Assembly: GCA_005889405.1 (NCBI GenBank) | Contig: VBFY01000067.1 | Span: 1-58,223 of the forward strand | DNA length: 58,223 nucleotides | Direction of reading: 5' to 3' | Source: Chloroflexota bacterium | GTDB taxonomy: Bacteria > Chloroflexota > Limnocylindria > P2-11E | Shown: positions 1 through 58,223 of the stretch, piece by piece | How positions within the stretch are numbered: position 1 is the stretch's first letter | Layout of the letters: the number at the start of each line of letters is the position of its first letter | Made by a program: the position numbers and the translations under genes | Notes under the pieces: model-generated | Told to the model about the DNA's origin: nothing | Seen by the model: the letters and a program-made list of their open reading frames with translations, nothing else | Databases searched by the model: none

Positions 1-396
1 GCCGAACACGTTCGGCGATTGTCCGAAGACGCCATACGAGACGATCCCGCGCGGACCGAGGAGAAGGATGTAGACGGCCGCGACGACGAACGGAGGCGAT
101 AGCAGCGGGAGGATGCCGACGATGCGGAAGAACGGTTTCCACGGCATCGGCGTGTACACCATCGCGTAGGCGAAGAAGAAACCGAGCAGCACAGCGGTGG
201 TCGTCGAGAGCGCCGTGACCTCGAGCGAGTTCACCAGCGGCTTCTTCCAGGTGCCTTCCGCCAGGAACTTGCCGTAGCCGTCGCCGCCGGGAGTCAGGAC
301 GACCTGGAGCTGGGGGTACACGATGAACGCGAGCACCAGGCCGAAAGCAGCAAGCAGCGCGAGCAGGAGGACCGGCTCGCGCTGCAAGCTGCGCAT
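1..396 (-). CDS. ABC transporter permease, N-terminal part (cut by window edge)
   Basis: The minus strand reads 132 codons from an ATG at 396 to the window edge. The protein begins with a short basic stretch (MRSLQREP), then a hydrophobic helix (VLLLALLAAFGLVLAFIVY) and later helices around residues 60-80 and 100-120. This is the layout of the inner-membrane permease of iron(III)/AfuB-type importers. It lies 25 nt downstream of the binding-protein gene on the same strand, so the two surely form one transport operon. The C-terminal part, including the EAA loop that contacts the ATPase, is outside the window. The substrate cannot be read from this fragment. Confidence 0.8.
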   Translation of the reverse strand, partial: MRSLQREPVLLLALLAAFGLVLAFIVYPQLQVVLTPGGDGYGKFLAEGTWKKPLVNSLEVTALSTTTAVLLGFFFAYAMVYTPMPWKPFFRIVGILPLLSPPFVVAAVYILLLGPRGIVSYGVFGQSPNVFG

Positions 397-421
397 CTTC
401 TAGGTCAGGTGCGATGTGCCG

Positions 422-1504
422 CTAGAGACCCACCGTGGTCTGCCAGAGCTGGAGGATACGGGTCTTGTTGTCGGTCGCCCACTGGCGGTCGTAGTTCACC
501 AGCGACACGGACGCCAGCGTCGGCGCGCCAGCCGCCGGAGCAACGGTCGCGATGGTCGAACCGCGGTTGCTGAGCTTGACGTTGAGCGCACCAGCCTCGG
601 GCGTGAGCACCCAGTCGACGAACGCCTTCGCCAGCGGCAGGTTGTGCGCGCCCTTGACGATCGAGACGCCACCGACCTCGAATCCGGTGTTCGCCGGGAC
701 GGCGAGCGTGACGCCCGGGTTCTTGCCCTTCTCCGTCAGGATGTCGTGGCTCCAGTTCGGTGCGCCGACGAACTGCCCTTGCGAGACAAGCGCGATCGCC
801 TGCGGCGAGGTGCCGATGTACTGCGCGATGTTCGCATGCAGCGCCTTCATATAGGCCATGGCCCTCGCCTCGTCCTTGTTGAAGCGGAAGATCTGCGTCG
901 CGATGAAGATGTAACCCCCGCCGGTCTTCACTGGATCCGGAAGGACGAGCTTGCCCTTCCACGCCGGGTCGAGCAGGTCATCCCACGTCGCCGGAGCCTT
1001 GCCGCCGACCTCCTTCGTGAGGCGGTCGGTGTTCGCGATGAAGCCGAAGATGCCGGTGTACCAACCGGTCCAGAATCCGGCGGCGTCCTTGAACTCCGGC
1101 TTCAACTGCGCGGCGTTGGGCGAGACGTACATCTCGAGCAGGCCGGCCTTGCCGAGCGGGTCGTGGAATTCGCTCGGACCGCCGATGAAGATGTCGGCGT
1201 TCGGGCTCGCCTTCTCGGCGGTTATGCGCGTTTGCAGGTCGCCGGCAGCCGCGAGCGGCAGCAGGTCGACGGTGGTGCCGGGATACGCGGTCTTGAACGC
1301 GTCGGTGAATGCGTTGTTGGTGGTCTCGTTTAGCGCGGAGTAGACGACGATGTTGCCAGTCGGCTTCGGACTCGCGGTCGCCGTCGCCGCTGTCGTGGTC
1401 GCGGTGGCGCTTGGTGCGGCCGCAGGGGCTCCGCCACACGCGGCCGCGACGGTGACGACGCCGAGACCCTTCAGGAATGTGCGCCGGTCAAGCAGTGATG
1501 TCAT
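422..1504 (-). CDS. Extracellular solute-binding lipoprotein of an iron(III)-type ABC importer
   Basis: This 360-residue protein starts with a twin-arginine-like segment (DRRTFLKGLG) followed by a lipobox-type cysteine at residue 23 (VAAACGG), so it is probably a membrane-anchored lipoprotein. An Ala/Thr/Pro linker follows, then a periplasmic-binding fold of the family 1 type: the NIVVYSALNE start, ADIFIGGPSEF, and a Trp-rich middle (FWTGWYTGIFGF). These are typical of Fe(III)/AfuA and phosphonate or thiamine-like binding proteins. A Shine-Dalgarno stretch (GGAGGGGAAG) precedes the ATG. It lies 57 nt downstream of iolB on the same strand and upstream of the permease, so it may share transcripts with the inositol genes. 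That link is inferred; the ligand is unknown. Confidence 0.85.
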   Translation of the reverse strand: MTSLLDRRTFLKGLGVVTVAAACGGAPAAAPSATATTTAATATASPKPTGNIVVYSALNETTNNAFTDAFKTAYPGTTVDLLPLAAAGDLQTRITAEKASPNADIFIGGPSEFHDPLGKAGLLEMYVSPNAAQLKPEFKDAAGFWTGWYTGIFGFIANTDRLTKEVGGKAPATWDDLLDPAWKGKLVLPDPVKTGGGYIFIATQIFRFNKDEARAMAYMKALHANIAQYIGTSPQAIALVSQGQFVGAPNWSHDILTEKGKNPGVTLAVPANTGFEVGGVSIVKGAHNLPLAKAFVDWVLTPEAGALNVKLSNRGSTIATVAPAAGAPTLASVSLVNYDRQWATDNKTRILQLWQTTVGL

Positions 1505-1561
1505 TCTTCCCCTCCACTCACGTCGCCCGGAGTTTAGACCCTGCGCTTGGTCGCAAAGCGT

Positions 1562-2362
1562 TCAACCTTTAAGGCGCAGGTGGTCGGGGTCGAACGTCAC
1601 CTTCCACTGACGTAACGGCCCGGCCATGACGTTCAGGTAATACAGGTCGTACCCCGGCGGCGCCGACACGGTGTGGTAGCCCCGCGGGACGAGGACGCAT
1701 TCGCCATCGCGCACGGCGACGGTCTCGTCGAGGGTGCGGTCCGCGGTGTAGACGCGCTGCAGCGCGAAGCCCCGCGCGTCGCGCAGCCGGTGGTAGTAGA
1801 TCTCCTCGAGCGCCGTCTCGCGGGGCGGATCGTCCGTGTCGTGCTTGTGCGGCGGGTAGCTCGACCAGTGTCCGCCCGGCGTGAGGACCTCGGTCACGAG
1901 CAGCGACTCCGCGGCGGCGTCCTCCATCAGGATGTGATGGATCCGCCGTTCCATCGCGCCGCTGCCACGGATCTCGAGGCGCGCATCGCTCGGTCCGATG
2001 ATCCGTGCAACGGCACCGCGCCGCGCGGGCGCATGACCGAGCGCGACCTCGACCGGACCGGATCGCGCCGAGATCTCGAACGCGGTCCGCGGCGGCACGT
2101 ACGCGCCCGACGGCGGGCCATCGAATGGCGTGGCGCGCGTTCCCACGCCCGTCCACTCACCGGCCTCCGAGCGGATATCGCAGCTGCCCCCCAGTACGAC
2201 GACGCACGTCTCGCGGTCGGCGAGCTCGCGTCGCAGATGTGCGCCGGCTTCGATGCGGTAGACCTCGAATCCGACGTAGCGCCAGCCCGCGCCCTCCGGC
2301 GTGATGCGCAGGACGCAGCCGTCGTGGTCGGTGGCCTGCCCGGGCACGAGGAGCCTCGTCAC
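1562..2362 (-). CDS. iolB: 5-deoxy-glucuronate isomerase
   Basis: IolB converts 5-deoxy-D-glucuronate to 2-deoxy-5-keto-D-gluconate in cytoplasmic myo-inositol breakdown. The 266-residue protein has the KduI/IolB cupin pattern: PPHKHD around residue 165, a downstream ALEEIYYHR segment that supplies metal ligands, and a late GYHTVSAPPGYDLYYLNVMAGP stretch of which the His is conserved. The GTG start at 2362 is chosen because it overlaps the iolD stop in a GTGA arrangement, indicating translational coupling. Open frame continues upstream, but that sequence is antisense-like shadow inside iolD. Confidence 0.93.
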   Translation of the reverse strand: MTRLLVPGQATDHDGCVLRITPEGAGWRYVGFEVYRIEAGAHLRRELADRETCVVVLGGSCDIRSEAGEWTGVGTRATPFDGPPSGAYVPPRTAFEISARSGPVEVALGHAPARRGAVARIIGPSDARLEIRGSGAMERRIHHILMEDAAAESLLVTEVLTPGGHWSSYPPHKHDTDDPPRETALEEIYYHRLRDARGFALQRVYTADRTLDETVAVRDGECVLVPRGYHTVSAPPGYDLYYLNVMAGPLRQWKVTFDPDHLRLKG

Positions 2363-4224
2363 TCCGGCGGTCGCAGGTGACGGCGGGCGCGCTTGCGGCC
2401 CACCTCGTACTCGTCGCGCGCCGCGCGTACCTCGGCGAGGCCCGAGACCTCCGCCGGCGCGACCTCCCACCACGATTCGTACGCGGGCACGCTCTCGTAG
2501 CGGTCGGTCTCGATCGTGATCACGTAGGGGCGCTCCGCGCGCCTTGCCCGGGCGAGCGCGGCGCGCAGCTCCGCAATGGTCCGCACAGGTTCGGCGACCG
2601 CGCCCAGGCTCGCGGCGTTCGCGGCGAGGTCGATCGGGAGCGTGTCGCCCTGTGGCCCCTCGCGATCGAGTCCGAGCGAGCCCGCCTTCCGGTAGCGGTA
2701 GTGCGTCCCGAAGCCTTGCGAGCCGAGCGATCGCGAGAGACTGCCGATCGACGCGTACCCGTGGTTGTCCACGACGACGACGACGATCTTGATCCCCTCC
2801 TGGATCGCGGTGACGAGCTCCTGCGCGAGCATGAGGTAGCTCCCGTCGCCGACGAGGACGAAGACCTCGCGGTCGGGGGCCGCCATCTTCACGCCGAGCC
2901 CGCCGGCGATCTCGTAGCCCATCGTCGAAAAGCCGTACTCGACGTGGTAGCCCTTCACGTCGCGCGTCCGCCAGAGCTTGTGCAGGTCGCCGGGCAGCGA
3001 CCCCGCCGCGCACACGACCACGTCGCGCGGACCCGCGGCGTCGTTCACCGCGCCGATGACCTCGCTCTGCGCGGGCAGCGGCGCGTGCCCGAGGGAGTAC
3101 AGGCGATCGACCTCCTTCGACCACTCGCGTACGAGACGTCCCACCTTCTCGCGGTACGCAGGCTCGACGGTGTAGGACCAGCCCGCGAGCGCGTCGATCG
3201 CCGCGCGCGCGTCACCGACGAGAGCGACGCCGGCGTGCTTCTGTGCATCGAGCTCCGCGACGTTCACGTTGATGAAGCGAACGTCACGGTCCTGGAACGC
3301 CGTCTTCGATGCGGTCGTGAAGTCCGTCCAGCGTGTGCCGATCCCGATCACGAGGTCGGCCTCGCGCGCGACGCGGTTCGCGGCCGAGGTGCCGGTGACG
3401 CCGAGCGCGCCGAGCGCGAGCGGATGATCGAAAGGGAGCGCTCCTTTTCCGGCCTGCGTCTCGGCCACGGGTATACCCGTCGCGTCGACCCACGTGCGCA
3501 GCGACTCGGCCGCGCCGGAGTAGATCACGCCACCGCCGGCGACGATGAGCGGGCGCCTCGCCGTTCCGATGCGCTCGGCCGCGCGCACGAGGGCGGCCGC
3601 TTCAGGTACGCGCCGCTCGATGTGCCACGTGCGCCGCGCGAGGAAGTCGTCCGGCACGTCGAACGCCTCCGCCTGCACGTCTTGTGGGAGCGCGATGGTC
3701 ACCGCGCCGGTGTCAGACGGACTTGTGAGCACGCGCATCGCCGCCAGCGCCGCGGGCACGATCTGCTCCGGCCGCAGGATGCGATCGAAGTAGCGCGAGA
3801 CCGGACGGAAGACGTCGTTCACCGAGACATCGCCGGCCCACGGCACCTCGAGCTGCTGCAGCACGGGGTCCGGCGCGCGCGATGCGAACACGTCGCCCGG
3901 AAGTAAGAGCACCGGGATGCGGTTGACCGTCGCGGCCGCGGCGCCGGTGACCATGTTGGTCGCACCTGGTCCGATCGACGTCGTGCATGCGAACGTCGCG
4001 AGACGGTCGCGCATCTTCGCATAGCCGTGGGCGGCGTGCACCATCGCCTGCTCGTTGCGCGCCTGGAAGTAGCGGAGGTCGTCGGGTCGCTCGTGCAGCG
4101 CTTGACCGATGCCGCCGACGTTCCCGTGACCGAAGATGCCCCAGCAGCCGGCGAAGAAGCGCTGCTCGATCCCATCGCGCTCGACGTACTGGTTCGCGAG
4201 GAATCGCACCAGCGCCTGCGCCAT
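2359..4224 (-). CDS. iolD: 3D-(3,5/4)-trihydroxycyclohexane-1,2-dione hydrolase, ThDP-dependent
   Basis: IolD opens the ring of trihydroxycyclohexanedione, the step between IolE and IolB. The 621-residue protein has the three thiamine-diphosphate enzyme domains. The N-terminal PYR domain carries the catalytic Glu in the FQARNEQAM segment. A central nucleotide-type domain follows (LIVAGGGVIYSGA). The C-terminal PP domain has the ThDP/Mg motif GDGSYLML and a following Asn-containing NHGY. The ATG at 4224 is used; a GTG four codons upstream (4236) is also possible. It is divergent from iolE across 42 bp and overlaps iolB. Length is close to the usual 620-640 residues. Confidence 0.95.
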   Translation of the reverse strand: MAQALVRFLANQYVERDGIEQRFFAGCWGIFGHGNVGGIGQALHERPDDLRYFQARNEQAMVHAAHGYAKMRDRLATFACTTSIGPGATNMVTGAAAATVNRIPVLLLPGDVFASRAPDPVLQQLEVPWAGDVSVNDVFRPVSRYFDRILRPEQIVPAALAAMRVLTSPSDTGAVTIALPQDVQAEAFDVPDDFLARRTWHIERRVPEAAALVRAAERIGTARRPLIVAGGGVIYSGAAESLRTWVDATGIPVAETQAGKGALPFDHPLALGALGVTGTSAANRVAREADLVIGIGTRWTDFTTASKTAFQDRDVRFINVNVAELDAQKHAGVALVGDARAAIDALAGWSYTVEPAYREKVGRLVREWSKEVDRLYSLGHAPLPAQSEVIGAVNDAAGPRDVVVCAAGSLPGDLHKLWRTRDVKGYHVEYGFSTMGYEIAGGLGVKMAAPDREVFVLVGDGSYLMLAQELVTAIQEGIKIVVVVVDNHGYASIGSLSRSLGSQGFGTHYRYRKAGSLGLDREGPQGDTLPIDLAANAASLGAVAEPVRTIAELRAALARARRAERPYVITIETDRYESVPAYESWWEVAPAEVSGLAEVRAARDEYEVGRKRARRHLRPPE

Positions 4225-4266
4225 CGTGAGCCTCACCGTGGAGTGCGTACAGTACAACCTCCGACG
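4225..4266. promoter_or_regulatory. Divergent iolD / iolE control region
   Basis: Only 42 bp separate the two divergent inositol genes, so both promoters must overlap here or lie inside the coding ends. A short dyad GTACAGTAC sits at 4247-4255. Next to it, TACAAC (4253-4258) ends 8 nt before the iolE ATG and could be a -10 box for a leaderless transcript. The dyad would be a natural place for an inositol-responsive repressor, but no regulator gene is seen in the window. This is inference from spacing and symmetry. Confidence 0.4.
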
Positions 4267-5181
4267 ATGAACACACCGCGCATTCGCATCGGCACCGCTC
4301 CGATCAGCTGGGGCGCATGTGAGATCCCGAACTGGGGCGATCAGCTTCCATACGCGCAGGTCCTCGACGAAATGGCTGCGTCCGGATACGAGGGCACCGA
4401 GCTTGGCCCATGGTCCTATCTCCCCGCCGACCCAACGACGCTCCGGCGCGAGCTCGGTACGCGCAGGCTCTCCCTCGTGGGTGCGTTCTGTCCGGTGACG
4501 CTGCACGACCGCGATCGAAGCGCCGCGTCTCTGCAGACTGCTCGCGAGACGGTCAATCTTCTTGCGGCCGCGGGTGCGCCGGTGCTCGTCCTCGCCGATG
4601 CGGGGGATGAGCGACGAGCGGCGATCGCCGGCCGTGTGCCCGCGGATGGGTCGGCCGGTTTCAGCCACGGCGAGTGGCGGCGGTTCAGCGACGGCGTGAA
4701 CACGGTCGCGAGCTACGCACGCGAGCGCGGACTCGTCACCGCGTTCCATCCGCACGTAGCGAGCTACGTCGAGCGGCCCGAAGAGATCGCGCGTCTCATG
4801 CGCGACACCGATCCGACGCTCGTGGGGCTGTGCCTCGACACCGGGCACATCGCGTACGGCGGCGGCGATCCGGTGGAGATCGCACGCACGCACGGGCATC
4901 GCGTGCGGCACGTGCACCTCAAGGACCTGCGACGTGAGGTGCGGGCCGACGCGCTCGCGCGGCACCTCGATTTTCGCGATGCCGTCAGCCTGGGTGTGTT
5001 CGCGCCGCTCGGTGACGGGTCCCTGGATCTGCGCGGCACGCTCAGCGTGCTGCGTGCGGCGGATTATGCCGGCTGGCTCATCGTCGAGCAGGACGTGCGA
5101 CTCGGTGTGAGTCCGATCGCGGCGCCGCTGCGCGACGCGAAGCGCAGTCGCTCGTACCTTACCGAGGTGCTCGCGGCGTGA
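4267..5181 (+). CDS. iolE: Myo-inosose-2 dehydratase
   Basis: IolE dehydrates scyllo-inosose to trihydroxycyclohexanedione. The 304-residue protein is a xylose-isomerase-like TIM barrel. It starts with the family pattern IGTAPISWGACE and has GYEGTELGPWSY near residue 43. Likely metal ligands are in TAFHPH and GLCLDTGHIAYGG, followed by RVRHVHLKDL and a terminal IVEQD. The ATG at 4267 fits the usual IolE N-terminus. It overlaps iolC by 4 nt (GTGA), so iolE-iolC-aldolase form a tight plus-strand operon facing iolD-iolB. Confidence 0.95.
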   Translation: MNTPRIRIGTAPISWGACEIPNWGDQLPYAQVLDEMAASGYEGTELGPWSYLPADPTTLRRELGTRRLSLVGAFCPVTLHDRDRSAASLQTARETVNLLAAAGAPVLVLADAGDERRAAIAGRVPADGSAGFSHGEWRRFSDGVNTVASYARERGLVTAFHPHVASYVERPEEIARLMRDTDPTLVGLCLDTGHIAYGGGDPVEIARTHGHRVRHVHLKDLRREVRADALARHLDFRDAVSLGVFAPLGDGSLDLRGTLSVLRAADYAGWLIVEQDVRLGVSPIAAPLRDAKRSRSYLTEVLAA

Positions 5182-6119
5182 CCGTCGACGCGTACGTCCT
5201 CGGCCGCGTTGGCGCGGACCTGTACCCGCTCCAGATCAACACGCCGCTCGAAGACGTGCGCACCTTCGAGAGGTTCGTGGGCGGCTTCGCCGGCAACGTG
5301 TCCACCGGCCTCGCGCGGCTCGGCGTGCGGACGGGCATCGTGTCCGCGGTCGGCGACGACGGCCACGGCCGTTTCATCCGGCGCTTCCTCGAAGCGGAAG
5401 GCGTCGACTGCTCCGCGCTCCACGTGCACCCGACGCTTCGCACCGCGCTCGCGTTCTGCGAGGCATGGCCCCCGGACGATTTCCCGATCACCTTCTATCG
5501 CACACCGACGTGTCCGGATTGGGAGCTACGGCTCGCACAGCTCCCCGCGGACCTCGCGACGACCCGTCTGCTCTACGCATCCGGGACCGGCCTCGCGCGC
5601 GAGCCGAGCCGCGCGACGACCCTCGCCGCGCTCGAGCGGTGCCGCCAGCGCGCGATCTTCGATCTCGATTGGCGCGAGGTGCTCTGGGAGGACGTGCGTG
5701 AGTATCCCGAGCTGGTCTGGCGAGCGGCGTCGTTCGCGATGGTCGTGATCGGCGGCGCGAGCGAGTTCGTCGCGGCGGCGCTTGACCCGCGCGATCTCCT
5801 GAAGCGCGGCCCGAGGATCGTCGTCGTGAAACGCGGCGCGCAGGGCGCGACGATCGTCGATGCCCGCGGCTCACGTGATATCGGGGGCGTCAACGTCCCG
5901 GTCGTGAACGGGCTCGGCGCGGGCGACGCGTTCGGCGCGGCATTCGGGGCGGCGCTCCTCGCTGGCCGCGATGGCGATGAGGCGGTGCGCCGGGCCAACG
6001 CGGCCGGTGCGATCGTCGCCTCGCGACTCTCCTGCAGCACGGCGATGCCGCGCGCGTCGGAGATCGAAGCGCTGCTGGACGGCGGCAGTGTCGTCGATGG
6101 TGCCGTCGTCGCGCGATGA
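5178..6119 (+). CDS. iolC: 5-dehydro-2-deoxygluconokinase, PfkB family
   Basis: IolC phosphorylates 2-deoxy-5-keto-gluconate. The 313-residue protein shows both PfkB sugar-kinase signatures: an N-terminal substrate-binding segment (FVGGFAGNVSTGLARLG, about residue 35) and the ATP/catalytic motif NGLGAGDAFGAAF near residue 242 with the catalytic Asp in GAGD. The DLYPLQINTPLEDV stretch is typical of IolC. The GTG start overlaps the iolE stop. The stop overlaps the next gene (ATGA), indicating co-translation with the aldolase. Confidence 0.93.
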   Translation: MTVDAYVLGRVGADLYPLQINTPLEDVRTFERFVGGFAGNVSTGLARLGVRTGIVSAVGDDGHGRFIRRFLEAEGVDCSALHVHPTLRTALAFCEAWPPDDFPITFYRTPTCPDWELRLAQLPADLATTRLLYASGTGLAREPSRATTLAALERCRQRAIFDLDWREVLWEDVREYPELVWRAASFAMVVIGGASEFVAAALDPRDLLKRGPRIVVVKRGAQGATIVDARGSRDIGGVNVPVVNGLGAGDAFGAAFGAALLAGRDGDEAVRRANAAGAIVASRLSCSTAMPRASEIEALLDGGSVVDGAVVAR

Positions 6120-6925
6120 TCGAGCGCATCTGCTCCTCGCGTGGAGTGGTCTGCGGACTGGCGCTAGATCACCGCGACAGTCTGCGCGTCGCCGCACGCA
6201 GGCACGGCTATCCCGACGATGCCAGCTCGCTTCGCGCGCTCAAGGTCGAGCTTGTGCGGGCGCTTGCGCCGTTCACCACCGTCGTTCTCCTCGACGTCGA
6301 GCTTGGCCTCGATGCCTTCACCGAGCGGGGCGACACGCCGCTTGTCGTGCCGCTCGAGGCGCAGGGTTACGAGTCACTCGGCGAAGGCCGCATCACCACG
6401 CTGCTCGGTGATGTCGATCCGCTGCGCGCCGTGGCGCTCGGCGCGATCGGCTGCAAGCTGCTCCTTCCGTACCGGCCGGATCTGGCGGATACAGCGCGAC
6501 GCCAAGAGGAGATGGTCGCGCGCGTCGTGGCCGATTGCCGCGCCGCAGGTGTGCTTTCGATCATCGAGCCGATCGTGTATGGCGAAGTGCCTGAGCTCGG
6601 CGCGGCCGTGGCCGAGACCGCGCGTCGCCTCGCGCGCCTGGGTCCCGACGTGCTGAAGCTGCAGTACCCGGGAAGTGCGCGGCTGTGCGAACTGCTCACT
6701 CGCGCCTGCAGCGCCGTGCCATGGGTGCTGCTCGGCGGCGGCACCGACGAGCCAACGTTCCTCGCCCAATTACGCGACGCGATGCGCGGCGGTGCGCGGG
6801 GTTACATCGTGGGTCGCACCGCGTGGGATGCCGCCCTCGTCGAAGACGATGGCGAGCTCAGCCGTGCGGTCTCGGAGCGAGCAGCCTTCCTGGCGCGCGC
6901 GGTGCAGGTGGCCGAAGCGGGCTGA
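6116..6925 (+). CDS. LacD/DhnA-type aldolase, probable 2-deoxy-5-keto-gluconate-6-phosphate aldolase
   Basis: By position this 269-residue protein should split 2-deoxy-5-keto-gluconate-6-phosphate into dihydroxyacetone phosphate and malonic semialdehyde. It is not the usual zinc-dependent class II IolJ. It resembles tagatose-1,6-bisphosphate aldolases of the LacD/DeoC-like TIM barrel type: GLALDHRDSLR at the start, VVLLDVELGLDA, KLLLPYRPD, a Lys in DVLKLQYPG that would form the Schiff base, and a phosphate-binding GYIVGRTAWDAAL end. It overlaps iolC by 4 nt. The function assignment comes from operon position plus family; a fused IolC C-terminal domain plays this role in some other bacteria. 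Confidence 0.8.
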   Translation: MIERICSSRGVVCGLALDHRDSLRVAARRHGYPDDASSLRALKVELVRALAPFTTVVLLDVELGLDAFTERGDTPLVVPLEAQGYESLGEGRITTLLGDVDPLRAVALGAIGCKLLLPYRPDLADTARRQEEMVARVVADCRAAGVLSIIEPIVYGEVPELGAAVAETARRLARLGPDVLKLQYPGSARLCELLTRACSAVPWVLLGGGTDEPTFLAQLRDAMRGGARGYIVGRTAWDAALVEDDGELSRAVSERAAFLARAVQVAEAG

Positions 6926-6932
6926 GACGAGG

Positions 6933-6960
6933 GGAACAAGCGGGCCGCGTCCGCTGTTCC
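6933..6960 (+). other. Hairpin after the inositol operon
   Basis: GGAACA and AGCGG at 6933-6943 pair with CCGCTGTTCC at 6951-6960, giving a 10-bp GC-rich stem with one bulged A. It sits just after the aldolase stop and upstream of the VOC gene. There is no T-run, so it is either a weak terminator, a processing or stability hairpin, or a leader structure for the next gene. Confidence 0.4.
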
Positions 6961-6986
6961 AGCGGCAGCACCACTAGGAGGGCACG

Positions 6987-7442
6987 ATGCAGGTCAAGGA
7001 GCTTGGCCACCTCGTCCTTTATGTGAAGGATCTGGCGCGATCGCGCCGTTTCTACGGTGAGTTGCTCGGCTGGAAAGAGATCACGCCGGAGGGCGGGATG
7101 CAGTTTCCAGCTGCGGCATTCACGTCGGGGCGCACGCATCACGAGCTGTTGCTCATCGAGGTCGGCCCGAGCGCTGCGCCAGTGCCCAAGGGACGGCGCC
7201 TCGGGCTCTATCACTTCGGACTGAAGGTCGGCGAGACCGACGACGAGCTGCGCGAGGCGCGTGACGTGCTCCAAGCCGCCGGCGCCAAGGTCGTCGGCGC
7301 CTCGGATCACGGCGTGACGCACAGCCTCTACATCGAGGACCCCGACGGCAACGAGATCGAGCTGTACATCGACGTGCAACCGGAACGCTGGAAGGACGAT
7401 CCCTCGGCGGTGTTCGCCGAGATCAAGCCGCTGCGGCTGTAG
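6987..7442 (+). CDS. VOC-family (glyoxalase / extradiol dioxygenase-like) protein
   Basis: The 151-residue protein has one complete vicinal-oxygen-chelate module. It begins LGHLVLYVKDLARSRRFYGELLGW, the standard first beta-alpha unit with a His ligand. It ends SLYIEDPDGNEIELY, the typical last strand with a Glu ligand; a second His lies in GLYHFGLKV. Such proteins act as metal-dependent isomerases or dioxygenases; the substrate is not predictable. A strong Shine-Dalgarno (AGGAGGG) lies before the ATG. It is followed 26 nt later by a DoxX gene, a pairing often seen among small redox or detoxification genes. Confidence 0.85.
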   Translation: MQVKELGHLVLYVKDLARSRRFYGELLGWKEITPEGGMQFPAAAFTSGRTHHELLLIEVGPSAAPVPKGRRLGLYHFGLKVGETDDELREARDVLQAAGAKVVGASDHGVTHSLYIEDPDGNEIELYIDVQPERWKDDPSAVFAEIKPLRL

Positions 7443-7468
7443 TCCTCCCCGACAAATGGAGGAGACCT

Positions 7469-7990
7469 GTGAATAACACGGACCTCGCGATGCTGGTCCT
7501 GCGCATCGCGGTGGGCGTCGTCGTCGCGATGCATGGCTTCATGAAGCTTGGTTGGGTCGGCAAGGGTGGCTCGCCCGCCGGGACCGCCGGCTGGTTCGAG
7601 AACTACCTCGGCTTCAAGCCGGGGATCTTCTGGGCGTGGGTCTCGATCTTTGCCGAGTCGCTCGGCGGCATCCTTGTCGCGCTCGGCCTGTTCGGGCCGT
7701 TCCCGGCCGCGGCGGTCACGGCGGATCTCGTCGTCGTGACGATCGCCGTACACGTGCCGAAGGGATTCTGGACGGGCAACGGTGGTTGGGAGTTCCCGGT
7801 GCCGCTGGCCGCGGGTGCTTTCGCTGTCGCACTCGTCGGCAATGGGCTGTATTCGCTCGACGGGATCCTCGGCCTGACGTACCCCGACACGCTCGTCGGC
7901 CTGTGGTGGATCGCGATGGCGGTCGGCGTGGTGCTCGTGCTTCTTCTCCGGGCGATGTTCGCGCCGAAGACGGCAACCAAGCCGGCCTAG
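7469..7990 (+). CDS. DoxX-family membrane protein
   Basis: The 173-residue protein has about four transmembrane helices. The N-terminus, LVLRIAVGVVVAMHGFMKLGW, carries the HG-x-x-K pattern that marks the DoxX family. It continues with a Trp-rich loop (GWFENYLGF) and a second helix (AESLGGILVALGLF). DoxX proteins are linked to membrane quinone or thiol redox chemistry, and often neighbour VOC enzymes. The GTG start is supported by a GGAGGAG ribosome site 6 nt upstream. It is convergent with the YdeI-like gene. Confidence 0.87.
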   Translation: MNNTDLAMLVLRIAVGVVVAMHGFMKLGWVGKGGSPAGTAGWFENYLGFKPGIFWAWVSIFAESLGGILVALGLFGPFPAAAVTADLVVVTIAVHVPKGFWTGNGGWEFPVPLAAGAFAVALVGNGLYSLDGILGLTYPDTLVGLWWIAMAVGVVLVLLLRAMFAPKTATKPA

Positions 7991-8033
7991 CACACCGCCA
8001 CCGACGATCACACCCTGCGCGGGTAGACGCTGC

Positions 8034-8100
8034 TCGGGATGGTCAGACGCGTGGTGCCGGCCGCGACGGCCTGAGGCGCTTCACTCGCGCACCATCCCGA
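8034..8100. terminator. Inverted repeat between convergent doxX and ydeI-like genes
   Basis: TCGGGATGGT (8034-8043) is repeated inverted and perfectly as ACCATCCCGA (8091-8100), enclosing another GC-rich region. It lies at the meeting point of convergent genes, the second arm being the last codons of the minus-strand gene. A bidirectional stop signal is a reasonable guess, but there is no T-tract on either strand, so the role is uncertain. Confidence 0.3.
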
Positions 8101-8650
8101 AGCGTTGGTTCTTCGCGCTCTTGCGCACGAGATTGCGAAGCCGCCTCTGGAACTCCGCCGGTCGTCGGCGCGCGCCCTCGACGAACGCCACACGGATGCG
8201 TCGATACGCAACGGGAAAGCGCTGGAAGTGCTTCCATGCGGGCCCGTCGCGCTTGAGCGCCGCTTTGATGTCGTCGGCGACGACAAGTCGCCGCGCGCGC
8301 AGCGTGCCGATCGCCTTGAGGCCGGCCGGCGTCATTCGCCCTTCGCGCACCAGGCGTCGGGCACGTGCCAGGTTCATCTCCGACGTCTTCGATCCCGCGC
8401 GACGCGGTGTGAAGCGCTGCGCGGTCCGATTTGCGTCGACCTTCTTCGCCGTGCTGTCGATCCAGCCGAAGCAGAGCGCTTCGTCGACAGCGTCGTTGTA
8501 CGAGATGCGCGGCTTGCCGGTCTCTTTTCGGTAGTACACGAGCCATATCTCAGAAGACGTCTTGTGGTGTTTGCGCAGCCACGCCCGCCAGTCGCCGACG
8601 CGGTGGACATGGAGCATGCGTGTGATCTTCGTCCAGCGATCATGACTCAC
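8081..8650 (-). CDS. YdeI/OmpD-associated family protein
   Basis: The 189-residue protein matches the YdeI/OmpD-associated family: DWRAWLRKHHKTSSEIWLVYYRK near the start, YNDAVDEALCFGWIDSTAKK, RRAGSKTSEMNLARARRL, and a basic C-terminus with multiple Arg. These proteins are small cytoplasmic proteins of unclear function, some linked to cationic peptide resistance. A GTG at 8650 overlaps the stop of the upstream MFS gene (GTGA) and gives the few residues expected before the conserved start; an ATG at 8617 is the alternative. It is translationally coupled to the MFS gene. Confidence 0.8.
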   Translation of the reverse strand: MSHDRWTKITRMLHVHRVGDWRAWLRKHHKTSSEIWLVYYRKETGKPRISYNDAVDEALCFGWIDSTAKKVDANRTAQRFTPRRAGSKTSEMNLARARRLVREGRMTPAGLKAIGTLRARRLVVADDIKAALKRDGPAWKHFQRFPVAYRRIRVAFVEGARRRPAEFQRRLRNLVRKSAKNQRFGMVRE

Positions 8651-9909
8651 GCGGTCGTCGCTCGCGCCGCGACCGCATCGGGCGCCGGCGTCCCAGCTCG
8701 AAGACCGACGGCCCGAGCGAAGAAGAGCGTTCCCGGCAGCAGCATCGCGACGCTCGACAGAAGCCCAAGTGGGATCCCGTACACGTTGCCGATCGCGCCG
8801 GAGATCGGGCCACCGCCGACCTGACCCAGCGCGCTGGACACACTGGTCGTGGAGAGCACCGTCGCGCGAACGCTCGCGTCGGTCCGCCGGATCAGCCAGG
8901 CGTTGAACAGCGGATAGAAGGAGGCTCGGAACATCGAATTGATCAGGTACGGCACCAGGGCCAGAGCCGAAGATGGTGCGAACACGAACGCGGCCTGGCA
9001 GGCGATGCGTGCGACCTGCAAACCCACGAGCATGCGAGACACGACGTGTTCGTCGACGCTCCGCATGAGGCGGCGCACGAGCTGCGCGGTGACGACGATC
9101 AGGACCGTGCACACCAGCGAGAGCACGCCGAATGCGACGACCGGCGTGAGGCCGAGCGGCGGGAAGTTCAGATCGAGAAGCAGGTGCGCGTCCGACAGGC
9201 GGTCCCAGCCTTCGCTCGCCGCGCCCCAGAAGAACTCCGCGGCGAGCAGCGCGACGAGCAGGGTGCTCGTGCGGACCGCCATCATGCCGCGACGCGCGGT
9301 ACCCACGGTCGCGCGCCAGGTCCGGATCTCGTCGCGACGTGGCTGATGGCGCTCAGGCATGACGAAGATGAGCGCCATCGCGAGCGCGAGGCCGAGTCCG
9401 CCGCCGAGGACGATCGCGAGGCGCAGATCGATGGTCGCGAGCAGGACGCCGACGGGAAGGCCGACCAGGCCCGCGACCTGCGTGAACTGTGTTCCGCGGA
9501 GGAACAGCGCTTCGAGGCCGGCGTCGCCGCACTCTCCGGCGACCCAGGCTTCGACCGCGCCGTGCGTGAACGCTTCTCCGAGGCCACGCAGGATCTCGAA
9601 GGCCGCGATCACGATGAACAGGGGGATGAGGCCCTGCCCGATCCACGCGACAGAGATGATCCCCGTGCCGGCGATCACCGACACGCGGCGGCTGAAGGTG
9701 TCGGCGAGCACCCCCGTCGGGATCTCCCAGACGAAGTACGAGGCCTCGAGCGTGGTGCCGACGAGCACCAGCTGGAGTGGACCGAGGTGCGCGACGTTGA
9801 CGTAGTAGAGGAACCAGGCCGCGTTGATCAGCGACCACGAGAAACCGCCCCACGCTCCGAACAGCAGATAGACGGTTCGTGCGGACAGGCCGAGACGATC
9901 AGCGAACAA
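8647..9909 (-). CDS. Major facilitator superfamily transporter
   Basis: The 420-residue protein has about 12 predicted membrane helices. The MFS loop 2-3 motif is present in the form EIPTGVLADTFSRRVSVIAG (about residues 62-81). The start is a TTG at 9909 with a perfect AGGAG 6 nt upstream; the first residues MFADRLGLSARTVYLLFGAW lead directly into helix 1. This subgroup resembles drug or metabolite exporters without a predictable substrate. It is first in a two-gene operon with the YdeI-like gene. Confidence 0.85.
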   Translation of the reverse strand: MFADRLGLSARTVYLLFGAWGGFSWSLINAAWFLYYVNVAHLGPLQLVLVGTTLEASYFVWEIPTGVLADTFSRRVSVIAGTGIISVAWIGQGLIPLFIVIAAFEILRGLGEAFTHGAVEAWVAGECGDAGLEALFLRGTQFTQVAGLVGLPVGVLLATIDLRLAIVLGGGLGLALAMALIFVMPERHQPRRDEIRTWRATVGTARRGMMAVRTSTLLVALLAAEFFWGAASEGWDRLSDAHLLLDLNFPPLGLTPVVAFGVLSLVCTVLIVVTAQLVRRLMRSVDEHVVSRMLVGLQVARIACQAAFVFAPSSALALVPYLINSMFRASFYPLFNAWLIRRTDASVRATVLSTTSVSSALGQVGGGPISGAIGNVYGIPLGLLSSVAMLLPGTLFFARAVGLRAGTPAPDAVAARATTA

Positions 9910-10139
9910 GGGAGTCTCCTCATGCGCAAATTGAGATGCGGCGGAGGAGTGCGCCGCGGTGGTTGCGTCAGCTCAAGCGGATGATCGCGGGGTCGAGCTA
10001 GGAGCGGACGCGGAGCGGCGCACCGTTGTGAGCTGTCATTCGGGTGCGCCTCCTTCGGGTGGTGTTGGCCACAGTACCACCCGCCCATCCGCTGCCCGGG
10101 TGCGACGTGCACGGCCCCGTCGCTTGAACTTGCCACGTC
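9910..10139. promoter_or_regulatory. Structured divergent intergenic region upstream of ppc
   Basis: This 230-bp gap between the divergent MFS and PEP carboxylase genes holds three perfect short stem-loops. GCGGCG/CGCCGC is near 9938-9957. GGCGCACC (10017-10024) pairs with GGTGCGCC (10043-10050). GGGTGGT pairs with ACCACCC near 10057-10082. No long reading frame and no clear sigma-70 promoter is evident. The last two hairpins would be in the leader of the ppc mRNA or could be a small RNA. The role is not known. Confidence 0.4.
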
Positions 10140-11660
10140 ATGAACGCTGCCCGTAGCGTCGGAGTGGTGGACGCGGCGTATGACATCGAGGCGAGCGTGC
10201 CAAGGGCGATGAGCACGCAGCACCCCGACAACGTCGCGACACCGATCTTCAGCCGCGACTCGCTCATGAGCGCCGAGGATGAGGTCCGCGAAGCCTTCTA
10301 CGCCTTCGCCCACCTCGGATGCGACGAGCAGATGTGGGACTTCGAGGGAAAGGAGGTCGACAACTTCGTCGTCCAGAAGCTCCTCGCTTCGAACGAGCAG
10401 TACTTTCGAGCGAATCCTCTCGGCGAGCGGCTTCGGCTGACGCCGCGAGTGCCAAATCCCCGGTTCGAGCGCGTGCAGGCGAAGGGGCTGCTCGAGGTGC
10501 TGCACAGCCTTCCGCGTCACGCCGATGCGGCCCGTCTCTTCTTTGGAGCGTCGCGGCCGCCGATCGTCGAGCTGATCTTTCCGATGACCACCTCGGCCAT
10601 CGAGCTGGAGCGGATCCGCTCGTATTACCTACGGAACGTGGTCGAGGCCGCGAATGCACCGATCGTTCCCGGCGATATCTCGGTGGCCACCTGGTGCGGA
10701 GCGTTCGAGCCCGCGAGCGTCGGTGTCATCCCGCTGATCGAGGACCTTCCGTACCTCCTTCAGCCCGAAGCGATCGTCGCCGATTACGTAGCGGGCAAGG
10801 GCCTGCCGTATCAGCGGGTGTTCATCGCCCGATCCGACCCGGCGCTCAACTACGGTCTGATCGCGGCGGTCCTTGCGTCGCTCGTGGCACTCGACAAGCT
10901 CGACAGCCTGGAGCAGCACCTCGGGATCCCGATCCTCCCGATCATCGGCTGTGGCAGCGCGCCGTTCCGTGGCGGACTGCGGCCGGACTCTACGGAGCGC
11001 GTCCTGGCGACATATCCGAGCGTCCAGACGTTCACGCTCCAGTCCGCATTCAAGTACGATTACCCCGCGGAGCAGGTGCGCCGAGCGATCGAGACGCTGC
11101 GTGCGACGCGACGTGGTCCGCCGGTAAAGGTCGCCGATGACATGCGACTGCTCGCCCTCATCCCACGCGCCGCTGATCGATATCGCGCCGAGGTGCGTGA
11201 GATCGCCGCACTCGTGAACCAGATGGCGCCGCACGTCCCGCGCCGACGTCTTCGCAAGCTGCACATCGGCCTGTTCGGCTATTCCCGAGAAGGTGAGGAT
11301 ATGTCGCTTCCGCGCGCCATCACGTTCTGCGCGTCGCTGTATTCGGTCGGGCTACCGCCGGAGCTGCTCGGATTCGCCGCGCTCGACCGTGGCGAATGGG
11401 AGTACGTCAGAGAGCGCGTACCAGGTCTCGCGTGCCATATCGAAGAAGGACTCGCGCTGCTCGATCCCGAGACCGAGTCCCGGCTGCCGCCGCTCGTTGC
11501 TGAGAGCGTGCGGGCGGCGCGCGAGCGGTGCGTTGCTGAGTCGAATGAGGAACACCTGGAAATCGTGCGTCAGATTCGCGCGCGCTTAGGCGACGGTCAG
11601 ATGTATCTGTTGCCTGAGCTGATCGCGCGCGCGGGCGGCGCGCGGCGATTCCTCGGATAG
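10140..11660 (+). CDS. ppcA: Phosphoenolpyruvate carboxylase, archaeal type
   Basis: The enzyme adds bicarbonate to PEP to make oxaloacetate, replenishing the citric acid cycle. At 506 residues it is the short archaeal-type form, about half the size of common bacterial PEPC. Signatures are the MSTQHPDN start block (residues 24-31), the YLRNVVEAANAPIVPGDISV region, FKYDYPAEQVRRAI, and GLFGYSREGEDMSLPRAITF. The ATG at 10140 is the longest start; the ATG at 10209, beginning MSTQHPDN, is nearly as likely. It appears to be monocistronic and ends just before a tRNA gene on the other strand. Confidence 0.93.
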   Translation: MNAARSVGVVDAAYDIEASVPRAMSTQHPDNVATPIFSRDSLMSAEDEVREAFYAFAHLGCDEQMWDFEGKEVDNFVVQKLLASNEQYFRANPLGERLRLTPRVPNPRFERVQAKGLLEVLHSLPRHADAARLFFGASRPPIVELIFPMTTSAIELERIRSYYLRNVVEAANAPIVPGDISVATWCGAFEPASVGVIPLIEDLPYLLQPEAIVADYVAGKGLPYQRVFIARSDPALNYGLIAAVLASLVALDKLDSLEQHLGIPILPIIGCGSAPFRGGLRPDSTERVLATYPSVQTFTLQSAFKYDYPAEQVRRAIETLRATRRGPPVKVADDMRLLALIPRAADRYRAEVREIAALVNQMAPHVPRRRLRKLHIGLFGYSREGEDMSLPRAITFCASLYSVGLPPELLGFAALDRGEWEYVRERVPGLACHIEEGLALLDPETESRLPPLVAESVRAARERCVAESNEEHLEIVRQIRARLGDGQMYLLPELIARAGGARRFLG

Positions 11661-11691
11661 ACCGGCTCGTGACTCGAGCCAGCATTCCCAG

Positions 11692-11762
11692 AGCGGGAGA
11701 CGAGAATCGAACTCGCATCGCTTGCTTGGGAAGCAAGCACTCTACCACTGAGCTACTCCCGC
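11692..11762 (-). tRNA. tRNA-Gly (CCC)
   Basis: The minus strand folds into a complete 71-nt cloverleaf: acceptor GCGGGAG/CTCCCGC, D arm GCTC...GAGT, anticodon stem CTTGC/GCAAG closing the loop TTCCCAA (anticodon CCC), T arm GCGAG TTCGATT CTCGT. The discriminator base is T and the 3' CCA is not encoded. It reads the GGG codon, which is used often in a GC-rich genome. Confidence 0.95.
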
Positions 11763-11774
11763 GTGACGTGAATT

Positions 11775-12731
11775 CTAAGCGGACTCTCGAATCCATTTCG
11801 ACCAACTGAATTGCTGTGCCGTTCGCAAGCGGTGGCAGTTCGCGCACCTCACATCACACTTGGCGATCTCGCTTAGCAGGGTCGACCATGACGCCCTGCT
11901 TAGCATCGCTCCGACATTACCGACCTTGGTCGTCCCTTCGCGGTGATCGAATTCGAGCACGACGGGATCTGTCTCACCGCAGTCGACGCAGGGATGCCAC
12001 GCAAGATAGGTCATCAGCCAGGACCAGTAAGTGTCGCGAACGTCGCGACGAGCCCGCACGCGTGATGTGTACTTCTCGCGGTTCTGCTCGTAATGCCGCC
12101 TGCCGTAAGCCGAGCGACATGCCCGGCAAAGCGTTCCGCGCCGACCGGTTTGCTTGTTCTTGATGGGGAACTCAGCGACCGGTCGCTCGAGACCGCAACC
12201 CGTGCACTTCTTCGTCTCGCTGGCGATCCCGCCACGCGATGTTTCGGCTTCGTCTGAGGGAATCACGCGTTCGAGCCAGGCGCCCTCAGTAAGCGGACGA
12301 CCCGCGACTTTCTTCCAGGTGAACTGCCGGGCCGTTCTTCGGAGATGGCAATTAGCGCAGCGTACGTCGCATTTTGCGATCTCAACGAGCACCAGGCGCC
12401 ACGGCTTGCGCATCGCGAGCTCGCTCACGTTGCCGTTCTTCTTTGCTGGCTCGCGGTGGTCGAAGTCAAGCATCACGGGCTCGGTCTGGCCGCAATCGAC
12501 GCAGGGGTGCGCGACGAGATATGCAAGCATCAAGACGCGGTTCTCGATCCGGTACCTGTTCATGCGCGCGACCTCACGTTTGATGTAGTCGTGGCGATTC
12601 GCGAGGTAATGAGCGCGCCGATACGCGGCTTGGCACTTCCGGCAGTGCCGCTGTCGTGTTCCCTTCGCGATGTTGTCGAAGGCGAACTCCGCCTCAGGCT
12701 TGGTCTGGCCGCACATGTAGCAGGTGAGCAC
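11775..12731 (-). CDS. HNH-type protein with two tandem copies of the whole zinc-finger/HNH unit
   Basis: The 318-residue protein is a near-complete duplication. Each half (about 1-150 and 170-318) has an N-terminal CxxC..CxxC zinc knuckle (CGQTKP...CRKC; CGLERP...CRAC). A helix with HY follows, then an HNH-like core: HPCVDCG, a LDFDHRE / LEFDHRE strand, and KCDVRCANCH. HNH folds are metal-dependent nucleases, so DNA cutting is likely but unproven. The GTG start at 12731 has GGAGG 6 nt upstream. It lies 12 nt from tRNA-Gly and is preceded by a LexA-like box. Single-unit relatives are common; the double form is odd. Confidence 0.8.
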   Translation of the reverse strand: MLTCYMCGQTKPEAEFAFDNIAKGTRQRHCRKCQAAYRRAHYLANRHDYIKREVARMNRYRIENRVLMLAYLVAHPCVDCGQTEPVMLDFDHREPAKKNGNVSELAMRKPWRLVLVEIAKCDVRCANCHLRRTARQFTWKKVAGRPLTEGAWLERVIPSDEAETSRGGIASETKKCTGCGLERPVAEFPIKNKQTGRRGTLCRACRSAYGRRHYEQNREKYTSRVRARRDVRDTYWSWLMTYLAWHPCVDCGETDPVVLEFDHREGTTKVGNVGAMLSRASWSTLLSEIAKCDVRCANCHRLRTAQQFSWSKWIRESA

Positions 12732-12773
12732 GGTCGCCTCCGAGGGACCGTGGCGAACACCTCAGGTCGGCCT

Positions 12774-12791
12774 CTAGAACACATGTTCTAG
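12774..12791. promoter_or_regulatory. LexA-like SOS box upstream of the HNH gene
   Basis: CTAGAACACATGTTCTAG is an inverted repeat with two perfect 8-bp arms around CA. Its centre, GAACACATGTTC (12777-12788), fits the GAACnnnnGTTC operator of LexA in Bacillus, Mycobacterium and related bacteria. It is AT-richer than its surroundings. It lies about 43 bp before the HNH start on one side and 60 bp before the PIG-L gene on the other. Regulation by DNA damage is inferred from the site only. Confidence 0.6.
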
Positions 12792-12851
12792 CAGGATCCC
12801 GACGCCGGTGCAAGGGAATTTCGCGCGTCCGACTCTTGTCATGCTTCACGC

Positions 12852-13730
12852 ATGCGCTTTGACGAGGACCTCGAGATCGAACGCGCGATGGTGATCTACG
12901 CCCATCCCGACGACGCCGAGTTCGGCGTGGCCGGCACGGTCGCGAAATGGGCGAAGGCCGGAGTCGAGGTCACGTACTGCATGGTGACGAACGGAGCGTC
13001 GGGTTCGCAGGATCCGGAGATGACGCGCGAGAAGCTGCGCGAGATGCGCTACGACGAACAGAAGCGAGCCGCCAAGATCCTCGGCGTCACCCACGTCGTC
13101 TTCCTCGGCTACGAGGACGGATATCTCTACCCGACGCTCGAGGTGCGCAGGGACGTCGCGCGCCAGGTGCGGATCCATAGACCGGACGTGATCATCGCGA
13201 TGGACCCTCGCTTTCGCGTCGCCGACGAGGGCTACGTCAATCATCCCGATCACATCGCCGCGGGCGAGGTCGCGCTCCGCACGATCAACCCCGACGCGTC
13301 GACCCGCCAGATGTTCCCGGAGCTCTGGCGTGACGAGAAGCTGGAGCCACACAAGCCGAAGGCGCTCTTCCTCGAGACGTTCGGCGAGGGCGGCATGGTC
13401 ATCGACATCAGCGACACGATGGACACGAAGATCAAGGCGCTGCTCGTCCACAAATCGCAACTTGGACCGGAGGCTGCGGGGTTCATCCGCGAGTGGAACA
13501 AGCGCACCGGCAAGGCCGCCGGCTACAAGTTCGGCGAGTCCTACAAGGTCATCCGGCTCGACCGCGAGCCCGCTGCCGAGGCGAAGCCGCGCCGCCGCGC
13601 GCGGCCGGCAAGCGCGGCGTCCAAAGGTGCTGCGCGAGCGCGACGTTCCGTCCCGCGAACGTCACGCCCTCGCGCTGGAGGCGCGCGCGCTGCGAAACGA
13701 AGTGGGGGGCGAGCCCGCCACTCGCGTTGA
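12852..13730 (+). CDS. PIG-L (LmbE-like) deacetylase
   Basis: PIG-L proteins remove acetyl groups from N-acetylglucosaminyl conjugates or related amides using zinc. The zinc pocket is visible: YAHPDDAEFGVAGT (residues 17-30), with HPDD, and NHPDHIAAGEVA (about 138-149) with the HxxH pattern. The final 55 residues are an Arg/Ala/Ser-rich low-complexity tail that lies opposite the MGMT-like gene. The enzymatic domain ends near residue 235, before the tail. CATGCT sits 6 nt before the ATG and may be a weak -10. Substrate unknown; mycothiol- or bacillithiol-type deacetylases are relatives. Confidence 0.85.
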   Translation: MRFDEDLEIERAMVIYAHPDDAEFGVAGTVAKWAKAGVEVTYCMVTNGASGSQDPEMTREKLREMRYDEQKRAAKILGVTHVVFLGYEDGYLYPTLEVRRDVARQVRIHRPDVIIAMDPRFRVADEGYVNHPDHIAAGEVALRTINPDASTRQMFPELWRDEKLEPHKPKALFLETFGEGGMVIDISDTMDTKIKALLVHKSQLGPEAAGFIREWNKRTGKAAGYKFGESYKVIRLDREPAAEAKPRRRARPASAASKGAARARRSVPRTSRPRAGGARAAKRSGGRARHSR

Positions 13731-13902
13731 CGACCCGGTGGCATGGCACGGTCGGGTCATCGCAGTGGTGCAAGGCGAGGCCGGCGAAACGCGCCGCGCG
13801 CGCGTAACCCGCGACCATCGCCACCATGCCGTACGTCGCGACGCGACCACGCGGGATCCGCTGCACGACTTCGTATATGCGCTCGTACCGCTGGCTGCGC
13901 AC
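13549..13902 (-). CDS. MGMT/alkyltransferase-like DNA-binding protein with PCHR motif
   Basis: The 117-residue protein matches the C-terminal domain of O6-alkylguanine DNA alkyltransferases: RIPRGRVATYGMVA (helix-turn-helix, residues 16-29), then TVPCHRVVNASGGLAP with the acceptor Cys, and a final RLQREGVTF. Its size is that of alkyltransferase-like proteins, in which Trp replaces Cys, yet here Cys is kept. Its GTG start overlaps the stop of the upstream transporter-like gene by one base (TAGTG). The last 20-25 residues are low complexity and overlap the PIG-L tail antisense by 182 bp. Confidence 0.8.
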   Translation of the reverse strand: MRSQRYERIYEVVQRIPRGRVATYGMVAMVAGYARAARFAGLALHHCDDPTVPCHRVVNASGGLAPHFVSQRARLQREGVTFAGRNVALAQHLWTPRLPAARGGAASPRQRARGRAG

Positions 13903-16721
13903 TAGCGCGCCGGCGCGACCCGCGACAGCTCGCGGACGCGCCGGATGAGCACGACGAGCATGGCGTGACTCGTTTCAGGACGCTCGCGGAGGATCGTCTC
14001 AAGCTCGCGCCGTCCGATCCGCAATGCGCGCACGGTGCCGCGTGCCACGAGTGAGGCACTGCGAGGCTCGCCGTCGAGCACGGCCATCTCACCGACGTAA
14101 TCACCGCGCTTCCGTCTGGCGATCTCCGCGCCGCCGGTGACCACGCCCACTTCGCCTTCGACGATCACGAGCAGCTCGTTGCCGGCGTCGCCCTCCCGCG
14201 CGATCAACGTGCCGTCGTCGTACAGCTGTTCTCCCGCGACCGCAGCGATCTGCTTGAGATCGCCGGGCGGGAGCTCGGCGAAGAGCGGTACCTGCCGCAG
14301 GAACAAGATTCGCTCCATCGTCGGCAGCGTCGCAAGAGTCTCCATCGCGGCACCTCCTAGGGTTGTGGGTCGAGCGGTCGCGAACGTGCAGACCTCGCGG
14401 ATCCACGCGTCGGTGTCGGCGCGCAGCTCGGCCAGGTCCGTTGGTCTGTCGGCTGGCGAGAGATCCTCGAAGACAGCAAGAAGAGGTCGCACGAGCTCGC
14501 GATCGCCCATCGCCTCGAGCGCCTCGACCGCATTAGCGCGCTGGACGCGCTCGCGGCTGCGCAGGCCGGCGAGCGCGGCCTCGTACGCATCGTCTGAAGC
14601 GAGCGACGCGAGCGCCCCCAGCGCGACCGCGCCGTGTGTGCGCGCGGCGCGAACGAGTGCGTCACGCGCGAATGCGGTCCGCTCGTCCTCGCCCCGCAGT
14701 CCGCGCGCAACCGCGTGATAGCGCCCAGCGTCGGCCGCGCGTCGCCGCGCGACCTCGCGCACCCGTGCGGCGACGGCGGCCGTAGGCATCCGTCGCAGCG
14801 CGTCGAGCGCGTCATCGACGGCGACGCCGTCTTCGACCGCAGCGATCGCGATCTCGAGCGCCGGTGTGCCCACCGTGACGAGGGCGTCGGCGGCGGCGCG
14901 ACGCACCGCCCGATCCTCGTCGCGGATCGCGGCCGCGAGAAGAGGCAGCGCCGCTGCGCCCGCCGCGGGTAGCGCGCGCACGGCCGCCGCGCGCACCCGC
15001 GAGTCCGTATCCGTCGCGAGGTCCATGATCGCCTCCGCCGCAGCGTGCTCGCGCGAGCTCCCGAGCCCGCGGACGGCAACGAGCCTCAGCTCCGCATCGC
15101 CCGAGTGCAGTAGCGCATCGAGCGTCGGCCAGGCTCGGGGCTCGACCTCGAGAAGTGCGGCGGCGCAGGTGGCGCGCACCGCGGGATCGACGTCGTCCAG
15201 ATGTGTGCTCAGGAGGGGCGCCTGGCGGCGCGCGAGTGCGTTCGCCGCCGCGCGGCGCACATCATCGTCGTCGTCATCGAGCGCGGTGATGAGCAGATCA
15301 TCGTCCTCGGCGAGCTGACCCAGTACCTCGACCGCGATGTGTCGTGTTCGCGGATCGGGATCCCGCGCGGCGGCTCGCGCCGCCGAGACGGCCGCGGCGT
15401 CGCGTCGGTAGCCACCGAATGGCTCTTCCTCGCCGGCGAAGACGATCGGTTGGCCGGTCCTCAGCGTTCGCACGAGCGCCCTCGCGTATTGGCGCGATGC
15501 ACGCCACCAGATGTACGCGGTGACGAGTGCCGCGCCAAGACCGATGGCGGCAAGCTGGGCCGCGTCGAGCGTTCGGTCGCCGACCAGCAGCACGGCGCCG
15601 GCGATCACGATGCCGGCCTGATCAGGCACGCCGTTCACGAAGGCGCGCACCTGATCGCGGCGCTCCCGCGGGATCACGTTGAACACCGACTCGTAGGCCG
15701 GGCTCGCGATGCCCTGGAGGTACATGAGCTGAGCGAAACGGAAGGCGACGAGAGCGCTGAATGCGGTCTGCGTCACGAGCAGCGTCGCGAATCCAGTCGC
15801 GTAGAGCAACGGGAAGACGAGGATCGCGGCCATGATGCCGAGGCGCGCGAAGAGCCGGTTCGCGACGAAGAGCGACGCGAGGAACGCGGCCCCGGTCGAC
15901 GCGCCGCCGAACAGTCCGAAGAAGCCCGCCAGCTGTTCGGCGCTCGGATATGCCCGCGTGGCCGCCTTGGCGAACGGAAATGTGAGCGAGAAATAGAGCA
16001 CGGCGAAGAGCACGGTCGCCGCCGAGACGTCGCGCCAGAGCGGAGAGGAGCGCACGTATCGGTAGCCGGCCTGCATGTCCTGGATCAGGCTCACGCTGCG
16101 CGCGGGCGCGACGACGTGCCGTGCGAGCAGCGTGCGTGCGACGAGGTACACGAGCACGAGCGAGCCGGACCAGATCGCGAGCAGATTCTCCGTGCCGAGG
16201 AGACCCGCGAGCGGACGGGTGACGAAACCACCGACGACGCCACCGAAGATCCCACCGGCCGCGAACAGGGGGAACAGCCGCTTGGCCTGACGCGTATCGC
16301 ACACGATCGACGCGATGCCCCAGGTGAGCATGCCTTGCAGCAATCCCTCGACATTCATGAGCAGCCAGAAGACCGCATACGTCCATGGGATGTCGAACGC
16401 AAGCACGACGCGCTGCAGCGCGAGCGAAGTCGCGAGCACGAGCGGTAGGCCGAGATACACGCGGACGCGAGCCACGCGTCCGAGCACCGCGGTGATCCCG
16501 AGCGACACGACGAAGTTCGTGATGCCGAGCGCCATGTAAAGCGCGGGGAGTGCAGCGGTGCCCTGCCGTGAGAAGAACAGCGCCTCGACCGCATTGCCAC
16601 CGACCATGCCGCCGACGGTCACGAGGCTCGTCATCGCGAGCACGAGCGAGACGGTGCGCTCCTCGCCAGCGCGAACCTTGAAGAGCTCCGCGAGCCGCTT
16701 CGTCAATCCGGCGAACAGCAT
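13902..16721 (-). CDS. NTT/MFS-like membrane protein fused to HEAT repeats and a cyclic-nucleotide-binding domain
   Basis: This 939-residue protein has three parts. Residues 1 to about 425 hold 11-12 membrane helices resembling the Npt1/Npt2 ATP/ADP-translocase branch of the MFS. Residues about 435-785 form HEAT-type alpha repeats (DPDPRTRHIAVEVLGQLAED; DSRVRAAAVRALPAAG; DRAVRRAAADALVTVG). Residues about 815-925 are a CNB domain with an intact phosphate-binding cassette, GEMAVLDGEPRSASLV, including the Glu and Arg that hold cAMP. The gene follows the Ser/Thr kinase by 12 nt and is coupled to the MGMT-like gene. A cAMP-gated or scaffolded transporter is an inference. Confidence 0.85.
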   Translation of the reverse strand: MLFAGLTKRLAELFKVRAGEERTVSLVLAMTSLVTVGGMVGGNAVEALFFSRQGTAALPALYMALGITNFVVSLGITAVLGRVARVRVYLGLPLVLATSLALQRVVLAFDIPWTYAVFWLLMNVEGLLQGMLTWGIASIVCDTRQAKRLFPLFAAGGIFGGVVGGFVTRPLAGLLGTENLLAIWSGSLVLVYLVARTLLARHVVAPARSVSLIQDMQAGYRYVRSSPLWRDVSAATVLFAVLYFSLTFPFAKAATRAYPSAEQLAGFFGLFGGASTGAAFLASLFVANRLFARLGIMAAILVFPLLYATGFATLLVTQTAFSALVAFRFAQLMYLQGIASPAYESVFNVIPRERRDQVRAFVNGVPDQAGIVIAGAVLLVGDRTLDAAQLAAIGLGAALVTAYIWWRASRQYARALVRTLRTGQPIVFAGEEEPFGGYRRDAAAVSAARAAARDPDPRTRHIAVEVLGQLAEDDDLLITALDDDDDDVRRAAANALARRQAPLLSTHLDDVDPAVRATCAAALLEVEPRAWPTLDALLHSGDAELRLVAVRGLGSSREHAAAEAIMDLATDTDSRVRAAAVRALPAAGAAALPLLAAAIRDEDRAVRRAAADALVTVGTPALEIAIAAVEDGVAVDDALDALRRMPTAAVAARVREVARRRAADAGRYHAVARGLRGEDERTAFARDALVRAARTHGAVALGALASLASDDAYEAALAGLRSRERVQRANAVEALEAMGDRELVRPLLAVFEDLSPADRPTDLAELRADTDAWIREVCTFATARPTTLGGAAMETLATLPTMERILFLRQVPLFAELPPGDLKQIAAVAGEQLYDDGTLIAREGDAGNELLVIVEGEVGVVTGGAEIARRKRGDYVGEMAVLDGEPRSASLVARGTVRALRIGRRELETILRERPETSHAMLVVLIRRVRELSRVAPAR

Positions 16722-16733
16722 GCGCCGACTGTC

Positions 16734-18620
16734 CTAGCGGACGGGCAGCCTCCGCGCGGCGACCGATGGGGCCGGTTCTTCCTCGGGCTCTGGGCGCTGG
16801 GTCGCGCCGATGATCACGCCAAGCGCCGTCGCGAACGCCACGCCGACCATCGCGGAAACGAGGAGCACGTTGTCAGCCGGCCGTCCGGCCGCGTGGTCCA
16901 GCGGACCCCAAGTGATGAACAGCAGGTAGAGGATGGCCGCGCCCGACATGGCGCCGACGAGCTGCGCGGCCACATACAGCGAGAACCAGCGCGTCGGCCT
17001 GCGCAAGAGCGTGTCGAAGAAGGTACGCAGCATTCGCGTCACCGACCAGACCGTCAGGCCCGCGATCGTCCAGGCGATGACAGTAGCGAGGGCAGCGACG
17101 TCCGCAGCGACGAGCCGCGACACGAGCGCGGCCATCTGTGAGACCAGCGTCTCCGGATTCATGACCTCGCCAAGCGAGCTGCCACGCCCCTGCAGCACAC
17201 CGATGAGCGCGCTCTTCGTGTCGACGGCGCGCAGCGTGCCGAACAGCGTTTCCTGCCGCAGGGTGAAGCCGGTCTGCACGAATGGGCCGAGCGACTGCTC
17301 TCCGGCGGCGATCGCGAAGATCACCGTGAGGGTCGCGCCCCATGTCGCCGTGATCACGCCCATGAGGCCGTCGATCGCGGCGGCCGTCAGGATGAAGGCC
17401 GGCGCGAGGCCGAGCGGCGCGGTGACGGGCATCGCCATCGCCATGATCGCTTGCTCGCTGCGCACGTCGCGGATCCAGACCCACACGCCCATGAGCGCGA
17501 ACAGGACCGCGAGCCCCGGCACGAACAGGAAGATGAGGACGGTCTCGATGACCCACGCGATCGCGAGCGCGACGCCGAGCTGGCCCGCGAACGCGACGAT
17601 GGCCACGAGGCCCGCCGCGGCGAGCGACGTGATCAGACCGAAGCTCGCGAGGACCATGAGGGCGAAGACCGGAAGTGCGGCCATGAACGCGAAGAAGATG
17701 CGCCGGATCGGCTGGCCGTAATTCGACAGCAGCGCCACGACGGGACTCTGATCGACGGTGGGCACGAAGTCGGTGATGGGGTCGGTCATCACGGGCGTGA
17801 TGCGCGTGGTCGCGAGCTCCTTGTCGATGTTCTCGATCGCGGCGAGCGCCTTCGCGAAATCGCTTGCCTTCTGATAACGAAGGTTGGGTTGCTTCGCGAG
17901 CGCCTTGAGCACGATCGTGTCGAGCTCCTTTGGCAGCGATGGCCGCAGGTGGCTCGGTGGGACCGGCATGCGGACGACGTGGTCGCGCATGAGGACGCCG
18001 GCGTTCGTGCTGGTGAACGGCGGCTTCCCGACGAGCGCCTCGTAGAGGACGAGCCCCAGACCGTATACGTCGCTCTGGACCGAGGCCTGCTTGCCCTCGA
18101 CGCGTTCCGGCGCGACGTACATCGCGGTCGCGTAGAGCTCCGGCGTCGCGGCATCCTCCTTCGGCGTCCGCGCGATGCCGAAGTCAGCGATCTTCGCATG
18201 GTCGTTCGCGTCGAACAGAATGTTGGATGGCTTGAGGTCGGCGTGGATGATGCCCTTCGAGTGTGCGAACGCGAGGCCGGTCGCGACCTCGACGGCGATG
18301 CGCACCGCGTCGCCTGCCTTGAGCGGACCCGTCCGCTCGATGCGGCCCTTGAGCGATCCGCCCGCGAGGTGCTCCATCACGATGTACGGAAGGTTGTCGA
18401 CCTCGCCGACGTCGAAGACGGAGACGATATTCGCGTGGGAGAGCTGGGCAAGCGAGCGCGCTTCCTTCACGAACATGCGGCGCAGATTGCCGTCGGCGGC
18501 GGCCGCGGTGTCGAGGACCTTGATGGCCACCTCGCGCTTGAGCGCGGTGTCCTGCGCCAGGTAGACCTGGGAGGAACCACCGGCGCCTAGCGGCTGCGAG
18601 ATCTGGTAGCGCTTATCCAG
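16734..18620 (-). CDS. Membrane Ser/Thr protein kinase (CTG start proposed)
   Basis: Residues 1-270 form a eukaryotic-like kinase: Gly-rich loop GAGGSSQVYLAQD, VAIK lysine near residue 34, catalytic loop HADLKPSNIL (Ala instead of the usual Arg, so non-RD), DFGIAR, and the APE-like VAPERVEG. Residues about 300-600 hold roughly six to eight membrane helices with no extracellular sensor such as PASTA. No ATG, GTG or TTG precedes the VAIK motif in frame before an upstream stop. The proposed start is CTG at 18620, with AGGAG exactly 6 nt upstream. The first gene of the kinase, NTT-HEAT-CNB and MGMT-like operon. Length with this start is 628 residues. Confidence 0.85.
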   Translation of the reverse strand: MDKRYQISQPLGAGGSSQVYLAQDTALKREVAIKVLDTAAAADGNLRRMFVKEARSLAQLSHANIVSVFDVGEVDNLPYIVMEHLAGGSLKGRIERTGPLKAGDAVRIAVEVATGLAFAHSKGIIHADLKPSNILFDANDHAKIADFGIARTPKEDAATPELYATAMYVAPERVEGKQASVQSDVYGLGLVLYEALVGKPPFTSTNAGVLMRDHVVRMPVPPSHLRPSLPKELDTIVLKALAKQPNLRYQKASDFAKALAAIENIDKELATTRITPVMTDPITDFVPTVDQSPVVALLSNYGQPIRRIFFAFMAALPVFALMVLASFGLITSLAAAGLVAIVAFAGQLGVALAIAWVIETVLIFLFVPGLAVLFALMGVWVWIRDVRSEQAIMAMAMPVTAPLGLAPAFILTAAAIDGLMGVITATWGATLTVIFAIAAGEQSLGPFVQTGFTLRQETLFGTLRAVDTKSALIGVLQGRGSSLGEVMNPETLVSQMAALVSRLVAADVAALATVIAWTIAGLTVWSVTRMLRTFFDTLLRRPTRWFSLYVAAQLVGAMSGAAILYLLFITWGPLDHAAGRPADNVLLVSAMVGVAFATALGVIIGATQRPEPEEEPAPSVAARRLPVR

Positions 18621-18661
18621 TACAAGCTCCTGCGCGAGTTCGCCGAGCCGACCGCGGGCCG

Positions 18662-18667
18662 ACTATA
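18662..18667 (-). promoter_or_regulatory. -10 box of the kinase operon
   Basis: On the minus strand TATAGT lies at this place, about 42 nt upstream of the proposed CTG start. A start of transcription near 18655 would leave a leader of about 35 nt that includes the AGGAG site. No convincing -35 box is seen. An in-frame TAG inside this same box blocks any longer kinase reading frame. Confidence 0.45.
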
Positions 18668-18751
18668 CCGCCCGACCTCAGGCCAGCCTGCGATGAGCAA
18701 ACGGCCTGGCGGCCATCGCCGTTACCCGCCTGTCCAAGGGCTCGGCGGTCG

Positions 18752-18768
18752 CGGTGGCCTCGCCACCG
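18752..18768. terminator. Hairpin between kinase operon promoter and secreted repeat protein
   Basis: CGGTGGC (18752-18758) and GCCACCG (18762-18768) form a perfect 7-bp stem with a 3-nt loop. It lies 25 nt beyond the stop of the minus-strand repeat-protein gene, a proper place for a transcription stop, but no T-run follows. Confidence 0.35.
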
Positions 18769-18792
18769 AACGGATACCGGACAGTGCCCGCG

Positions 18793-19698
18793 CTAGCGCT
18801 TGAAGATCGCGGTCGGGCCCTTTCGGTCGACGAGCGCCGTTACGGCAGTTCCGACCTGCGCTTTGAAGGCGGTCGCCTGGTCCGCGGTGATCTTCCCATC
18901 GGTCTTGGCCTTGTCGATCTTGGCGTTCGCGGCGGCGGTGAGCTGGGCGACCAGACCGTCCTTGCTCTTCCCCGCGGTCGCGTTCGCGATGTCACCGAGG
19001 CTCTTGCCTTCGCGCAGCGCCTTGGTGAGGTCGGCCTGTGTGATGCCGAGATAATCGCGAGCCGCGCCGAAGACATCCCCGACGAACTCGGTGACTCTGA
19101 GCGCGCGCGTCGTCGTCTTCGGCGTGCGCTGCTCGTAGACGTGGTCGACGAACTTCGCGATCTGCCCGGGAGCCTCGGCCTTGGCTTTGTCGCTCTGTTC
19201 CTTGGTGATCTTGTTGGCGGCCAGGGCTTTGTCGATCGCAGCGTTCGCGGTGTTCTGCAGATCGGCCACGAGGCCCGCTCGGCTCTTGCCCGCGGTCTTG
19301 TCTGCGATCGCGCCGAGGCTCGTGCCGGGGAGTTTTGTCTTGAGATCGGCCATCGTCAGGCCGAGGTACTTCGCTGATTCCTCGAAGAGGCCGCCCAGGA
19401 TCCGCTTGACCTCACCGCCGTTGCCCTTCGTCTCCGAGTCGCGTACCGCGGCGACGATCGCGTCGACCTGTGCCGCGGTGATGACACCCTTCGCGGCCAG
19501 CGCGTCCAGGATCGCCTTGAGCTTGTCAGTCCCGCTGTTCGTGGGCGCCGCATTACCGAGCTGGGCCTCGACCTCGCTGACGGGGTCGTAGGCGACGGGC
19601 GCGAAAGCCGCAAGCGCGGCGCCTCCGAGCAGTGCCGCGGTCAGGGCGCCGGCGCCGGCCGCCACGAGAAGTTTCTTGCTGCGGAATGAAACGCTCAC
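18793..19698 (-). CDS. Secreted helical protein with internal repeats
   Basis: The 301-residue protein has a signal peptide (SKKLLVAAGAGALTAALLGGAALAAFA, residues 7-33) and no later membrane segment. The mature part is Ala/Lys-rich and helical, with two about 80-residue repeats at 107-186 and 213-291. Each reads YLG(L/I)T.ADL.....G.SLG.IA..TAGKS..GLVA.L...ANA.IDKA....KIT..Q. A shorter related segment (LKAILDALAAKGVITAAQVDAIV) precedes them. A GTG start with AAGGAGGAA upstream is clear. Similar repeat proteins occur in high-GC soil bacteria without known function; a cell-surface or spore role would be a guess. Confidence 0.8.
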   Translation of the reverse strand: MSVSFRSKKLLVAAGAGALTAALLGGAALAAFAPVAYDPVSEVEAQLGNAAPTNSGTDKLKAILDALAAKGVITAAQVDAIVAAVRDSETKGNGGEVKRILGGLFEESAKYLGLTMADLKTKLPGTSLGAIADKTAGKSRAGLVADLQNTANAAIDKALAANKITKEQSDKAKAEAPGQIAKFVDHVYEQRTPKTTTRALRVTEFVGDVFGAARDYLGITQADLTKALREGKSLGDIANATAGKSKDGLVAQLTAAANAKIDKAKTDGKITADQATAFKAQVGTAVTALVDRKGPTAIFKR

Positions 19699-19818
19699 TT
19701 GTTCCTCCTTGGATGCGCTACCACCACTACCTGGCAGCTTAACGAGCGGGTTTCGTCCGCCGTACGGTTTTGGTCTCGAAGCGTCATCTCCTTACATCTC
19801 GTTAACATCCGGTGGCTG

Positions 19819-21237
19819 GTGCAGATCGTTTTTGCGGCCGCCGAGGCTGCCCCCTACGCGAAGGTCGGCGGTCTCGCGGACGTCGCGGGCAGTCTGCCTC
19901 AGGCACTCGCGGCCCTCGGTCATGACGTCACGTTGTACTTGCCGCTGCACCGAACGATCGACCGCGCGAAGTTCCAGATCACCGACCGCGCGCCGACGCG
20001 ATCGGTGCCGTACGGGAAGGCGAAGGCCAGAGTCGCGTATCCCAGCGTCGTGCGCGACGGCGTCCGGGTGGTGTTCGTTCGCAACGACCAGCGACTCGGG
20101 CGCGATCGCGTCTACGGCGCACCGGACGACGCGAAGCGCTATGCGTTCTTCTGCCGCGCCGTGCTCGAGGATCTTCGCGACTCGCCTCCGGACATCGTTC
20201 ATGCCCACGACTGGCACGCCGCACTTCTCGTCCCGCTCGTCGCACGAGCGCGCGCTCTCGCCGCGACGTCGACGGTCTTCACGATCCACAACCTCGCGTA
20301 CCAGGGACGGACCGACGCGAGCGTGCTCGCACTGATCCGCCTCCCGCGTGCGCGTCTGCCGATCGAGGACCGCAGCGAGGCAAATCCGATGGCGCGCGCG
20401 ATCGTTAGTGCCGACATCGTGAGCACGGTGAGCGAGCGTTACGCGAAGGAGATCCTCACCGATGAGTTCGGCGAGAGGCTGCAGGGCGTGCTGCGCGAGC
20501 GGCGCCGGCGGCTCTTCGGCATCGTGAACGGCATCGACACGGTCGCGTTCGATCCCGCGACAGATCGCCACATCGCGGCGCGCTACAGCGCCGACGATCC
20601 GAGCGGCAAGGCGCTCTGCAAGGTGGCGCTCCAGAAGGAAGGCGGGCTCGCGACCGATCCGCGGGCGCCGATCTTCGGCTTGGTCGGACGTCTGGTCGAG
20701 CAGAAGGGCATCGATCTTCTGACCGCCTCGGCGCCGAAGCTCCTCGACGCCGGCGGCCAGATCGTCGTACTCGGCACGGGCGACCCGGCGTACGAAGAGA
20801 AGTGGAAGGCCCTCGCCGCGCGCTACGCGGGGACGCTCTGGCTCACGCTCGGCTTCGACGCGGCGCTCGCCCAGCGCATCTACGCGGGGTCCGACCTGTT
20901 CCTGATGCCGTCACGCTTCGAGCCGTGCGGCCTCGGCCAGCTCATCTCGTTCCGCTACGGGACGATCCCCGTCGTGCACGAGGTCGGTGGGCTCGCCGAG
21001 ACGGTGCGCGATGTCGATCGTGACGGCGCTCGTGGCAACGGGTTCTCATTCGCGGAGTACGCGCCCGCCGCGTTCGACGACGCGATCGCGCGCGCGATAC
21101 GTATGCATCGGACGTCGACGGAAGCGTGGAACGAGGTCATTCGACGGGTCATGCGCGAAGATCACTCGTGGGGAGCGTCGGCGAAGCGGTACGTCGATCT
21201 CTACAAGACGGCCTCGAGGGTGCGCAAGGCCGCGTGA
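19819..21237 (+). CDS. glgA: Glycogen/starch synthase (GT5)
   Basis: GlgA extends alpha-1,4-glucan using ADP- or UDP-glucose. The 472-residue protein has the N-terminal KVGGLADV motif (residues 15-22) that binds the sugar nucleotide, HAHDWHAAL, FTIHNLAYQG, FGIVNGIDT, GLVGRLVEQKGIDLL, and the C-terminal FEPCGLGQL with the catalytic Glu. The GTG at 19819 gives the usual MQIVFAAAEAAPYAKVGG start; open frame further upstream runs into the divergent promoter of the repeat protein. It overlaps the next gene by 4 nt. About 120 bp separates it from the divergent secreted protein. Confidence 0.93.
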   Translation: MQIVFAAAEAAPYAKVGGLADVAGSLPQALAALGHDVTLYLPLHRTIDRAKFQITDRAPTRSVPYGKAKARVAYPSVVRDGVRVVFVRNDQRLGRDRVYGAPDDAKRYAFFCRAVLEDLRDSPPDIVHAHDWHAALLVPLVARARALAATSTVFTIHNLAYQGRTDASVLALIRLPRARLPIEDRSEANPMARAIVSADIVSTVSERYAKEILTDEFGERLQGVLRERRRRLFGIVNGIDTVAFDPATDRHIAARYSADDPSGKALCKVALQKEGGLATDPRAPIFGLVGRLVEQKGIDLLTASAPKLLDAGGQIVVLGTGDPAYEEKWKALAARYAGTLWLTLGFDAALAQRIYAGSDLFLMPSRFEPCGLGQLISFRYGTIPVVHEVGGLAETVRDVDRDGARGNGFSFAEYAPAAFDDAIARAIRMHRTSTEAWNEVIRRVMREDHSWGASAKRYVDLYKTASRVRKAA

Positions 21238-22310
21238 CGGCATCCATCGTCGACCTTGAGGAGGCCGTTGCCTCGCTTCCGGCGACCGCGCGTGCCGCGG
21301 CTGGACGGATCCTCGCCATCTCCACGACGATCGGTCGCCTCGAGCCGCCGCCGGAGATGCACGAATGGATCCGGAAGTTCTTCGGGTCGGTCGAGGCCGT
21401 CCGCGAGCAGCGCATCGTGCGCGTGAGCAACCAGGTCACGTTCGAGGGCGCGCTGTTCAACGAGCTCCGCGCGCTGCGGCCGATGGAGGTCAAGGGCGGC
21501 GATGAGGTGCGCGCGACCATCGCATCGTCCGCGAACGACCCTTTCTGCCGTCCGGAGACCGGCACGCCCGCGGATGTCTTCGGGCGTGTCGAGGGCAAGT
21601 GGGGGATCACCGCATCGAACGTCGCGAAGTACGACGGCTTTCACGGCGTGCTTGTCTTCAAACAGCACGACCCCCTCGCGCCCCTGGATACGTCCGCGGT
21701 ACGCGACCACCTGACCACCGCTCGACGTTGGGCCGAGCACGCGCTCGAGGTCGATCCCGCGGCGCGCTATTACTTCCTCCTGTGGAACTGCCTGTGGCGT
21801 GCGGGCGGCTCGATCGTGCACGGTCACATGCAGATGACGGCGACGCGCGGCATGCACTACCCGAAGATCGAGCTGCTCCGTCGCCAGGCGCTCGCCTACG
21901 ACGCGCGCCACGGGCGCGACTACTTCGACGACCTGTGGATCGTCCACGAAGCGCTCGGCCTCGGAGCCGAAGTCAACGGCGTCCGCGTCATCGCGTCGCT
22001 CGTTCCGATAAAGGAGCGCGAGATCCTGGTGCTCGGGCGCCCCGGGGCTGACGAATCGTCACTCGCGCCGGCGATCGCGAAAGCCGTCTCGGCCCACCGT
22101 TCCGCGGGCGTTGTTTCCTACAACATGGCCCTCTACCTGCCGCCGCTCTCGCCGGACGGCGAGGACTGGCGGCGCTTCCCGCCGCTGGCACGACTCGTAG
22201 ACCGCGGCGACCCGGCGAACAAGACGAGCGATATCGGAGCGATGGAGCTGTACGCTGCCTCGGTCATCGCCGCCGACCCGTTTCGGCTGGCTGAGGCGCT
22301 GCGCGCCTGA
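21234..22310 (+). CDS. GalT/HIT-superfamily protein
   Basis: The 358-residue protein has a HIT-fold active-site pattern, SIVHGHMQMTATRG (around residue 194), which matches the HxHxQ triad of galactose-1-phosphate uridylyltransferases and related nucleotidyl transferases. Other supports are WGITASNVAKYDGFHGVLVFKQHDPL before it. The GTG start overlaps the glgA stop (GTGA), so it is co-translated. Given the neighbour, a sugar-1-phosphate nucleotidyl transfer or nucleotide-sugar phosphorylase role is plausible. It is not close enough by eye to GalT proper for a specific name. Confidence 0.65.
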   Translation: MTASIVDLEEAVASLPATARAAAGRILAISTTIGRLEPPPEMHEWIRKFFGSVEAVREQRIVRVSNQVTFEGALFNELRALRPMEVKGGDEVRATIASSANDPFCRPETGTPADVFGRVEGKWGITASNVAKYDGFHGVLVFKQHDPLAPLDTSAVRDHLTTARRWAEHALEVDPAARYYFLLWNCLWRAGGSIVHGHMQMTATRGMHYPKIELLRRQALAYDARHGRDYFDDLWIVHEALGLGAEVNGVRVIASLVPIKEREILVLGRPGADESSLAPAIAKAVSAHRSAGVVSYNMALYLPPLSPDGEDWRRFPPLARLVDRGDPANKTSDIGAMELYAASVIAADPFRLAEALRA

Positions 22311-22376
22311 CTGCTAACACCGTTCCGCCACCATCTCTGTCACGTGGGCTATTGACGCGGCGGTCGCTGTCCTGCT

Positions 22377-22382
22377 TACTTT
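22377..22382 (+). promoter_or_regulatory. Candidate -10 of a leaderless Nudix-like gene
   Basis: TACTTT ends 7 nt before the ATG at 22390. TTGACG lies at 22352-22357, a spacer of 19 nt. If used, transcription starts at or next to the ATG, leaving no room for a ribosome site. Confidence 0.4.
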
Positions 22383-22389
22383 TCTGCCA

Positions 22390-22842
22390 ATGGCGGATCT
22401 GACCTTCGTATCGCGCCGCGATTCGAGCTTCAAGGAATTTCCGCCCGCCTCGGCCCAGATTGCGATGGTCCTTCCCTTCTACGGCGATCTCACCGTCTGG
22501 ATGCGCACTCCCGACGCCGGCGGCTGGCATTTCCCCACGAGCGCGCGCCGATCGGGGGAGACGATCCTCGAGGTCGCTCGCCGCGAGCTGTGGGACGCGG
22601 CGCGGATCGTGGCGAACCGCCTCGATCTGCTCGGCGCGATCCGTTACGAGCTTCCAAAGCCGACGACCGCGTACGTATACATGTGCGAGCTCGATCGGCT
22701 GTCGTGGTGGTACGAGCTGCCGGACAAGGACAAGTGCGCCGAACTCGGCGTCTTCGCGCGGCTGCCTCGACCGATCGCGTCGGAGGCGGTCGAGATCGTG
22801 CTCGAGGCCGCGCTCCGGGCGCGCCGTACCGGCCTCCGCTAG
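22390..22842 (+). CDS. Nudix-fold protein with a degenerate Nudix box
   Basis: The 150-residue protein has the Nudix layout: a first strand, GGWHFPTSARRSGETILEVARRELWDAARI across residues 38-67 in the place of the Nudix box. The usual consensus is G(x5)E(x7)REUxEExGU. Here REL is kept but the metal-binding EE is replaced by DA and the final G by R. It is therefore probably inactive as a pyrophosphatase and may act as a ligand-binding or regulatory domain. It follows the glgA pair by 79 bp and has its own candidate promoter. Confidence 0.6.
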   Translation: MADLTFVSRRDSSFKEFPPASAQIAMVLPFYGDLTVWMRTPDAGGWHFPTSARRSGETILEVARRELWDAARIVANRLDLLGAIRYELPKPTTAYVYMCELDRLSWWYELPDKDKCAELGVFARLPRPIASEAVEIVLEAALRARRTGLR

Positions 22843-22956
22843 CACTCCCTTTTCTCGCGCCGTGTGCTCGTTTGTATCGGTTTGCCAACGGTCGCGGGTC
22901 GGTCTTCGGCCAGACCGCCATTCCGGCCAACAACTTGCGGCGCCGCGAAAGCGCAA

Positions 22957-23169
22957 ATGCGCCACGATGAGGAAGCCGAACGAGCGGTCGAGCGGTGGGT
23001 CCGCCTCGGTGACGAGGTCGTCACGGGCAAGACTGGCGGCGACCGCGACGAGAACGCGAAGCGCGCCTGCACGGCATGCGGCACGACCTTCAACGTCCTC
23101 GCGAGCGATGACCGCGCGGTCTGCGCGCGCTGCTTCCTGGAGCGGGGAACTACTCGAACGATCGAGTGA
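22957..23169 (+). CDS. Small zinc-ribbon protein
   Basis: A 70-residue reading frame starts MRHDEEAERAVERWVRLGDE and ends with a two-cysteine-pair knuckle, CTACGTTFNVLASDDRAVCARC (positions about 38-59), of the CxxC(x16)CxxC type that binds zinc. The last 20 nt overlap the end of the M23 peptidase gene on the other strand. Small size and lack of a clear ribosome site limit confidence. The 115 bp before it contains a hairpin, CGGTCT TCGGCC AGACCG. Confidence 0.5.
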   Translation: MRHDEEAERAVERWVRLGDEVVTGKTGGDRDENAKRACTACGTTFNVLASDDRAVCARCFLERGTTRTIE

Positions 23170-23872
23170 TGACGCGCATAAGCTCGTCGCCCTCGAGCCA
23201 GTCGCCGAGATAGTCTTCCCCGACGCGGACCTCGAAATGCAGATGCGGTCCGCCCTCTTCGAATCCGGAGCTACCCACCGTTCCGATCACCTGCCCGCGC
23301 GCGACGCTCTCACCAACGCGTAGGTCCGCGACCGAGTCGAGGTGCGCGTACCGCGTCAGGACCTGGCGTCCGTTGTCGATCCATACCTGGCGTCCGCGGA
23401 TCCGGTCGAGCGTCTCCTCCGGGGTGTAGCCGAGCGCGATCGCGGCGTCGAGCGCGGCGTTCAGCGCCGCCTCGTCCCAATCGACGAAGTCGCGGTCCAC
23501 GCGCACGACCGTGCCCGCGGCCGCCGCGCGCACCGGCGTCCCGCGGTCAGCGGGGAAGTCGATCCCCTCGTGCCAGCCGGCCCGGTACTCGCGTGGTGAG
23601 TTGGGCAAGAGCTCCGGCGCGCTCGGGATCTCAGCGCCATCGATCGGGATCAACAGGCCGCGTGCGACGGGGGATATCCCCCTCCCCTGACCGGGGGAAC
23701 TTCCGATCGGGTGAGCGAGGTCAACACGCGCGGTATTCGACGGATCGGCGGTGACGCGCGGAGCCACATTTACTGCGTCTGCGCGGGCTTTCGAGGCTGA
23801 TCCACCCGCCGTCATGGCGACGGCGATCGCGGCGAACGCGAGCACGACGAGTACAGCCAGCATGGGTCGCAT
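23150..23872 (-). CDS. M23-family metallopeptidase, membrane anchored
   Basis: LytM/M23 enzymes cut peptidoglycan cross-bridges outside the membrane. From the ATG at 23872 the 240-residue protein has a basic start (MRPM), one membrane helix (LAVLVVLAFAAIAVAM), then a linker. The peptidase core has GWHEGIDFPAD (first zinc His and Asp), RYAHLDS and GPHLHFEV with the HxH ligands. All four catalytic or metal positions are present. TAGCGT lies 8 nt before the ATG, suggesting a leaderless mRNA. A GTG at 23917 would add 15 residues and overlap the divergent gene. A perfect 14-bp palindrome (23669-23682) lies within the linker. Confidence 0.87.
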   Translation of the reverse strand: MRPMLAVLVVLAFAAIAVAMTAGGSASKARADAVNVAPRVTADPSNTARVDLAHPIGSSPGQGRGISPVARGLLIPIDGAEIPSAPELLPNSPREYRAGWHEGIDFPADRGTPVRAAAAGTVVRVDRDFVDWDEAALNAALDAAIALGYTPEETLDRIRGRQVWIDNGRQVLTRYAHLDSVADLRVGESVARGQVIGTVGSSGFEEGGPHLHFEVRVGEDYLGDWLEGDELMRVITRSFE

Positions 23873-23898
23873 ATACGAAGACGCTACCGCAGCGAACT

Positions 23899-23904
23899 GA
23901 TAAT
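23899..23904 (+). promoter_or_regulatory. -10 box with leaderless spacing
   Basis: TGATAAT (last six bases 23899-23904) is followed by exactly 6 nt and the GTG start at 23911. This is close to the consensus -10 and implies that transcription begins at the start codon or within a base or two of it. Confidence 0.55.
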
Positions 23905-23910
23905 GCACCC

Positions 23911-24747
23911 GTGGCACAGGAGCATTCGGTCTTCACTTGGGACCCGGTAGGGGCGCGCTGGATCCACGAACGTGGGCCAGAGATGACCACGCCGCCGGTT
24001 CCGCCGGACGTTCACGCGATCCAGACGTACTTTTTCGACCAGGACGGCAAGGAATGGATTGCGACGGTCCTCGCGCCGCGCGGCCGCGAGCTCGCGGCAC
24101 AGTGGCAGGGCGCCTACAAGATCCCGGACCGCGTCGCGCCGCCGACGGCGGGGAGCGGCAAAAAGAGCAGCCCCGCGCCCCTGTTCGCGATCGTCCTCGT
24201 GCTCCTCATCGTCGGCGGTGGCGCAGCGGCGGTCGTCGCGGGTACGCAGAGCACTCCGAACGCGAGTGCGGCGCCGACGACCGTTCCGGGCTCGACGACG
24301 AACCCATCCGCTCCCGTTGCGGTGTCGGCGGATCCCACGGCGACGGCGGTGGACTCAACGCCCGCTCCGACGCAGCGGCCCGGCGGCACGCCGGTGCCGA
24401 CGCCGGTTCGCACGCCAGTCCCGACAGCTCCGCCGGTGCAGGGAACGTCGATCGCGTTCGCCGATGGAAGCGTCGTCACCTACAGCGGTCCGTCGCGAGT
24501 CAACATCGGTGAGCGGTTCGCAGTGACGTTCACCGTCCGCAATGCCAACAACACACCCGGCACGGGCACGCTCCTCGTGAGCTTCGGCAACGCGAGCACG
24601 GGCGGCTCGAAGACGTCCTCGGGGACGCTCAACGGGAGTGGCCAGCTCGTGATGAACATGGCCGGCTATTCGCTCCCAGGGAACTACCCGTTCGTCGTGA
24701 ACTACAAAGGCCAGCAGGGGCAGGTCGCGATCGTTCGCGTCGGCTAG
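23911..24747 (+). CDS. Membrane-anchored protein with Pro/Thr stalk and beta-sandwich-like domain
   Basis: The 278-residue protein has a cytoplasmic N-terminal part rich in aromatic residues (HSVFTWDPVGARWIHERG; IQTYFFDQDGKEWIATVL). One membrane helix follows (PLFAIVLVLLIVGGGAAAVVAG, residues 90-111), then a long extracellular Ser/Thr/Pro linker with many TP/PTP repeats. The C-terminal about 95 residues look like an Ig-like beta domain (VNIGERFAVTFTVRNANNTPGTGTLLVSF). I do not recognise a specific family. It is divergent from the M23 peptidase, so a role at the cell wall is likely but not shown. Confidence 0.7.
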   Translation: MAQEHSVFTWDPVGARWIHERGPEMTTPPVPPDVHAIQTYFFDQDGKEWIATVLAPRGRELAAQWQGAYKIPDRVAPPTAGSGKKSSPAPLFAIVLVLLIVGGGAAAVVAGTQSTPNASAAPTTVPGSTTNPSAPVAVSADPTATAVDSTPAPTQRPGGTPVPTPVRTPVPTAPPVQGTSIAFADGSVVTYSGPSRVNIGERFAVTFTVRNANNTPGTGTLLVSFGNASTGGSKTSSGTLNGSGQLVMNMAGYSLPGNYPFVVNYKGQQGQVAIVRVG

Positions 24748-24793
24748 CCCCGCGGCGCGCTACCATTCCCTCAGCGCCACCACCCTTTAACGA

Positions 24794-26310
<1,517 letters not shown>

Positions 26311-26311
<1 letters not shown>

Positions 26312-27627
26312 TGGAGCGACGGGAGCTCGAGGCGAAGGGGTACCTCGTCACGCCCGGCTTCATCGACCTTCACGCGCACCTTCGGGAGCCGGGCTTCGAG
26401 GAGTCGGAGACGATCGCGTCGGGCGCGCGCGCCGCGCTGCGCGGCGGATTCACCACGATCTGCGCGATGCCGAACACCGAGCCCGCGATCGATACGCCCG
26501 GCCTTGTCGCGGAGGTCATCGCCCGAGGGAGAGCCGCAGCCGCCGCGCGGGTGCTGCCGATCGCGACCATCACGCGCGGACGTGCCGGCCGCGAGCTCGC
26601 CGACCTGATCGAGCTGTCCGCCGCCGGCGCAATCGCGTTCTCTGACGATGGGTCTCCCGTCGACGACGCGCGGCTGTTCCGACATGCGCTGGAGTACGCG
26701 CGGACCAAGGACCTGTTGATCATCGAGCATGCGCAGGACACATCGTTGTCGCGGAGCGGCGCGATGCACGAGGGCGTGGTGTCGGCGCGACTCGGACTGC
26801 CGGGCATCCCGAGCGCGGCCGAAGAGACCGCCGTCGCACGCGACATCGCGATCGCTGAGATGACCGGCGCTCGACTCCATTTGACGCATCTCTCCACGAG
26901 AGGCGCGATCGCGTCGATCCGTGACGCCAAGTCGAGAGGGATTCGCATCACGTGCGACGTCACTCCACACCACCTCGCCATGACGGATGACTGGGTCGCG
27001 GGATCGCGGGCGTTCGCTTGGGAGCGGGAGGGGCACGGGCGGGAGGCTCCTCTCGCTCGAAACGGGCCTGCTCCCGCAGTCGATGCGGACCGTTTCGCTC
27101 AATCGCAGGCTCGACTCTCGCTCGAGAAGCCTCCCGCCCGTGCAGTTCCATACGACTCGTCGATCAAGGTGAATCCGCCACTACGCGATTGGAGTGACGT
27201 GCGCGCTCTTTGGGAGGGTTTGGTCGATGGTACGGTCGACGCGATCGCCACAGACCACGCGCCACACGCTTCCGTCAGAAAGAACGTCGAGTTCGATCAG
27301 GCGGCGTTCGGCATCAGCGGTCTTGAGACCGCGGTCTCTCTTGTGCTCGGCGGCGTCGCGGCGGGCTGGGCCGATCGCAACACGGTGATTCGCGCGCTGA
27401 CGACCGGTCCTGCGCGCGTGCTCGGCATTCAGCGACACGACGACGATTGGATCGCGATCGATCTCGACAGCGCGTGGACGGTCGCCGCGGAGGAGCTCGT
27501 GTCGATGGGAAAAAACACGCCGCTCCTCGGGCGCACGCTACGTGGACGAGTCGTGTACGCGGTGGTCGGCGGGAAAGCTCGCTATGACGGAGGTGTGCGT
27601 GGCGCGTCGCCGGTCGGCTCTCGCTGA
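26311..27627 (+). CDS. pyrC: Dihydroorotase, N-terminally short and with an inserted palindromic element
   Basis: PyrC closes carbamoyl aspartate to dihydroorotate. All catalytic residues of the type I enzyme are visible: HAHLREPG (residues 20-27), FSDDGSP, IEHAQD, LTHLST and ATDHAPH. Two oddities. The chain starts at MERRELEAKGYLVTPGF, so the usual about 40-residue N-terminal beta strand region is missing although the C-terminal part of that domain is present. Between MTDDWV and YDSSIKVNPPLR there are about 50 extra residues, low in conserved character, encoded by a 111-bp palindromic repeat (27033-27143). The start overlaps the pyrB stop. Confidence 0.92.
27033..27143 (+). repeat. Palindromic repeat element, copy 1, in frame in pyrC
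   Basis: Perfect 16-bp arms GCACGGGCGGGAGGCT (27033-27048) and AGCCTCCCGCCCGTGC (27128-27143) flank a core bounded by a direct repeat CTCTCGCTCGA at 27050-27060 and 27115-27125. A smaller inner stem CGAAACGG (27058-27065) / CCGTTTCG (27090-27097) lies inside. The total is 111 bp, 37 codons, with no stop in the pyrC frame. The core matches the carB copy (inverted): AAACGGGCCTGCTCC at 27060-27074 is 14 of 15 identical, and 27108-27124 is 15 of 17 identical. Confidence 0.85.
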
Positions 27628-27649
27628 GCGAACGCTCGCCGAGGCGCAG

Positions 27650-27679
27650 TTGCATCTTTATGCATCAGAAACGTATAGT
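27650..27679 (+). promoter_or_regulatory. carA promoter with an ARG-box-like dyad
   Basis: TTGCAT (27650-27655) and TATAGT (27674-27679), 18 nt apart, make a good sigma-70 promoter ending 9 nt before the carA ATG, so the mRNA has almost no leader. The same AT-rich stretch includes TGCATCTTTATGCA (27651-27664), an inverted repeat like the arginine repressor (ArgR) half-site pair, and a second ATGCA half-site at 27681-27685. Arginine control of carAB is common because carbamoyl phosphate feeds both pathways. Binding by ArgR is inferred. Confidence 0.6.
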
Positions 27680-27688
27680 TATGCACCG

Positions 27689-28819
27689 ATGACCAGGGCG
27701 GCGGTCTTGGCGCTGGAAGACGGTACGGCGTGGTGGGGAGAGGCGTTCGGAGACGCATCCGCCGCGTCGGGCGAGGTCGTGTTCAACACCGCGATGACCG
27801 GCTACCAGGAGATCGCGTCTGACGCTTCGTACAACGGGCAGGTCGTCGTGCTCACGTATCCGCTCATCGGCAACTACGGGACGTTCGAGCGCGCCGCCGA
27901 GTCACGCCGGCCGTGGGTCGAGGCGCTCGTCGTCCGCGAGGTGAACTCGACGTGCCGTGAAGACACCGTCGACCTCGACGCCTATCTGCGGCAATACGGC
28001 GTTCCCGGTATCTCGGGTGTTGACACGCGCGCGCTCGTACGGCGCCTTCGCGCCAAGGGCACGCTGCGCGGCGCGCTCCTTCAGGTCCCGCCCGACCTCG
28101 CGCACGACGGGGGTGTCGCGCAGGAAGCTGTCGCGAAAGCGCGTGCCTCCGCGCCACTCGGCGCGCGTCCCCTGGTCGTCGAGGCGAGCGGCATCGGCCG
28201 GCAGGTCGGGAGCGGTCCGAAGATCGCATTGCTCGACACCGGCGTGAAAGAGAACCAGGTCCGGTGCCTGGTGCGACGCGGCGCGACCGTCCGTGTCTTT
28301 CCCGCGACCGCGAGCGCACGCGAGGTGCTGTCGTGGTCGCCCGAGGGCATCGTCATCAGCAACGGTCCGGGCGATCCCGCGGCGATCCCGCAGATCGCAC
28401 ACAACGTGAAGCTGCTTCTCGACGCGGTGTCACAGCGCGGCACGGCGCGCCCGGTCCCGATCCTCGGCATCTGCCTCGGTCATCAGCTGATCGGACGAGC
28501 GATCGGGGCCACGACATCGCGACTACCGTTCGGGCACCACGGGGCGAACCACCCGGTGCAGGACGTGCGGAGCGGCAGCGTCGTCATCACGAGCCAGAAC
28601 CACGAGTTCCGCCTCGACGAGAGCTCCATCCCGAGCGGCAGCGACTTCTACGTCAGCTCGCGCAACCTGAACGATGGGTCGGTCGAGGGCCTCGCGCATC
28701 GCACGCTGCCGATCAAGACCTATCAATACCACCCCGAGGGCGCGCCCGGGCCTCGTGACAACGAGCCGGTGTTCGACGAGTTCATGAGCGACGTGCGCGA
28801 AGCCGTGTCTCGGAAGTGA
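27689..28819 (+). CDS. carA: Carbamoyl phosphate synthase, small (glutaminase) subunit
   Basis: CarA splits glutamine and passes ammonia to CarB. The 376-residue protein has the N-terminal domain signature ([14 protein letters not shown]) and a class I amidotransferase domain with the nucleophile Cys in GICLGHQ and the His/Glu pair near [11 protein letters not shown]. The ATG at 27689 gives the usual start [13 protein letters not shown]; longer frame upstream overlaps the end of pyrC in another frame. It has its own promoter within the operon. carB begins 25 nt after its stop. Confidence 0.95.
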
Positions 28820-28844
28820 GCCTCGTCCGCCGACGGTCGCCGAG

Positions 28845-31800
28845 GTGAAAGTGCTCATCATCGGCTCGGGGCCGATCACGATCGGACAGGCGGCGGAGTT
28901 CGATTACGCCGGATCGCAGGCGTGTCGCGCTCTGCGCGAAGAGGGGATCGAGACGGTCCTCGTGAACTCGAACCCCGCGACGATCATGACCGACCCCGGT
29001 GTCGCGGACATCACGTACATCGAGCCGCTGACCGTGGAGGTCCTCGAGCGGATCATCGCGAAGGAACGACCGGGTGGTCTGCTTCCGACGCTTGGCGGGC
29101 AGACAGGGCTGAATCTCGCCGTCGCGCTGGCTGAAGCTGGAGTGCTCGAACGATACGGCGTGCGTCTTCTCGGCACCCCGCTTTCCGCGATCCAACACGC
29201 CGAGGACCGCGAAGCCTTCAAGCAGCTGCTCATCGGGATCGGTGAGCCGGTCCCCGAATCGCTGACCGTTCACAGCGTTGACGAGGCGATCGGTTTCGCG
29301 GACCGCGTCGGGTACCCGCTCGTCGTGCGTCCCGCGTACACGCTCGGGGGCACCGGCGGCGGCTTCGCAACGACCCGCGACGAGCTCGTCGAGCGGAGCG
29401 CCCGAGGCATCGCCGCATCGCCGATCGGCCAGGTCCTCGTGGAACGTTCGCTGGTCGGCTGGAAAGAGATCGAGTACGAGGTCATGCGCGATGCTGGCGA
29501 CACCTGCATCACCGTCTGCAACATGGAGAACCTCGACCCGATGGGCGTCCACACCGGCGACTCGATCGTCGTCGCGCCGTCACAGACGCTCACCGACAAG
29601 GAATACCAGATGCTCCGCAGCGCGGCGCTTCGGATCATCCGCGCGCTCGGCATCGAAGGCGGCTGCAACGTGCAGTTCGCGCTGCACCCCGAGCGTTCGC
29701 CGTCGGCCGACCCGGACGCGCAGGTCCCGTACTACGTCATCGAGGTGAACCCACGCGTGTCGCGGTCGTCGGCGCTCGCGTCGAAGGCCACGGGTTATCC
29801 GATCGCGCGCGTCGCGGCGAAGATCGCCATCGGCAAACGGCTGCACGAGATCCCGAATGCGGTCACGAAGCGGACCTCCGCCGCTTTCGAGCCCGCGCTC
29901 GACTACGTCGTCGTGAAGATCCCGCGTTGGCCTTTCGATAAGTTCCCCGGCGCCGACCGATCGCTCGGAACGCAGATGAAGGCCACCGGCGAGGTCATGG
30001 CCATCGACCGCTCCTTCGAGGCGGCGATGCAGAAGGCGCTGCGCTCGCTCGAGGTGAAGGGTCAGGGTCTGCTGTGGGAGGCGCCGTCCTGGGCATCGAG
30101 CTCCGGATCGAGCTCGGGATCGAGCGACGTGGCGGAGCCGATGCGATTTCTCGACCGATTCCTCTCGAGCGGTCCCACCGATGATCGGCTCTGGCGTCTT
30201 TTCGCCGCGCTCCGTCGCGGGGCCACCGTGGAAGACGTGCATCGGCGCACGCAGATCGATCGGTGGTTCCTACGCAAGCTCGCGTCGATCGTGCGCTTCG
30301 CTGAGGACGAGCTACAAGGAAAGACCCCGACACCGACGCTGCTCCGGCGCGCGAAGCGGCTCGGCTTCGCCGACGCGGACGTCGCGACGCTGGCTGGGAT
30401 GCTGCCCGCTGACGTGCGCCGCCTGCGCGCCCAGTGGGGGATCCGGCCGGTCTACAAGATGGTCGACACGTGCGCCGCGGAGTTCGAAGCTGTCACACCG
30501 TATTTCTATTCAACGTACGAACAGGAGAACGAGGCGCTGCCGCTCGAAGGACGAAAGGCCCTCATCCTGGGATCGGGACCGATCCGCATCGGACAGGGCA
30601 TCGAGTTCGACTGCTGCTGTGTCCAAGCCGCCGGAGCGCTTCGCGAACTCGGAGTCGCGTCGATCATGGTGAACTCGAATCCCGAGACCGTGTCCACCGA
30701 CTTCGACGAATCCGCCCGGCTGTACTTCGAACCGCTCGACGAGGAATCGATCGCCGCTGTTATCGAGAACGAACGACTGGGCGACGCTGGCGGCGAGGAG
30801 GCGGGCTCGCGAGCGGAAGTCGAGCCCGCGGTATCACATGACGTGTCCGATGCAGCACAGGAGCGGGCCCGTTTGCAGCGAGCGAGCCCGCCTCCGTCAG
30901 CCGCCGAGGCGTCGCCCAGTCGACTGAGTGTCTTCACACAGTTTGGGGGGCAGACGGCGCTCAATCTCGCCGAGAGGATCGAAGCGATGGGCGGCGTGAT
31001 CGCCGGTACGTCGGCGGACGCGATCGGGCTCGCTGAAGATCGGCGACGCTTCCACGAGTTCGCGGATGCGCTGGGTATCCCACAGCCGCCCGGCGGGACA
31101 GCGGAGTCCTTCGTCGAAGCTCGCCGGATCGCTTCAGAGATCGGCTACCCGGTCCTCGTTCGCCCGAGCTACGTACTCGGCGGTCGTGGGATGGAGATCG
31201 CGTACAGCGATGACGACCTCGAGCGCTACTTCCGATCCGCACTGGAAGCCGGCACGGGTCGCGTGCTCGTCGACAAGTACCTGCGCGGCAAGGAGGTCGA
31301 GGTCGACGCGGTCAGCGATGGGCGCGACACGCTCGTCGCGGGGATCATGGAGCACATCGAGCGCGCGGGCGTCCATTCCGGCGATAGCTATGCCGTCTAT
31401 CCCGCGCAGAATCTGCTGCCGGGCGAGCGCGACCGGATCGTCGAGCTCACGCGTCAGATCGCGGCCGCACTTCCGGTCCAGGGTCTCCTCAACATCCAGT
31501 TCATCGTCGAAGAGGGGCGCGTGTGGGTGCTCGAGGTCAATCCCAGGTCCAGTCGCACCGTGCCGTTCCTCACCAAGGTCACCGGCGTTCCGCTGGTCCG
31601 ACTCGCGGTCGCGATCTCGCTCGGATCGACACTCGCGGCCGAGGGGTACGCGCGAGAGGACGGCCTCTGGCCCAGCGGCGATCTGGTCGCGCTGAAGGCG
31701 CCGGTCTTCTCGATGGCGAAGCTGCTCGATGTCGACACCTACCTGGGGCCGGAGATGAAGAGCACGGGTGAAGTGATGGGCGTCGATCGCACGTTCGCGC

Positions 31801-32276
31801 CCGCGTTGTGGAAGTCACTCGTCGCTGCGGGGCTCGCACCTGTGCCGAGCGGAAGTGTCCTCATCACCGTCGCCGACAAGGACAAGCCGGAGGTCGTCCC
31901 GATCATCGAGGGCTTCCACTGGCTTGGGTACGAGCTGGTCGCGACCAGCGGGACGGCCGCACTCGTCCGGTCGCTCGGGATCGACGTACGCGAGGTCGGC
32001 AAGCTCTCGGAAGGCGACGACGAGATCCTCCGCATCGTGCGCTCTGGACGCTGCGCCGCCGTCGTCAACACGCCGACGCTCGGCAAGAACGTCGACCGCG
32101 ACGGATTCCTCATCAGGCGCGCTGCGGTCGAGGCGCGCGTGCCGTGTCTCACCTCGCTCGACACGGCGCTCGCGGTCGTGACGGCGCTGCGCGCCAGTGC
32201 CGTGAGCTACTCGGTCGCGCCGCTCGCCGAATATCGCGCGCCCGCCGCCGTGGCGGCCGCGGACTCAGCCGATTGA
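28845..32276 (+). CDS. carB: Carbamoyl phosphate synthase, large subunit, with in-frame palindromic insertion
   Basis: CarB makes carbamoyl phosphate from ammonia, bicarbonate and two ATP. At 1143 residues it is about 70 longer than usual. Both ATP-grasp halves are intact ([18 protein letters not shown] and [19 protein letters not shown] mark each half), with [14 protein letters not shown] and [13 protein letters not shown]. The extra length comes mostly from about 50 residues between IAAVIENE and VFTQFGGQT, encoded by a 149-bp palindrome (30774-30922). A short Ser-Gly run ([10 protein letters not shown]) from a 12-bp tandem repeat contributes about a dozen residues near position 420. GTG start; stop overlaps the MFS gene. 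Confidence 0.95.
30095..30130 (+). repeat. 12-bp tandem repeat (3 units) in carB
   Basis: Three adjacent 12-bp units, ATCGAGCTCCGG, ATCGAGCTCGGG and ATCGAGCGACGT, encode the Ser-Gly-rich linker in CarB. The linker lies between the first ATP-grasp half and the oligomerisation domain. Since the unit is four codons, copy-number change by slippage keeps the frame. Confidence 0.7.
30774..30922 (-). repeat. Palindromic repeat element, copy 2, in frame in carB
   Basis: The 149-bp element has two-part arms. Outer arms are CGACTGGGCGACGC (30774-30787) and its exact inverse (30909-30922). Inner arms are GGAGGCGGGCTCGC (30797-30810) and its exact inverse (30882-30895). The core, read on the minus strand, matches the pyrC copy (GGAGCGGGCCCGTTT at 30860-30874; 30810-30826). 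It lies inverted relative to the pyrC copy and stays open in the carB frame, adding about 50 residues rich in Ala, Glu, Arg and Ser. Confidence 0.85.
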
Positions 32277-33457
32277 CCGAGGCGCCCGACCACCGCGAGG
32301 CGCCGGCGCTCTCCACCGCACTCGTGGTATCGGCATCGCTGCTCGGCGACACGCTCCTCTACACCGTGCTTCCGGTGAGCGCGGCGTCGCTGGGAATCTC
32401 GCGTCCGATGGTCGGCGTGATCCTTTCTCTGAACCGCTGGGTGCGCCTCGTCACGAATCCGCTCGCCGCTCGGCTCTACGAGCGATCTCCCGCCGGCGGC
32501 CTGATCGTTGCCGCGATCGTCCTGAGCGCGGTGTCCACGGCCATGTATGCCTTGCCCGCGGCGCTGGCGGTGTTCCTCCTCGGCCGGCTGCTCTGGGGCT
32601 TCTGTTACTCGCTGCTGCGTCTCGGTTCGTTCCTCGCCGCATTGGAGGACGCCGCGTCGCACGCGGGCCGTCGCATCGGCAACACGCGTGCGGTCTGGGG
32701 AGTCGGCTATTTCGCGGGCGCGGTGTACGCGCCGTTCGCGATCGAGAGCTTTGGCTGGACGGGCATGTGCGTCATCGCGGCCGCGCTCACGCTGGTAGCC
32801 GGCATCGGCCCCGCGTATCTCGCAGCGAGCTGGCGTCGGCACATCCGCGTCCCCGAGGAGGGGCACGTTCCGGCGTCGGTGTGGGAGCCACGACTGCTCG
32901 CGCTGTTCGTGACCGCGACCGTACAGCTCGGTCTCTACGCCGGCATCCTCGTCGCGGCGGGCGGCTTCCGTGTAGACGAGCTGTTCCACGACGGTGCGCC
33001 GATCTTCGCATTCGTCGTGCCTGCGACGTTCGTCGCCGCAGCGTTCGCGCTGACACAGCGGATCGCGCAGGTCCTGTGGACGCCGATCGCAGGCCGTTGG
33101 AGCGATCGCTCCGCGAACGCCGCGTTCGTGATCTCGACCGCGGCCGCGCTCGTATCCGTCGCTCTCCTTGGGTTGCTACGCCTCGATCCGATCCTGTTCG
33201 TCGTTGTCGGCGGCTGCGCGTTCGTGAACGGGCTCACCACGACGATCGCGGTCGAGCTCGTCGTGTCGCGTCGCTCTCGCGATCACGACCGCCCGCGCAT
33301 CCTCGCCGCGCTTCACACCTGGCAGGACGCGGGTGCCGCGGGCGGCGCGCTGCTCGGCGGCGTTCTCGCGGCGATCGGCGCCGCGCCGGCGTTGCTCGTC
33401 GGCGCCGCGCTCCTCGGCCTCACACTTCCTCTCTGGTGGGCGGCGATGCGGCCATGA
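32273..33457 (+). CDS. Major facilitator superfamily transporter in the pyr operon
   Basis: The 394-residue protein has about 12 membrane helices and MFS loop motifs ([26 protein letters not shown]). The TTG start at 32273 overlaps the carB stop (TTGA). It sits between carB and pyrK and is translationally coupled on both sides, which implies co-expression with pyrimidine synthesis. Export or import of a nucleobase, orotate or related acid is a fair guess; the sequence alone does not tell. Confidence 0.8.
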
Positions 33458-33894
33458 AGGGATCGTTCATGAGCGCGGACGAGTACGGCCGCACGCTGGC
33501 GGGGCTATCGCTCAACCTCATCGTCCGCGACGTCGCGCGGAGCGCTCCTTTCTACACAGAGGTCCTCGGGTTCCGCCTCCTTCACCAGACCGCGGACTAC
33601 GCCGCGCTCGAGCGCGACGGCGCGACGATCCAGCTCCATGCCGATCGCACCTACTCGCGACAGCCCTGGGGTTCGCGCCTCGGCGAACCGGGGAGACGCG
33701 GCTTTGGTGTGGAGATCCGTCTCCTCGGGATCGATCCGGACGAGGCGGAGCGCCGCGCGCGCACCGGTGGTCACACCGTGCTCGTGCCGGCGAAGGACTG
33801 GCCGCCGCACGGCTGGCGCGACTGCCTGATTGAAGACCCCGACGGCTACACGTTCTCTGTGGGCGTGCCGCTCCTGCGAGACTTGGACCCGTGA
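33454..33894 (+). CDS. VOC-family protein in the pyr operon
   Basis: The 146-residue protein has one VOC module: LAGLSLNLIVRDVARSAPFYTEVLGFRLLHQ at the start and CLIEDPDGYTFSVG at the end, with a His in QLHADR and a metal-type Glu in GVEIRLLG. It resembles glyoxalase/bleomycin-resistance-type enzymes. The ATG overlaps the MFS stop (ATGA), and the stop overlaps pyrK. It has no known place in pyrimidine synthesis; it may detoxify a reactive intermediate, but this is speculation. Confidence 0.8.
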   Translation: MKGSFMSADEYGRTLAGLSLNLIVRDVARSAPFYTEVLGFRLLHQTADYAALERDGATIQLHADRTYSRQPWGSRLGEPGRRGFGVEIRLLGIDPDEAERRARTGGHTVLVPAKDWPPHGWRDCLIEDPDGYTFSVGVPLLRDLDP

Positions 33895-34718
33895 TGCTCG
33901 AGGAAGGCCGCGTCGTGGCCAACGCGCAGATCGGCGAACTGGGGACGCTGCTCGCGGTACGCGCACCGGAGATCGCCGCGCAGGCGCACGCTGGGCAGTT
34001 CGTGCACGTGCGCCCCGGCATCGGATGGGATCCGCTGCTGCGACGCCCGTACTCGTTCTGCGGCATAGACCGGCGCGCGGGCGAGATCGAGCTGATCGTG
34101 AAGCCGCTCGGGACCGGCGGAGAGTGGATCGCCGAGCGCCACGTTGGGGACGCGCTGGACCTCCTCGGCCCGCTCGGCACGTCGTTCGTCGTGCGGCGTG
34201 ACACGCGGAACCTGCTCCTCGTCGCCGGTGGCACGGGCATCGCACCGATGCGCGTGATCGCCGAGCAGGAGGCACCGCGGCGGAACGTGACGCTTGTGAT
34301 GGGCGGGCGCTCGGTCGCGTACCTGTGGCCGTCCGACCGTTTGCCTCCGGGGGTCGAGTACCTGACCACGACCGACGATGGCAGCTTTGGGACGCGCGGC
34401 CGCGTGACCGACGCGCTGCCTGCGCTGCTCGGGTGGGCAGATCAGCTTCTCGCATGTGGACCGTGGCCGATGCTCGCGGCGCTCGGGCGCCAACGCGACG
34501 CCGCCGATCGCGCGGCCGCGGCGTTCCCGGGAGGGCGCACGCTGCTCGATGCGCAGATCGCCGTCGAGCAGCACATGGGCTGCGCGATGGGCGTCTGTCG
34601 CGCCTGCGTCATCGTGACATCGGAGGGCAACGCGCGCGTCTGCCGTGAGGGTCCGGTGTTCGCGCTCGGTGACATCGCGTTCGAGGCGGGCGAGCCCGCG
34701 ACCGTGGGTGTCCACTAG
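33891..34718 (+). CDS. pyrK: Dihydroorotate dehydrogenase electron-transfer subunit
   Basis: PyrK carries FAD and a 2Fe-2S cluster and passes electrons from PyrD to NAD+. The 275-residue protein has the ferredoxin-reductase fold: LLRRPYSFCGID (FAD), LLLVAGGTGIAPMRVIAE (NAD), and a C-terminal four-cysteine cluster motif, MGCAMGVCRACVI plus RVCREGPVF. The GTG start at 33891 is immediately followed by ATG; either works. Its stop overlaps the pyrD start (TAGTG). Its presence shows the dehydrogenase is class 1B, NAD-linked. Confidence 0.93.
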   Translation: MMLEEGRVVANAQIGELGTLLAVRAPEIAAQAHAGQFVHVRPGIGWDPLLRRPYSFCGIDRRAGEIELIVKPLGTGGEWIAERHVGDALDLLGPLGTSFVVRRDTRNLLLVAGGTGIAPMRVIAEQEAPRRNVTLVMGGRSVAYLWPSDRLPPGVEYLTTTDDGSFGTRGRVTDALPALLGWADQLLACGPWPMLAALGRQRDAADRAAAAFPGGRTLLDAQIAVEQHMGCAMGVCRACVIVTSEGNARVCREGPVFALGDIAFEAGEPATVGVH

Positions 34719-35920
34719 TGCCCTGGCGTCGGCCGAGGAAGCAGGTCGAGCGGCCTATCGACGTGCGCCGCTCGCTCGAGGAGTCGCTCGAGGATGCCGC
34801 CGAGGGCGAGGAGGAAGAGGACCTGGTGGAGCTCGTCGATCTCGATGGGGCGTCGATCGCGGAGGCCGCCGCCGGCGAGCCTGACGCCGAACGGCACCCG
34901 ACGGAGATCGCCGACAAGCTGCGCGAGAGCCTGGCCGGCGCGGCGATCACCGAGGTGCGGGCCGTCCCGCACGCGCCGCCCGAGACCTTGCCGGAACACG
35001 GGGTCGATCTCGCGGTCGAGGCCGCGCGCGGCCTCTGGCTCAAGAACCCGGTGCTGACCGCGTCCGGAACGTTCGGCCAGGGCGTCGAGTACGCCGAGCT
35101 CATCGACGTGGGTCGACTGGGCGCGATCGTGAACAAGGGCACGACACCGCGGGCGCGCCCCGGCAACCCGCAGTACCGGATCGCGGAGACCCCGGCGGGC
35201 ATCCTGAATTCGATCGGCCTCGAGAATCCCGGTGCCGAGGAGGTCGCGCGCAAGTACGGGAAGGTCTGGGCGAAGCTCGGCGTTCCCGTGATCGTCAACG
35301 TGGCGGGCTACAGCGTCGCCGACTACGTCTTCGTGGTCGAGGCCCTCGACGGCACCGCCGGCGTCGTCGCCTTCGAGCTGAACGTCTCGTGCCCCAACGT
35401 CGAAGGCGGCATGCTGTTCGGGTCCGACCCCCAGCTCGCGGCGCAGGTGACCCGGGGCGTGAAGGATGCGACCGACAAGCCGGTCATCGTGAAGCTCACG
35501 CCGAACGCTCCGAACGTCGTCGCGGTGGCGCAGGCTTGCGAAGCGGCCGGCGCCGACGGTTTGACGACGATCAACACTGTCCTCGGTATGCGCATCGATG
35601 TCGCAAAGCGGCGCCCGATGCTCGGCACCGGAAGCGGCGGACTCTCCGGGCCCGCGCTCCGTCCCATCGCGGTGCACCTGACCTATCAGGTCGCGCAGGC
35701 CGTGTCGATCCCGATCATCGGCGCGGGTGGTGTGACGAGCGCGAACGACGCGCTCGAGTTCCTGATGGCCGGCGCGTCCGCGGTGCAGGTCGGGACCGCG
35801 ACGTTCGCCGATCCGACGGCGCCGCTCAGCGTCATCGAAGGCCTCGCCGCATACGTGCGCGCGCAGGCACTCGCGTCGATCCGCGACATCATCGGAGCGG
35901 CGCTCCCGCGAGCCGAATGA
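34718..35920 (+). CDS. pyrD: Dihydroorotate dehydrogenase 1B catalytic subunit with acidic N-terminal extension
   Basis: PyrD oxidises dihydroorotate to orotate with FMN. The catalytic domain starts near residue 95 and has [32 protein letters not shown], the class 1B active-site Cys in ELNVSCPNV, and the FMN-binding IPIIGAGGVTSANDALEF and GASAVQVGTA. The first about 95 residues are not part of the family: a basic patch, then an acidic Glu/Asp-rich stretch (EDAAEGEEEEDLVELVD). No start codon is obvious at the domain boundary, so the extension is probably real. It is coupled to pyrK and to the CNB-domain gene. Confidence 0.92.
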   Translation: MPWRRPRKQVERPIDVRRSLEESLEDAAEGEEEEDLVELVDLDGASIAEAAAGEPDAERHPTEIADKLRESLAGAAITEVRAVPHAPPETLPEHGVDLAVEAARGLWLKNPVLTASGTFGQGVEYAELIDVGRLGAIVNKGTTPRARPGNPQYRIAETPAGILNSIGLENPGAEEVARKYGKVWAKLGVPVIVNVAGYSVADYVFVVEALDGTAGVVAFELNVSCPNVEGGMLFGSDPQLAAQVTRGVKDATDKPVIVKLTPNAPNVVAVAQACEAAGADGLTTINTVLGMRIDVAKRRPMLGTGSGGLSGPALRPIAVHLTYQVAQAVSIPIIGAGGVTSANDALEFLMAGASAVQVGTATFADPTAPLSVIEGLAAYVRAQALASIRDIIGAALPRAE

Positions 35921-36906
35921 GCAAGCTGCCGGACCCGTTCGCGTTCGGACCGCTCGCGTTGCTCGAGAAATCCTCCCGCGAGCGTTTGAAAAAGCTCGCG
36001 ACGAAGCGACAGCTCGACGTCGGCGAGATGCTGATCGACGAGCGCCATCCGCTCGACGAGGCCTACGTGATCGTCGACGGCACGATGCGTGTCGTCGGGA
36101 CCGTCGAGCTCCGGACCCTCGCCATCGTGAGCGCCCCATCGCTCGTCGGCGAGCTCGTGTTCTTCGACGAGCAAGAGATGGCGGCCTCGGTGGTCGCCGA
36201 CACGCCGTGCACGGCCTTCGTACTGCCGGGCAAAGAGCTGCGTCGCGTCATGGACGAGCAGCACATCTTCGCTGTCGCCATGCGCGAGCGGACCGACATG
36301 TGGCTCGCGGACGTCTTCCTGAAGCGGCAGAGTCCTCTGCGCGACCTTCCCTCCGACATCGTTGCGTCGCTCGCGTCGCAGCTGCGTCCGCGGATGCTCG
36401 CGAAGGACCAGCTCGTCGAGGGGAGCGATGATGATTGGTATCTCGTCCGGCGCGGCGCCCTCGAGCCCGTTGACGGCGGCGTACGCTCGGAGCCGGGGGA
36501 GTTCATCCAGCGGCAGCATGGCCTCGGGTACGCGGCCGTGGGCGAGACTTGGCTCTACGAGCTGCGCCTGACGGACGTGGCTCGGGAGATCGTGCGCTAT
36601 CAGTCGCGGCTGCGCGAGATCCAAGACACGCTCGACGAACGATCTCGAGTGAAGCTCAGTCCGAATCTCACCATCGTGCACGACTCCCGTCTCGGGGGCG
36701 CGCTCGTGCGCGACCGGCACAACCGTGCGGTGGTGTCCGAGCGCGTCGCTGCGCTGATCCCGGCCATCGATGGCCACACCGAGGTGACGCGGCTCACCGA
36801 GCTCACCGGGATCGCGCGCGGACCGGTCATCGAGGCGCTCGCGGTACTCATCGCCTCGGGGCTCGCGAACGACGAGTCGCGCTGGCCCAACTTCCGGCCC
36901 GATTAG
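35917..36906 (+). CDS. CNB-domain protein with degenerate cassette and PqqD-like C-terminus
   Basis: The 329-residue cytoplasmic protein starts with a cyclic-nucleotide-binding fold (residues about 15-115: VGEMLIDERHPLDEAYVIVDG, LVGELVFFDEQEMAAS). The phosphate-binding Arg is replaced (EMAAS rather than xPRSA), so nucleotide binding is doubtful. A second weaker CNB-like domain follows to about residue 200. The last 90 residues (LTIVHDSRLGGALVRDRHNR...LTGIARGPVIEALAVLI) resemble PqqD-like winged-helix folds. It is the last gene of the pyr operon, overlapping pyrD by 4 nt. Function unknown. Confidence 0.7.
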   Translation: MSKLPDPFAFGPLALLEKSSRERLKKLATKRQLDVGEMLIDERHPLDEAYVIVDGTMRVVGTVELRTLAIVSAPSLVGELVFFDEQEMAASVVADTPCTAFVLPGKELRRVMDEQHIFAVAMRERTDMWLADVFLKRQSPLRDLPSDIVASLASQLRPRMLAKDQLVEGSDDDWYLVRRGALEPVDGGVRSEPGEFIQRQHGLGYAAVGETWLYELRLTDVAREIVRYQSRLREIQDTLDERSRVKLSPNLTIVHDSRLGGALVRDRHNRAVVSERVAALIPAIDGHTEVTRLTELTGIARGPVIEALAVLIASGLANDESRWPNFRPD

Positions 36907-36909
36907 ACT
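36904..36909 (+). promoter_or_regulatory. Candidate -10 of a leaderless DinB gene
   Basis: TAGACT ends 7 nt before the ATG at 36917 and overlaps the stop of the preceding gene. It may be an internal promoter that separates the DinB gene from the pyr operon. Confidence 0.35.
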
Positions 36910-36916
36910 CGGCCGC

Positions 36917-37516
36917 ATGCAAACGAGCCTCGCGCGCCGCGTTGCACCGTCGGAGGAATGGCGTGCGTCGCTCGCTCAGCGCATCGCGGCCGTGCATTCG
37001 CTGTGGCAGCAGGGCGTCGCCGATCTCACGAAGGATCAGGTGAACCATGTCGAGCGCGCGGGCGTCCTCCCGATCGCATTCACGCTCATGCACCTCGTCG
37101 TCGGCGAGGACCGCAGCGCTGCCCGATATCTCGGGGCAGACGCGCTGCTCTGGGACGCTCAGGGTTGGGCCGGACTCGTGGGCCTCGTCGGCGAAGCGCC
37201 GGTGCGCGGCACGCCGATGGCCGACGCCGAGCGTATCCGTCTTGGCGATGTCGACGCGTGGCGCGTGTATCAGACGGCGGTGTTCGCGCGTACCGAGCGC
37301 GCGCTCGCGGCACTGCCACTCGACCGCTTCGCGGCGAAGGCCATGGACCGGCCACCTGCCGACAAGCTCAAGGGCTCGTTCCTCGCGCTCATCGTGCCCG
37401 CGGGCGAGATCCGCGTCAGCGACGTCTGCGAGGCATATCTCTTCCAGCACGCGGTGCGACACCTCGGCGAGCTCGAACACGCACGCGCGCTCGTCGGCCT
37501 CGGCGGTCTTTCCTAG
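36917..37516 (+). CDS. DinB-like four-helix metal-binding protein
   Basis: The 199-residue protein is predicted all-helical and has the DinB/YfiT-type arrangement of metal-binding histidines: a His in FTLMHLVVGEDRSA (about residue 59) and a paired HAVRHLGELEHARAL near the C-terminus. These proteins are usually thiol transferases or hydrolases that use a metal; several are S-transferases for bacillithiol or mycothiol. The end overlaps the uricase gene by 4 nt, convergently. Confidence 0.75.
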   Translation: MQTSLARRVAPSEEWRASLAQRIAAVHSLWQQGVADLTKDQVNHVERAGVLPIAFTLMHLVVGEDRSAARYLGADALLWDAQGWAGLVGLVGEAPVRGTPMADAERIRLGDVDAWRVYQTAVFARTERALAALPLDRFAAKAMDRPPADKLKGSFLALIVPAGEIRVSDVCEAYLFQHAVRHLGELEHARALVGLGGLS

Positions 37517-38397
37517 CGGCGCAGCACCAGACCGATCTTTCCGAACGTCTGACGCGGCTCCGCGAACACGCGCACGTCGCCCTTGCCCTCGGCGACCGCG
37601 TCCGGAGTGTGGTTCTCCACGGCGAACTCGATCTCGCTGAGGACCGGGAAGCCGTTCAGCAGACGCGTCCCCATGACGTGTACGAGATGCTGGATCGAGC
37701 GACTGTCGAACTCGTGGAAGGTCTGCTCGAGTGCGCGACGAATGAGCCTGCTCGAGATGCGGCTCCCTCGCTGCGGGTCGTCATAACGCCAGTAAACGTC
37801 CAGGCGGATCGTCAGCGGGCGGTCGACGAGGTCCGGGAGGCTCGTGTACTGATCGCGCGCGAACGACGCGAACGAGCTGCCCGTGGTCTTGAGCAGGCGC
37901 ATCCCCTCGATGCCACTCCGTCCTGCCGTCGCGACGATCTCATCCGCGCGACGCTCGAAGTCAGCGTCCGACATCGCGACGTCGCCGCGCGTCAGTCGGA
38001 AGACGACGTCGCTCTCGTCACGCGGGCCCCTCGGCGGCGCCGTGTAGCTCGCTCCGCTGCGCATCGGCGTGATGTGGTGCGCCGGATCGAGCGGCACCTC
38101 GTGCGCGGTGACGCGGATGCGCTCCATTTGCGGATAGGTTCGCAGCAGACGCTCGCCGAGGAACATCACGTATTCATCTGTCGAGCCGCCTTCGAAGTCA
38201 CCGGCCGTCGCGTAGACGAAGTTCTTCATCGTGTCGGTGGCCACGACCTCGCGGTTGTCACCCTCCGTGTATGCGGCGCCGAACCGCTCGCCGAACACGT
38301 CGATCGTCACGCTGGCCGCGAACGGAGGCGCTGAGCGCTTGGCGAGTCGGAAGAACACGACCCGCGTTTTGCCGTACTGGATCTCCATCGGCGTCAT
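37513..38397 (-). CDS. pucL: Urate oxidase (uricase)
   Basis: Uricase oxidises urate to 5-hydroxyisourate without a cofactor. The 294-residue protein is the normal length and has both T-fold halves: YGKTRVVFFRL, ATDTMKNFVYA with the catalytic Thr, and in the second half LLKTTGSSFASFARDQYTSLPD and QHLVHVMGTRLL. The ATG at 38397 is used. The start overlaps the OHCU decarboxylase stop by 4 nt. Gene order on the minus strand is HIU hydrolase, OHCU decarboxylase, uricase, that is the three enzymes from urate to S-allantoin. Confidence 0.95.
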   Translation of the reverse strand: MTPMEIQYGKTRVVFFRLAKRSAPPFAASVTIDVFGERFGAAYTEGDNREVVATDTMKNFVYATAGDFEGGSTDEYVMFLGERLLRTYPQMERIRVTAHEVPLDPAHHITPMRSGASYTAPPRGPRDESDVVFRLTRGDVAMSDADFERRADEIVATAGRSGIEGMRLLKTTGSSFASFARDQYTSLPDLVDRPLTIRLDVYWRYDDPQRGSRISSRLIRRALEQTFHEFDSRSIQHLVHVMGTRLLNGFPVLSEIEFAVENHTPDAVAEGKGDVRVFAEPRQTFGKIGLVLRR

Positions 38398-38846
38398 CGC
38401 GGGCGCTCCAGGCGGTCGAGCGAGATGGCGAAGAACTCGTCGAGCCCCGCCCTCAGCTCCGTCTCGCGGGTGTTCGCGAGACGCGCGCGCAGCACCGGCA
38501 CGATCTCCTGCTTCGAGCGTCCGGCAACGAAGACGACGAATCGGAAGCCGAACTTCTTCTCGTATGCGTCGTTCAGCGATGCGAGCTCACGTCCCGTCGT
38601 CGCATCGGCCGCGTGGCCCTGCTCGCGCCGTGAGCGCTGCGACAGCGAAGTGGGGTCCGCGCCGATGCGCGGATGCGCGTTGAGGACCGCGATCTGCTCG
38701 GCCTCGGTCATGCCCTCGAGCGCTCGGCGCGCCTTCGCGATGATCGCGCGCGGCGTGTCCTTCCCCGCCTGGCGGAGTGCCGCGGCGAGCCCAGGCGCGC
38801 GCTCGAACACGGCGGCGAGCCTCCCGGGGATCGGATCCGATGACAT
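38394..38846 (-). CDS. uraD: 2-oxo-4-hydroxy-4-carboxy-5-ureidoimidazoline decarboxylase
   Basis: The enzyme makes S-allantoin from OHCU. The 150-residue protein carries family marks: LNAHPRIGAD near residue 55 with the catalytic His, SLSQRSRREQGHA, LNDAYEKKFGFRFVVFVAGRSKQEI, and a C-terminal ALDRLE-like end. It lies directly (no gap) after the HIU hydrolase and overlaps uricase, so all three are made in one transcript. Confidence 0.94.
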   Translation of the reverse strand: MSSDPIPGRLAAVFERAPGLAAALRQAGKDTPRAIIAKARRALEGMTEAEQIAVLNAHPRIGADPTSLSQRSRREQGHAADATTGRELASLNDAYEKKFGFRFVVFVAGRSKQEIVPVLRARLANTRETELRAGLDEFFAISLDRLERPR

Positions 38847-39167
38847 CTAGCTCCCGAGGTATGACACGACGCCGTAGCGCGACACGAGGAGCGGGATGTG
38901 TTGATGGCCATCCCGGAGGCGGACCTCGAGCGTCACGCTGCCGAAGAACGTGTCGAGCTGCCGAGAGCGAAAGTAGCCGCCGACGTCGAAAACAAGACGG
39001 TAGGTCCCGGGTTCGTGGTCCTCACCGAGCCTCGCCACGCGGCCGTCGGTGCCCGTCGTGCCCTTCGCCGCGAGCGTCCCGTTGCTATAGAGCGCGACCT
39101 CGACACCGACGGCCGGCACGCCGTTGGTCGTATCGAGCACGTGCGTGGAGAGCGTCGCGCGCGCCAT
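38847..39167 (-). CDS. hiuH: 5-hydroxyisourate hydrolase (transthyretin-like)
   Basis: HIU hydrolase opens the urate-derived ring before decarboxylation. The 106-residue protein has the family N-terminus LSTHVLDTTNGVPA with the catalytic His, the GTDGRVARL loop, and a C-terminal HIPLLVSRYGVVSYLGS. The final residues are YLGS; the classical signature is YRGS, so one usually conserved Arg is Leu here. Its start faces the DUF3830 gene across 23 bp. Confidence 0.93.
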   Translation of the reverse strand: MARATLSTHVLDTTNGVPAVGVEVALYSNGTLAAKGTTGTDGRVARLGEDHEPGTYRLVFDVGGYFRSRQLDTFFGSVTLEVRLRDGHQHIPLLVSRYGVVSYLGS

Positions 39168-39175
39168 CGGGCGGG

Positions 39176-39181
39176 TATCGT
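39176..39181 (+). promoter_or_regulatory. Candidate -10 for the allantoin operon
   Basis: TATCGT ends 9 nt before the DUF3830 ATG in a 23-bp gap between divergent genes. If right, the mRNA is leaderless or nearly so, and the promoter for the uricase operon must overlap on the other strand. Confidence 0.35.
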
Positions 39182-39190
39182 ACGCCCGCG

Positions 39191-39604
39191 ATGAAGATGC
39201 TCCGCATCACCGCTGGGCCCTACACATTCAAGGCGCGCTGGGAAGAGACCGACGCGCCGAAGACGGTGGATGCGATGCGTCGGATGCTCCCCGTGCGCAG
39301 CAAGCTCGTGCATGTCCGTTGGAGCGGCGAGTCCACCTGGGTCCCGATGGGCGAGCGGCGTCTCGGCGTGGGATACGAGAATCACACCAGCCATCCCGCG
39401 CCGGGAGAGATGCTTGTCTATCCCGGAGGCATCTCCGAGATGGAGGTCCTCTTCCCGTATGGCGCGTGCCTCTTCGCGAGCAAGGTCGGCCAGCTCGCGG
39501 GCAATCACTTCGCGACGGTGATCGAGGGCAACGAGCAGCTTGCCGAGCTCGGCCGCCTCACGCTCTGGGAGGGCGCACAGGACTTCCTCATCGAAGAGGT
39601 CTAG
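39191..39604 (+). CDS. DUF3830 family protein
   Basis: The 137-residue protein matches the DUF3830 (cyclophilin-like fold) pattern: ITAGPYTFKARWEE, a Trp-rich VRWSGESTWVP, and HTSHPAPGEMLVYPGGISEMEVLFPYG. The biochemical role is not known. It is first in the plus-strand set with allantoinase and allantoate amidohydrolase, suggesting a function in ureide metabolism such as a binding or isomerase activity. Confidence 0.75.
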   Translation: MKMLRITAGPYTFKARWEETDAPKTVDAMRRMLPVRSKLVHVRWSGESTWVPMGERRLGVGYENHTSHPAPGEMLVYPGGISEMEVLFPYGACLFASKVGQLAGNHFATVIEGNEQLAELGRLTLWEGAQDFLIEEV

Positions 39605-39605
39605 G

Positions 39606-40982
39606 ACGGCCACTGCCGATCTCGCGATCCGCGGTGGACGGGTGGTCACCGAAGACGGCGTTCGTGAGGCGGACGTTCTCATCGCCGGCGGCGTCTTCGA
39701 CGCGATCGTCGAGCCCGGCCACGGCAAGGCCTTCGACGAGATCGAGGCGCGCGGCCTGCATGTCTTCCCCGGCGTCGTCGATGCGCACGCGCACGTCAAC
39801 GAGCCTGGTCGCGAGGAGTGGGAGGGCTGGAGCGCGGCGACGCGCGGCGCCGCCGCCGGCGGCGTGACGACTCTGGCCGACATGCCGCTCAACTCGCTTC
39901 CGCCGACCGTGGACGAGGACGCGCTCCGCGCGAAAGAGTCGAGCGCCGCGCGGTCGGCGATCATCGACTACGCCCTATGGGGCGGCCTGATCGCGCCGGA
40001 TCAGACGTCGCTGCAGAACCTCATGATCCACGGCGTCGTCGGCCTGAAAGCATTCCTGTGTCCGAGCGGCGTCCCGGAGTTCCCGCATCTCGACGCGTCG
40101 ACCCTCGCGCCCGCGCTCGCGGCGGCCGCAGCCGCCGGCCACCTGATCGCAGTTCACGCGGAGGATGAAGCGCTGGTGGTGAGGGGCACCGACCAGCTGC
40201 ATGCGATGAATCGCCGCGACCGCGCCGCGTGGCTCGAATCACGGCCGCCGGCGGCGGAGCGTCGCGCGATAGAGCGTCTCGGGGACGCCGCGCGCGAGAC
40301 CGGCGCACGCGTGCACGTCGTGCACGCGTCGAGCTCCGCGGCGGTCACTGCCGTGCTTCGTGCGCGCGAGCGGGGTGCCGACATCACCGTCGAGACGTGC
40401 CCGCACTATCTCTTCTTCAGCGCGGAGGATGTCGACCGCGTCGGCCCAGCGCTCAAGTGCGCGCCGCCGATCCGCGACGCGACGTCGCGCGAGCGCCTGT
40501 GGCAGCACCTGCTCGCCGGCGAGATCGATCTCGTCGCGTCCGACCATTCGCCGTGCACCGCCGACCTCAAGACGCGTGGCGACGACGACATCTGGGAGGC
40601 CTGGGGCGGTGTGACCGGGATCCAGTCGCTCCTTCCGGTCATGCTCAGCGACGGCGTGCATCGGCGCGGCCTGCGGCTCGCTGCGCTCGTGCGCCTTGTC
40701 TCGGGTGCGCCCGCGCGGCTGCTTGGGCTCTGGCCGAAGAAGGGCGCGATCCGCGCCGGAGCGGACGCGGACGTCGCGCTCGTCGCGCTCGAACGCGAAT
40801 GGACACTCGAAGTGGAGCAGCTTCAGGCGCGCAGTGGCGTGAGCCCGTACGTCGGGCGAACGTTCCGTGGAGCGGTCGTGCGCACGCTGGTGCGCGGCAT
40901 CACCGTGTTCGACGAGGGCGGATTCCCCGAAGACACGCGGCGCAGCCGTCTCGGTCGCCTTGTGACGAGAATGGGAGCGTGA
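39606..40982 (+). CDS. allB: Allantoinase, start codon uncertain (ACG or internal GTG)
   Basis: Allantoinase hydrolyses allantoin to allantoate. The protein is a metal-dependent amidohydrolase: HAHVNEPGREEWEGW, the carboxylated Lys in VGLKAFLC, VHAEDE, VVHASSSAAV, ETCPHYLFF and ASDHSPCT. Full-length homology begins at DLAIRGGRVV, but no ATG, GTG or TTG lies before it after the DUF3830 stop. The choices are ACG at 39606, two bases after that stop with AAGAGG nearby, or GTG at 39642, which would lose the first beta strand. Length is 458 residues from ACG. It overlaps the next gene by 4 nt. Confidence 0.9.
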   Translation, partial: TATADLAIRGGRVVTEDGVREADVLIAGGVFDAIVEPGHGKAFDEIEARGLHVFPGVVDAHAHVNEPGREEWEGWSAATRGAAAGGVTTLADMPLNSLPPTVDEDALRAKESSAARSAIIDYALWGGLIAPDQTSLQNLMIHGVVGLKAFLCPSGVPEFPHLDASTLAPALAAAAAAGHLIAVHAEDEALVVRGTDQLHAMNRRDRAAWLESRPPAAERRAIERLGDAARETGARVHVVHASSSAAVTAVLRARERGADITVETCPHYLFFSAEDVDRVGPALKCAPPIRDATSRERLWQHLLAGEIDLVASDHSPCTADLKTRGDDDIWEAWGGVTGIQSLLPVMLSDGVHRRGLRLAALVRLVSGAPARLLGLWPKKGAIRAGADADVALVALEREWTLEVEQLQARSGVSPYVGRTFRGAVVRTLVRGITVFDEGGFPEDTRRSRLGRLVTRMGA

Positions 40983-42223
40983 GGACTGCGGAAGCGGTAG
41001 CGATCGACGAACGGCGCCTGCTGCGTCGTCTCGACGAGCTCGCGCAGCGCGGCGCCCTGCCCAGCGGCGGTCTCTATCGCGCGTTGTACACACCGTCGTG
41101 GGTCTCCGCGACGGAGCTCGTGTCGGGCTGGATGAAAGAAGCCGGACTGCTCGTGCGTCGAGACGCGGTCGGCAACATCTGGGGTCGCGTCGAAGGCTCG
41201 CGTGGCGGTCGCGCGATCGTGAGCGGCTCGCACATCGACACGGTGCGCGGCGGCGGCGCGCTCGATGGAGCGCTCGGCGTGGTCGCGGCGGTCGAGGCGG
41301 TTGGCAGTCTCACGTCGCAGCTCGGTCGACCGCTGCGCATCCTCGAGGCCGTCGCGATCTGCGAAGAGGAGGGGAGCCGCTTCAACACGAACTTCTGGGG
41401 GGCGCGCGCGATCGCCGACCGCATCGAGCCCGATGAGGCGTCGCGCGCGCGTGACGCCGAGGGCGTCACGCTGGCAGACGCGATGCGTGGCGTAAGTCTC
41501 GATCCGGCGAACATCGCGCAGGCGGTCCGCCGCGATATCGACACGTTCATCGAGCTGCACGTCGAGCAGGGGCCGATCCTCGAGGAGGACGGCCCGCGTC
41601 TCGGTGTTGTCCGGACGATCGTCGGCACCGCGCATCTCGAGGTGGTCGTCCGCGGGCAGCCGGATCACGCCGGCGCCACCGCGATGGACCGCCGGCGCGA
41701 CGCGCTTCTCGGCGCGTCCGCGATGGTGCTGGCGATCGCCGAGGTCGCGCGCGAGATGGGCCCGCCCGCGGTGGCGACCGTCGGAACGCTCGGCGTCGAG
41801 CCCGCGCAGGTGAATGTGGTGCCCGGGGTGGCGCGCTTCACCGTCGACGCCCGCCACAGCGACAACGCACAGCGCGCGCTGCTCGTCGCGGAGATCACGA
41901 AGGTCTGCAAGGTCGCCGGACGAGAGCGCGAGCTCGCCGTCGAGGTGCGCACCCTGCGCGACCGGCCGCCGGTCCAGCTGAATGAGCGCGCGACCGACGT
42001 TGCCCGGCGGGCGTGCGTCGCGTGCGGCGTCGCGCCGCGCGACATGACGAGCGGCGCCGGCCACGACGCACAGGTGCTCAGCGCCGCGGCGCACGCGGCG
42101 ATGATCTTCGTACCGAGCATCGGTGGTCGCTCGCATTGCCCGGAGGAGGCGACGGCAGCCGAGGACGTCATCCTCGGAACGCGTGCGCTCGCGGCCGCCC
42201 TGCGCGAGCTGGCGTACTCGTAG
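40979..42223 (+). CDS. allC: Allantoate amidohydrolase / N-carbamoyl amino-acid hydrolase family
   Basis: In context this M20-type enzyme releases ammonia and CO2 from allantoate to give ureidoglycine/ureidoglycolate. The 414-residue protein has the binuclear metal site: VSGSHIDTVRGGG, GALGVVAAVEA, ICEEEGSRFNTNFWG and ELHVEQGPILE, plus GQPDHAGATAMDRR in the lid domain and MTSGAGHDAQ near the end. The relatives HyuC and beta-ureidopropionase share these features; the allantoinase next door makes AllC most likely. GTG start overlapping allB. Its stop codon is the first base triplet of a palindromic repeat. Confidence 0.88.
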   Translation: MRTAEAVAIDERRLLRRLDELAQRGALPSGGLYRALYTPSWVSATELVSGWMKEAGLLVRRDAVGNIWGRVEGSRGGRAIVSGSHIDTVRGGGALDGALGVVAAVEAVGSLTSQLGRPLRILEAVAICEEEGSRFNTNFWGARAIADRIEPDEASRARDAEGVTLADAMRGVSLDPANIAQAVRRDIDTFIELHVEQGPILEEDGPRLGVVRTIVGTAHLEVVVRGQPDHAGATAMDRRRDALLGASAMVLAIAEVAREMGPPAVATVGTLGVEPAQVNVVPGVARFTVDARHSDNAQRALLVAEITKVCKVAGRERELAVEVRTLRDRPPVQLNERATDVARRACVACGVAPRDMTSGAGHDAQVLSAAAHAAMIFVPSIGGRSHCPEEATAAEDVILGTRALAAALRELAYS

Positions 42224-42389
42224 TGTCGCGTCCCCGGGCGGCCAACTCTCTCGCTCGCCGCCGGCTACTGCGCCGTCGCGGAGCGAGACGGCAAGCAGCC
42301 CGCGAAGGCGAACGCCGAGCCGTAGGCCGGCCAGCCGGCTGGGCGCAGACGCTCGCTCGACAAGTTGCCGCCCCCAGGACGCGACACTA
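42221..42389 (+). repeat. Palindromic repeat element, copy 3, fills the allC-amidohydrolase gap
   Basis: The 169-bp stretch begins with the TAG stop of allC and ends directly before the next ATG. Outer arms TAGTGTCGCGTCC (42221-42233) and GGACGCGACACTA (42377-42389) are perfect; inner GGGCGGC(C)AACT pairs with AGTTGCCGCCC. The core begins at 42248 with CTCTCGCTCG and ends with the 27-bp segment 42334-42360, identical to the copy at 54378-54404. No ribosome site or promoter is obvious in this gap besides the element. Confidence 0.85.
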
Positions 42390-43712
42390 ATGGCGATCCT
42401 GCTTCGTGGCGGAACGCTCCTCCCGATGACCGGCGGCGCGCGCTCCTTCACCGGCGACGTGCTCGTGAGTGGCGCCCGTATCGCACAGATCGGCACGGTC
42501 GAGCAGATGCCACCCGACACGGAGGTCGTCGACTGCTCGGGCTGCTACCTCATGCCCGGGCTGGTGCAGACGCACGTGCACCTGGTGCAGACGATCTTTC
42601 GCGGGCTGGCGGAGGACCTCGGTCTCCTCGACTGGCTGCGCCGCTTCATCTGGCCGCTCGAAGCCGCGCACGACGAGGCATCGGTGCGCGCGTGCGTGCG
42701 GCTCGGCCTCGGCGAGCTCATCACCACCGGGACGACGACGATCCTCGACATGGGCACGACGCGCTGGGGCGACGTGGTCGCGGAGGAGCTGGTGCGGTCG
42801 GGTATCCGCGCGCGCTTCGGCCAGGCGATGATGGACACCGGCGACCGCGTTCCCGCCAACCTCGTCGAGAACACGCGGGACTCCCTTGACGCGAGCGCGG
42901 GCCTGCTGAAGCGGTGGAGCAAGGCCGGCGCGGGGCGCATCGGATATGCGTACGCGCCACGCTTCGCGCTCTCCTGCACCCGCGAGCTGCTCGAGGCGGT
43001 CGGGATGCTGGCGAAGTTGAGCGAACTGCTCGTGCATACGCACTCGAACGAGAGCGCCGAGGAGCGCTCCGCGGTCCAGGGCGTCACGGGGATGTCGCCC
43101 ATCGGCTACCTCGCCCAGGTCGGCATCGCGACACCCCGGACGGTGATCGCGCACGGCGTGCACGTCGATGACGCGGAGCTCGCCATCCTTCGCGAGAGCG
43201 GAAGCGCGGTGACGCACTGTCCGTCGTCGAATCTCAAGCTCGGCTCGGGCGTGGCGGATGTGGTTCGGCTGCGGCAGGCGCGCGTCACCGTCGGCATCGG
43301 CGCCGACGGCGCGGCCTGCAACAACCAGCTCGATGGCTTCGAGGAGGTTCGCCTCGCGACGCTCCTCGCGCGCACGCTGCGCGGGCAGGGCGCGCTCACC
43401 GCCGCCGACGCGCTCGTCATGGCGACGCGCGACGGCGCGCGTGCGCTGCACCTCGAGGCCGAGACCGGCACGCTCGAGGTCGGTCGGCGCGCGGACATCG
43501 TCATCATCGACAGCGAGCGGCTCGCCGGGCCGGGTGGCGACGTCGTTGCGCGGATCGTGTTCGGCGGTGGTTCGCGCGGTGTGCGCGACGTCCTGGTCGA
43601 CGGCACGCTGCTCGTGCGCGGCGGTGCGCCGCTTCTCTTCGATCCGGCGGAGGTCCGCGCGAAGGCCGCCGAAGCGTTACCCGCGCTGCTGGAGCGCGCG
43701 CAGGTCGCTTAG
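42390..43712 (+). CDS. TRZ/ATZ-type amidohydrolase, possible guanine or 8-oxoguanine deaminase
   Basis: The 440-residue protein belongs to the cytosine deaminase/chlorohydrolase branch: LMPGLVQTHVHLVQTIFRG with the HxH pair, ELLVHTHSNESAEE, IAHGVHVDDAEL, VTHCPSSNLKLGSG and GIGADGAACNN with the catalytic Asp. Such enzymes deaminate purine or triazine amino groups. In a purine-breakdown cluster, deamination of guanine or an oxidised guanine is likely. The precise substrate cannot be read from motifs. It is preceded by a palindromic repeat and ends with a 4-nt convergent overlap with a response regulator. Confidence 0.75.
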   Translation: MAILLRGGTLLPMTGGARSFTGDVLVSGARIAQIGTVEQMPPDTEVVDCSGCYLMPGLVQTHVHLVQTIFRGLAEDLGLLDWLRRFIWPLEAAHDEASVRACVRLGLGELITTGTTTILDMGTTRWGDVVAEELVRSGIRARFGQAMMDTGDRVPANLVENTRDSLDASAGLLKRWSKAGAGRIGYAYAPRFALSCTRELLEAVGMLAKLSELLVHTHSNESAEERSAVQGVTGMSPIGYLAQVGIATPRTVIAHGVHVDDAELAILRESGSAVTHCPSSNLKLGSGVADVVRLRQARVTVGIGADGAACNNQLDGFEEVRLATLLARTLRGQGALTAADALVMATRDGARALHLEAETGTLEVGRRADIVIIDSERLAGPGGDVVARIVFGGGSRGVRDVLVDGTLLVRGGAPLLFDPAEVRAKAAEALPALLERAQVA

Positions 43713-44107
43713 CTCGCCGCGGCTGCGTGCGTCGCCGCGGCGACGCGGTGGAGGAGCTGCGTGAACTCGAATGGCTTCGGGAGCGTCGCGTGTACGCCTG
43801 GAAGCTCGGTCCGCCTCGGCGCGACGGCGGACACAACGATCACCGGTGGATGTTCGCCGGGAAGATCGCGGAACCGCGCGTAGAACTCATAACCGTCCAT
43901 CACGGGCATCATGAGATCGAGCAGAATGACGTCGGGATCCCACGACAACCAGCGGAGCGCGTCGCTACCGTCGGTGGCGCACGCGCATTCATAGCCCTCT
44001 TCACGCAGGAGGATCGCGTAGAAGTCGCGCAGGTCCGCGACGTCTTCGACGATCAGCACTCGGACCGGTCCGGCTCGAGATCTCACCGCCGCATGATGGT
44101 CCTTCAC
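43709..44107 (-). CDS. Single-domain response regulator
   Basis: The 132-residue protein is a CheY-like receiver: acidic pair in VLIVEDVADLRDFY, phospho-acceptor Asp in VILLDLMMPVMDGYEF, the switch Ser in VIVVSAVAP, and Lys in LPKPFEF. No output domain is attached. GTG start. It is the last member of the minus-strand signalling cluster and lies 51 nt after the receiver-cyclase gene. Confidence 0.9.
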   Translation of the reverse strand: MKDHHAAVRSRAGPVRVLIVEDVADLRDFYAILLREEGYECACATDGSDALRWLSWDPDVILLDLMMPVMDGYEFYARFRDLPGEHPPVIVVSAVAPRRTELPGVHATLPKPFEFTQLLHRVAAATHAAAAS

Positions 44108-44158
44108 GCGCCCAATAGATAGGACGAGTTCAGAGCGGACTCGCGTAAGACCGCTGGC

Positions 44159-45286
44159 TCAGTCGACAGCCGGACGGGCCAGCGTACGCAGCGCGACGAC
44201 GTTGTACGCGGCCATCGGCCGCGAATAGCCCTTCAGGATGAGCTCTCCGACACTTTCCGAGTCGACGTCACTCTCGATCACGGCGAAAACACGCTGGCTC
44301 ACCAGGATCTGACCGGGTCTCGCTTCGGCAGAGAGGCGCTGCGCGAGGTTCGTTACATTGCCGACCGCGCCGTAGTCGTAGCGGCCCTCGAAACCGATGC
44401 GGCCGAGAGTCGCGTGCCCCATGGCGACGCCTGCGCCGAATCCGAGCTGGTGACCACGCTTCTGCCATTTCTCGAGCTGCTCGGCCATCCGCTCGCGCAC
44501 CCCGAGCGCTGTCCGCACGGCGCGCACCGCGTGGTCGTCCTGCGGTACCGGATCGTTGAACCAGACCATCACGCCGTCCCCCGCGAAATGCTCGAGCGTT
44601 CCTTCGTTGCGGAACACGGCAGCGCCCACCGCCGCGTGGTAGTCGCGAAGGACCGCGAGCGATTCCTCCGGCTCCGCGGTCTCCGAGAAGGCGGTGAAGC
44701 CGCGCAGATCGCAAAAGAGCACGCTGATCTCCCGGCGGTGCGGTTGCAGCAGCGACTCCTGTGACAGGACGAGCTCTGCGATCTGCGGCGAGAGGAAGCG
44801 TCGCAGCCGGCTGATGCGCTCGATCTCCTCGACCTGATCCCGCACGCGCCCCTCGAGCGACTGGTTCCATTCCGCCAGCTCCTGCGACTGTTGCTTGATG
44901 GTGTCGTGGTAGTCCTTGAGACGGAGAAGGGATCGCACGCGAGCAAGCAGCTCGAGCTGATTGAACGGCTTGGCGATGAAGTCGTCCGCCCCCGCTTCCA
45001 GCGCCTGCACCCGCTCCTGATCACCGCTCGCGGTGATCATCACGATCGGCAGGAAGCGGGTCGCCGGATCGTCTCGCAGCCGTCGGCACACGTCGTAGCC
45101 GTTCAGGTCAGGCATGAGGATGTCGAGCAGCACCAGGTCGGGGTGCTCGCGATGGACCGCCTCGAGCCCGGCCGTGCCGGATTGGGCGGTGACAAGCTGG
45201 TACCCGCGGGGGCCAAGGATCGCCTCGAGCAGCCGAAGGTTCTCGGGCGTGTCGTCGACGGCGAGGATCTTCTGAAGTCTCTTCAT
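44159..45286 (-). CDS. Receiver-class III nucleotide cyclase
   Basis: The 375-residue protein has an N-terminal receiver (KILAVDDTPENLRLLE; LVLLDILMPDLNGYDV with the Asp; MITASGD; AKPFNQLELL). A coiled-coil link follows (residues about 125-170), then a class III adenylate/guanylate cyclase domain (ISVLFCDLRGFTAFSE; HFAGDGVMVWFND; YDYGAVGNVTNLAQRL). Two metal-binding Asp and the Asn/Arg pair are kept, but the purine-selecting Lys position is replaced (EHFAGDG). Phosphorylation by the neighbouring kinase probably controls the cyclase. It overlaps the preceding receiver gene by 4 nt. Confidence 0.92.
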   Translation of the reverse strand: MKRLQKILAVDDTPENLRLLEAILGPRGYQLVTAQSGTAGLEAVHREHPDLVLLDILMPDLNGYDVCRRLRDDPATRFLPIVMITASGDQERVQALEAGADDFIAKPFNQLELLARVRSLLRLKDYHDTIKQQSQELAEWNQSLEGRVRDQVEEIERISRLRRFLSPQIAELVLSQESLLQPHRREISVLFCDLRGFTAFSETAEPEESLAVLRDYHAAVGAAVFRNEGTLEHFAGDGVMVWFNDPVPQDDHAVRAVRTALGVRERMAEQLEKWQKRGHQLGFGAGVAMGHATLGRIGFEGRYDYGAVGNVTNLAQRLSAEARPGQILVSQRVFAVIESDVDSESVGELILKGYSRPMAAYNVVALRTLARPAVD

Positions 45287-45660
45287 TTGCGGCCCACTCT
45301 GATGTGACCGCGGATCAGCTCCGGAAACGTCTTCACATCGATGGGCTTGGTGATGAAGCCGTCGAACCCCGCCCCCTCGAAGCGCTCGCGGTCCTCCTTC
45401 ATCACCGACGCCGTCATCGCGACGATCGGTATGGCCGAGGTCGCCGCGTCGGCACGCAGCTTCTGCAGCGCGCTGACGCCGTCCATCCCGGGCAGCTGGA
45501 TGTCCATCAGGATCAGGTGCGGCTTGTGCGCGATCGCCAGTGGTATGCCGTCTTCGGCGCTGGTCGCCTCGATGGTGTCGAAGCCGTGATAACGGAGCAG
45601 GTCGCGGGCGAGCTTCAGGTTCTTGTCGTTGTCCTCGACGATGAGCACGAGGTCTTTCAC
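45283..45660 (-). CDS. Single-domain response regulator (DivK/CheY-like)
   Basis: The 125-residue receiver has VLIVEDNDKNLKLARDLL-type acidic pair, Asp in LILMDIQLPGMDGVSAL, the Thr/Ser in IVAMTASVM, and Lys in ITKPIDVKTF. No DNA-binding part. It overlaps both the histidine kinase stop and the cyclase start by 4 nt each, so it is made with them and likely shares the same phosphate. Confidence 0.92.
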   Translation of the reverse strand: MKDLVLIVEDNDKNLKLARDLLRYHGFDTIEATSAEDGIPLAIAHKPHLILMDIQLPGMDGVSALQKLRADAATSAIPIVAMTASVMKEDRERFEGAGFDGFITKPIDVKTFPELIRGHIRVGRK

Positions 45661-48600
45661 GCGTTCACCGGGACGGCGCGTCGGAGCGGTAGGGTGAACG
45701 CGAACGTGCTGCCCTTTCCAGGCGAGCTCTCGAGCCAGATCCGCCCGCCGTGAAGCTCGACGAAGCGCTTCGTGAGCGTCAACCCGAGCCCGGTGCCCTC
45801 GCGTGATCGCTCGCGTCCGGCCTGGCGGAACTCCTCGAAGATGCGCTCCTGATCGTTCGCGGCGACGCCGATCCCGGTGTCCCGAACCTCGACTCGAATG
45901 TCACCGTTCTCCGCGCGCACGTTGACGTCGACCCGGCCCCCGTCCGGCGTGAACTTCACCGCGTTGCTGAGCAGGTTGTAGAGGATCTGCTTCACCTTGC
46001 GTTCATCGGCCTCGATCGAGCCGACGTCGGCCGCGACGACCGCGGCCAGCTCGATGCGGTGGCGCATCGCTCGCTCGCGGACGATCGTTAGGCCGCTCTC
46101 GAGCGCGTCTCGAAGCGCGAACGTCGAAACCTCGAGCTCCATGCGCCCGGCCTCGATCTTCGACAGATCGAGGATGTCGTTGATGAGCGAGAGCAGATGC
46201 TGACCAGAGCCGAGGACGTCGGTCAGATATTCGCGCTGCTTGTCGTTCACGTCACCGAAGATGCCCTGCAACAGGACTTCCGAGAAGCCGATGATCGCGT
46301 TGAGTGGCGTTCGCAGCTCATGCGACATGTTGGCGAGGAACTCGCTCTTGTGGCGGTTGGCTATCTCGAGCTGCCGGCTCTTGTCCTGGATCTCGCTGAA
46401 CAGCCTCACGTTCTGGATGGCGATCGCGGCCTGGTCGGCGAAGGTCTCCACGACCTTGACCTCGCGGTCCGAGAAGCGCCGAACGGTCCGGCGCGCGACG
46501 AGGATCACGCCGATCGCGTCCCCTTCGACGAGTAGCGGCACAGCCAGCACGGTTCGTGACCCGGTGGCCTTCGGCACCCGCGACTCCTCGAACAGCTCTT
46601 TGTCGAGCGTGATGTCCTCGAGGTGGATCGTGCGGCGATCGACGAAAGCGCGTCCGGCGATGCTCGTGCCCATCACCGTGAAGCGGTCGACAGTGCGGAT
46701 CCCAGCGAGGCTCGCGAACACGCTCCGATCGCCGTCGCTCGCGTAACGGGCTCCACCCACGATCTGGTCGCCGTCGCGCCTGATCATCCAGGCCAGGTCC
46801 GCGTCGGCCAGCCGCGCGGCGTTCTCGACCACCGTATCGAGGATCGGGTCCAGCTCGAATGCGGAGCGGCTGATCGTCTTGAGCACCTCGCCGACCGCGG
46901 TCTGCTGCCCTAAGGCTTCCTTCGTCTCGTTGAACAGGCGCACGTTCTCGATCGCGATCGCGGCCTGATCGGCGAACGTCTGCACAAGCTCGATCTCGCG
47001 GTCGGTGTACGGTCGGACCTCGTAGCGGGCGAGGACCATGCCACCGATGGTGTGACCCTCGCGAAGCATCGGAACTCCGATGACCGTCCGCGAGTCGGTA
47101 AGCCGAGCCACGAGCGATCCCCTGAGCCGCACGTCGTCCTTCACGTCCCGGACGTGTAGGGTCCGGCCTTCGCTAAGCGTGACGCCCATCACACCGCTGC
47201 CGATCCCTACCGGGACCCAGCCGCCACCCAGATGACCCGGGCGTCTCTGCTTGGCCAGCTCCTCCCGAACGTGTTCCGGGAACGCCGTGCTGTACGCGAC
47301 GGTCATGAACTGGTCACCCTCGGCGCGCGACAACCAGCCAATGTCAGCGCCAGCCAATCGCACGGCGTTGTTGAGCACGATATCCAGGACCGGTTGAAGG
47401 TCGAACACCGAGCGGCTGATGGTCTTCAGCACATCGGCGACCGCGGTCTGCTGCTCGAGCGCTTCCTTCGTCGCGACGAAGAGACGCGTGTTCTCGATCG
47501 CGATCGCGGCCTGATCGGCGAACGTCCGAACGAGCTCGATCTGGCGGTCGGTGAACGGTCGAACCTCGTTCCGCGTCAGAGCGAACACACCGATGACCTT
47601 GCCGTCACGCAGCAGCGGGACGCCGAGGAGCGTTCTGAATCCGCCGGCTTGCTGCATGTCGGTGACTGTGTACTCCGGATCTTCCAGAGCGTCGGCGATC
47701 TGCACGACGCGGCCCTCGAGCGCGGTCCGGCCCACGAGGCTCCCGCGCTCGGGCGTGCGCACCTCCTGACGCATGAAAGCGATGTAGTCCGGCGGCAACG
47801 AGCCGGCGCTCCAATACGATCGGGTCCGGTAGAGACCCTCCTCCAGCGTGCTGATCGATCCATCGCGGGCGTCGCACAGCCTGACCGCGCGCTCCACGAC
47901 GGTGTCCAGCACCGGCTGAAGATCGAATGCGGAGCGACCGATCGTCTGAAGGACGTCGCTGATCGAAGTCTGCCGCGCGAGCGCCTCCTTCGTCTCGTTG
48001 AAGAGACGCACGTTCTCGATCGCGATGGCAGCCTGATCCGCGAACGTGCGCAGCAGCTCTATCTGCCCCTCGGTGAACGGCTTCACCGTCGTGCGCCGGA
48101 GTGCGATCGCTCCCAACGCGACGCCTTCTCGGAACATCGGTGCCGCGAGGACCGTCCGCTGTCCCACCTCACGCGCGCGGCGAACCCCGGTCGGGTACTC
48201 CTCCTCGGTCTCGCCCAGCATGTCCTCGACGTGCACCATGCGGCGCTCGACGATCGCTCGCCCCCGTACGGAACCTCGGTCCACCGGCCAGGGCGGCAAT
48301 GCTCCGCTCATCGGTCCGTAGTGGGCGACCTGCTCGAGGAGGCCGTCCGCGCGCACCAACGCGACGCCGCAGTCCTCAGCGGCGCAGAAGCGCGCCGCGT
48401 TCCGAGCGATCGCGTCGAGCACTGGCTGACGATCGGCCGGAGAGCTTGCCATCGTGCGCAGCACGTCACCCAGCGCCGTCTGCCTCTCGAGAGCCTCCCT
48501 CGTCTCGTTGAACAGCCTGGTGTTCTCGATCGCGATGACAGCCTGATCGGCGAAGGTGCTCATGAGGTCAATCTGCTTCTTCGTGAACGCGACGGGTGCG

Positions 48601-50600
48601 CTCCGCCACAGGCCGATCAGCCCGATCAGCTCGCCCTTGCTGAACATCGGAACGTTCAGCATCGCGCGGTATCCGACCAGCCGCTGCCCCGCGCTATAGG
48701 TGTACTCGTGGTCCGCGAGCACGTCGGGGATCTGGATCGCGCGACGCTCGGCGACGACCCGACCACTGAGCGAGCCGCGGTGAGGCGCCACCGGGACCGG
48801 GTCGGAATTCGTGTACTCCACGAATGCCGCGGGGACTTTGTATCCCGCCCGGAGCTTGAAGAAGCCCCCTTCGACGACATAGATGAATGCCATGTCCGCC
48901 TCACACAACCGCGCACCACTCTCCACGATGGCGTCCAAAGTCGGCTGCTGATCCGCGGGGGAGCGGCTGATCACGTTCAAGATGGCACTCGTTGCGGTCT
49001 GTCGCTCCAGCGCCTCCTTGGTCTCATTGAAGAGGCGCACGTTCTCCATCGCGATCGCGGCTTGGTCGGCGAACGTCTCGATCATCTGGAGCTCGCGTTC
49101 GTTGAATGGCTGCGGCAGGTTGTGCATCACGCCGAGGACACCGATCGCCTTGCCGTCACGCATGAGAGGCGTCGCCAGACGCGTGCGTGGGCCATCCTGC
49201 GGGAGGTCGGGATGGTCTCGAGCGTCAGCGATGTACTGGCGCTTTCCGGTCAACAGCGCGCGACCGATGACCGTCTCGTCCGTTACCGGGATCCGGGTGC
49301 CTCGCACCATCGACGCCGGGAGCACTGGCCCGTACTGGGCCAGCACGACGGCCTCATCGCCCTCACGCACGGATATCGATGCTGAATCAGCACCGCCGAG
49401 CGCTGCCGCGCGCTCGACGATGGTCTGAAGGACGGCATCCAGGTCAAAGGCGGAGTGGCTGATCGTCCGGAGCACGTCGCTGAGAGCGGTCTGCTGGTCG
49501 AGCGACTCTTTCGTCTCGTTGAAGAGGCGAGCATTCTCCATCGCGATCGTCGCCTGGTCGGCGAACGTCTGGACCAGCCGGATGTCCGCGTCGGAGAACG
49601 GCCGCCGTTCATTCCGGGCAACGCCGATCGCACCGACCACGTCGCCGTCACGAAGGATCGGCACGCCGAGCACCGTGTGGACCCCATGCTCGCGGTTCGA
49701 TGGCCAGTCGTAGTTCGGATCTTCGAACAGATCCGGGATGTGCACGACGCCGCGGCTTAGCGCGACCCGGCCGATGAGAGTGCGGTCCGTGATCGTCGTG
49801 GGGTGGGAGCGCTCGTACTCGGTCAGCGCTGGGGTGCCGCCGTGCGAGGCGATCAGCTGGAACACGTCGCCCTCGCGGCGGAACAGATAGCCCCAGTCGC
49901 CGCGACAGAGCTTCGTCGCGTTCTCGACGACGACATCGAATACCGCCTGAAGATCGAACGCCGATCGGCTGATCGTCTTGAGGACGTCGGCAGTCGCGGT
50001 CTGCTGCTCGAGCGCCTCTTTCGTTTCGTTGAAGAGGCGCACGTTCTCGATCGCGATCGCTGCCTGGCGCGAGAACGTCTCGAGGATCTCGATCTCACGC
50101 GCGCTGAACACCGCGACGTTGAACCGCCGCACGATGATGATCCCTTCGACTTCCGCGTCGCGCATGATCGGGACGCCGAGAAGGGTCTGCGGGATCTTGG
50201 TCGGCGCACTGGCGGGGTCGTAGTCGGGATCGGCGCTGACATCCTCGATCTGGACCGTCTTGCGTGCCAGGAGGACGCGACCGGTGAGGCTCCCCGTACC
50301 GGGCTGGAAGGTGCGGCCAGCGTAATAGCGCTCGTACTCATCGAGCCCGATCTCGAACCGACCGGCGCTCCCCAAGATCTCGTAGCCGGTCGCCGCATCG
50401 CGGCGTATCACGGACGCGTTGTCGGCCCGGCAGAGCCGCACTGCGTTCTCCGCGATCGTCTGCAGCACCCTTTGCAGATCGAAGCCGGAGGCGCTCATCG
50501 CCTCGAGCACCTCGCGGGTCGCGGCCTGCTGCTCGCGCGCGCTGGCCAGCGCGGCTGCGATGTCGTTGTCGTTCGAGCCGCGCGACCTGGCTGCCTTCAA
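45657..50600 (-). CDS. Sensor histidine kinase with eight tandem GAF domains
   Basis: The 1647-residue protein has no membrane helix. Residues about 20-1400 hold eight GAF domains of about 173 residues, each ending with (D)QAAIAIENVRLFNETKEAL and a QQTA..DVLKTISRSAFDL linker that starts the next one. The kinase part has the phospho-His in FLANMSHELRTPLNAIIGFS and an ATPase domain with N box (LYNLLSNAVKFTPDGG), DTGIGV and GTGLGLTLTKRF. The start is TTG with GGGGAGGAAG before it. GAF domains bind small ligands or sense light or redox state; the ligand is unknown. It is divergent from the xanthine dehydrogenase genes. Confidence 0.94.
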   Translation of the reverse strand: MKAARSRGSNDNDIAAALASAREQQAATREVLEAMSASGFDLQRVLQTIAENAVRLCRADNASVIRRDAATGYEILGSAGRFEIGLDEYERYYAGRTFQPGTGSLTGRVLLARKTVQIEDVSADPDYDPASAPTKIPQTLLGVPIMRDAEVEGIIIVRRFNVAVFSAREIEILETFSRQAAIAIENVRLFNETKEALEQQTATADVLKTISRSAFDLQAVFDVVVENATKLCRGDWGYLFRREGDVFQLIASHGGTPALTEYERSHPTTITDRTLIGRVALSRGVVHIPDLFEDPNYDWPSNREHGVHTVLGVPILRDGDVVGAIGVARNERRPFSDADIRLVQTFADQATIAMENARLFNETKESLDQQTALSDVLRTISHSAFDLDAVLQTIVERAAALGGADSASISVREGDEAVVLAQYGPVLPASMVRGTRIPVTDETVIGRALLTGKRQYIADARDHPDLPQDGPRTRLATPLMRDGKAIGVLGVMHNLPQPFNERELQMIETFADQAAIAMENVRLFNETKEALERQTATSAILNVISRSPADQQPTLDAIVESGARLCEADMAFIYVVEGGFFKLRAGYKVPAAFVEYTNSDPVPVAPHRGSLSGRVVAERRAIQIPDVLADHEYTYSAGQRLVGYRAMLNVPMFSKGELIGLIGLWRSAPVAFTKKQIDLMSTFADQAVIAIENTRLFNETREALERQTALGDVLRTMASSPADRQPVLDAIARNAARFCAAEDCGVALVRADGLLEQVAHYGPMSGALPPWPVDRGSVRGRAIVERRMVHVEDMLGETEEEYPTGVRRAREVGQRTVLAAPMFREGVALGAIALRRTTVKPFTEGQIELLRTFADQAAIAIENVRLFNETKEALARQTSISDVLQTIGRSAFDLQPVLDTVVERAVRLCDARDGSISTLEEGLYRTRSYWSAGSLPPDYIAFMRQEVRTPERGSLVGRTALEGRVVQIADALEDPEYTVTDMQQAGGFRTLLGVPLLRDGKVIGVFALTRNEVRPFTDRQIELVRTFADQAAIAIENTRLFVATKEALEQQTAVADVLKTISRSVFDLQPVLDIVLNNAVRLAGADIGWLSRAEGDQFMTVAYSTAFPEHVREELAKQRRPGHLGGGWVPVGIGSGVMGVTLSEGRTLHVRDVKDDVRLRGSLVARLTDSRTVIGVPMLREGHTIGGMVLARYEVRPYTDREIELVQTFADQAAIAIENVRLFNETKEALGQQTAVGEVLKTISRSAFELDPILDTVVENAARLADADLAWMIRRDGDQIVGGARYASDGDRSVFASLAGIRTVDRFTVMGTSIAGRAFVDRRTIHLEDITLDKELFEESRVPKATGSRTVLAVPLLVEGDAIGVILVARRTVRRFSDREVKVVETFADQAAIAIQNVRLFSEIQDKSRQLEIANRHKSEFLANMSHELRTPLNAIIGFSEVLLQGIFGDVNDKQREYLTDVLGSGQHLLSLINDILDLSKIEAGRMELEVSTFALRDALESGLTIVRERAMRHRIELAAVVAADVGSIEADERKVKQILYNLLSNAVKFTPDGGRVDVNVRAENGDIRVEVRDTGIGVAANDQERIFEEFRQAGRERSREGTGLGLTLTKRFVELHGGRIWLESSPGKGSTFAFTLPLRRAVPVNA
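46385..50543 (-). repeat. Eight tandem GAF-coding repeats inside the histidine kinase gene
   Basis: About 520-bp units recur eight times in head-to-tail order, readable as repeated QTA...DVL.TISRSAFDL linkers and repeated AIAIENVRLFNETKEAL ends. The linkers are the most similar parts; the ligand pockets between them differ, for example VRRFNVAVFS, VARNERRPFS and LWRSAPVAFT before the final helix. This suggests duplication followed by divergence in ligand choice. Confidence 0.85.
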
Positions 50601-50615
50601 GCCTTCCTCCCCACG

Positions 50616-50629
50616 AGCATGGTCATGCT
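50616..50629. promoter_or_regulatory. Dyad overlapping the kinase -10 in the divergent kinase/xdh gap
   Basis: AGCATGGTCATGCT has 6-bp perfect arms around GT. On the minus strand TAGCAT at 50625-50630 is the likely -10 of the kinase gene, so a protein on this dyad would block it. On the plus strand it is about 27 bp upstream of the -10 for the xdh genes. The binding protein is unknown. Confidence 0.45.
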
Positions 50630-50655
50630 AGGCGTCCGGGTGCAAGCCTGAAAGC

Positions 50656-50661
50656 CATAAT
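50656..50661 (+). promoter_or_regulatory. -10 box of the xanthine dehydrogenase operon, leaderless spacing
   Basis: CATAAT is followed by exactly 6 nt and the GTG start at 50668. The layout is the same as at 23899 and 55645 in this window. Confidence 0.5.
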
Positions 50662-50667
50662 CCGCGC

Positions 50668-51516
50668 GTGAGCGTCCACGTCGCGCGCGATCTCGACGAT
50701 GTACTCGATCACCTTTCCAGCGCCACCGCGGTGACACTTCTCGCCGGCGGCACCGATCTGATGGTCGACCTCAACTTCGGTCGCAAACGACCGGAGCACG
50801 TTGTCGCGATCGATCGCGTGCCCGAGCTCGCTCATCTGGAGCGTAACGGCCACGTCCGGATGGGCGCCGGCGTCACGTACACGCGGATGCTGGCCGAAGA
50901 CGTGGGGTCGGCCGCGCTTCGCGAAGCCGCGAGGACCGTTGGATCGCCGCAGATCCGTAACGTCGGAACGCTGGGCGGGAACGTCGCGACGAGCTCGCCC
51001 GCGGGCGACACGCTGCCGGTGCTCGCGGCGCTCGACGCGGTCGTCGTGCTCCGCTCGAAGCAGGGCGAGCGTCGCGTCCCGTTCGCCCACTTCATGACCG
51101 GCCCGAAGAAGAACGTCCGCCGCGCGGACGAGCTGGTCATCGGCGCCGAATGGGACGACGCCGGTCCGGCGCAGACGTTCATGAAAGCCGGGACCCGCAA
51201 TGCGATGGTCATCGCGATCGCGGGCCTCGCGCTCGTCGTCGACCGTTCCCGTAAGCGCGTCGGCGTCGGCCTCGGCTCGTGCGGTCCGACGATCCTGCGC
51301 GCGTCACAGGCGGAGGGTTTCGCCGCGGCGATATTCGAGGCACACGGCTGGGACCGGCACCTCACACCGAGCGAGGCGGAGCTGAAGGAGTTCGGCCGCC
51401 TGGTGGCGACCGCGGCGCGACCGATCGACGACGTGCGCGGCACGGCGGCGTACCGGCGTCACGTGCTGGCCGTGATGGGTGAGCGCGCTCTCTCGCGTGT
51501 CTGGTCGATGACGTGA
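50668..51516 (+). CDS. Xanthine dehydrogenase-type FAD-binding subunit
   Basis: The FAD subunit takes electrons from the 2Fe-2S clusters. The 282-residue protein has the family FAD motifs TLLAGGTDLMVDLNFG (residues 24-39) and SPQIRNVGTLGGNVATSSPAGDTLP (about 94-118), and a C-terminal CO-dehydrogenase-like domain. GTG start. It overlaps the 2Fe-2S subunit by 4 nt. Order FAD, Fe-S, Mo is typical of the xanthine dehydrogenase/CoxMSL family; purine context favours xanthine or hypoxanthine oxidation. Confidence 0.9.
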   Translation: MSVHVARDLDDVLDHLSSATAVTLLAGGTDLMVDLNFGRKRPEHVVAIDRVPELAHLERNGHVRMGAGVTYTRMLAEDVGSAALREAARTVGSPQIRNVGTLGGNVATSSPAGDTLPVLAALDAVVVLRSKQGERRVPFAHFMTGPKKNVRRADELVIGAEWDDAGPAQTFMKAGTRNAMVIAIAGLALVVDRSRKRVGVGLGSCGPTILRASQAEGFAAAIFEAHGWDRHLTPSEAELKEFGRLVATAARPIDDVRGTAAYRRHVLAVMGERALSRVWSMT

Positions 51517-51980
51517 GGCTGCGGCTTCAGGTCAACGGCAGCCAGCGCGAGGCCGAGGCGCGCGAGCACGAGAGCCTCCTCACCGTGCTCCGCGAGCGCC
51601 TCGGACTATGGGGGAGCAAGAACGCGTGCGAGCAGGGTGAGTGCGGATCGTGCTCGGTGCTGATCGACGGCGACCTGGTGTGCGCCTGCCTCGTGCTCGC
51701 CGGCGCTGCCCAGGGCCGCGATGTCCGCACCGTCGAGGATCTCGCGGCGGGCGAGCACCTGCATCCGGTGCAGCGCGCGTTCGTCGATGCCGGCGCGGTG
51801 CAGTGCGGCTTCTGCACGCCGGGCTTCATCGTCGCGACCGCCGCTCTGCTTCGCGACAACCCCGAGCCGTCCGATGCGGAGATCCGCGAGGCACTGTCGG
51901 GCAACATCTGCCGGTGCACCGGATACGGGAAGATCCTCGAGGCGGTGCATCGGTCCGCGGCGCAGGGCTACACATCGTGA
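51513..51980 (+). CDS. Xanthine dehydrogenase-type 2Fe-2S subunit
   Basis: The 155-residue protein carries both clusters: plant-type CEQGECGSCSVLIDGDLVCAC (about residues 39-59) and the alpha-helical QCGFCTPG plus CRCTGY. These eight cysteines are all present. It passes electrons from the molybdenum site to FAD. Overlaps both neighbours by 4 nt. Confidence 0.94.
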   Translation: MRLRLQVNGSQREAEAREHESLLTVLRERLGLWGSKNACEQGECGSCSVLIDGDLVCACLVLAGAAQGRDVRTVEDLAAGEHLHPVQRAFVDAGAVQCGFCTPGFIVATAALLRDNPEPSDAEIREALSGNICRCTGYGKILEAVHRSAAQGYTS

Positions 51981-54268
51981 CGATCGCGCCGCCGAAGACG
52001 CGCCTGCGCGGCGTGGTCGGCGAATCGGCTCCGCGCGCGGACGCCCCGCCGAAGGTGAAGGGCGAATTCGTCTACGGCAGCGATCTCTCACGCGAAGGCA
52101 TGCTTTACGGCGCGACGTTGCGCAGTCCGCATCCGCACGCGCGGATCGCGCGCATCGATGTCGCTGCAGCGCGTGCGATGCCGGGCGTGCGCGCCGTGCT
52201 CACCTCGGACGACCTACCGACGCGCGAGAAGTTCGGCCTCATGCGCGCCGACCAGCCCGTGCTGGCGACGCGGGTCGTGCGCTACGTCGGCGAGCCGGTC
52301 GCGATCGTTGCGGCGGACGATCCCGAGCAGGCGCGCCTCGCCGCGCGGGCGATCAACGTCGAGTACGAACCGCTCAGCGCGGTGACCGACCCGGTCGCCG
52401 CGCTGCAGTCCGCTGCGCCGAAGCTCCACGACCCGAAGGACGGCAACGTCATCGAGGACGTGCGCGTCGTGCACGGGGACCCGGACGCGAGAGCGGATGT
52501 TGTCGTCGAAGGCGAGTACGAGGTCGCGATGCAGGACCAGGCAGCGCTCGGACCAGAGGCTGGGCTTGCGGTGCCGGGGCCGGACGGCAGCGTCACGCTT
52601 CACATCGCGACGCAGTGGCTGCACGAGGATCTGCGTCAGATCGCGCCCTGCCTCGGACTTCCGGAAGAGAAGGTGCGGCTGGTGCTCGCGGGAGTCGGCG
52701 GCGCGTTCGGCGCACGCGAGGACGTGACGCTCCAGATCCACGTGTGCCTCCTCGCGCTCGCGACGAAGCGTGCGGTGCGCATGACGTACGGCCGCGAGGA
52801 GTCCTTCTACGGACACGTCCATCGGCATCCGGCGCGCATGTGGTACCGGCATGGCGCGACCCGTGATGGCCGTCTCGTCTTCGTGCGTGCGACGATCGTG
52901 CTCGACGGCGGCGCCTACGCGTCGTCCACCTTCGCCGTCGTCGCGAACGCCGCCTGCTTCGGCGGCGGGCCCTACCGCGTTCCGAACGCGCTCATTCACG
53001 CCGTCGGCGCATATACGAACAACCCGCCCACCGGGGCGATGCGCGGATTCGGCGCGGTGCAGTCGTGCTTCGGCTACGAGGCGCAGATGGACAAGCTCGC
53101 CGCAGCGCTCGTCATCGATCCGGTCGAGCTGCGCGCGCGGAACGCACTGGAGAACGGCGACCGCATCGTGACCGATCAGCAGGTCGAGGGATCCGCGCCC
53201 GTTGCCGAGGTGATCCGGCGCTGCGCGGCGCTGCCCCTCCCGCCGCAGCGTTCGTCGAACGATCCGCTCGAGCTTCCCGGCGGCGCGGGCAATCTGACGC
53301 ACGGCGAGGGTGTGAAGCGGGGCGTGGGGTTCGCCGTCGGACTGAAGAACGTCTGTTACTCGCACGCGTTCGACGATTTCTCGACCGCGCGCGTTCGTGT
53401 CGAACGCGACCAGGGCGGTGTCGTCGCGCGCGTGCACACCGCGGCGTCCGAAGTGGGGCAGGGGATCGTCCTCGTCTGCGAGCAGATCGCGCGCACCGAG
53501 CTCGGGGTCCAGCGCGTCATCGTCGAGACGCCGGATACGACGATCGGCTCCGCCGGCTCATCGTCCGCGTCGCGGCAGACCTGGATGACGGGCGGTGCCG
53601 TGCTCGCGGCCTGTCGCGAGGTGAAGGCCGAGCTCGTCACGCGCGCTCGCGGACGGCGTCTCGATGATGTCGACGTCGCGGAGCTTCTCGACACGCCGGT
53701 CGAGCGCGTCGTGACGCACCGCCATCGGCCGACCGAGAAGCGCAACGACACCACGCAGAACGACGGTCATGTCGCATTCCTGTTCGCCGCGCACAGGGCC
53801 GTCGTCGACGTCGACGTGGATACCGGGCTGGTGAAGGTGGTGCAGATCGCGACGGCGCAGGACGTCGGCAAGGCGATCAATCCGCTCGCGGTGATCGGTC
53901 AGCTCGAGGGCGGCATCGCGCAGGGTCTGGGGCTCGCGGTGATGGAGGAGGTCCAGCTGAAGGACGGCGCGGTGCGCAACGCGTCGTTCACGGACTACCT
54001 GCTGCCGACGATGCTCGACATGCCGCCGGTCGTCTGCGACCTCATCGAGTTCCCGCACCCCGACGCGCCGTACGGCGCGAAGGGCGTAGGGGAACCGCCG
54101 ACGATCTCGAGCACACCCGCCATCGTCGCCGCGATCCGCGCCGCGACCGGCCGCGCCCTCGAGCGGGTGCCGGTGCGACCGGATGACATCGTCTTCGGGG
54201 CGTCGTCGCACTCCGGGTGGCGCGTTGCAGCCGGCGACGACCCTCGCGGCGCTGAGCGCGTTCGATAG
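51977..54268 (+). CDS. Xanthine dehydrogenase-type molybdenum-binding subunit
   Basis: This subunit binds the molybdopterin cofactor and the purine. The 763-residue protein has the two Mo-domain parts: SDLSREGMLYGATLRSPHPHARI, VGGAFGAREDVTLQ, NPPTGAMRGFGAVQSCF and, near the end, YGAKGVGEPPTISSTPA with the catalytic Glu. CO dehydrogenase's special AYRCSFR loop is absent, so it is not a CO-oxidising form. GTG start overlaps the Fe-S gene. A palindromic repeat follows about 24 nt after the stop, before the adenosine deaminase gene. Confidence 0.9.
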   Translation: MTIAPPKTRLRGVVGESAPRADAPPKVKGEFVYGSDLSREGMLYGATLRSPHPHARIARIDVAAARAMPGVRAVLTSDDLPTREKFGLMRADQPVLATRVVRYVGEPVAIVAADDPEQARLAARAINVEYEPLSAVTDPVAALQSAAPKLHDPKDGNVIEDVRVVHGDPDARADVVVEGEYEVAMQDQAALGPEAGLAVPGPDGSVTLHIATQWLHEDLRQIAPCLGLPEEKVRLVLAGVGGAFGAREDVTLQIHVCLLALATKRAVRMTYGREESFYGHVHRHPARMWYRHGATRDGRLVFVRATIVLDGGAYASSTFAVVANAACFGGGPYRVPNALIHAVGAYTNNPPTGAMRGFGAVQSCFGYEAQMDKLAAALVIDPVELRARNALENGDRIVTDQQVEGSAPVAEVIRRCAALPLPPQRSSNDPLELPGGAGNLTHGEGVKRGVGFAVGLKNVCYSHAFDDFSTARVRVERDQGGVVARVHTAASEVGQGIVLVCEQIARTELGVQRVIVETPDTTIGSAGSSSASRQTWMTGGAVLAACREVKAELVTRARGRRLDDVDVAELLDTPVERVVTHRHRPTEKRNDTTQNDGHVAFLFAAHRAVVDVDVDTGLVKVVQIATAQDVGKAINPLAVIGQLEGGIAQGLGLAVMEEVQLKDGAVRNASFTDYLLPTMLDMPPVVCDLIEFPHPDAPYGAKGVGEPPTISSTPAIVAAIRAATGRALERVPVRPDDIVFGASSHSGWRVAAGDDPRGAERVR

Positions 54269-54291
54269 ACCGAGCACGCGGGCAAACCGCC

Positions 54292-54437
54292 CTTCGCGCG
54301 CGAGCTCGACGTCGCCCACACCTCTCGCTCGCTGCTGGCTACGCCGGCCCGCCGTTCAGCTGGCGCGCGGCGCTCGGGCCGGCTGGGCGCAGACGCTCGC
54401 TCGAGGTGTGCCGCTCCGTTCTCGCCCGCGCGCGAAG
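54292..54437 (+). repeat. Palindromic repeat element, copy 4, between xdh and adenosine deaminase
   Basis: Two-part arms flank the core: outer CTTCGCGCGCG (54292-54302) with CGCGCGCGAAG (54427-54437), inner CACACCTC (54317-54324) with GAGGTGTG (54403-54410). The core begins at 54322 with CTCTCGCTCGCTGCTGG (19 of 21 identical with copy 3) and ends with 54378-54404, identical over 27 bp with copy 3. The middle of the core is shorter than in copy 3. No gene lies in this about 200-bp gap. Confidence 0.85.
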
Positions 54438-54482
54438 CGCGATGCGCCCGCTGGCTCACAGATGCACTCGCGCGCATCATTC

Positions 54483-55592
54483 ATGGCGATGCTCTCGCTC
54501 GAGACGCTCCGCGCCGCGCCGAAAGTGCTTCTGCACGATCACCTCGATGGCGGGCTGCGTCCGGGCACGATCGTCGAGCTCGCGCGCGAGCTGAGGTACG
54601 GCGGTCTTCCGACAACCGATCCCGGCGAGCTCGCCCGCTGGTTTCACGCCAGCGCGGCGAGTGGATCGTTATCGCTCTACCTGCGCGGCTTCGCGCACAC
54701 CATCGCGGTGATGCAGACCCCGGACGCGGTCGAGCGCGTCGCGTACGAGTGCGGCGAGGACCTCGCGCGCGACGGGGTCGTGTATGGGGAGGTCCGCTAC
54801 GCGCCGGTCTTCAGCACGCAGGGCGGCATGAATCTCGAACAGGTCGTCACCGCGGTCGTTCGCGGCTTCGAGCGGGCCGAATCCCGCTATCCCATCACGC
54901 TGCGCCAGATCATCTGCGCGATGCGGGACCGCACGGATTCGCTCGAGATGGCCGAGCTCGCGGTCGCCCACCGCGAGCAGGGCGTCGTCGGCTTCGACAT
55001 CGCCGGTGAGGAAGCGGGCCATCCGCCGAAGGCCCACCTCGAGGCGTTCCAGCTCTGTCGGCGCGAGAACTTCTCGATCACCATTCACGCTGGCGAGGCC
55101 TTCGGTCCTCCATCGATCTGGCAGGCTCTGCAGTACTGCGGCGCACACCGCATCGGGCACGGCGTTCGCCTGATCGAGGACATGGCGATCGTCGACGAGA
55201 CTGTCGTGAAGCTGGGACCACTCGCGGCGTACATCCGCGACAAGCGCATCCCGCTCGAGCTCTGCCCGTCGAGCAACGTCGACACCGGCGCGGTCCCGTC
55301 GCTCGAGGAGCATCCGATCCGTCAGTTCATGGAGCAGCGATTCCGCGTGACCGTGAACACCGACAACCGACTCATGTCGGACGTGACCCTGTCGGAGGAG
55401 TTTCGGCGTCTCTCTCGGGCCTTCGCCCTCACGCTCGACGACGTCGAGAAGCTCACGCTGAACGCGATGAAGAGCGCGTTCATCGGTTACGACGAGCGCA
55501 TCGCGCACATCTATGGAAAGATCAAGCCCGGCTTCGCGAAGCTGCGCGGTGAGCCGGCGCTCGCGGGATATCGGCTGCCGCCGAGCGCCTAG
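54483..55592 (+). CDS. add: Adenosine deaminase
   Basis: The enzyme turns adenosine into inosine, feeding hypoxanthine to the dehydrogenase encoded upstream. The roughly 370-residue protein has the zinc and catalytic sites: LLHDHLDGGLRPGT, ITIHAGEAFG, RIGHGVRL, ELCPSSNVDTGAV and TVNTDNRLMS. The ATG at 54483 is chosen; ATGs at 54462 and 54489 are in frame too. Open frame extends upstream through the palindromic repeat without a stop, but has no family similarity. Confidence 0.92.
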   Translation: MAMLSLETLRAAPKVLLHDHLDGGLRPGTIVELARELRYGGLPTTDPGELARWFHASAASGSLSLYLRGFAHTIAVMQTPDAVERVAYECGEDLARDGVVYGEVRYAPVFSTQGGMNLEQVVTAVVRGFERAESRYPITLRQIICAMRDRTDSLEMAELAVAHREQGVVGFDIAGEEAGHPPKAHLEAFQLCRRENFSITIHAGEAFGPPSIWQALQYCGAHRIGHGVRLIEDMAIVDETVVKLGPLAAYIRDKRIPLELCPSSNVDTGAVPSLEEHPIRQFMEQRFRVTVNTDNRLMSDVTLSEEFRRLSRAFALTLDDVEKLTLNAMKSAFIGYDERIAHIYGKIKPGFAKLRGEPALAGYRLPPSA

Positions 55593-55608
55593 CGAATCGC
55601 CGTCATTC

Positions 55609-55650
55609 CCAATAGGTATTGGACTCGGTGCCATAAGAGCCAACTAGAAT
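55609..55650 (+). promoter_or_regulatory. Rieske gene promoter with dyad
   Basis: TAGAAT (55645-55650) lies 6 nt before the GTG start. Upstream, CCAATAGGTATTGG (55609-55622) is a dyad with two 6-bp arms in an AT-richer stretch and may be an operator. A -35 is not clear (TTGGAC at 55619-55624 is 20 nt away). Confidence 0.45.
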
Positions 55651-55656
55651 CGCCGC

Positions 55657-56187
55657 GTGATACGCATGTCCTCAGTTTCGGGCGCGCGTCCGCGTCGACG
55701 ACAGATGCTCCGTATCGCCTTCGCGAGCGCCGTCGCTCTCAGCGCGACCGAGCTCGTCGCGGCGGTGGCGCCCTACCTGCGGGTGACACGCGTCGTTGGT
55801 CTTGGCGCGCCGGTCGCCGTCGGCAAGGCGACCGAGATCCTGAGGCAGTTCGCCGCGACGAACGATCGTCCGATCCTCATCCGCGAGGGCCGCTTCTTCC
55901 TGTTGCACGCGCCGGGCGGCATCATCGCCGCGTACCGCAAGTGCACCCATCTCGGGTGCACGGTCCCGTTCTCGACGGAGAAGGACCTCTTCGAGTGCCC
56001 CTGCCACGGCTCCCGCTATGACAAGCGCACCGCCGTGGTGCTGAAGTCGCCCGCGCCGAAGCCGCTGCAGCTGTTCCACATCACGCAGTCGCAGAGCGGC
56101 GTCCTGGTGGTCGACACCAACCCGCTGAACGTCATCGACCGGGGACAGGAATGGGACGATCGGTACCTGGAGATCCGCGAGGGCTAG
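55657..56187 (+). CDS. Rieske 2Fe-2S protein, membrane anchored
   Basis: The 176-residue protein has an N-terminal twin-arginine-like basic stretch (RPRRRQMLRIAFASAVALSATELV), consistent with Tat export and a membrane anchor. A Rieske domain follows with both ligand loops, CTHLGC (about 104-109) and CPCHGSRYD (about 122-130). It is like the iron-sulfur subunit of cytochrome bc/b6f complexes, but no cytochrome b or c is beside it, so the partner is unknown. GTG start (an ATG lies three codons later). Its end overlaps the EamA gene convergently by 56 nt. Confidence 0.88.
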   Translation: MIRMSSVSGARPRRRQMLRIAFASAVALSATELVAAVAPYLRVTRVVGLGAPVAVGKATEILRQFAATNDRPILIREGRFFLLHAPGGIIAAYRKCTHLGCTVPFSTEKDLFECPCHGSRYDKRTAVVLKSPAPKPLQLFHITQSQSGVLVVDTNPLNVIDRGQEWDDRYLEIREG

Positions 56188-57010
56188 CGCCGCTCAGCGC
56201 GCCGACGTACACGCCCGAACCCACGAGAATGCCGCCAACGACGAAGATCGGCGTGATCGTCTCGCCGCGAAGCGCGGCGCCAAGCGCGACGGCGACCAGC
56301 GGCATGACAACGAGAGCGTAAGACGAGGCGGACGCCGTCCAGCGCCGCAGCATCATGAGGAACAGCCCGAAGAGGCCGATCGAGCCGACGATGGACAGGT
56401 AGGTCACGACGATCCAGACCGTGCTCGTGTGCGGCAGCTCGTGCGGCTCGCCGACCACGAATGACAGCGCGAGGACGATGAGCGCACCGACGAACATGCC
56501 GACCGCGTTCGTCGCGATCGGGTGCATTCGCGGCAGTCCCTTGGCGATGACGCCGGACTCGGCGGCCACGAGCGCGTTCGCGAGTATCGCGACCAGCGAT
56601 AAGAGGGGAACGCTCGCGGAGAGCTGCTCGCGGAACACGAGCGCGATGCCGGTGAGCGCGATGAGCCCTCCCACGAGTCCGCGAGCACGGAACGGCTCGA
56701 GACCGTGAAGCGCGACAAGGACCAGCGTGAAGAGCGGAACGGTGGCGAGGACGACCGCCCCCGTCCCCGCCGGAGCGTCCTGAAGTCCGTAGTACGTGAG
56801 GGCGTATCCGACTCCGAAGTTGAGCGCGCCGTACAGCGCCGCACCCCGCAGGGAGGCGCCGTTCGGAAACGGGACGCGCCAGACCGCCATCGCCGCGAAC
56901 AGCAGCGCGCTCGCCGGAAGGAATCTCAGCGCGGCGCCCCAATACGGCGGCAGCTCGGCGTTGCTGAAGCGGACCGCGACGAAGTTGCTTCCACCGATCA
57001 GCACGACCAA
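56132..57010 (-). CDS. EamA/DMT-family transporter
   Basis: The 292-residue protein has about ten membrane helices in two EamA halves (SNFVAVRFSNAELPPYWGAALRF in the first; ESGVIAKGLPRMHPIATNAVGMF in the second), typical of metabolite or drug exporters. The TTG at 57010 lies within the first helix; the helix itself seems to begin earlier (PDRITLGLFFLVVLIGG). A CTG at 57055, inside the end of the upstream gene, would restore it. No ATG or GTG is available. Cotranscribed with the TolB-like gene. Confidence 0.8.
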   Translation of the reverse strand: MVVLIGGSNFVAVRFSNAELPPYWGAALRFLPASALLFAAMAVWRVPFPNGASLRGAALYGALNFGVGYALTYYGLQDAPAGTGAVVLATVPLFTLVLVALHGLEPFRARGLVGGLIALTGIALVFREQLSASVPLLSLVAILANALVAAESGVIAKGLPRMHPIATNAVGMFVGALIVLALSFVVGEPHELPHTSTVWIVVTYLSIVGSIGLFGLFLMMLRRWTASASSYALVVMPLVAVALGAALRGETITPIFVVGGILVGSGVYVGALSGASPRGSPGTDRPIPVPGR

Positions 57011-57042
57011 GAAGAAGAGCCCGAGCGTGATGCGGTCGGGCT

Positions 57043-58122
57043 TTACTTGAGCCAGAGCAAGTCGCCGAAGAAGAAGTCCTGTCCCTGCGCGACGGTGCGC
57101 GCGACGCCCGTCTTCATGTCGAGCACGAAGAACCCGCCCTGGCCGACATACGCGATCTTCGTTCCGTCAGGCGACCAGGCGGGCACGACGTCGTCGCCGG
57201 TCTGCCCGACGGACTTGAGGCCGGTGCCGTCGCACGGGACGACGAAGAGGTCGGACGGAACGCTGAGGTGCGCGAACTGGCCCCTGGTGCTCGCGCGCGC
57301 GATCGTGTGCCCCGCCGCCGAGAACACGACGACGCAGTCGTTCGGCGAGAACCTGGGGGCCTGCAGGTACCAGAAGCTGTCCTTGGTCTGAAGGAGCGGC
57401 CGCGCGTTCGCTCCATCGATGTCGGCGCGCCAGAGCGCGTCGACCTGCCCGTCCTTCAGATGCACATAGATGAGGGTCTTTCCATCGGGGCTGATGGTCG
57501 GATCGGCGCCGTCCTTGACGATGCGCTTGCGCTCACCGGTGCGAAGATCGAGCCGCTCGATCGCGTCATCGTTGCCCGTGAACGACCCGTTCTGGATGAT
57601 CGCGGCGCGCCGGTGAAAGTAGAGCACGTTGCCCGACGCGTCGAAGCGCGGGCTCGCGTAGAAGACGTTGTCAGATTCGTGCTGCACGACGGCTCGCAGG
57701 CCGGTGCCGTCGATGTTCACCGTGTACAGGTCGGAGCCGAATCCGCGTTTTGGATCGGACTGCGGCGTGAGTGCGAACACGATCGATTTTCCGCTTGGAT
57801 GGAGCGACGGCGTGGACGGCGCGCTCTGCGGTGGCAGGTCGACGATGCGCCCCAAAGTACGAGCCGTGTTGTCGAGGGCGAGGAGGCCGCCTGGATTGGC
57901 GAGGATGAACGACGCGTTGAAGCCAACACCCGGAGCGACCGGTGCGCTCGATGTGGGGGGATTCGTGACGGGCTGACAAGCGAAGAGCAAACACGCGAGC
58001 GCAATAACGACGACGCGCCACCGAGGGCCCCCGCGCGCGAGGGGTCCCCATCCCGAAGGGACGGGGTTTCGCGCGTTGAGAGGGTTTCGGTGGCGCGTCG
58101 TCGGACTAAGCACGCGCGTCAT
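57043..58122 (-). CDS. TolB-like beta-propeller lipoprotein with palindrome-coded N-terminal insert
   Basis: The 359-residue protein has a hydrophobic signal (RWRVVVIALACLLFACQP) with a lipobox Cys near residue 49, then a six-bladed TolB/WD40-like propeller (SLHPSGKSIVFALT, TISPDGKTLIYVHL, APRFSPNDCVVVFSA, VPAWSPDGTKIAYVG). The signal is preceded by an unusually long 33-residue stretch, most of it encoded by a 96-bp palindrome. The ATG at 58122 overlaps the stop of the preceding gene (ATGA). No start codon lies between the palindrome and the signal peptide. Exact role unknown; such proteins often bind partners at the cell envelope. Confidence 0.8.
   Translation of the reverse strand: MTRVLSPTTRHRNPLNARNPVPSGWGPLARGGPRWRVVVIALACLLFACQPVTNPPTSSAPVAPGVGFNASFILANPGGLLALDNTARTLGRIVDLPPQSAPSTPSLHPSGKSIVFALTPQSDPKRGFGSDLYTVNIDGTGLRAVVQHESDNVFYASPRFDASGNVLYFHRRAAIIQNGSFTGNDDAIERLDLRTGERKRIVKDGADPTISPDGKTLIYVHLKDGQVDALWRADIDGANARPLLQTKDSFWYLQAPRFSPNDCVVVFSAAGHTIARASTRGQFAHLSVPSDLFVVPCDGTGLKSVGQTGDDVVPAWSPDGTKIAYVGQGGFFVLDMKTGVARTVAQGQDFFFGDLLWLK
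58008..58103 (-). repeat. 96-bp palindrome in frame at the start of the TolB-like gene
   Basis: Perfect 17-bp arms CGACGACGCGCCACCGA (58008-58024) and its inverse (58087-58103) enclose further nested pairs: CGCGCGA / TCGCGCG, CCCC / GGGG and TCCC / GGGA around a GAA loop near 58055. The length is 32 codons. It has no CTCTCGCTCG tips and looks unrelated in sequence to the four other elements. Confidence 0.8.
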
Positions 58123-58223
58123 GCGATGACTTCTCCGGAGCGCACGACCTTCTCGCGGATGTGGCCCTGGATCCGAGCGGACACGCGAGCGTAGTGCTGC
58201 ACCGCGCTCACGAAGGCGGCGTG
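58119..58223 (-). CDS. C-terminal end of an unidentified protein (cut by window edge)
   Basis: The minus strand has an open frame of 34 codons entering from the window edge and ending in a TGA that overlaps the TolB-like ATG. The fragment, HAAFVSAVQHYARVSARI followed by a basic helix and VVRSGEVIA, is helical but too short to name. It should be the gene upstream in the TolB-like/EamA operon. Confidence 0.6.
   Translation of the reverse strand, partial: HAAFVSAVQHYARVSARIQGHIREKVVRSGEVIA

Follow-up and report, generated by a model that had tools for sequence, protein, structure and literature searches.

A doubled HNH endonuclease gene with a LexA-type operator beside tRNA-Gly(CCC) in a Chloroflexota bacterium

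With respect to endonucleases associated with tRNA genes, SegB is a GIY-YIG nuclease rather than an HNH enzyme, and we know of no SOS control acting on it. SegB of T4-like phages is a homing endonuclease of the free-standing kind that is linked with tRNA genes (PMC13096335); it is phage-borne, whereas the gene described here is chromosomal. Both mycobacteria and mycobacteriophages have been reported to carry HNH genes within tRNA arrays (PMC5966550, PMC6409571), and these may or may not belong to the family considered below. A close likeness is offered by the PHROG 2255 endonucleases, which share a profile spanning a zinc knuckle and an HNH unit and whose viral representatives sit directly beside tRNA genes. 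Specifically, the viral kin are single-unit proteins (74 of 74), in contrast to the chromosomal, doubled and, judging from its operator, LexA-controlled gene analyzed here.

In terms of regulation, the mycobacterial 13E12 (DUF222–HNH) repeat proteins have been reported in the LexA regulon, and they resemble our gene product as HNH proteins under LexA but differ in architecture, DUF222 being absent from the latter. Integron integrases are tyrosine recombinases, and to our knowledge tandem doubling has not been described for T4 endonuclease VII or F-CphI. The integrases are held by LexA and released by the SOS response, also on conjugation (PMC3108266, PMC2958807), which makes them comparable as mobile-DNA enzymes under LexA, although they are not endonucleases. 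For T4 endonuclease VII and F-CphI (PMC6083498), the likeness is a weak sequence similarity of the protein described here to phage endonuclease VII profiles, its best profile being instead PHROG 2255. HNH–tRNA pairs are already known from phages, but a search of the open-access literature yielded no LexA-controlled or doubled HNH gene beside a tRNA gene, nor the doubled, LexA-controlled chromosomal form. We describe such a gene in a 58,223-nucleotide contig (VBFY01000067.1 of assembly GCA_005889405.1), hereafter the window.

Architecture of the two-unit protein

The gene and the elements of its product map as follows.

11775–12731, minus strand: gene for the doubled HNH endonuclease of 318 aa, opening with GTG at 12731 and closing with a TAG stop at 11775 (11777–11775)
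12737–12741, minus strand: Shine–Dalgarno sequence GGAGG, read from the sequence
12633–12722, minus strand: zinc knuckle of unit 1 (Cys 4, 7, 30, 33), (nearly) invariant in 16 doubled homologues
12345–12503, minus strand: HNH core of unit 1 (C77-x2-C80, D91-H92, C125-x2-C128-H129), from the alignment, with the secondary structure of the model fitting a ββα-metal core
12225–12314, minus strand: disordered inter-unit linker, residues 140–169, pLDDT <50
12117–12206, minus strand: zinc knuckle of unit 2 (Cys 176, 179, 202, 205), invariant
11832–11990, minus strand: HNH core of unit 2 (C248-x2-C251, D262-H263, C296-x2-C299-H300), from the alignment and the model

The protein consists of one unit present twice, and each copy combines a zinc knuckle of four cysteines with a pair of helices and an HNH core. 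The repeated motifs (HPCVDCG twice, DFDHRE and EFDHRE, KCDVRCANCH twice) and the coordinates above bear out the original prediction of two whole zinc-knuckle-plus-HNH copies in one chain. Loss of the HNH metal residues from both halves, named there as counter-evidence to the reading as a whole, is not seen: metal and zinc residues are intact in each half, and neither half varies in its core cysteines, D-H pair or C-x2-CH ending among the 16 doubled homologues that were aligned. Structure prediction of the two halves agrees with this picture, as the AlphaFold model (mean pLDDT 84) gives them the same order of elements and an HNH-like core, joined by the disordered linker. The features of the HNH superfamily, namely a D-H pair, zinc cysteines and a C-x2-CH ending within a ββα core, are present in both halves.

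The PHROG 2255 HNH endonuclease profile matched the window protein in two stretches, each covering most of a unit (E 5e-69), and the same search revealed weak similarity to phage endonuclease VII profiles. No Pfam family and no NCBIfam model scored above cut-off for the window protein, a DUF222 match was absent, and 0 PADLOC families matched. Fold searches with the model returned confident matches to phage and giant-virus HNH models only (viral HNH models, E 1e-11 to 4e-15), and the best matches in the PDB were insignificant (Hpy99I, E 5.4). The possibility that the linker is a relic of a tRNA was rejected, its similarity not rising above that of shuffles, and an endonuclease encoded by a group I or II intron was likewise rejected, Rfam detecting the tRNA alone over 11000–13500.

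Operator and promoter

Upstream of the gene, two further elements were identified.

12774–12791, no strand assigned: LexA operator CTAGAACACATGTTCTAG, core GAACACATGTTC at 12777–12788, of the same kind as that upstream of lexA
12785–12813, minus strand: putative promoter, from its match to consensus, with -35 TTGCAC (12813–12808), a 17-bp spacer and -10 TAGAAC (12790–12785)

The perfect operator with 8-bp arms (CTAGAACA/TGTTCTAG, 12774–12791) was found as predicted, and lies 45 bp before the HNH start rather than the roughly 43 bp originally given. The putative -10 of the HNH promoter overlaps it; an operator of the lexA type is present at the promoter, as expected for a gene of the LexA regulon. 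The 12-mer alone is insignificant in the window, where 0.88 such sequences are expected by chance; its significance comes from comparison with lexA genes and orthologues, which also rules out a chance palindrome. Specifically, a perfect operator occupies about the same place in 27 of 27 lexA genes found in the order. Over 3.05 Mb of this genome, the GAAC-N4-GTTC pattern has just 32 occurrences (reversed control, 21), and it stands directly before lexA, uvrB, an imuA-like recA paralogue, dnaB and a radical-SAM gene. Comparison with the genome's own lexA and recA, as originally proposed, was thus favorable for lexA, which has the same operator, and unfavorable for the main recA gene, from which it is absent.

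Orthologues of the window gene (group A, see below) for which upstream DNA was available carry the box in 10 of 10 cases, 6 perfect and 4 with one mismatch. One genome (G015) is informative: it retains the divergent PIG-L gene, but of the HNH gene only a remnant is left and the box has degenerated to GCAC-N4-GTTC. The box therefore belonged to the HNH gene, and the alternative that it serves PIG-L was rejected on this ground. Taken together, these observations make it very probable that LexA regulates the window gene, and the operator and the intact residues support, at the level of sequence, the earlier suggestion that a covalently doubled HNH protein is under DNA-damage control.

The leader between box and start (12732–12776) is conserved in the relatives L074, L077, L078, L080 and L081, where it holds a GACCTCAGAGGTC palindrome near the start. 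A structured leader RNA at this position was considered and rejected, the folding energy being not unusual and Rfam detecting only the tRNA. Separately, two adjacent GAAC-N4-GTTC boxes at G000:C50:34724 and 34744 (L022) precede what is likely a further SOS gene, the product of which has LKTILGVDLAPQRPRF close to its start.

Linkage to tRNA genes, selection and decay

Downstream, the HNH gene is followed by a tRNA gene and its likely promoter element.

11691–11762, minus strand: tRNA-Gly(CCC), on the same strand as the HNH gene and 12 bp after its stop, identified with Rfam
11772–11777, minus strand: TAGAAT, likely -10 of tRNA-Gly, read from the sequence and containing the HNH stop TAG; similar hexamers precede many homologous tRNA genes

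The 12-bp gap confirms that the gene abuts tRNA-Gly. Homologues are present in 23 of the 29 genomes of the order, and we sorted them into groups A to H according to the adjacent tRNA and to a tree that is built on few columns and has several open forks. All group A orthologues with a 3′ flank adjoin tRNA-Gly(CCC), broken copies included, and other groups have their own partners: Gly(TCC) for C, Arg(TCG)/Arg(ACG) for D, Arg(TCT) for E and Pro(TGG) for F. Group B is doubled and often located away from tRNA genes. Its representative on contig C70 is a second gene of the doubled HNH type in this genome and starts 16 bp after a perfect box; group B members with upstream DNA have a perfect box in 14 of 15 cases and a near one with a mismatch in 1 of 15. 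The box is retained across most paralogue groups; because paralogues of group D, located between two tRNA-Arg genes, mostly lack it, the box is not a fixed or intrinsic part of the gene. The upstream neighbour of group A (family fam1) is shared by several genera and extends to another family within the order, as judged by ORF clustering, tblastx being too noisy in GC-rich DNA. Group A is accordingly seen as an old resident, and the shared neighbour speaks against recent mobility. At three F-type loci (tRNA-Pro TGG; L102, L104, L105), two tandem HNH units were observed as separate adjacent frames, unfused.

The linkage extends well beyond the order. In a scan of bacterial genomes that took in Patescibacteria, Eremiobacterota, Acidobacteria, Planctomycetes and Actinobacteria, and in which about 20 of 76 loci belonged to the order of the window or to its near relatives, a tRNA gene lay within 300 bp at 68 of the 76 loci versus 76 of 1142 control positions at the same loci (6.7%). 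The corresponding figures for viral contigs were 64 of 74 loci versus 222 of 654 control positions (34%). The HNH stop falls on tRNA nucleotides 8–10 at 20 genome loci and 13 viral loci, annotated phage kin overlap or adjoin tRNA genes, and in some loci the tRNA is oriented opposite to the HNH gene. Most family members from outside the order have a single unit, and none was seen with a perfect GAAC-N4-GTTC upstream. The original prediction had viewed the tRNA gene as a common landing site for mobile DNA; adjacency instead proved to be a family-wide property in bacteria and phages, and the integrase landing-site reading was set aside since the linkage belongs to the HNH family itself. Such adjacency favors homing-type targeting of tRNA genes over an integrated element, a repair role or phage defence.

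Group A pairs gave omega values of 0.11–0.16, which indicates purifying selection, and dS values of 1.7–2.2 versus 0.6–1.0 for readable flanking genes in the same genome pairs, flanking "controls" with omega >1 being ignored as they look like shadow frames. A dS above that of flanking genes is expected if alleles are exchanged at the site, and can alternatively be caused by relaxed codon use. The C-terminal halves of the HNH proteins are about 40–68% identical within one genus. Broken copies occupy 5 of 15 tRNA-Gly loci (G015, G021, G028, G012, G010), some of which could be assembly errors in metagenome bins. The position of the HNH gene varies within a conserved Pro-Arg(TCT)-His-Lys tRNA array, where it precedes Pro, precedes His, or occurs twice. 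A clean pair of empty and occupied sites was not found among very close relatives.

Several further arrangements were recorded at these loci. Two very different tRNA-Gly(CCC) alleles, GCGGGTGTGTTGTAG... and GCGGGAGTAGCTCAG..., lie beside an HNH gene or remnant and are scattered across several genera. Co-transfer of the G010 tRNA-Gly with the HNH gene from the family of G001, suggested by identical tRNA alleles, was rejected, the HNH genes being not especially close. For the D-type tRNA-Arg(ACG), the orientation in L087, L093, L097 and L082 is opposite to that in L088, L091, L092, L095 and L096, and the two orientations carry different tRNA alleles, at several loci with otherwise conserved flanks; this pattern amounts to tRNA-gene replacement or inversion in place. 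Lastly, L218 presents HNH, tRNA-Pro, HNH and tRNA-Arg in succession; the tRNA-Pro gene is crossed there by an open frame, and the arrangement may illustrate how tandem copies originate.

Models for the function of the gene

The explanation we favor, with about even confidence, is that the window gene encodes an HNH endonuclease of the free-standing, homing type, from a family associated with tRNA genes, doubled into one chain and placed under LexA. Purifying selection, decayed copies, varied array positions and raised dS all fit an enzyme of this type. Without DNA damage, LexA would occupy the -10 of the HNH promoter. A trigger of the SOS response, such as damage or incoming single-stranded DNA, would lead to synthesis of the two-headed nuclease, which would cut DNA at or beside a tRNA-Gly(CCC) gene without the insert, and recombinational repair would then copy the HNH gene and neighbouring tRNA sequence into the break. 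Gating by SOS would let the enzyme act when a recombination partner is present; conjugation triggers SOS, and this would give a LexA-held HNH gene reason to wait for it. Cleavage, the tRNA gene as target, homing and this purpose of the gating are what we infer from the pattern as a whole. Against homing, group A is long resident with fam1 kept, and long residence can mean domestication; the higher dS is also obtainable from relaxed codon use; and a host function would equally explain why most paralogue groups keep the box.

The main rival, which we consider unlikely but serious, is indeed a domesticated SOS nuclease: an old homing endonuclease that the host now employs in DNA repair, for instance on particular DNA structures or at damage sites, with the tRNA neighbourhood as no more than a historical trace. 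The box in most paralogue groups, purifying selection, the vertical synteny of A-type genes across genera and the weak PHROG similarity to endonuclease VII are all consistent with such a role, as are the doubled B-type genes, which have the box in every genome with upstream DNA and are often away from tRNA genes. Domestication sits less well with the fast divergence of the C-terminal half within a genus, repeated loss and decay, a dS exceeding that of the flanking genes, and the tRNA adjacency that lineages without the box also show.

It is improbable that the gene encodes an SOS-induced tRNase, a brake on translation whose HNH units would cut the tRNA of the adjacent gene, or its precursor, while the linked gene resupplies or protects. 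Close pairing of paralogue groups with particular tRNAs and the many overlaps of HNH stop and tRNA start would suit this role, but DNA is the usual substrate of HNH folds, some loci have the tRNA in reverse orientation, and a -10 of its own, which the tRNA appears to possess, would keep it outside LexA control. An anti-phage effector triggered by DNA damage is very improbable, for while SOS control and a nuclease fold would suit one, the window protein has no PADLOC match and phages themselves carry kin.

Returning to homing, a broader proposal, which we advance tentatively and at less than even confidence, is that a bacteria-wide homing family targets chromosomal tRNA genes, and that in one order of soil Chloroflexota its members were fused to covalent dimers and several paralogues, the majority of them located at a tRNA gene of their own, came under SOS control, yielding a damage-gated gene drive that also replaces resident tRNA alleles.

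Kin of phage tRNA-side nucleases reside at tRNA genes in the chromosomes of many phyla and, in one order, apparently under the host's damage repressor. If the gene is domesticated, the SOS regulon gains a nuclease. If homing is correct, the gene would encode a selfish, SOS-gated nuclease with a parallel in the integron integrases under LexA, and would provide an explanation for the replacement and inversion of tRNA genes between related bacteria.
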